Positions 1-24,518 of a DNA stretch of 24,518 nucleotides are shown piece after piece (positions within the stretch are counted from its first letter, which is position 1; every line of letters starts with the position of its first letter). Under the pieces are notes generated by a model. It was not told the origin of the DNA and did no database searches. It saw only the letters and a program-made list of their open reading frames with translations. The translations under genes were made by a program, and so were the position numbers. This DNA comes from a virus, in the IMG/VR virus record IMGVR_UViG_3300030104_003024, positions 1 through 24,518 of that record. One strand, written 5' to 3'.

Positions 1-53
1 TGAGCGGTCTTACGCCGGAAGTGATAGACACGTTCACGGGGCGTTGGCATCAT
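1..53 (-). CDS. 5' end of next tail gene (partial)
   Basis: Only the first 17 codons are inside the window; the peptide starts MMPTPRERVYHFRRKTA and runs off the left edge. The start is supported by a strong ribosome site (GAGGTG) five bases before the ATG at 53; a second ATG follows at 50. It begins 9 bases after the stop of the tail tube gene, so it belongs to the same operon. By position, directly after the tail tube gene, it could be a tail assembly chaperone, but the fragment is too short to tell. Confidence 0.6.
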   Translation of the reverse strand, partial: MMPTPRERVYHFRRKTA

Positions 54-62
54 CTTTTCACC

Positions 63-2489
63 TCAGCAATGGAATAGAGTATCCGTTGAAACCACGCGCA
101 TTGCTTTGGGCATGACCTTGAGCGGTGCGCGAATTGGTCCCTTGTCTTCAGGGATAGGGAGCGGAGCCTCAGTGATAACGTAGTCATCGAGATAGATGTC
201 TATGCTCTCACGTGTGCCGGAACTACCGGCCTTTGTAAATGATAATTTAATCATGTTTGTAGTTGTAGCATCGTGGTCTACAGCACGCCGCATCTTGTGG
301 TAAAACACAGGGTCATCCACGATAATTTCTAAGTCAGCCATGTATTCTGTCTGACCTTCAACAGCAATACTTGCATTACGAGCACCAGCAAACGGAACTT
401 GGTCAGTAGCCGCATCAGCAATCGGTGCACCGTTTATGGTGTAGAATTGCTGCACACCAGTGGTTCCAGTGACTGTGAAAGATACAACTTGTCCAATCTG
501 GACTCCCGCAACTGTGATGGTTCCATTGTAGAACATGTATGGCTTTTGAGTGCCAACAGCGATACCTGCTTCTTTTCGCGTAATGTCTGTGTTTGCAGTA
601 TCCTCAAAGATGCGATGCGTATTGTATCGGTCACCTTTGTTAGCGTCTTCAAGACGACCTGTGTCTGTATAACAGAGAGCAGAATCAAAACCAACAGAGA
701 GGCGAAGTGCCGCATCTGTATCAGCAGTCAAAGAGAACTCCTTGACTTTACATCCACGGAACAAACGAGTCAACTGCTTCGCATCAGAAGTTCCACCATC
801 TACAACTTCGGCGGTAGTCCCATCATCAGCCTGATTATCACGACGACGAATACTGACTTCCATTGCGAAAGATGGCACATGGCTACGTGAATAAAGAAGA
901 CGAGTCACAGGGTTAGTCAAAGTCCCATCAGATAATCTATCAGGACTTCCATGTCGTGAATGATTGTAAAGATGTTCATTATCAGCAACGTCAATAAGAG
1001 TTCCACCACCAATAGTAATTGAAGTCGCACTACCAATTGCGGTCACAACACCTACTCTTTGCTTACTTGCATTGAAAACAGTATCACCAATAGCGAATTG
1101 CTCTCTTGCGTCAACACCATCTACAGTCATCGCACTTGTGTGAGTTGCCGAGTATCCGCCACCATTGTTGATAAGAGTGCCTGTGGATGCAGTATGCTCA
1201 TTAAATCGAGCAAAGCGAATTGAAGTATCATCAGCATGACTGAAACATAACGGGCTATCAAGGAATATTTGACCAGCGCCGCTTGATTGAGCAATAGAAA
1301 CAATTCGACGGATTTCACTTTTTTCTGTCGTATTGTAGTAAATATTAGATGCTGATGCACCAAAAGTGCTACTGAATGTAAGCGTTTCATTGCTATTACT
1401 TGCGGTTGTATCAAGGTCTACTCTGAATAACGTAGCACTATCAATTTGAGTAATTACAGAGCCAGCGGCAATACCAGTGCCTGATACTGCCATCCCAACC
1501 TTGAGAAGTGCAGTAGAATCCATTCGAATGATTTTTGCATTACCACTAAATACAGTAGCATCACCGCCTGTTGGTGTATGGTCAGTATCACAAGTAGAAT
1601 CTGTAAAAGAATCACTATCACCTTCTTTGAAAGAAACTATGCTCTCAGTGTTTGTATCTTTTATGATAACATAATCACCAGCCGCAACAGCGGATGAGCC
1701 TGCTTTGAATGTAGGTGTAGCATTACTTGAAGTGGTATTAAAAACAAGAAGAGATGCACCAGCAGATACTGCTCCATTCAAAAGATAATCATTATCATCA
1801 CAAAGAGTATCATATTCAGTTCCTACATCTATTGCTTCCATACCAAGGCAGTAGTAGAGCCATCGAGGATTGTGCATGTTGACTTCAAAGGAGCCACCTT
1901 CATTGATGAAGCGACCCGGAACCTGCACTGATACATCTCGACCAAGACCAACGACATGGTAACGCTTGAGGTCTACTCGCGTCTCAGGTAACGTCACAGC
2001 AGTCGTGACACCAAGGAACTGGTCTGTAAGAACAGATTCACTGCTGTTATTGGCTGCGGCGTTATACCCACTGTCTATATCGAGAGCAGGAAGAGCGAAA
2101 GAATGGAAGACAAGAGCATCAGTCCCTGATGACGCGGTAGATGTGGCTGTAGAAAGTTTAGGTGTAACTGTAAAAGTAGTTGATGTTTGAGCGACGACAG
2201 TAAATTGTTTCCCAGTAGCAGCGTTATCATCAGCAGTGTAACTGTTAGTTCCAATAATACTTAATTTTGCACCAACGAGCATACCGATTGGATACTTGAG
2301 CACTCCACTTTGAACCGGAGTAGATGCAGCACCATTAGTTAGTGTAATAAGGCTGGTTCCAGCAGTGCTATCAGTGCTTGTATGTGTAAACGTGAACGAT
2401 GATGAATTGTAATCATGTGTCAACACTAAACCTGTCTCGTGACCGAAGGAAATCTCGGTCAAATCGCCCTTGTATACTGTGGATGGCAT
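63..2489 (-). CDS. Candidate major tail tube protein with inserted beta domains
   Basis: This 808-residue protein is rich in Ser/Thr/Gly and beta-strand-like throughout. I read it as the major tail (tube) protein because it follows the neck genes and because its second half carries tube-like segments: an FRGCKVKEFSLTAD strand pair followed by a long beta region, then LDDYVITEAPLPIPEDKGP near the C-terminus. Tail tube proteins are usually 150-300 residues, so most of this length looks like insertions. One around residues 315-375 (GMAVSGTGIAAGSVITQI) resembles a small beta domain common in marine virus tail and fibre proteins; another around 440-510 (FAIGDTVFNASKQRVGVVTAI) resembles a second such domain; an N-terminal beta region spans about 40-130. 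The ATG at 2489 has GAGGTG six bases upstream. A tail sheath or spike role is less likely but not excluded. Confidence 0.65.
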   Translation of the reverse strand: MPSTVYKGDLTEISFGHETGLVLTHDYNSSSFTFTHTSTDSTAGTSLITLTNGAASTPVQSGVLKYPIGMLVGAKLSIIGTNSYTADDNAATGKQFTVVAQTSTTFTVTPKLSTATSTASSGTDALVFHSFALPALDIDSGYNAAANNSSESVLTDQFLGVTTAVTLPETRVDLKRYHVVGLGRDVSVQVPGRFINEGGSFEVNMHNPRWLYYCLGMEAIDVGTEYDTLCDDNDYLLNGAVSAGASLLVFNTTSSNATPTFKAGSSAVAAGDYVIIKDTNTESIVSFKEGDSDSFTDSTCDTDHTPTGGDATVFSGNAKIIRMDSTALLKVGMAVSGTGIAAGSVITQIDSATLFRVDLDTTASNSNETLTFSSTFGASASNIYYNTTEKSEIRRIVSIAQSSGAGQIFLDSPLCFSHADDTSIRFARFNEHTASTGTLINNGGGYSATHTSAMTVDGVDAREQFAIGDTVFNASKQRVGVVTAIGSATSITIGGGTLIDVADNEHLYNHSRHGSPDRLSDGTLTNPVTRLLYSRSHVPSFAMEVSIRRRDNQADDGTTAEVVDGGTSDAKQLTRLFRGCKVKEFSLTADTDAALRLSVGFDSALCYTDTGRLEDANKGDRYNTHRIFEDTANTDITRKEAGIAVGTQKPYMFYNGTITVAGVQIGQVVSFTVTGTTGVQQFYTINGAPIADAATDQVPFAGARNASIAVEGQTEYMADLEIIVDDPVFYHKMRRAVDHDATTTNMIKLSFTKAGSSGTRESIDIYLDDYVITEAPLPIPEDKGPIRAPLKVMPKAMRVVSTDTLFHC

Positions 2490-2499
2490 GCTCTACACC

Positions 2500-2946
2500 T
2501 CATGGGATAAGTTCCGCGAAGATAACAACTTCGGTCTGAAAGGTCATTCTAAAATACATTTTCGTCCTATCGGACAAATCCGTGCGTGTTTTGAACACCA
2601 TTCGGTCGAAGTTGGTTCCGTCGCCTTTTCTCTTCAGATGAACGAGGCGTCGCACCTCATTCTCCATCTTTTTCAGATGCTCTCGACTTCGCGATGTGCG
2701 GATGTCAATCGTAATGTTCACCCGCGTGGTGACAAAGTCGTAGAGAAGTTCAGGAGTTTCTTCGTTGTGCGCTGTCTCGTAGCACATAACGAAGTCCTGT
2801 CGGGACATATCGAGACGCTTACCGCGCTCAGGAGTGAGTGTAGCAACGTCAGCGATGACTGGTTTGATGTTGTCTGTGTTGCCACGATTCCAATCACTGA
2901 GAGTGTTGAGGACAGATGTGAGTGCTTCATCGAATGTCGCGACCAT
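2500..2946 (-). CDS. Candidate tail terminator / tail completion protein
   Basis: 148 residues, placed between the neck genes and the tail tube gene, where tail terminator proteins usually sit. A central strand (VNITIDIRTSRS) followed by a helix (REHLKKMENEVRRLVHLKRK) and further strands fits the alpha/beta fold of tail-completion proteins, which form a ring capping the tail tube and joining it to the head. I prefer the ATG at 2946 over the in-frame GTG at 2949: GGTGAT lies five bases upstream, and the ATG overlaps the stop of the preceding gene in TGATG. Function rests on position and predicted fold only. Confidence 0.5.
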   Translation of the reverse strand: MVATFDEALTSVLNTLSDWNRGNTDNIKPVIADVATLTPERGKRLDMSRQDFVMCYETAHNEETPELLYDFVTTRVNITIDIRTSRSREHLKKMENEVRRLVHLKRKGDGTNFDRMVFKTRTDLSDRTKMYFRMTFQTEVVIFAELIP

Positions 2947-3287
2947 CACTCATCACCCCGCATCAATGCTGCTTTATCAGGTAGAAGGACTCCACCACGA
3001 TAAACCAACCCATATTCGTAGAGCAAAGGAGAGGTTGTGAGCATAACTTCATCCACCCTGTTCATGACATGTTCAAGGATTTCATCAGGCACAGGCTTTC
3101 TGTCTCTGAAATATCCATCTCCCTCTTTCTCGATTCCTTCCAATCTGAGTTCTCTTGTCTCTACAGTGTCTCTGAAATCTGCTGGCATCTTAGTAAGGAC
3201 TTCTTTCAATTCTTCTTGGACGCTGGATTTACTGTAATCGCTCATCATATCTCGAAAGATGTCGTCAATCATACTCCGCTTATCCAT
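2946..3287 (-). CDS. Small neck-region protein, function unknown
   Basis: 113 residues, charged and mainly helical at the N-terminus (MIDDIFRDMMSDYSKSSVQEELKEVL), with a C-terminal part containing YEYGLVYRGGVLLPDKAALM. No family recognised. Its start overlaps the stop of the adaptor gene by one base (TAATG), and its stop overlaps the start of the candidate tail terminator, so the three are translationally coupled. A position between head-tail adaptor and tail terminator suggests a neck, stopper or connector role; this is inference. Confidence 0.6.
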   Translation of the reverse strand: MDKRSMIDDIFRDMMSDYSKSSVQEELKEVLTKMPADFRDTVETRELRLEGIEKEGDGYFRDRKPVPDEILEHVMNRVDEVMLTTSPLLYEYGLVYRGGVLLPDKAALMRGDE

Positions 3288-4864
3288 TATTCAAACACCA
3301 CAATCTCCGTGTAGCGTCTCAATATGGCCTCTGCTTCTTGACGTAAAAGTTGCACCTTTGCTCCGATGTCTACATTCTGTGTGCCTTCAGGTATGAGGAC
3401 GCTGCGGTCATCAGACATCAGTAAGTCAGCAGCAACCATCTTAGTCGCAGCCTCTTCTATCGCCTTTTCCAAATATCGCTCTCCATAGATGTAAGCAACC
3501 TTGACAGCGTTCCACTCAAAGAAGGGATATGAGTTGTTGAAGTAGACAATGCCTTCCTCGTGGTCGAGCCACCAATCTCTTAGGCGTCCTACATCCCCAC
3601 TACTACTTCCACCTTGAAGGTCTACCAAAAGAGTATGTTGTGTTATTTGTCCGCCAATATCGCTGAGAGCGCTACCCACGACGATAACACAGCCGGTGAA
3701 GGATGTTGCAGTCGTTCCAGTGTATCGAAAGACATCACCACTGGCATCTACACAAACACCTGCCTTCGCGAAGCCACTTGTTGAATCTACGTTAATTGTA
3801 GTTGAGTCAAGGCTACTGAAAGTTGCAGTGTTCACCTGAGTTTGTGACAGTGTGACACTACTATCTGTCACAACTATCGAGCATGACTCGCCACCTTTTA
3901 CGGCTCTCATGCTTGTCAACTTTACAACACCTGTTCCGTAGTCCGCGTTTGCAGATGCAAGGAACTCATTGTGGACAGCGACGTTGCTTGTTGAGCCTTC
4001 AAGAGTAAATGCAGATGCAAACTCTACTGCTGCTTTACTAACTCGGTCTTCCTTGTTGATGAGGTCAGCGAGATTTTGTGCAGTAGTTGTAGCGTCAAAA
4101 TCAGCACGCCACTGCCCAGTGCCAGTGCCAGCAGTGAGAACAGCAGCAGTTCCATTACCCGGAGACATAACTATCGAGCCGCTAATAGCCCTAACATCTT
4201 CAGGGATTTTGATACGAGCCTCAGCACCGCAAATCTCACGGTAGTCGTCACCTTGCCATAGTTCAATACGCAACATTTGCTGGACATTGCGGAAAAGAAG
4301 TGGGGTTGTCCCGACATAATCTGTGTAATATCGTCGGCGATAAGGCTTGTATGTGTCAAAATTGATGTATTCTGCACTCACAAGGTAGGGTCGCCAAGCA
4401 TTATGTGTGATATTATCTATCTTATCCTGAGTTTCCTTAATACGAGCCTCAACAATTGCCTTCGTCATGCCACGCTGTCGTCCTACTGCTCCATTGGAGA
4501 ATGAGGATGTATTCTGGACATACGCATTGTCTGCTGCTTGATAATCAGCGTGAGTGAACCCACCAGTGAATGCGAGTTTCACACCACTTGCTCCACCGTT
4601 CGAAATAGCAGTGATGGTCTTCTCCAATCCAAGAGGGTCTGCATCACTGTAAATGAAAATGGTATCTCCAACTTCAAATCCTATTGTGCGGTAATCTGCG
4701 CCAGTAACATAGACGCCGTCAGAAACAGAATCAGCAGCGACAAGCACAGCGTCTTGAGGACCAATAGCAAGGAAGTCAGCAACTTTTTGAGCAGTGGTAT
4801 AGACAATTGCAGTAGGGTCGAGAGGCCGCGTTTCAGGCTCACCGGGACTAAAGACAACTGGCAT
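3287..4864 (-). CDS. Candidate head-tail adaptor with inserted beta domains
   Basis: 525 residues. The C-terminal 70 or so residues (AVKVAYIYGERYLEKAIEEA followed by helices to the end) look like the helical core of gp6-type head-tail adaptors, which form a ring under the portal; the N-terminal segment (TAQKVADFL) could supply the first helix. Between them lie beta-rich insertions: one around residues 225-345 (TTAQNLADLINKEDRVSKAA, then GGESCSIVV), resembling a domain common in phage tail proteins, and one around 343-405 (TTINVDSTSGFAKAGV, then FRYTGTTATSFTGC), resembling a frequent small beta repeat of virion proteins. Typical adaptors are 100-200 residues, so this is strongly enlarged. ATG at 4864 directly follows the stop of the zinc-ribbon gene; GGGAG lies three bases upstream. 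Confidence 0.55.
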   Translation of the reverse strand: MPVVFSPGEPETRPLDPTAIVYTTAQKVADFLAIGPQDAVLVAADSVSDGVYVTGADYRTIGFEVGDTIFIYSDADPLGLEKTITAISNGGASGVKLAFTGGFTHADYQAADNAYVQNTSSFSNGAVGRQRGMTKAIVEARIKETQDKIDNITHNAWRPYLVSAEYINFDTYKPYRRRYYTDYVGTTPLLFRNVQQMLRIELWQGDDYREICGAEARIKIPEDVRAISGSIVMSPGNGTAAVLTAGTGTGQWRADFDATTTAQNLADLINKEDRVSKAAVEFASAFTLEGSTSNVAVHNEFLASANADYGTGVVKLTSMRAVKGGESCSIVVTDSSVTLSQTQVNTATFSSLDSTTINVDSTSGFAKAGVCVDASGDVFRYTGTTATSFTGCVIVVGSALSDIGGQITQHTLLVDLQGGSSSGDVGRLRDWWLDHEEGIVYFNNSYPFFEWNAVKVAYIYGERYLEKAIEEAATKMVAADLLMSDDRSVLIPEGTQNVDIGAKVQLLRQEAEAILRRYTEIVVFE

Positions 4865-5164
4865 CTACTCCCTTGCCTCCTCGTCTCGGTGACCAAGGTT
4901 GTATTCCATAGGGCGCTTACATGCACCACATGTCTCTCGCCATAAGAAGTGGAGCATACCGCAGTGTTGACAACGTGTCCCTTTACCGATGTTAAGGATG
5001 TCAGCGGCCTCGGTATTTCGATTACGTTGCTCACTCACAACGCCCTGTAGCGGACGTTCTTCGTCAGCAATTGCACCAAGGTCAAGGTTGACATCAGAAC
5101 GGATTGCTTGTTTTTGCATACGCTCGATGTCTGAAAACTCAATTGTGTGAAGTTCCAAACCCAT
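4865..5164 (-). CDS. Zinc-ribbon small neck-region protein
   Basis: About 99 residues from the ATG at 5164; an in-frame GTG at 5173 would add three residues and the upstream signal does not decide clearly. The C-terminal half holds a Cys4 ribbon, CxxC-x10-CxxC (Cys 65, 68, 79 and 82 counted from the ATG), in RCQHCGMLHFLWRETCGACK, expected to bind one zinc. The N-terminal half is charged and probably helical. It abuts the adaptor gene exactly. The ribbon suggests a protein or nucleic acid contact in the neck, but I recognise no named family. Confidence 0.65.
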   Translation of the reverse strand: MGLELHTIEFSDIERMQKQAIRSDVNLDLGAIADEERPLQGVVSEQRNRNTEAADILNIGKGTRCQHCGMLHFLWRETCGACKRPMEYNLGHRDEEARE

Positions 5165-5179
5165 GCATACCACTCACTC

Positions 5180-5353
5180 TCAACTTGTAGTCACTATGAT
5201 GTAGATGTTTCCAAGCACTGTATGTGGGTCACAAGATACACAAGTATTACCACCAATAGCGGTGCTAATGTCTGTAGCGATTGCTGTTCTCAATGTAGTG
5301 TCAGCAAAGTTCTTTGGCGGAAAAGGCCCAAGAATTGTAACTGACTTTGCCAT
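5180..5353 (-). CDS. 57-residue hypothetical protein
   Basis: A short open frame fills the gap between its neighbours. It starts MAKSVTILGPFPPKNFADTT and ends NIYIIVTTS, with a single CVSC pair in the middle. The ATG has GGTGAT four bases upstream, the frame begins 14 bases after the preceding stop, and it ends 15 bases before the next start, all typical of a real gene in this operon. No family recognised. Strand-like ends and position suggest a small virion or neck component. Confidence 0.65.
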   Translation of the reverse strand: MAKSVTILGPFPPKNFADTTLRTAIATDISTAIGGNTCVSCDPHTVLGNIYIIVTTS

Positions 5354-5367
5354 CTAAATCACCGCCC

Positions 5368-5682
5368 TCAAGAGCGGCGACCAATCGCAAGGAAAGTTCC
5401 ACCAGCGGTATCCATGCCAGCAAAGGGTGGGTTGACCGTAATAGTAGAGCCACTGAAGGTGAAGGTGTCATGTAGAGGGGCACTCACAGCAGCGTAGGAG
5501 GTTCCATTTGCAATGTCAACATCCTGATGCTTAACCTGTGCGAGTGCAGAGTTAATGATAACTGCATCAATACTTACAAGAAGACCACTCAGGTTAATAC
5601 TTGTGTCAGTAGCGGCATATGAGCCTGTTACAATCATTCGGTCACCAAAATAGGTAGGTCGGGTGTCAATAGTTACTGCCAT
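5368..5682 (-). CDS. Small beta-rich structural protein
   Basis: 104 residues with alternating hydrophobic strands (YFGDRMIVTGSYAATDTSIN; DAVIINSALAQVK; TITVNPPFAG; GGTFLAIGRRS). The ending GTFLAIGRR and the overall pattern fit small beta-sandwich proteins encoded after the capsid gene in many tailed viruses. Start supported by GTGAT four bases before the ATG, in the 5-base gap after the preceding stop. Possible roles are a minor head protein or a head-tail connector; the sequence does not decide. Confidence 0.6.
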   Translation of the reverse strand: MAVTIDTRPTYFGDRMIVTGSYAATDTSINLSGLLVSIDAVIINSALAQVKHQDVDIANGTSYAAVSAPLHDTFTFSGSTITVNPPFAGMDTAGGTFLAIGRRS

Positions 5683-5687
5683 TCAAA

Positions 5688-6074
5688 TCACTCTTCTTCT
5701 TCTGCGGACTCTGCTACGAGTTCTTCTGTCTCTGCCACTCCGTCTGGACTCATAACAGTTGCGACGAGTTCGAGTAGTGTGGACTTTGTTGCATAGCCCT
5801 TGGGCTTGATGTCATAAGTAGCGAGCCAGTTCTGAATATCCTTACGGGACCAGCCCTCATCAGGGATTCCATCATTGCCAAGGTCTTCACTACGCTCTTC
5901 TGCTTCTGTAGCAGTCCAACCTTCGATGCGGAAGTTAATCTCATCAAGGCGAGGGTGGTAATGGTCGAGCCAAGCAGATGTAACGTCAACTGGACGGTTC
6001 TGTTCCCAATCGCGCATCTTAGGGTCTGTAGCCCGACGCACATGGGAGCGACCAATGTAAGTCACAATAGGCAT
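5688..6074 (-). CDS. Small head-region protein with SAP/HeH-like domain
   Basis: 128 residues. Residues 75-108 (WSRKDIQNWLATYDIKPKGY then ATKSTLLELV) match the helix-extended-loop-helix pattern of SAP/HeH/LEM-like domains, which bind DNA or proteins and occur in small phage proteins near the capsid and connector genes. The first 55 residues (VTYIGRSHVRR, FRIEGWTATEAEE) look like a separate beta unit, and the C-terminus is very acidic. GGTGA lies six bases before the ATG. Position among capsid and neck genes suggests a virion component that may touch DNA near the connector; this is inference. Confidence 0.6.
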   Translation of the reverse strand: MPIVTYIGRSHVRRATDPKMRDWEQNRPVDVTSAWLDHYHPRLDEINFRIEGWTATEAEERSEDLGNDGIPDEGWSRKDIQNWLATYDIKPKGYATKSTLLELVATVMSPDGVAETEELVAESAEEEE

Positions 6075-6086
6075 GTATTGTCACCT

Positions 6087-6548
6087 TCAACCGGCGATTA
6101 GCGTAATCAAGGTCGTGTCTGTAGCGCCACCGACTGTGAAGGTTAGTTCACCAGTTTCGTGGGCTACAACAGTCGCTGCTGCTGCTAATGATTCATCAGT
6201 GTCAGTGTTGTTTGTCAAGTTGATAAGTGCATAGATGCGGCTCAGGCTTGAGTCGTAAGCATTGACTGCGAACTTCTGAGTTGTGCCTGTATCACCAGTG
6301 ACCATGACTGAGATTAGTCGAAGTCCACTGACTGGTTCGTTGCTGCTGGAGTTCACTGCTTGGAATCCTGTAAGAGCACCGGGGTATGTCCCTGCTGCCG
6401 CTGTGCCGGATAGCCATGCTGTGTTGTCACCAACAGTGCCGTCTGCATTAGGAACTGTTGCAGGTGCACCGGGACTGTTTCCACCCATTGGTATATCCAA
6501 GTAGGTAGTCGTTACTGTCAAGTTTGTGTGTGAGGTTACTGTTGCCAT
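6087..6548 (-). CDS. Candidate capsid decoration protein
   Basis: 153 residues, Ala/Gly/Thr-rich, almost entirely beta-like, without charged clusters. It follows the capsid gene at 35 bases and shares with it an identical translation-start region, which suggests similarly strong expression; both points fit a capsid-decorating or cementing protein. Features include an N-terminal TVTSHTNLTVTTTYLD strand pair and a C-terminal GELTFTVGGATDTTLITLIA. No family could be assigned; a minor tail or fibre protein is the alternative. Confidence 0.6.
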   Translation of the reverse strand: MATVTSHTNLTVTTTYLDIPMGGNSPGAPATVPNADGTVGDNTAWLSGTAAAGTYPGALTGFQAVNSSSNEPVSGLRLISVMVTGDTGTTQKFAVNAYDSSLSRIYALINLTNNTDTDESLAAAATVVAHETGELTFTVGGATDTTLITLIAG

Positions 6549-6567
6549 TTTTCATCATCTCCGTATT
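6543..6567 (-). promoter_or_regulatory. Translation-start region shared with the capsid gene
   Basis: These 25 bases are identical to 7754-7778 upstream of the capsid gene. They contain the Shine-Dalgarno-type GGAGATGATG, an A run and the ATG GCA start. Perfect identity outside coding constraint suggests a duplicated or selected strong initiation signal. Confidence 0.75.
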
Positions 6568-6583
6568 GTTCTTGTTGTCTCCA

Positions 6584-7759
6584 TCAGGACAAGTCCCGAA
6601 TACTCCCCTGTGCGCGGAAGAAGGTAGTCCACACTTCACCCATGGTTCGGTATAGCCCTTCCTGACCGAGACGGTTGATAGCGAATGGGTCGCCTGTCTC
6701 GATACCGGACTCGAAGTATTGAGTCGGGATTGCCGTGGAGAAGTATAGGTAGTCCGTGTCGAGGAAGTAAACTCGGCTGATGCCGTCCTTCTCAACGTCC
6801 TTCGATGGGATAATTGGGACACCGTTGTAGGTAGCGACGATGAAACCGGCTTCGATACCGGGAACACCCTTTACACCGTTGTAGGTTGGTGTAACGCGCT
6901 TCTCTTCCATGAATCGCTGCTGTGCCTGTAGCAACTGCTGTAGGCGCATTAGAGTATCATAGCCAGTGAGCATAACCTTGGGGTTGCCACCAAGTTCCCA
7001 CATGCGCTGGAAGACATCATCCAACTGGTCAAGGGAGAAAGTTCTCCTCTGCCCTGCTGCTCGGTCTGCACCGCAGTTCACGACAGCGTTGGACCATGAG
7101 TTTGCACTTCGGTCAATGCTGTAGATGTCGAGGTCGCTTGCACCACAGTGGTCAGTTCCCGGTGTTGCACCAGTTTCCATGGATGTTAGTCCACCAGAGG
7201 AGCCACCGTCGTTTCCAGTGATTCGGTCAAGGGACTCGAAGTTGTTTCCTGCGGCTGTCTCAGAGTCCGTTAGGAGCATCTTGTTGACCATCTCAGCATG
7301 GTGCTTACCCATCTCTTCCTTGAGGACAGAGCGGATGTCTCCCATACCATCGTCCTTGTCAGCAAGGAAGATAGCGACTTCACTCATGTCGAAGGAATGA
7401 GCGATGGTCTTAGGCTTTGCAGCCACGTGCTGGAAGACAGGCTTGACAGTGTCAGGAAGGACACCGTTCTCTGCAAGACCACCATGAAGAACACCAGCGT
7501 TAGGCTTCTCCGTGATGACGCGCCAACCGGAGCGGTCCCAAGGACGCTTAGGTAGGATTGAGAAAGCGTTGAACTCTTGGTTCAACTGGCTCCAGACCTT
7601 GCGGCCATAGATTGCCTGATAGGTTCCTGCGGTGGAGGAGAGCATTGGGCTGTCAGCCTTCAGCAACTCGCTGCCAGTGTAGGAATATCCCATTGCATTT
7701 CCGGCGCCATAGTAGTAGCGCTCCATGTCGGTAACTGTTCGAACGTAGTTTCGTGCCAT
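6584..7759 (-). CDS. Major capsid protein, HK97 fold
   Basis: 391 residues, close to the usual length of HK97-type capsid proteins. It follows the prohead protease-scaffold gene, the standard order. Visible features: an N-terminal region of about 70 residues with WSQLNQEFNAFSILPKRPW, an E-loop-like segment (WRVITEKPNAGVLHGGLAENG), a central helix (IRSVLKEEMGKHHAEMVNKM), and a C-terminal domain with NPKVMLTGYDTLMRLQQLL, GIEAGFIVATYNGVPIIPSK and the closing YFESGIETGDPFAINRLGQE. There is no long N-terminal delta domain as in HK97 itself, which fits a separately encoded scaffold. The start is fixed by GGAGATGATG before the ATG. The exact capsid family is not assigned; the role is clear from context and pattern. 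Confidence 0.88.
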   Translation of the reverse strand: MARNYVRTVTDMERYYYGAGNAMGYSYTGSELLKADSPMLSSTAGTYQAIYGRKVWSQLNQEFNAFSILPKRPWDRSGWRVITEKPNAGVLHGGLAENGVLPDTVKPVFQHVAAKPKTIAHSFDMSEVAIFLADKDDGMGDIRSVLKEEMGKHHAEMVNKMLLTDSETAAGNNFESLDRITGNDGGSSGGLTSMETGATPGTDHCGASDLDIYSIDRSANSWSNAVVNCGADRAAGQRRTFSLDQLDDVFQRMWELGGNPKVMLTGYDTLMRLQQLLQAQQRFMEEKRVTPTYNGVKGVPGIEAGFIVATYNGVPIIPSKDVEKDGISRVYFLDTDYLYFSTAIPTQYFESGIETGDPFAINRLGQEGLYRTMGEVWTTFFRAQGSIRDLS

Positions 7760-7778
7760 TTTTCATCATCTCCGTATT
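7754..7778 (-). promoter_or_regulatory. Capsid gene translation-start region
   Basis: A strong ribosome site (GGAGATGATG) lies four bases before the capsid ATG, within 25 bases identical to 6543-6567. Just upstream (7779-7791) the spacer is A/T only and could hold a weak archaeal-type TATA element, but I would not assert a promoter from sequence alone. Confidence 0.6.
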
Positions 7779-7791
7779 TTTTTTTAATTAT

Positions 7792-8613
7792 TCACTCGTC
7801 TCGGAAGACGCTCCCTGCGAGTTGGTGGACCTCGTCCCAAGACATGTTTGCAAGGTCAACCGTTGAAGGAACCTCGATGTTTGGGGAGGAATCGGACTTA
7901 GCAATAGGTGAACCAGATGCGCCAATGTTGTCAATGCGGTCGTTAAGAGCGTCAAGAGCCTTCATGACCTCACCGAGAGGACCGCGAGCATCGAACTCAG
8001 CAGCAGCAGCCTTCTGGACTTCAGCATGGCTTTCTTGCTGGAAGCGAGCCTCGAAGTGCTTCTCAAGGTCGCCCTTGTAAGCCTGCTCTGCGCGAGCAGC
8101 CTTGTAGACCTCGTATGCGGCTTCCAATTGGGAAGAATCCACAGCGTCAGCAGAGATGAAATCACTCTTCTCGACCTTAGCACCACCGCGAGTTAGACCA
8201 GCGCGGGAAAGAGCGTTAGTGGAGGGTGAGCCATTTTCTTGAGCGCGACCCTTTACCTGAGCAGCGAAGTAAGATGCACCGTCACCGATGGCTTCAGGAG
8301 TAGAACCAAGATTGTGCTTTGCTATATCATCGAAGTGAGCACGAGCACCTGCCGTGTCAACACCAGCGGACTTGAGGGTATGCTCCATCCAGTTGAGGTA
8401 TTCAGCAGTGATAACATCGGAGAACTCGGACTTTTCCTTGTCGTCCTTGTCGTCCTTGTCGTCCTTGTCTTCCTTCTCATCCTTGGATTCATCTTTCGAC
8501 TCCTTCTGAGCAGCAGCGAGTGCCGGTGGCAACTCTCCCTTCTCCATTGAGTCCAGTCGTCCTTCGAGGCGTTCGAGGACGCTACTCATTTGTTCCATTA
8601 CATCATCAGTCAT
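7792..8613 (-). CDS. Probable separate scaffold from an internal start
   Basis: Inside the protease gene, the ATG at 8613 (protease Met191) has AAGGTGAG four bases upstream. It falls exactly between the protease domain and the helical scaffold region, and would give a 273-residue protein starting MTDDVMEQMSSVLERLEGRL. The 17 bases GTGAGTAAAATGACTGA around it are identical to the start region of the separate gene at 19701. Nested scaffolds in frame with the protease are known from lambda-type heads (C and Nu3). Production of this shorter protein is inferred. Confidence 0.55.
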   Translation of the reverse strand: MTDDVMEQMSSVLERLEGRLDSMEKGELPPALAAAQKESKDESKDEKEDKDDKDDKDDKEKSEFSDVITAEYLNWMEHTLKSAGVDTAGARAHFDDIAKHNLGSTPEAIGDGASYFAAQVKGRAQENGSPSTNALSRAGLTRGGAKVEKSDFISADAVDSSQLEAAYEVYKAARAEQAYKGDLEKHFEARFQQESHAEVQKAAAAEFDARGPLGEVMKALDALNDRIDNIGASGSPIAKSDSSPNIEVPSTVDLANMSWDEVHQLAGSVFRDE

Positions 8614-9183
8614 TTTACTCACCTTGTTGTTATCCTTGTCTTCTTTTAGGATTCTAAATGTTGCTTCCGGGTTGATTCCCTTTTCGCAGATTGTTACTTC
8701 GTGAAGTTCGAGTTTCGAGATTTCTTGATAGGAGCCGTGTGTGTTATCGCTCTTGTTGACTCGCTTGAATGCTTGTCCTCCGATACTAAACCCACGTAGG
8801 TTTCCTTTTCGAACTTCCGCCGCTACCTCCCTTGCTTTTTCTATATCGTTTCTTAACTGGACTACAACAAACATTCCTGCGTCATCAACTTCGCTTTTCC
8901 ACATTCTCCCGTTGTTGTCTGTATAATTTGGAATTACTTCTCCTACTTGAATATTGGAATGTGCGAGTTGGACATTTCTAAACTTCGGGTCTGTCATGAA
9001 CTTCTTGAAGGCGTCCTTCAGAGCCGAGCGTGTAATCAAATCTCCCTGCTTGTCAACGAGTTCAACAGAGGCATATCCTGCGACGACGAGGTCAGACCCC
9101 GCCTTGAGGAGTTCAATGCCATGTTGTAGAGGTTGTCGAAGCACACTAATCCCAGCAAGGGGCCGTTCATCTATATGAACCAA
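7792..9183 (-). CDS. Prohead maturation protease fused to scaffold
   Basis: 463 residues. Residues 1-180 are an HK97-type prohead protease (peptidase U35-like): GYASVELVDKQGDLI, the His in QLAHSN (His75), the Ser in GFSIGG (Ser133), and LELHEVTIC near 158-166, the expected place for the third catalytic residue. It would cleave scaffold and itself during head maturation. Residues 191-463 are scaffold-like: a helix from MTDDVMEQM, a highly charged linker with repeated DDK units (about 225-251), Ala-rich helices, and the C-terminal MSWDEVHQLAG. The start is TTG at 9183, six bases after GGGGTGA, which also contains the stop of the preceding gene; no in-frame ATG lies nearby. Confidence 0.85.
   Translation of the reverse strand: MVHIDERPLAGISVLRQPLQHGIELLKAGSDLVVAGYASVELVDKQGDLITRSALKDAFKKFMTDPKFRNVQLAHSNIQVGEVIPNYTDNNGRMWKSEVDDAGMFVVVQLRNDIEKAREVAAEVRKGNLRGFSIGGQAFKRVNKSDNTHGSYQEISKLELHEVTICEKGINPEATFRILKEDKDNNKVSKMTDDVMEQMSSVLERLEGRLDSMEKGELPPALAAAQKESKDESKDEKEDKDDKDDKDDKEKSEFSDVITAEYLNWMEHTLKSAGVDTAGARAHFDDIAKHNLGSTPEAIGDGASYFAAQVKGRAQENGSPSTNALSRAGLTRGGAKVEKSDFISADAVDSSQLEAAYEVYKAARAEQAYKGDLEKHFEARFQQESHAEVQKAAAAEFDARGPLGEVMKALDALNDRIDNIGASGSPIAKSDSSPNIEVPSTVDLANMSWDEVHQLAGSVFRDE
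8440..8470 (-). repeat. 9-base tandem repeat encoding DDK units
   Basis: Consecutive copies of a 9-base unit (gtccttgtc on the plus strand) encode Asp-Asp-Lys repeats in the charged linker of the scaffold region. Such short repeats can change copy number by slippage without breaking the frame. Confidence 0.7.
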
Positions 9184-9189
9184 ACGCAG

Positions 9190-12100
9190 TCACCCCTGCG
9201 GTTCCTCAATCTCTGTTTCGTTGGACTGCTCTAAGATTTTGCGCTTTTTTCGGGCCGCTGGGTATTCCTCTTCAGGGTCTTCCGTTGGCCTCTCTAACAT
9301 GTCCCAATCAGGCTGTGTTTGCTCACCTTGAACCTCGGTTGGTCCACGAGGTGATTCAACACCGTCACCAAAAAGACCAACACCCTGAGCACTGGTTCGT
9401 CCAGTCATCTTTTCTTTACTGATTCGCTCAGTTAAGTCAGCAATTCGACTGAGCATGTCTGCCATCTTCTTCTGCTCTTCAGGCTTCAAGATGGTTTCAT
9501 CATCATCAGAATCAATGATTCCTGCTGACTCTTCCTCAGATGCTTCGCGGTCTTTTGGGTCAGTCATGCTCCTGACACGCTCTAACTTCTTGGAAATCAT
9601 GACACCTGCTACATCGTGCCAAATAGGACGAATGCTTTCAGCAAGTTGAATCGCATAGTCGGACTTCATCAGAGGAGAAAGCAGGGCTTGAGGCTCATGG
9701 ACCCAATATCCATTTCGAGTCATGGTCATCTTGTAGACCACATCATCAATACCATCAAAGGAAAGAGTCATCTTCTCATCAGCCATTTCGATGTCATAAT
9801 GCACAGGAATGATTGGATGTGACTTGGCAAGAAGGCTGAGAGATTCAAGGCTTGCTGGACTCTCTATACTACTACCCGCGCGTATAGTATTAGGGGTGAC
9901 ATCATAAATGAGGCGTCCTGAACGCTTCTTTTCCTTAACACCTGAAACCGAGACGCGAACAATATCTCCTTCTTCAAACGGTTTAGGACTCTTCACGGTC
10001 CCAACATCGAGGTATGTCTCCCCATCGAACTTCACCCCTCTGTTCCCAAGGTCATCCTCATCAACAGGCCCAGCACCAAGACGGTAGGTGAACGGACCTT
10101 TTCCGCGAACATCGAGAATTATGAGAGCGATGTCCTTGTTCCTCCTGAGCATAAACCACTTTGGATGTCTTCTCTCTCCCTTCATGTATGTGGATTTACC
10201 ATCACGGAGTAGAAGGCGGGGGTTTTCTTCGGACAATCTCTCCACGGCTGCTTCAAGACCTCCCTCATCAGTCACAACTGTATCATCGGGAGACGGAATG
10301 TGTGCGTTCTCATACGAATCAAACTGCCCACGAAGTAATTTCAACCGTTCAGGGGTGCTTAAATCACTGACATTTGTGCCATCATAGTCAAGAATATCGA
10401 AGATGTAAATGTGGTTTGGTCGCTTAATCGCGTCAACCACGAAATCCTTCTCTGTCAACTTTTTGAGATGCTTCTTTGTTCTACCCCGAATAGCAACATC
10501 ATCTGCGTTTGAATCATAAGCAGAAATATCATCCCCGTCACGAGTGATAATGATGCGCTGTCCTTCAGGATAAGCAGAAACAACCCAATCACCAGTAAAG
10601 CCACGGAACGAATCGAGATTTTTAACGGAGAAAAGACGGTGCATTGGGAGAAGAGGAGGCGGTCTTGCCTCATCTTCTTTGTAAAGTAAGTCAGGATTCA
10701 TCAGCGTCATCAGGTCTTCACTCCTCAAGATTATATCATCATTAGGCTGTTGACCCATCATGTTCGCACGAGAAATGTAATTCACAGTGCTGAGTGGTTG
10801 CCACTGTTGTTGACCCCATAAAGCAGCCTTTTCTTCACCATGTAGTTCCGCCATGATTCCGTGAGGGACACTGTGAAGCAACTCATCTTGGGTGTTGAAA
10901 CCAATGACTGGTTGACCATTTTCAATTTCCCAACCAACAGGTGAGCGACCCGGATAACCAAAATCCATGGCAGAGGTTGAACCCCACATATCCTGCACAG
11001 TGTGATGCTGCCCTGTTGTTGCTGGGCCAACGGGGAATGTGCCCCACCCTGCTTTTGTCACCGTTTTACTTGGATAGATTTGACCTTCCTCTTCCTCCCC
11101 GTGACTCACAATCAAATCATGAAGTGCTGAACGGATTCTATTTTTTGTAGCCTTGATGTTAGGATTTTTTGCGTTGCCTCTCTTTGCATTTCCATATACA
11201 CTCTCTTGTCTTTGTGACATTTCGACAGGCGTCAGTGGGATGTGAGTTAGATTGTTTATCTCACTCGCTTTCTGGTCACGGCGCATGATAGAAGGTATGA
11301 ATGAAAGAGGACGCTCGTAACGGTCCTTTAGTTCATTTGCCCTTTGTTTATCCTTCCCACGCTGTTGCTTTACAAAGTCAGTAAAAGCGTCTTGGTGGTT
11401 TTCAATTGAAGCATCGTGAAACGCCATGCTCCCCCTTGGAGTCAAAGGGACACCAGTGCTATGCACCGCAGAATTGGTCATGACTCTTACTGGACCAATA
11501 GTTCTTGCGTGGTCAAAAAGACGTTCTATCATGTCGTTGTGATACTCATCATTTGGAAGACCGAGATTTTGAAGAACAGTAATTGGGTTGCTCTCAGGAA
11601 GAACTTCAACACCAAATCGTTTTACGATATTCCCCACTCTTGCATGTGGGTCAATCATATCACCTTCAGAAGAGAAAATCTCACTCGCACTTTTTTGTTC
11701 GACTTCTTTCCCACCATATGAGTAAGTGAAAATACCATCTTGTGGGTCTGCCATTCTCAAAACTCGCCCAGCGTCTGCTAAGGCCCTTGCTGAAATACTC
11801 CAGAAACCAGTAGGGTTTTGTTCAGGGTCAGGCATCTTATCAGAAGGAACCGTGGCAAGTAATCGCTTTGCCATTTCAATGTGTGCAGCATTATCAGCAG
11901 CATCTTTATTATCTATATGCTTAAACTCTCTAAGTCGTTGTTTGTTAGTATACACATCACCGTATTGCTCAGAATGCTCATATTCTCGTAGGCTTTGCTC
12001 AATGGATTGGATTTCCTCGTGTCGTTCATCCATTATTTCAATGAGTTTGGGGTTTACCTCCCCTTGCTCTTTCATTTCTTCCAGTTTTCTCTCGTCTTCC

Positions 12101-15000
12101 TCTTGTAAAAGCATTAAACTCTCTATGTCACCTATTTTTGTTTCATAATCAAAGTCACCGGATAAATCTCTTGAGATTATACCTTGAAGACGGCCCGTAG
12201 AACTATCCGATTCTTCGGTGCCGGGGACATACAAAAAATCTTCTAAGTCGCCCCCTCCCCCTTTAAGACGCCCCATAGAACCCTTCCATTCCTTTGCATC
12301 TCTGACTTTATGGCTAAACGGATGCCGTCCTGTGTTCAGCATATTTACTGAAAGTATACCCTTTTCTTGAGGGTCATGAGGTGGCCTCATTCTACCAAGT
12401 TTTGTTGCATGTCTATGAGCGTGTCTTGACCTTCTTTTAGAATGACCAAACGGGTCAGTAGATGATTGATATGTATGAAGAGAATCACCAAGAGGACCAG
12501 ATATTACATTCCTATATTCATTGGCTTTACCCCCGAACTTTTCCTTTATTTTACCCTTGCTCATTGTCCTAATGATATTTGTATAGGGAGCAGCAAAGGA
12601 TGTGACACCATTACTAAACGTATTTTTTCTTGTTCTTCCTTTCGCAGAGGCTTTTCCATCCCTGAAACCATGCGGTCTACTCGCATCTTTAGCACTTAAC
12701 ACTCCAGCCGGGTCAACATCGAGAGGCGCTCTCTTATCGTGAAACATAGGACTCAAGAAACCAGTAAGACCTGTGTGGTTTTCATTTGCTGTGAAAAAAG
12801 CATCATCGAAATCTTCATTCCCGATATGAGAAAATCCATCCTCGTCTTTCGGGTGATGACCATGCAAAAAATGAAGAAATGCAGAAGGTGACCTACCAAA
12901 CCCACCGCTCTCATGAAACGGGTCAGAAAAAAATGATGCTAATCCCTTGAGTGTTTTTCCATCATCAGTCACGTATAACCCACGCTCATTTTCAGGAACA
13001 TCTGTTGCTCTATACCCGTCATGACCACGTAAATGCCTCTGTGCAGAGTTCCTTACTCTCTTGTGGTCACGAGAACGGTCAGCCAGTGAAAGAGCACGTT
13101 GGCGAACATTATTGAAATCCTCTGCGCTCATAAGAGGAGTATCAGGATGGTGGTCTTTTTTGGCCTCAAAGGGATTTAGATTTTTATCCAAACCAACAAG
13201 TTCGAGTAACTGTTTTTCATTAATCTCGTTTTCACCTCCCATTTGAGATTCTTCTAATTCCTTGTAATATGCTTCTTTGTATGAGATGTCTTCATCCTCT
13301 GCACGCTGCCTTGCGTTTGCTGCGGTTTTGTTGTTAATTCTCGGAATATACTTCAACTCATCTAAAGTGAGAGGTTCATACTCATCCTCGTCTTCATCAA
13401 ACTCATCTGCATATGTTTCTTGCATTTTTTCACTGAGTGGTTTGTGTAACTTTCTATTGAGTTCACCGAGAATAAAATCATGCATAGTTCCTCCAGTGGG
13501 ATGGTTAGTTTTCTTCAACGCCTCGTAAAAAGCAGCACCGTCAAGTGCTTCTGTCGCTTTGGGAACATCCGTTTCACTTTCATAGTGAGCATTTACATTC
13601 CCACCATGTGTATTTTGACCACGGTGAAACCATTCATATTCAGAATTAACGCGTTGCTTAAGGTCACGAGCAATCCGACCAGCAGATGTATAAGTCCCAT
13701 CACCGAGAGAAATCATCTGATTATCTGGATGTTTAGTATCCTTTTCATAGAGATGCTTAGCGACCATATAACGCTGCGCTGGTGTCATGAACTCTAAACC
13801 ATGTCTAAAGCCGTTGTATGACATTTTCTTAGGAAAATGTATAGGTTCAGGTGCATCACGAGGGACATCCTCCCCTCTCATAAAAGCCATCTCTCTTTCA
13901 ATCCGCTCTTCATCAGTTTCACCAATGTAAGGCTCAGGGTGAATCTCATCAGAAAACCAATCTTTTGCACGAGATTCAAAATGCTGTTTTCTTAACTCAA
14001 AATCCTGCTTTGCATCATCTTCAGGAAACATCTCTGATACTTTTGTTGCAGCATTAGGATTTTCAGCCTTCCAACGCTCAAAATCAGTCATGTATATACT
14101 GTGAGGTGAAATGTCATGATGGCGACCAGCAAAAGGTTGACGAGATTCATTTGTCTTTTCTTGCGCTAATTCTTCAATGGCTTGCTGACCAAAAAATGCT
14201 CGCTTCATTTTTTCAAACTCTTTCTTTTTCGCCTTTTTTTCTTCATCAGTTGAATCAGGCATTTCTTCAATATCATAAAACAATGTCTCTTTTGCTAAAT
14301 CATCAGTGTTCTCATAGATTTCGTTAATCCTCTGTTGAATCTTTTTTTCTGACGTTCCCTCAACTGTTCCTGAGACAAAGGGATTTTCCTGACTGATGTC
14401 ATGTTTGTCTTGCGCCTTTTCGATTTCAGCGTGGATTTCGCTATTGCTTTGAGCACCGGGTTCTGAAGGGAGATAAAAACGTCTTAATGTTTCAATCCAA
14501 CGGGGTTCACCAGTAATAGTATTAACACGCTTATGTGGATGAACAACTGGACTGAACGGGTGTATGTTGTGATAATGGTCGTAACCAGCCTCTCCTACAA
14601 CATCAATATCCTCTGTAAAAATCTGCTCAAGAGGACGCTCAATAACTCGGTCAAACCAGTGATGCTCGCCATCATGCATCATCTCTGATACTCTTGTAAG
14701 GTGTTCATTTAACAACTGCACTTCAGAAAGTTCTGCGTCACTTCGCTTTTGTTTTCCTTTCTTTTGATGGCGTCGGCTTAATGGTTTAAATTGTCTTTGC
14801 TCCGATGGAATCTCTTCTTTCAGAATAGAGATAGTCAAGTGGTCTTCCCACGATTTGACAAAATCATCACCCTGACGGGAGACATTTAGGACCGAAAAGT
14901 AATGGTCAGCAACGGCGTTATGATAATCAATGCCGTCAACTACAGCCTTGAGAAGATTACCTCGTGTCCTTAGATAGACATCGAAAGCATCTTCTCGCAC
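9190..15000 (-). CDS. Giant head-cluster protein with degenerate DNA-ligase-like domain
   Basis: 1936 residues, GTG start six bases after GGTGA. Residues 1 to about 1400 match nothing I recognise: charged, mainly helical, with an acidic stretch near 533 (DEFDEDEDEYE), a His/Arg-rich stretch near 853 (HSKRRSRHAHRHATKLGR) and a coiled coil around 953-1015. Residues about 1455-1710 resemble the nucleotidyltransferase and OB-fold domains of ATP-dependent DNA ligases: motif I position YPEGQR (1477-1482), motif IIIa FDILDYDG (from 1534), a motif IV-V region RDGKSTYMKGERRHPKW (1599-1615) and an OB-like DVGTVKSPKPFEEGDIVRVS. The catalytic Lys of motif I is Tyr1477, and motif IV-V lysines are Arg or Met, so ligation is unlikely. 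The C-terminus is charged and disordered. Location between scaffold-type genes suggests an internal or ejected head protein; that is inference. Confidence 0.75.
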   Translation of the reverse strand: MREDAFDVYLRTRGNLLKAVVDGIDYHNAVADHYFSVLNVSRQGDDFVKSWEDHLTISILKEEIPSEQRQFKPLSRRHQKKGKQKRSDAELSEVQLLNEHLTRVSEMMHDGEHHWFDRVIERPLEQIFTEDIDVVGEAGYDHYHNIHPFSPVVHPHKRVNTITGEPRWIETLRRFYLPSEPGAQSNSEIHAEIEKAQDKHDISQENPFVSGTVEGTSEKKIQQRINEIYENTDDLAKETLFYDIEEMPDSTDEEKKAKKKEFEKMKRAFFGQQAIEELAQEKTNESRQPFAGRHHDISPHSIYMTDFERWKAENPNAATKVSEMFPEDDAKQDFELRKQHFESRAKDWFSDEIHPEPYIGETDEERIEREMAFMRGEDVPRDAPEPIHFPKKMSYNGFRHGLEFMTPAQRYMVAKHLYEKDTKHPDNQMISLGDGTYTSAGRIARDLKQRVNSEYEWFHRGQNTHGGNVNAHYESETDVPKATEALDGAAFYEALKKTNHPTGGTMHDFILGELNRKLHKPLSEKMQETYADEFDEDEDEYEPLTLDELKYIPRINNKTAANARQRAEDEDISYKEAYYKELEESQMGGENEINEKQLLELVGLDKNLNPFEAKKDHHPDTPLMSAEDFNNVRQRALSLADRSRDHKRVRNSAQRHLRGHDGYRATDVPENERGLYVTDDGKTLKGLASFFSDPFHESGGFGRSPSAFLHFLHGHHPKDEDGFSHIGNEDFDDAFFTANENHTGLTGFLSPMFHDKRAPLDVDPAGVLSAKDASRPHGFRDGKASAKGRTRKNTFSNGVTSFAAPYTNIIRTMSKGKIKEKFGGKANEYRNVISGPLGDSLHTYQSSTDPFGHSKRRSRHAHRHATKLGRMRPPHDPQEKGILSVNMLNTGRHPFSHKVRDAKEWKGSMGRLKGGGGDLEDFLYVPGTEESDSSTGRLQGIISRDLSGDFDYETKIGDIESLMLLQEEDERKLEEMKEQGEVNPKLIEIMDERHEEIQSIEQSLREYEHSEQYGDVYTNKQRLREFKHIDNKDAADNAAHIEMAKRLLATVPSDKMPDPEQNPTGFWSISARALADAGRVLRMADPQDGIFTYSYGGKEVEQKSASEIFSSEGDMIDPHARVGNIVKRFGVEVLPESNPITVLQNLGLPNDEYHNDMIERLFDHARTIGPVRVMTNSAVHSTGVPLTPRGSMAFHDASIENHQDAFTDFVKQQRGKDKQRANELKDRYERPLSFIPSIMRRDQKASEINNLTHIPLTPVEMSQRQESVYGNAKRGNAKNPNIKATKNRIRSALHDLIVSHGEEEEGQIYPSKTVTKAGWGTFPVGPATTGQHHTVQDMWGSTSAMDFGYPGRSPVGWEIENGQPVIGFNTQDELLHSVPHGIMAELHGEEKAALWGQQQWQPLSTVNYISRANMMGQQPNDDIILRSEDLMTLMNPDLLYKEDEARPPPLLPMHRLFSVKNLDSFRGFTGDWVVSAYPEGQRIIITRDGDDISAYDSNADDVAIRGRTKKHLKKLTEKDFVVDAIKRPNHIYIFDILDYDGTNVSDLSTPERLKLLRGQFDSYENAHIPSPDDTVVTDEGGLEAAVERLSEENPRLLLRDGKSTYMKGERRHPKWFMLRRNKDIALIILDVRGKGPFTYRLGAGPVDEDDLGNRGVKFDGETYLDVGTVKSPKPFEEGDIVRVSVSGVKEKKRSGRLIYDVTPNTIRAGSSIESPASLESLSLLAKSHPIIPVHYDIEMADEKMTLSFDGIDDVVYKMTMTRNGYWVHEPQALLSPLMKSDYAIQLAESIRPIWHDVAGVMISKKLERVRSMTDPKDREASEEESAGIIDSDDDETILKPEEQKKMADMLSRIADLTERISKEKMTGRTSAQGVGLFGDGVESPRGPTEVQGEQTQPDWDMLERPTEDPEEEYPAARKKRKILEQSNETEIEEPQG

Positions 15001-15006
15001 ACTTCT

Positions 15007-15684
15007 TCACCCCAGCATGCTACGCATCTTACTGAGGATTCCGTCTACAACTTGTCGGTCGGCGCCGCCACCGTCGTGAGGATTCAACTGACCAGACAAC
15101 TTGTCCATAGAAACTGATTCAGATGTTGCGCCTTTGTTAGCAACATCTTCTCCACCGTATAGATACTGATTGGTTGTGTAGTAAGCACTGCGTGTCTGTC
15201 CACCGCTCTCAGCCATGAACATGACTCCGCTGGGGTTAGAGTCAAAAGATGTTTCAAAACCCGGTTGGGTTCCTGCTTCGGACTTCTCTACATCCATCTT
15301 TCCACCGCATCCCATTTTCATGCATCCCATCTTGTTCTTCTCTTCGCCACATTCAGGGCATATTTTGTTACCCTTATCTACGTCCATTTTACCACCGCAT
15401 CCCATTTTCATGCAACCCATCTTGTATCCCATCTTATCCATTTTCTCACCACAAGTTGGACACTTTTCATCACACTTGCAGTCATGACCCTTTCCTTCAC
15501 ATTCAGGGCAATCTTTTGCTTTTGCCTTCTCATCTTTAGCACCTTTACCATCAGCGGCAAAAGCAGGAACTTTCTTCCCTTCATGTTCTACCATGTCTAA
15601 TTTCTCAGCCTTTTCAAAAAGACGTTGAGCCTTGTGAAGAAGAGTCATTGCATCTCTACTAACTGGGGACGGAATTGGACGCAT
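15007..15684 (-). CDS. Cys-rich protein with duplicated metal-binding-like repeat
   Basis: 225 residues. The N-terminal 35 residues form a helix (DAMTLLHKAQRLFEKAEKLD). Residues 59-126 contain twelve Cys: CPEC, CKC, CPTC and CPEC pairs plus two copies of MGCMKMGCGGKMDV at 89-102 and 119-132. This looks like zinc-ribbon or DnaJ-like metal binding; the Met-rich repeats could also bind soft metals. The C-terminal 90 residues are low in charge, with SAYYTTNQYLYGGED, and end in VDGILSKMRSMLG. GAGGTG lies nine bases before the ATG, in the preceding gene's end. Function unknown; it sits in the head cluster. Confidence 0.7.
   Translation of the reverse strand: MRPIPSPVSRDAMTLLHKAQRLFEKAEKLDMVEHEGKKVPAFAADGKGAKDEKAKAKDCPECEGKGHDCKCDEKCPTCGEKMDKMGYKMGCMKMGCGGKMDVDKGNKICPECGEEKNKMGCMKMGCGGKMDVEKSEAGTQPGFETSFDSNPSGVMFMAESGGQTRSAYYTTNQYLYGGEDVANKGATSESVSMDKLSGQLNPHDGGGADRQVVDGILSKMRSMLG
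15288..15425 (-). repeat. Two 48-base direct repeats in the Cys-rich gene
   Basis: 15288-15335 and 15378-15425 match at about 44 of 48 positions by eye and are offset by exactly 90 bases (30 codons). They encode the two MGCMKMGCGGKMDV copies and reflect an in-frame duplication. Confidence 0.85.
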
Positions 15685-15687
15685 TTC

Positions 15688-16020
15688 TCAAACCACCTCT
15701 GTGCTCTTGGCTTGGTCAGCCATCTCATGTATCTCATCCCAACTCATGAGATGAATTTCTTCATTTGTGAATGAATCATTCGCCTTGAGGAGAACTCCTT
15801 CATCAGAGCGGAAAGCATCTGTTTCAACATCCTCACTCAAAGGAGTCATGGTAGCGACAAAACCCGCCTTACGAAGAAGGGATGTTGGGTTATTGATAAT
15901 ACGTTGAAGACGGTCATTTTCTGCCTTGAGTATACCAAGGTCGTGGTCCATGGTTTCCATCTTAGAGATAAGCGTAGACATGAGTCGCTCTGTCGCACTC
16001 TCAGGTGCGTCATCGGACAT
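15688..16020 (-). CDS. Coiled-coil head protein with MSWDE C-terminal motif
   Basis: 110 residues. Residues 8-43 form a likely coiled coil (ATERLMSTLISKMETMDHDL, then GILKAENDRLQRII). The C-terminal part carries MSWDEIHEMA at 92-101, nearly the same as MSWDEVHQLA at 447-456 of the protease-scaffold protein. This suggests that both engage a common head partner, for example the capsid protein or the protease. The ATG is preceded by GAGTGAT, four bases after the preceding stop. A scaffold-like or accessory head role is inferred; no family recognised. Confidence 0.65.
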   Translation of the reverse strand: MSDDAPESATERLMSTLISKMETMDHDLGILKAENDRLQRIINNPTSLLRKAGFVATMTPLSEDVETDAFRSDEGVLLKANDSFTNEEIHLMSWDEIHEMADQAKSTEVV

Positions 16021-16024
16021 CTAA

Positions 16025-16375
16025 TCACTCTCCGCCGGGAGTAAAGTGACCAAAGGTTCCACGATGGACTCGCATCGGGCCACCAGTGCGTGCTGCAAGA
16101 ATCATACCGGGTAGAACAGCGTCACGCTGAGAGGAGTCGAACTTCTCTCCAGTTGTGTTCATCTTCATGATTGGAGTAGAGATTTGAGTATCTTCACTCT
16201 TTTCTGCCTTCGTGATTTCCATATGAATGTCTTCAGAAAGATAACCAGCGAACTTTCTAATCTCATTCAAGTGGTCTTGAGCAGCCATTGCGTCACCTGT
16301 TTCGAGTGCCTTATTGAAAGCGTCAGCGTGAATGCCTAACTTGCGTGCCATAGGGTGCATTTTCTTGAGGTCCAT
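16025..16375 (-). CDS. Small head-cluster protein, function unknown
   Basis: 116 residues. The first 55 are helical (AFNKALETGDAMAAQDHLNE, then IRKFAGYLSEDIHMEI); the C-terminal part is extended with Gly/Pro (PGMILAARTGGPMRVHRGTF). No family recognised. It follows the portal gene after 41 bases, one of the larger gaps in the window, and is followed at 4 bases by the coiled-coil protein gene. GGGA lies five bases before the ATG. Confidence 0.6.
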   Translation of the reverse strand: MDLKKMHPMARKLGIHADAFNKALETGDAMAAQDHLNEIRKFAGYLSEDIHMEITKAEKSEDTQISTPIMKMNTTGEKFDSSQRDAVLPGMILAARTGGPMRVHRGTFGHFTPGGE

Positions 16376-16416
16376 GTGAATCCCGCTTCTCCGTAGGTAT
16401 GGTGTATTAAAAGAGA
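16376..16416 (-). promoter_or_regulatory. 41-base spacer with possible TATA-like element
   Basis: On the minus strand this spacer contains CTTTTAATACACC about 30 bases before the next ATG, similar to an archaeal TATA box (TTTAWATA), and GGAG closer to the start. There is no clear purine-rich BRE. It is a weak candidate for an internal promoter of the head genes. Confidence 0.2.
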
Positions 16417-18156
16417 TTACGCTCCGCGAGGTCTTCGCGCATTCTGCATTGCGTCACTATTCAACTGTCCTTGGGTGGGGGGAGGACCACGTTGTTGAAC
16501 GCTTGTAATAGGTGAACCTGCTCCGGGTGTGCCACGTTGCTGAGGTCTTGCGGGGCTTCTCGGTGTGCGTATTCCTTGCCCTTCACCACCCGGTTGTGAT
16601 GGAGGCATTATTCCGCCCGGAGGACCACCTCTCATCGGCATTCCACCCGGAGGCATTCCACCCGGAGGCATTCCACCCGGAGGCATTCCACCCGGAGGCA
16701 TTCCACCCGGAGGCATTCCGCCGGGAGGTTGTGCTCCTTCCTCTTGCTGACGATATACAAAGCGGATGTCTCGGTCACCCTCTTCCAAGAGTTCAGGTTG
16801 ATAACCCAGCATCTGCATTCTCTGTGCCAAGTTTACTTCCATCTCATCACGACGGAGTCGAGTAATTTCATCCTCTTCTTCATTTGGATATAACGTCAAT
16901 TTCCAATCAGTAATACTCATTTCCTTAAGCAAACGAGGGAATAGATTCTCTGTGTAGACCTTCTGACCAAACTCAACAGCACGATTAGTTACAAGAATCT
17001 GCAAACCTTCGTTGTTAAGTCCACCAGATTTACCGTTGTCAATCATAAAGATGCTCGATACACCATAGAATGCAGCGATACGATTTCTAATCTCATCACG
17101 GACAGAGATATACTGCATCTCTTCAAGTGTATCCATGAACTTGACCCAGTTCACAGCACCTCGTCCTGATTGAGATTCGATACCGACTTTAGGAATGTAA
17201 TGCGGGTCACGCTCCATTTTCTCATCAACGCCCTTCCAAAAGGACTTCATGGACTCAAGATTATCCGTTGTGACAGAAATGATACCCTTCGGAATCCGCC
17301 TCTTCTGATAGGCTGTATACATGTAATTGTCCATTGCAGTAAGCGTCATTGCCTGACGCCACATCGTATTGACGGGGGAAGTCCCATACAACTTAGATGG
17401 ATTATACTTACTGATATGAATGACTTCACCCTTCGTGTAATACTGATTCTTTCCAGAGCCTGACATGTTCACGTAGTGAGCGTCAACAAGACGGGAGCCA
17501 CATACTTGACATGCTGGCTCTTGGCCGGGATAAGCAACTTGGTCACGATGAATACGACAAATCTTGTATCGCCCACCGCGAACACCACGCTTATCAGCAA
17601 TAATACGCATGAATATCGGGTCACCACGGATAATTTGCTTCACTCGGAAGAACTGAACATCACCCGACTCAGGGTCTACATAATATTCCTTGATAAGAAT
17701 CAAAAATGCATCATCTACAATGTTGAGGTCGCGCTCGACTTCAAACAATACTTCCATGAAACTCTGCTCCATGGCATTCTGTTCTTCGAGTAACCAACGA
17801 CCATAAATGACCTGTTCAGGGTCCGGGTCGCGAACCTCTCCACCGCAGGTCTTACACATTTCAACTTCATGTTGGTATTCTTCCCCACACTCAGTGCACT
17901 TCTTGCGGAACTTCTTCTCCCAATAGTATCCTCTTCTGAAAACCTCTTGACTTAACTTAGATAAGACAGTTCTAAGAATTAGATTCTCATTTGAAACGGC
18001 AAATAAAGCAGGAATAGTGATACCTTGTGCGAGAACAGGCTCTTGGATACCTGTCGTATAGAGAGGCATCTGAGGTTCAGGAGTTGTGCGACGCCTGAAT
18101 GGACTGGCGAGAGCCGACAAGAATCGGCTAACTGGATTTCGGTCACCTTCTGCCAT
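16417..18156 (-). CDS. Portal protein with two zinc-ribbon-like insertions
   Basis: 579 residues. Portal assignment rests on length, position between terminase and capsid genes, and the segment YNPSKLYGTSPVNTMWRQAM followed by a long helix and KRRIPKGIISV, typical of portals; the later helices (YISVRDEIRNRIAAFYGVSS and NNEGLQILVTNRAVEFGQKV) fit the stem and wing. The portal ring is the DNA channel and docks the terminase. Two Cys clusters are unusual: Cys87, 90, 101 and 104, and Cys200, His203, Cys216 and Cys219. The C-terminal 100 residues are Pro/Gly-rich, with six PPGGM units. The ATG at 18156 has GGAGGG six bases upstream and overlaps the preceding stop (TGATG); an in-frame GTG just before it is less well placed. 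Confidence 0.88.
   Translation of the reverse strand: MAEGDRNPVSRFLSALASPFRRRTTPEPQMPLYTTGIQEPVLAQGITIPALFAVSNENLILRTVLSKLSQEVFRRGYYWEKKFRKKCTECGEEYQHEVEMCKTCGGEVRDPDPEQVIYGRWLLEEQNAMEQSFMEVLFEVERDLNIVDDAFLILIKEYYVDPESGDVQFFRVKQIIRGDPIFMRIIADKRGVRGGRYKICRIHRDQVAYPGQEPACQVCGSRLVDAHYVNMSGSGKNQYYTKGEVIHISKYNPSKLYGTSPVNTMWRQAMTLTAMDNYMYTAYQKRRIPKGIISVTTDNLESMKSFWKGVDEKMERDPHYIPKVGIESQSGRGAVNWVKFMDTLEEMQYISVRDEIRNRIAAFYGVSSIFMIDNGKSGGLNNEGLQILVTNRAVEFGQKVYTENLFPRLLKEMSITDWKLTLYPNEEEDEITRLRRDEMEVNLAQRMQMLGYQPELLEEGDRDIRFVYRQQEEGAQPPGGMPPGGMPPGGMPPGGMPPGGMPPGGMPMRGGPPGGIMPPSQPGGEGQGIRTPRSPARPQQRGTPGAGSPITSVQQRGPPPTQGQLNSDAMQNARRPRGA
16639..16728 (-). repeat. Six 15-base tandem repeats encoding PPGGM
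   Basis: Five identical copies of a 15-base unit and one variant copy (CCGCCGGG form) lie end to end near the 3' end of the portal gene. They encode a flexible PPGGM repeat at about residues 477-506. The near-perfect nucleotide identity indicates recent expansion. Confidence 0.9.
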
Positions 18157-19367
18157 CACAGACCCTCCTCATACTTACCAATTGTATTAGCATCAATACC
18201 CCAACCCTCAAGCAATTCAGTGGCCTTTCGAGCATCATCCTTCCAGTTATTGTATCTCACGACACGCTTTATCTCTTCCTTCCGAACCTTATCGTCTTCT
18301 TCTATGAAGGCGAGCACAGCCTTCGCCTGAACATCCTTCATGCGTAAGTGAGGAAGCACTCCCGTTAGGAGTTTGCGGATGTCAGCCTTTGAATAGAACT
18401 GAAGGCGGTGCTGACTTCTCTGAGAGTCCTTGTAGACCTTATTATCGAGTTGAAGAATACCACAACCCAGCGTTTTATGGAGATTCTCACAGTGAACTCT
18501 ACCCCTATCACCAGTAGCAATGAATCCAGCACGAGGCTCACCACGACCAGTGATTGTGATATAACCGTCTGCATCAAGGAAGCCAGCACTATATGCCCAT
18601 GGGTCTTTGAGAACAAGGCCCTCGGAGTCGAGAACAACGTAAGTTCCACGCTTTGCGCCCTTAATGATGTCAACTTCTTCACCATACATATTGAGAAGTC
18701 GGGCCAACTTCTTATCAGTGAATGACTTTCTCATCAATCCCGCTTCACTTAGATTTCTACGAATCTCAGTGGACTTCATCGGACCTCTTTCATTTAGTTG
18801 TAAAGCGGCAAAAGAAAGAAAATCCTGCTCATGCTTAGTGAGGGCATCAATCTGATGTAGGCTATTTTTCCACATCTTCTTCGCATCACTTCTCGTAGAC
18901 ATGGCTGTAGCCCATGCGCGTTGCTCTTCTTCTCCCCATACATCCTCAAACTCATCGAGCATTTTGAGAGCAGTTTCTGCACTTTTCCACATATTACACG
19001 CCTGTTGAAGAGATACTGAGCGGCTTTCCCCGAACTTGCGTAAACTCTTCAGGTCACGGTCACTAAGTCCTAATTGTTTGATGACATCAGCATTCTCAGC
19101 ACCCCAAGTGAGTGAATTGATTGTCACTTCAGTTTCTAACGCTTTCATGACACGTATGTCAGAAATAATGGCATCAATTTCATCACGACTATCCTTATTT
19201 CGTCTTCGCATCTTACGCAATCTCTTCACGAGATTACCCGCAGAACACCCTAACTTAGCCTCAAACCAACCATCACCATTAGCAAATAGATTCTTGGTAG
19301 GTTCAGCCTTGATGATTACTTCAGGAACTTCGACTTCGAAGGATTCGATAAGCGCAGACCCCCACAT
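18156..19367 (-). CDS. LAGLIDADG endonuclease-like protein with long N-terminal region
   Basis: 403 residues. Residues 258-365 carry one LAGLIDADG motif, SAGFLDADGYITI (260-272, acidic Asp267), followed by a matching fold (RAGFIATGDRGRV, LQFYSKADIRKLLTGVLPHL), so a homodimeric homing-endonuclease-type domain is likely. Residues about 175-245 look like a winged helix (FLSFAALQLNERGP, STEIRRNLSEAG, LLNMYGEEVDIIKGAKRGTY). The first 170 residues are helical and basic, of unknown type. It is a complete free-standing gene with GAGGTC before the ATG and an overlapping portal start, with no sign of interrupting another gene. It may be a homing gene, or a domesticated DNA-binding protein used in packaging or regulation. 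Confidence 0.75.
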   Translation of the reverse strand: MWGSALIESFEVEVPEVIIKAEPTKNLFANGDGWFEAKLGCSAGNLVKRLRKMRRRNKDSRDEIDAIISDIRVMKALETEVTINSLTWGAENADVIKQLGLSDRDLKSLRKFGESRSVSLQQACNMWKSAETALKMLDEFEDVWGEEEQRAWATAMSTRSDAKKMWKNSLHQIDALTKHEQDFLSFAALQLNERGPMKSTEIRRNLSEAGLMRKSFTDKKLARLLNMYGEEVDIIKGAKRGTYVVLDSEGLVLKDPWAYSAGFLDADGYITITGRGEPRAGFIATGDRGRVHCENLHKTLGCGILQLDNKVYKDSQRSQHRLQFYSKADIRKLLTGVLPHLRMKDVQAKAVLAFIEEDDKVRKEEIKRVVRYNNWKDDARKATELLEGWGIDANTIGKYEEGL

Positions 19368-19389
19368 ACTTTGACCTCACGAGTGACCT

Positions 19390-19701
19390 CTACTTAACGG
19401 CTACCATCTTTACGATAGTCGGTTTACCGCCTACGCCCTGCTTCTTAGAGCGCTTACGCTTAGTGGCCGCACGCTTTTGACCCTCAGACATTGAACCAGA
19501 TGTTTTTGGCGTTTTATCACTAACCTTCACAGAAGGGCGGCACTTTGGATAACCCTTGCTACCCTTCTTTGCCTTAGAGCGACCACAAGGTGGATGTTTA
19601 CCATCTTTGTCCTTACGAGATACATCAACCCACTTTTCTTTGAACCATCGGTTCAGATTCTTGATAACAAGAACATCATGGCAAGTGCAACAGTCAGTCA
19701 T
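19390..19701 (-). CDS. Small basic Cys/Lys-rich protein (conserved virus module)
   Basis: About 103 residues from the ATG at 19701, two bases after the preceding stop; an overlapping in-frame GTG at 19710 is less likely. It starts MTDCCTCHDVLV, continues with WFKEKWVDVSRKDKDGKHPP, CGRSKAKKGSKGYPKCRPS, and ends in a very basic tail (RAATKRKRSKKQ). The KWVDVSR, PCGR, YPKCRP order matches a conserved domain of unknown function seen in many marine viruses (I believe DUF5872; not checked). Its start region GTGAGTAAAATGACTGA is identical to the internal scaffold start. A virion or DNA-binding role is plausible; no function is established. Confidence 0.7.
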   Translation of the reverse strand: MTDCCTCHDVLVIKNLNRWFKEKWVDVSRKDKDGKHPPCGRSKAKKGSKGYPKCRPSVKVSDKTPKTSGSMSEGQKRAATKRKRSKKQGVGGKPTIVKMVAVK

Positions 19702-19702
19702 T

Positions 19703-20104
19703 TTACTCACTTTTCTTTTGATTTTTCTTAGAAACTTCGTTTTCTGTTATTGGTCCACCTGCTGCCCAAGTGTAACAGGTTCTATCTTTATGGCACTTGA
19801 AATGATGCATCCAGCAGTAACCTAAATCTCCTTCTAATGGCATGCATTTTTCCATTCTTGGACTAATATCAAAAGCAACACAATTACTGCAATTGGATTT
19901 TTTTGCAACATCAACTGATGTATTCCAATGGTCGGCTGCTTTAACCCAATAACTTTCATCAGATAGATTGAGCGGTCCATATTGAATGTGTTCTGATTGT
20001 ATCGCGTCATTACGATTTTCAGTATTAACTTTCAAATCTTGAGTAGCCCTTGGACAAGCGGGCATTTCTTTAAGCACTTGCCATGCCATCTCAAGAGGAA
20101 TCAT
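19703..20104 (-). CDS. Cys-rich protein with LEMAWQVLK motif
   Basis: 133 residues. It opens with IPLEMAWQVLKEMPACPRA; the middle and end contain a Cys pattern in SNCSNCVAFDISPRMEKCMP, GYCWMHHFKCHKDRTCYTWA and GGPI, resembling a conserved Cys motif that I recall from phage and marine virus hypothetical proteins. Seven Cys (CxxC, C, C, C-x5-C-x4-C) could bind a metal or an iron-sulfur cluster; the latter is speculative. The start overlaps the stop of the preceding gene in ATGA, with an A/G-rich weak ribosome site. Confidence 0.65.
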   Translation of the reverse strand: MIPLEMAWQVLKEMPACPRATQDLKVNTENRNDAIQSEHIQYGPLNLSDESYWVKAADHWNTSVDVAKKSNCSNCVAFDISPRMEKCMPLEGDLGYCWMHHFKCHKDRTCYTWAAGGPITENEVSKKNQKKSE

Positions 20105-20289
20105 TTCTTTTTCTTCCCCTTCTTTCTAAACTTACCACGGCAGTATTGCACAGCCCAACCATTTGCATAAGCAGAAGGATAAACTTTGAACTTCCGCTTA
20201 GCAGCAGCCTTTCCTTCGGGACATAATTTCTTTTCAAGTGAATCCCAAGCCAATGTCATGGGTCCACAGTGTTCGCAGCCACAATTCAA
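20101..20289 (-). CDS. Small basic protein with YPSAYANG motif
   Basis: About 62 residues. I choose TTG at 20289: GAGGTG lies six bases upstream and the TTG overlaps the preceding stop as TTGA, mirroring the ATGA junctions nearby; a GTG at 20298 would add three residues. The protein has a Cys cluster (NCGCEHCG), then GPMTLAWDSLEKKLCPEGKA, then AKRKFKVYPSAYANGWAVQY and a poly-Lys end. The KRKFKVYPSAYANG string recurs in small proteins of many cyanophages and giant viruses. Function unknown; high positive charge suggests DNA or packaging association. Confidence 0.7.
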   Translation of the reverse strand: MNCGCEHCGPMTLAWDSLEKKLCPEGKAAAKRKFKVYPSAYANGWAVQYCRGKFRKKGKKKK

Positions 20290-21956
20290 CAGTTCCACCT
20301 CTTTAGCGCTGCACCTTTTGGTGTGAGTTTACCTTTCTTCGATGTCGGTCCTTTAGAACCTGACATACGAGCGCAGAATGACTTACGGCGTTTGGCCTTC
20401 TTAGAACCGGGCTTGAGTTTACTCGGCTTCGTAGTTACAGGTGGTTTGAGGTTTGCGCCAGTTTCACGCTTGAACTTAGCCCTTCCTTTAGCACTTAGCC
20501 CACCTTTCTTATGATGACGCTTTGGATTATATCCATGAAACGGTTTGGACTTCTTCTTGGCTTTTATAACAGCCCAAGCAAGTTCACTGGGGCTACAACA
20601 ATCACAGAAATCAACATTAGACAAATCACCTTTGAGAATGTCAGATAAAGCATCATCATCTTCACTTCTTTGAATTATCCCTTCTGCACCACGTTTTTGT
20701 TGCACTGTATACTTTTGTGGTCGCTGCATTGTTCTACCATAGTTAGGATTCCTCCGCATACCACGTGGGATTTTTTCATACCGTTGGCCTTCATGTGTTA
20801 TAATTTCATTATTAGGGTCAAGTGGTTTAACAAAACTGTATGGTAATTCACGATAACTAAAAACAGGTATACGTTCAGGTTCATCTGCGAATTGTGGGTC
20901 AGGGATATCTACTGGGCGACTCGGTTTTGAACCATGCAAAGGATGGAGCCTTGGTCTAATATTAGGAGAATCTCCCTCAATACCTTGGAGACGATTTAAC
21001 TCTCTTTCTTCAGGGTCAAGACGAAGTTCCATATGAGGGTCTTCAAAGGGTATTTCTCCGTCAATCGTCATTCTTTGATTATATCCTGTCATTGGGTTTT
21101 CCACTCCTTGGGACATTATTCCAAATGCTTCATTAGGTAATGATGCATAATCCACAGGAGGTTCTACTTCTGAGATAGGAACCATTGACAAACTCTTAAC
21201 TTTTGAAGGCGGTGGTAACTGTTTCCCAGCGTCAGTAACACCCATGTCTAATACTTGAGGTGAAATACGACCCCTTGGGAAATCTTGTTGAGAAGCGGGA
21301 AGAAATGATGATACTGTATTCATGAAAGGTTGTGAAAGGTCAATAGGTCCACGCCGGTCTGACCACTTGTGTTCTGTGCGAGAAGGAGAAGAAGGGTCAA
21401 CCCTTCCCGCAGCCTTGAGTAAACGCCAAGACAAGTCCATCGCTTCTCCGGTTTGCACACGCCCTGTCATACGGTCAGAGAAGAACTTAGACGGGTCATC
21501 GCGACGAAGTTCAGCAAGGCTTTCTTGCCCTTGTGCAACTTGACGGCGATGTTTTTCCATTTGTCGCATCAAACGCATGAAGTTCTCACGCTCGGTAGGG
21601 TCATATTCACTGGGATTTTGTCGCATATCCATAAAATCAGGAGATTGAAGTCCCTCATCATAGAGAGAGGTTGACATCTGCTCGTCTCCGGGTGAGAGAG
21701 CCTGAGCAGCCTGAGCAGCCACTTCGCGTCCCGGTGTTTCCTGACCTAACATATTTGCAGTTGATTGGAAGCGACGGGCAGTCGGGAAATCACGAGCACC
21801 GCGTAGTGACTCGGCTTCTTGTTGGAGTTCTTCGATACTGGCTTTCTTCTTAGTATCAGGGTCAGCCTCTCGCTCAGGTTTCTTACCACCGGGCTTACCC
21901 ACTGAGATAACAACGACCATGCCTTTGGGCTTCTTTCCAACTTTTTCTTCTTTCAT
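20286..21956 (-). CDS. Accessory protein with conserved basic C-terminal module
   Basis: 556 residues from the ATG at 21956, which overlaps the terminase stop as ATGA; an ATG four codons earlier is less likely. The N-terminus has KGMVVVISVGKPGGKKP followed by a helical charged region. The middle is Pro-rich and probably disordered. Two short motifs are notable: MDLSWRLLK (173-181) and SELAWAVIK (457-465), the latter just after CDCC. Residues 465-556 form a very basic module (KRHHKKGGLSAKGRAKFKRE, NLKPPV, AKRRKSFCARMSGSKGP, ending LKRWNC) that is conserved in many phages and marine viruses and that I believe corresponds to DUF6321. Its function is unknown. Position after terminase suggests packaging or virion association. 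Confidence 0.7.
   Translation of the reverse strand: MKEEKVGKKPKGMVVVISVGKPGGKKPEREADPDTKKKASIEELQQEAESLRGARDFPTARRFQSTANMLGQETPGREVAAQAAQALSPGDEQMSTSLYDEGLQSPDFMDMRQNPSEYDPTERENFMRLMRQMEKHRRQVAQGQESLAELRRDDPSKFFSDRMTGRVQTGEAMDLSWRLLKAAGRVDPSSPSRTEHKWSDRRGPIDLSQPFMNTVSSFLPASQQDFPRGRISPQVLDMGVTDAGKQLPPPSKVKSLSMVPISEVEPPVDYASLPNEAFGIMSQGVENPMTGYNQRMTIDGEIPFEDPHMELRLDPEERELNRLQGIEGDSPNIRPRLHPLHGSKPSRPVDIPDPQFADEPERIPVFSYRELPYSFVKPLDPNNEIITHEGQRYEKIPRGMRRNPNYGRTMQRPQKYTVQQKRGAEGIIQRSEDDDALSDILKGDLSNVDFCDCCSPSELAWAVIKAKKKSKPFHGYNPKRHHKKGGLSAKGRAKFKRETGANLKPPVTTKPSKLKPGSKKAKRRKSFCARMSGSKGPTSKKGKLTPKGAALKRWNC
20550..20593 (-). other. LAW..IK motif copy in the 556-residue protein
   Basis: Encodes SPSELAWAVIKAKK just after a CDCC cluster. 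Similar short helices occur at 21414-21440 (MDLSWRLLK, same protein), in the 62-residue protein (GPMTLAWDSLEKK) and in the 133-residue protein (PLEMAWQVLKE). Confidence 0.5.
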
Positions 21957-23431
21957 GGAATCACCCAACCACTCTTGGCCCCACCACTCATGTAATCATC
22001 AAAGCCGGGAAGGTAGTCATCAAGAAGCATGACTGAACCACGGAACTCTTTGGTTCCCCAGTTAGCAAGAGCGAGAGCCATTGCCAAGTCGTCATGCGTT
22101 CCCACACTCTCAAGCCTCCCATTTTTCTGCATACCGAAACGATTCAATTCTTCTTCCAACTTGTGAGTGAACGTCTTACTTCTCTCGTCTCCATACGGCG
22201 TGCGTATCTGCCCTTGTTCAAAAGCCAGCAGCAGGGACATGAAGAGGCTTTCCTTTCTTGTCTTAGTTGTCATAAAGGTTCGAATCGGAATATCGTCACG
22301 TATTTCTTTCAACTCCATGGCGAACATTCTCTGGAAATTGTTACCCTCAAGTTCAATGAGGTCAGGTTTGAACTTGTTATTGAGAATAATGATTTGGCGC
22401 TTCTGAGCCATAGAAGACATTCCTTTCTCGTGAATGATGTTGACAATCTGCTTCTCGTTTTCACCGGGTGGAGTGCGAAGAGTAAGCATGGCTGTAAAGT
22501 CAGCATTCTTATCAGAAGCAATCGCTGTATCCCAGCCAATAAAATGCTGGCCGAACACACCGGCAGGCTCCCCGTCTTCGTTGTATTCCATTTCTGCCCG
22601 GTCAAGAAGAACAAGATTCGTGTCACGTGCTCTCTCAAGAATATCCGACGGGAACATACTGGCAACGTCGTGAATTGGTTCACACAGATACTCACGAGTA
22701 AACTGAATTGCTGGCATAGACCGGCGACGCTCTTCGAGTGAATCTAAGTCCCAACGCTCAGGCCACAATGCTATACCTTCAGCATTAATCGCAGGATATG
22801 TTTCGACAACGAACGTGTCCTTCTGTTCAAGTTCCGCATACAGGTCATTGTATGAGAACGGAGTTCCGACCATCATTAGACGCGCACTATGGTGAAGAAC
22901 AGGAAGCAGAACACCATAGAACCAATCGGCTGCTCGCTGTAACTCTCCACCTGTTGTGCCCCACAGAATATCGTCACACACAACCACATCAGGATGGAAA
23001 CCACGAGTTGCTCCACCGACCGACTTTGCCATGATACGACTGCCGTTTGTGAACTCAAAATAGGACTTAGCCCACGGTTTACCGGTAGGTCGAAGATGAC
23101 GAAGGCAAGGAGTGGTGTCAATACAATTTCTAATGAAACGCATGTGTTCGAGTGTCTGCTCCAATGAGTGAGAGAAAACCATGATGTGTGTGCCGGGCTT
23201 AAACGCAGCAATCCACAACGCATAGGCCATGAACAGAGTGGATTTACCATGGTCACGGGATGCTTTTACGCAATAGTAGCGGTTGTGGGTCAAACCTTCA
23301 TCCCATAATTGGTGGTGATGTGAGTAATGAAAACCAAGGATTGACTCAAAGAAAAAACGGAATGAGCGAGAAGCCATCTTCCCATCCATCTCGATGATGA
23401 GTTGCTTGGTCTGTTCATTATCATCTGACAC
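21953..23431 (-). CDS. terL: Terminase large subunit
   Basis: 492 residues. It is the packaging motor ATPase and nuclease that docks on the portal. Numbered from the chosen GTG: Walker A ASRDHGKST (57-65), Walker B DVVVCDD (148-154), coupling motif MMVGTPFSYNDL (about 187), and a C-terminal RNase H-type nuclease with Asp301 in IGWDTAIASDKNADF, Glu360/362 in LIELEGNN and Asp447/448 in GTHDDLAMA. All expected residues are present. The open frame extends to 23548, but GGAGGT at 23446-23441 is nine bases before GTG 23431 and six before TTG 23434, so one of these is the real start. The start overlaps the preceding gene by about 11 bases. Confidence 0.92.
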   Translation of the reverse strand: MSDDNEQTKQLIIEMDGKMASRSFRFFFESILGFHYSHHHQLWDEGLTHNRYYCVKASRDHGKSTLFMAYALWIAAFKPGTHIMVFSHSLEQTLEHMRFIRNCIDTTPCLRHLRPTGKPWAKSYFEFTNGSRIMAKSVGGATRGFHPDVVVCDDILWGTTGGELQRAADWFYGVLLPVLHHSARLMMVGTPFSYNDLYAELEQKDTFVVETYPAINAEGIALWPERWDLDSLEERRRSMPAIQFTREYLCEPIHDVASMFPSDILERARDTNLVLLDRAEMEYNEDGEPAGVFGQHFIGWDTAIASDKNADFTAMLTLRTPPGENEKQIVNIIHEKGMSSMAQKRQIIILNNKFKPDLIELEGNNFQRMFAMELKEIRDDIPIRTFMTTKTRKESLFMSLLLAFEQGQIRTPYGDERSKTFTHKLEEELNRFGMQKNGRLESVGTHDDLAMALALANWGTKEFRGSVMLLDDYLPGFDDYMSGGAKSGWVIP

Positions 23432-24497
23432 CAATGAAAGACCTCCTGTTACCTTTATTGGTGTCGTCAGACCATTCAATATCGTTCCAATTATCCAAAG
23501 TTGATTGAACCATTTTCTTTTCTTCATTAGTAAGAGCCTTATGGTCATTCATGGCTTCATCAGAAACATGACTTTGTTCAGCCATGTGTTGTGGCACTCC
23601 ACCGCCCAATGCGTTTTGCGCTTCCACAATTTCTTGGGAAGATAATGACTGCGCCGTCGTAGGTGGTGCTACAGTAGGTGGTGCTACAGTAGGTGGTGCT
23701 ACAGATTGCGTCGTAGCACCTGTATCAAACCCTTCAAAATCGTCTAATTTTGTTGGTTTTGGTGTCTCAACCGTCGGGGAGGAGGTCGAAGCGGAAGAAA
23801 CCCCGACGGTTGGACTTATTTTTGCAGCGCCTCGCATTCCGAGGCTTTGTAGAGTTGGATTTGCATAACGATATGTGGAATAACCTTGAGCGCCTGCGCC
23901 CCCAAGTGCACTGATGAGGTCTGTGCCTGATTCATTGGCTCTTTGAAGCGCCATCAAACCGGTAAGTCCAGCGAGCGCACCTGCTCCAATCTTACCAGCG
24001 AGTGCACCACGCCCAGTTCTTCGTAGTGCTTCTTCAAAAGCAGCCTGTGAATTACCACCGCTCTGTGCCATTTGACGAGAAAGGGCTTCTTGTAAAGACA
24101 TATCTGCTTGCCTTTTTTGTTGAGCAGTGTCAAACTTTGCCCTTTCTCTTTCTTGTTTTGCTTCAAACTTACGTGCTCTATTTTCTGCCCAAGCATCGCG
24201 CTCAACTCCTACCATTTGGTTAATTCTTTTTGGGTCATGTCCCAAACGCCTAAGTTGTGCTTTAGCATCATCATCTGTTTCTAAGTTGGACGAAAATACA
24301 TTAGCAGATTGAAAATCTCCTTCAGAACCAAATACACCATATGGATTTACTTCTGGTTTGAAAGTTGGTCTTTCATATTGAATTGGTCCTTGTGCTCTTA
24401 ATCGAAGTCCAGTTCTTGGGTCTACTTCTTTTTGGGGTAGTGGGACAAATGCAAGTGGAGAGATACTACTCATAGCACTTGGTGCTCCAGAAGCCAT
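23421..24497 (-). CDS. Coiled-coil protein upstream of terminase, function unknown
   Basis: 358 residues from the ATG at 24497, which has GGAGGT seven bases upstream (24510-24505); in-frame ATGs at 24503 and 24515 are poorly placed, but the frame stays open to the window edge. Order of parts: a low-complexity N-terminus, a charged helix (residues about 100-150, AENRARKFEAKQERERAKFD), a Gly/Ala-rich hydrophobic segment (ALAGKIGAGALAGLTGLMAL) that could be a membrane or packing helix, a Pro/Thr region with three APPTV repeats, and a polar C-terminus. It sits where a small terminase often lies, but I see no helix-turn-helix. A virion or membrane-active protein is an alternative. Confidence 0.6.
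   Translation of the reverse strand: MASGAPSAMSSISPLAFVPLPQKEVDPRTGLRLRAQGPIQYERPTFKPEVNPYGVFGSEGDFQSANVFSSNLETDDDAKAQLRRLGHDPKRINQMVGVERDAWAENRARKFEAKQERERAKFDTAQQKRQADMSLQEALSRQMAQSGGNSQAAFEEALRRTGRGALAGKIGAGALAGLTGLMALQRANESGTDLISALGGAGAQGYSTYRYANPTLQSLGMRGAAKISPTVGVSSASTSSPTVETPKPTKLDDFEGFDTGATTQSVAPPTVAPPTVAPPTTAQSLSSQEIVEAQNALGGGVPQHMAEQSHVSDEAMNDHKALTNEEKKMVQSTLDNWNDIEWSDDTNKGNRRSFIGVR
23659..23703 (-). repeat. Three perfect 15-base tandem repeats
   Basis: Three identical copies of gtaggtggtgctaca (plus strand) encode the VAPPT repeats in the coiled-coil protein. Identity at third codon positions points to recent expansion. Confidence 0.9.
23768..23812. repeat. 12-base perfect inverted repeat inside a gene
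   Basis: caaccgtcgggg at 23768-23779 and ccccgacggttg at 23801-23812 are perfect reverse complements separated by 21 bases, forming a G+C-rich stem in DNA or in the transcript. Both arms encode PTV in the Pro/Thr region (SPTVGV and SPTVET). No T run follows, so it is not a normal terminator. Confidence 0.8.
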
Positions 24498-24518
24498 GTT
24501 CATTACCTCCGGCATTAT

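What the first reader, a model, noticed from the sequence alone, without database searches (positions are those of the whole stretch)
9870..10640. Ligase-fold domain without catalytic lysine in a giant head-cluster protein
Residues about 1455-1710 of the 1936-residue protein follow the order of an ATP-dependent DNA ligase core: motif I site, FDILDYDG, a K/R-x-Y-x-x-G-x-R...W motif IV-V region, then an OB-like domain. The motif I consensus KxDGxR reads YPEGQR (Lys to Tyr, Asp to Glu), motif IV reads PRLLLR instead of EGxxxK, and motif V reads WFMLR instead of WxKxK. A catalytically dead ligase used as a DNA-end or nick-binding domain in a virion protein would be new to me. It could hold the genome end or inspect packaged DNA.
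Basis: partly seen in the sequence, partly recalled or inferred. Interest (0 to 1): 0.75.

Follow-up and report, generated by a model that had tools for sequence, protein, structure and literature searches.

The report
Dead DNA-ligase domain in giant virus protein
A giant, about 1,900-residue protein made from the head-building gene block of a large group of marine archaeal tailed viruses carries a DNA-ligase-shaped domain that has lost its catalytic residues in every relative examined yet is the most strictly preserved part of the protein, so it probably now works as a binding or docking part rather than as an enzyme.

Summary
Residues ~1440-1712 of the 1936-aa protein have the ATP-dependent DNA ligase core (nucleotidyltransferase plus OB): Pfam DNA_ligase_A_M in 12/12 giants, profile-profile E 4e-8 against archaeal ligases (shuffled controls nil), Foldseek top 50 all ligases or capping enzyme. 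In 119 distinct relatives the motif I lysine site is never Lys (W/Y/F/L); motif III Glu and both motif V Lys are gone in all, motif IV Glu-Gly in all. A Lys one residue upstream occurs in 78/119 only. Three giants have the whole OB domain deleted. Yet this is the most conserved part of the giant (dN/dS 0.02-0.05 against 0.2-0.4 elsewhere), fixed between portal and protease/MCP (130/131, 167/167, 144/144). The viruses look like Magrovirales (marine group II archaea). No other ATP-ligase hit was found in 36 large contigs, so the 'ATP-dependent DNA ligase' credited to magroviruses may be this dead domain (inference). DNA-end or nick binding and presence in the virion are untested; OB loss and a hydrophobic plug at the AMP site speak against ligase-style DNA clamping. 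Best reading: a non-catalytic docking module in head assembly or packaging.

The parts
9190..15000 (-). giant head-cluster ORF, 1936 aa; in 110 distinct full-length relatives 1800-2038 aa
12901..15000 (-). N-terminal ~700 residues: mostly helical region, well predicted, no known fold
   Evidence: AlphaFold mean pLDDT 81.7; no PDB or BFVD match at E<=0.001
10135..10683 (-). ligase nucleotidyltransferase-like half, residues 1440-1622
10555..10578 (-). degenerate motif I, SAYPEGQR (1475-1482); canonical Lys site is Y1477
10426..10434 (-). degenerate motif III, D1523-A-I1525 in place of D/E-G-E
10396..10401 (-). motif IIIa F1534-D1535; Phe not conserved, Asp invariant in the family
10144..10221 (-). 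motif IV-V region 1594-1619 with family signature RD..STYM.GE.RHPKW..LR in place of EGhhxK...WhKhK
9865..10134 (-). OB-like domain 1623-1712; cleanly absent in three relatives
9571..9864 (-). accessory C-terminal domain 1713-1810 (strands then helices)
   Evidence: conserved, predicted with low confidence
9193..9570 (-). conserved acidic tail with SPRGPT and PDxDMxxRPxED motifs (1811-1936)
16417..18159 (-). portal protein (context)
   Evidence: upstream of the giant in 130/131 loci
15007..15684 (-). conserved Cys-rich 225-aa protein ending 6 nt before the giant (context)
   Evidence: 138/138 loci, sequence
7792..9183 (-). prohead protease (context)
   Evidence: directly downstream in 167/167 loci
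6584..7759 (-). HK97-type major capsid protein (context), 33% identical to HVTV-1
   Evidence: 144/144 loci
21953..23548 (-). terminase large subunit (context)

Best explanation
The C-terminal part of the giant protein is a pseudo-ligase: a domain descended from an archaeal-type ATP-dependent DNA ligase core that can no longer form the lysyl-adenylate and has been kept as a non-catalytic binding module. Shown by computation: ligase fold, family-wide loss of the residues needed for adenylation, very strong purifying selection, and a fixed place between portal and protease in the head gene block. Inferred: the protein is made late with the head proteins, sits in the procapsid or at the portal vertex, and uses the conserved RD..STYM.GE.RHPKW face of the nucleotidyltransferase half to dock onto a partner (portal, protease, capsid or DNA) during assembly or packaging; the long helical N-terminal part provides the scaffold. 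I think a protein partner somewhat more likely than DNA.
For: Fold. Catalytic loss: in 119 distinct sequences 0 Lys at motif I, 0 Glu at motif III, 0 Lys at either motif V site; 88 keep none of six catalytic residues, 30 keep one, 1 keeps two, while 17/17 canonical controls read K[YF]DGxR. More distant relatives (33-47%) also lack it. Selection: dN/dS 0.016-0.086 in the domain against 0.19-0.41 in the upstream rest of the giant; the domain and tail hold most invariant residues. Context: the giant starts 6 nt after its neighbour on the portal-protease-MCP strand, synteny fixed, length fixed. OB domain dispensable in one group of relatives.
Against: No data on expression, virion presence, binding partner or activity. 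The AlphaFold model is of moderate confidence and its coordinates could not be inspected, so the position of the off-by-one Lys in 78/119 relatives was judged from sequence alone. Conserved basic residues and the head context leave DNA binding open.
Confidence: 0.6

Rival explanations
1. DNA-end or nick-holding clamp in the head: the dead ligase grips the packaged end or inspects DNA for nicks without sealing them.
For: Ancestral fold binds nicked DNA; invariant Arg, His and Lys in the motif IV-V hairpin; the gene lies between portal and protease. Catalytic point mutants of yeast ligase IV still act structurally at breaks (PMC3694833).
Confidence: 0.25
2. Ejected cargo or effector: the giant is packaged and delivered into the host with the DNA, and the ligase-like domain acts there, for example by binding a host replication or repair partner.
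For: In the related haloviruses HVTV-1, HCTV-1 and HCTV-5 the same stretch between portal and protease holds long proteins with zeta-toxin and ADP-ribosyltransferase domains and a Mu gpF-like protein.
Against: No sequence homology between the giant and those proteins in profile-profile search; those slots vary between viruses, whereas this domain is near-invariant, unusual for an effector.
Confidence: 0.15
3. Active nucleotidyltransferase with a shifted nucleophile (the Lys one residue upstream, or the invariant Lys1614 of HPKW).
For: Lys at position 1476 in 78/119 relatives; Lys1614 invariant in 121/121.
Against: Position 1476 is A, I, S, V, T, G, H, L or M elsewhere, including this window; the profile alignment puts W/Y/F/L on the nucleophile site; motif III Glu, motif IV Glu-Gly and motif V Lys are gone even where the upstream Lys is present; OB missing in some.
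Confidence: 0.05

Closest known systems
Archaeal/eukaryotic ATP-dependent DNA ligase (Pfam DNA_ligase_A_M, Thermococcus ligases 6wbo, 4eq5)
   Same: Nucleotidyltransferase fold plus OB domain in the same order; upstream P-M element, motif I Gly and Arg, IIIa Asp, STYxxG...W positions
   Different: Motif I Lys, III Glu, IV Glu-Gly, V Lys-Lys lost; about 30 residues between III and IIIa deleted; no ligase DNA-binding domain detected in front; embedded near the end of a 1,900-residue viral protein
Snurportin-1 m3G-cap-binding domain (dead guanylyltransferase fold used for binding)
   Same: A nucleotidyltransferase fold without catalysis used as a binding module; Pfam SPN1_m3Gcap_bd appears as a weak hit in 3 of 12 giants. 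The shared fold of snurportin and capping enzyme is general knowledge (Strasser et al. 2005, listed in PMC5396385)
   Different: Weak match only (best E 0.03); eukaryotic transport protein, no sequence relation shown
Magrovirus 'ATP-dependent DNA ligase' of published annotations (PMC10768690, PMC12999244, PMC10160649)
   Same: Same virus group by gene content; here the only ligase-like gene in large contigs is this giant
   Different: Literature lists it as a replication enzyme; the domain found here lacks catalytic residues. Whether those annotations refer to this gene could not be checked because the records are not held
Halovirus head-cluster proteins HVTV-1 gp113-115 and equivalents
   Same: Long proteins in the same genomic slot between portal and protease/MCP
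   Different: Zeta-toxin, ADP-ribosyltransferase and gpF-like domains, no ligase; no profile similarity

Membership tests
ATP-dependent DNA ligase | nucleotidyltransferase fold | tested here: met
ATP-dependent DNA ligase | OB-fold domain after motif V | tested here: met
   Present in this window; deleted in three relatives
ATP-dependent DNA ligase | motif I KxDGxR nucleophile lysine | tested here: not met
   0 of 119 distinct relatives; 17/17 canonical controls positive
ATP-dependent DNA ligase | motif III Glu (DGE), motif IV Glu-Gly, motif V two Lys | tested here: not met
   III Glu 0/119; V Lys 0/119; Glu at the motif IV site 18/119 but Gly not among the residues seen next to it
ATP-dependent DNA ligase | auto-adenylation and nick sealing | not testable with these tools
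   needs purified protein
Magrovirales (virus assignment) | family B DNA polymerase, portal, protease, terminase and halovirus-like HK97 capsid protein on 80-110 kb marine contigs | tested here: met
   PolB in 12/12 large relatives; head genes; MCP 33% to HVTV-1
Magrovirales (virus assignment) | direct match to a classified member (ON649702, OR863078) | tested here: inconclusive
   records not held
Virion structural protein | detected in particles | not testable with these tools
   no proteomics for these viruses; only gene position supports it

The most novel reading that the evidence does not exclude
Across the magroviruses a replication enzyme was captured, killed and fixed as an essential non-catalytic part of head assembly or genome packaging, and the DNA ligase credited to these viruses' self-sufficient replisome does not exist: they must use the host's ligase.
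Probability: 0.4. Interest if true: 0.75.

Novelty: new variant of a known kind. Interest (0 to 1): 0.6.

Why it matters
Pseudoenzymes made from DNA ligases are hardly known, and none in a viral head gene block was found in the papers searched. Magroviruses are among the most abundant ocean viruses (PMC10160649), so a widespread giant protein with a near-invariant dead ligase core points to an unrecognised step in their assembly. It also questions the published statement that these viruses carry their own ATP-dependent ligase. The domain is small enough to express and test.

Tried and rejected
(1) Fusion or readthrough between giant and protease: same frame in this window, but not in most relatives, so rejected. 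(2) Relation to halovirus zeta-toxin/ADP-ribosyltransferase or gpF-like proteins: no convincing BLAST or profile match. (3) Separate real ligase elsewhere in the genomes: Pfam PF01068 in 36 contigs of 50 kb or more (and some smaller), a canonical archaeal ligase profile, NAD ligase and RNA ligase families in subsets: nothing outside the giant. (4) Known fold for the N-terminal 700 residues: none in PDB or BFVD. (5) Relatives in phage records or cellular genomes: none. (6) Charge as a hint for DNA binding: not informative, several canonical ligase cores are also near neutral. (7) Literature on inactive DNA ligase domains in virions: nothing relevant found.

Full report
What is there. The window is a 24.5-kb virus record with one strand of head genes: terminase, HNH-like protein, portal, three small genes, the giant ORF 9190-15000, prohead protease, major capsid protein. 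The giant is 1936 aa. The cited coordinates and motif spellings are right.

Is it a ligase fold. Pfam gives DNA_ligase_A_M at E 1.1e-4 for this protein, and the same family is the commonest hit, in 12 of 12 diverse giants. A profile of 14 relatives finds archaeal DNA ligase 4eq5 at E 5e-5. Profile-profile comparison with 17 canonical archaeal ligases gives prob 95, E 4e-8 over 260 columns; 60 column shuffles reach at most prob 1.3 and no other segment of the giant scores above 0.7. An AlphaFold model (mean pLDDT 67; mostly 76-88 over residues 41-170 of the construct) searched against the PDB returns DNA ligases or ligase complexes in all top 50 places but one, which is mRNA guanylyltransferase; best E 1.4e-10, probability 1.0. 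TM-scores stay near 0.3, which I put down to domain orientation and model quality.

Is it dead. I collected relatives from viral contigs: 271 stretches matched in the last scan, 176 loci were read, 120 distinct. At the site aligned with the ligase lysine there is W (78), Y (16), F (13) or L (12), never K. Motif III Glu is I/V/T/A/L; motif V lysines are L/V/M/I and R; motif IV Glu-Gly is lost; motif IV Lys is R in 116. Of six catalytic residues 88 sequences keep none, 30 one, one two. A Lys one residue upstream occurs in 78 of 119; the register of the profile alignment suggests that it points to the other face of the strand, but I could not inspect coordinates. More distant members also lack the lysine. 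In three of these (G032, G033, G036) the OB domain is missing exactly, in frame, with the nucleotidyltransferase half and the tail kept.

Is it under selection. In near pairs dN/dS is 0.016 and 0.052 in the domain against 0.19-0.41 in the parts upstream; in two more distant pairs 0.06-0.09 against about 0.2 (simple Nei-Gojobori counts). Conservation rises sharply at residue 1441 and most invariant residues of the giant lie from there on.

Where it sits. Protease follows directly in 167/167 loci, capsid protein in 144/144, portal precedes in 130/131. Giants are 1800-2038 aa in 110 distinct full-length copies (copies above 1700 aa were selected). The first 700 residues are predicted as a mostly helical region (pLDDT 82) without known relatives.

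Which viruses. Large relatives carry family B DNA polymerase in 12/12 and this virus has a capsid protein 33% identical to HVTV-1, as described for Magrovirales, viruses of marine group II archaea (PMC10768690, PMC10160649). Classified members are not held, so the assignment rests on gene content. In the 36 contigs of 50 kb or more searched with PF01068, hits lie only in the giant; a canonical ligase profile, NAD ligase and RNA ligase families in subsets find nothing else. Two of the four contigs without a PF01068 hit still hold the giant by its own profile. The ICTV profiles of Aoguangviridae and Apasviridae list an ATP-dependent DNA ligase; I infer, without proof, that this may be the dead domain.

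How it may work. By sequence the adenylate pocket is filled with hydrophobic residues while a face around RD..STYM.GE.RHPKW is invariant or nearly so. I read this as a docking surface used in head assembly or packaging. DNA binding is possible; loss of the OB domain in some relatives argues against ligase-like encirclement. Snurportin-1 is a known case, from general knowledge, of a nucleotidyltransferase fold used only for binding.

Noticed in passing
window 16417-18159: The portal protein carries a zinc-ribbon-like CxxC...CxxC motif near residues 86-106; both CxxC pairs are present in 130 of 130 relatives.
   Followed up: partly
window 15007-15684: Cys-rich 225-aa protein with repeated MGCMKMGCGGKMD segments, conserved upstream of the giant in 138/138 loci.
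   Followed up: no
window ~9147-9189 and same place in relatives: Short conserved intergenic stretch after the giant (GCCGCTTTATTTATGTAGG-like), possibly an archaeal TATA promoter for the protease-capsid genes; a loose TATA pattern fits 67 of 176.
   Followed up: partly
G032, G033, G036 (L386-L388): Giants of 1718-1812 aa with an exact in-frame loss of the OB domain.
   Followed up: partly
L041, L220, L221 (HVTV-1, HCTV-1, HCTV-5): The halovirus slot between portal and protease holds zeta-toxin, ADP-ribosyltransferase, sialidase and ParB-nuclease-like proteins, as if a variable cargo site.
   Followed up: no
window 18156-19367: 403-aa protein with an HNH-endonuclease PHROG match directly upstream of the portal.
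   Followed up: no
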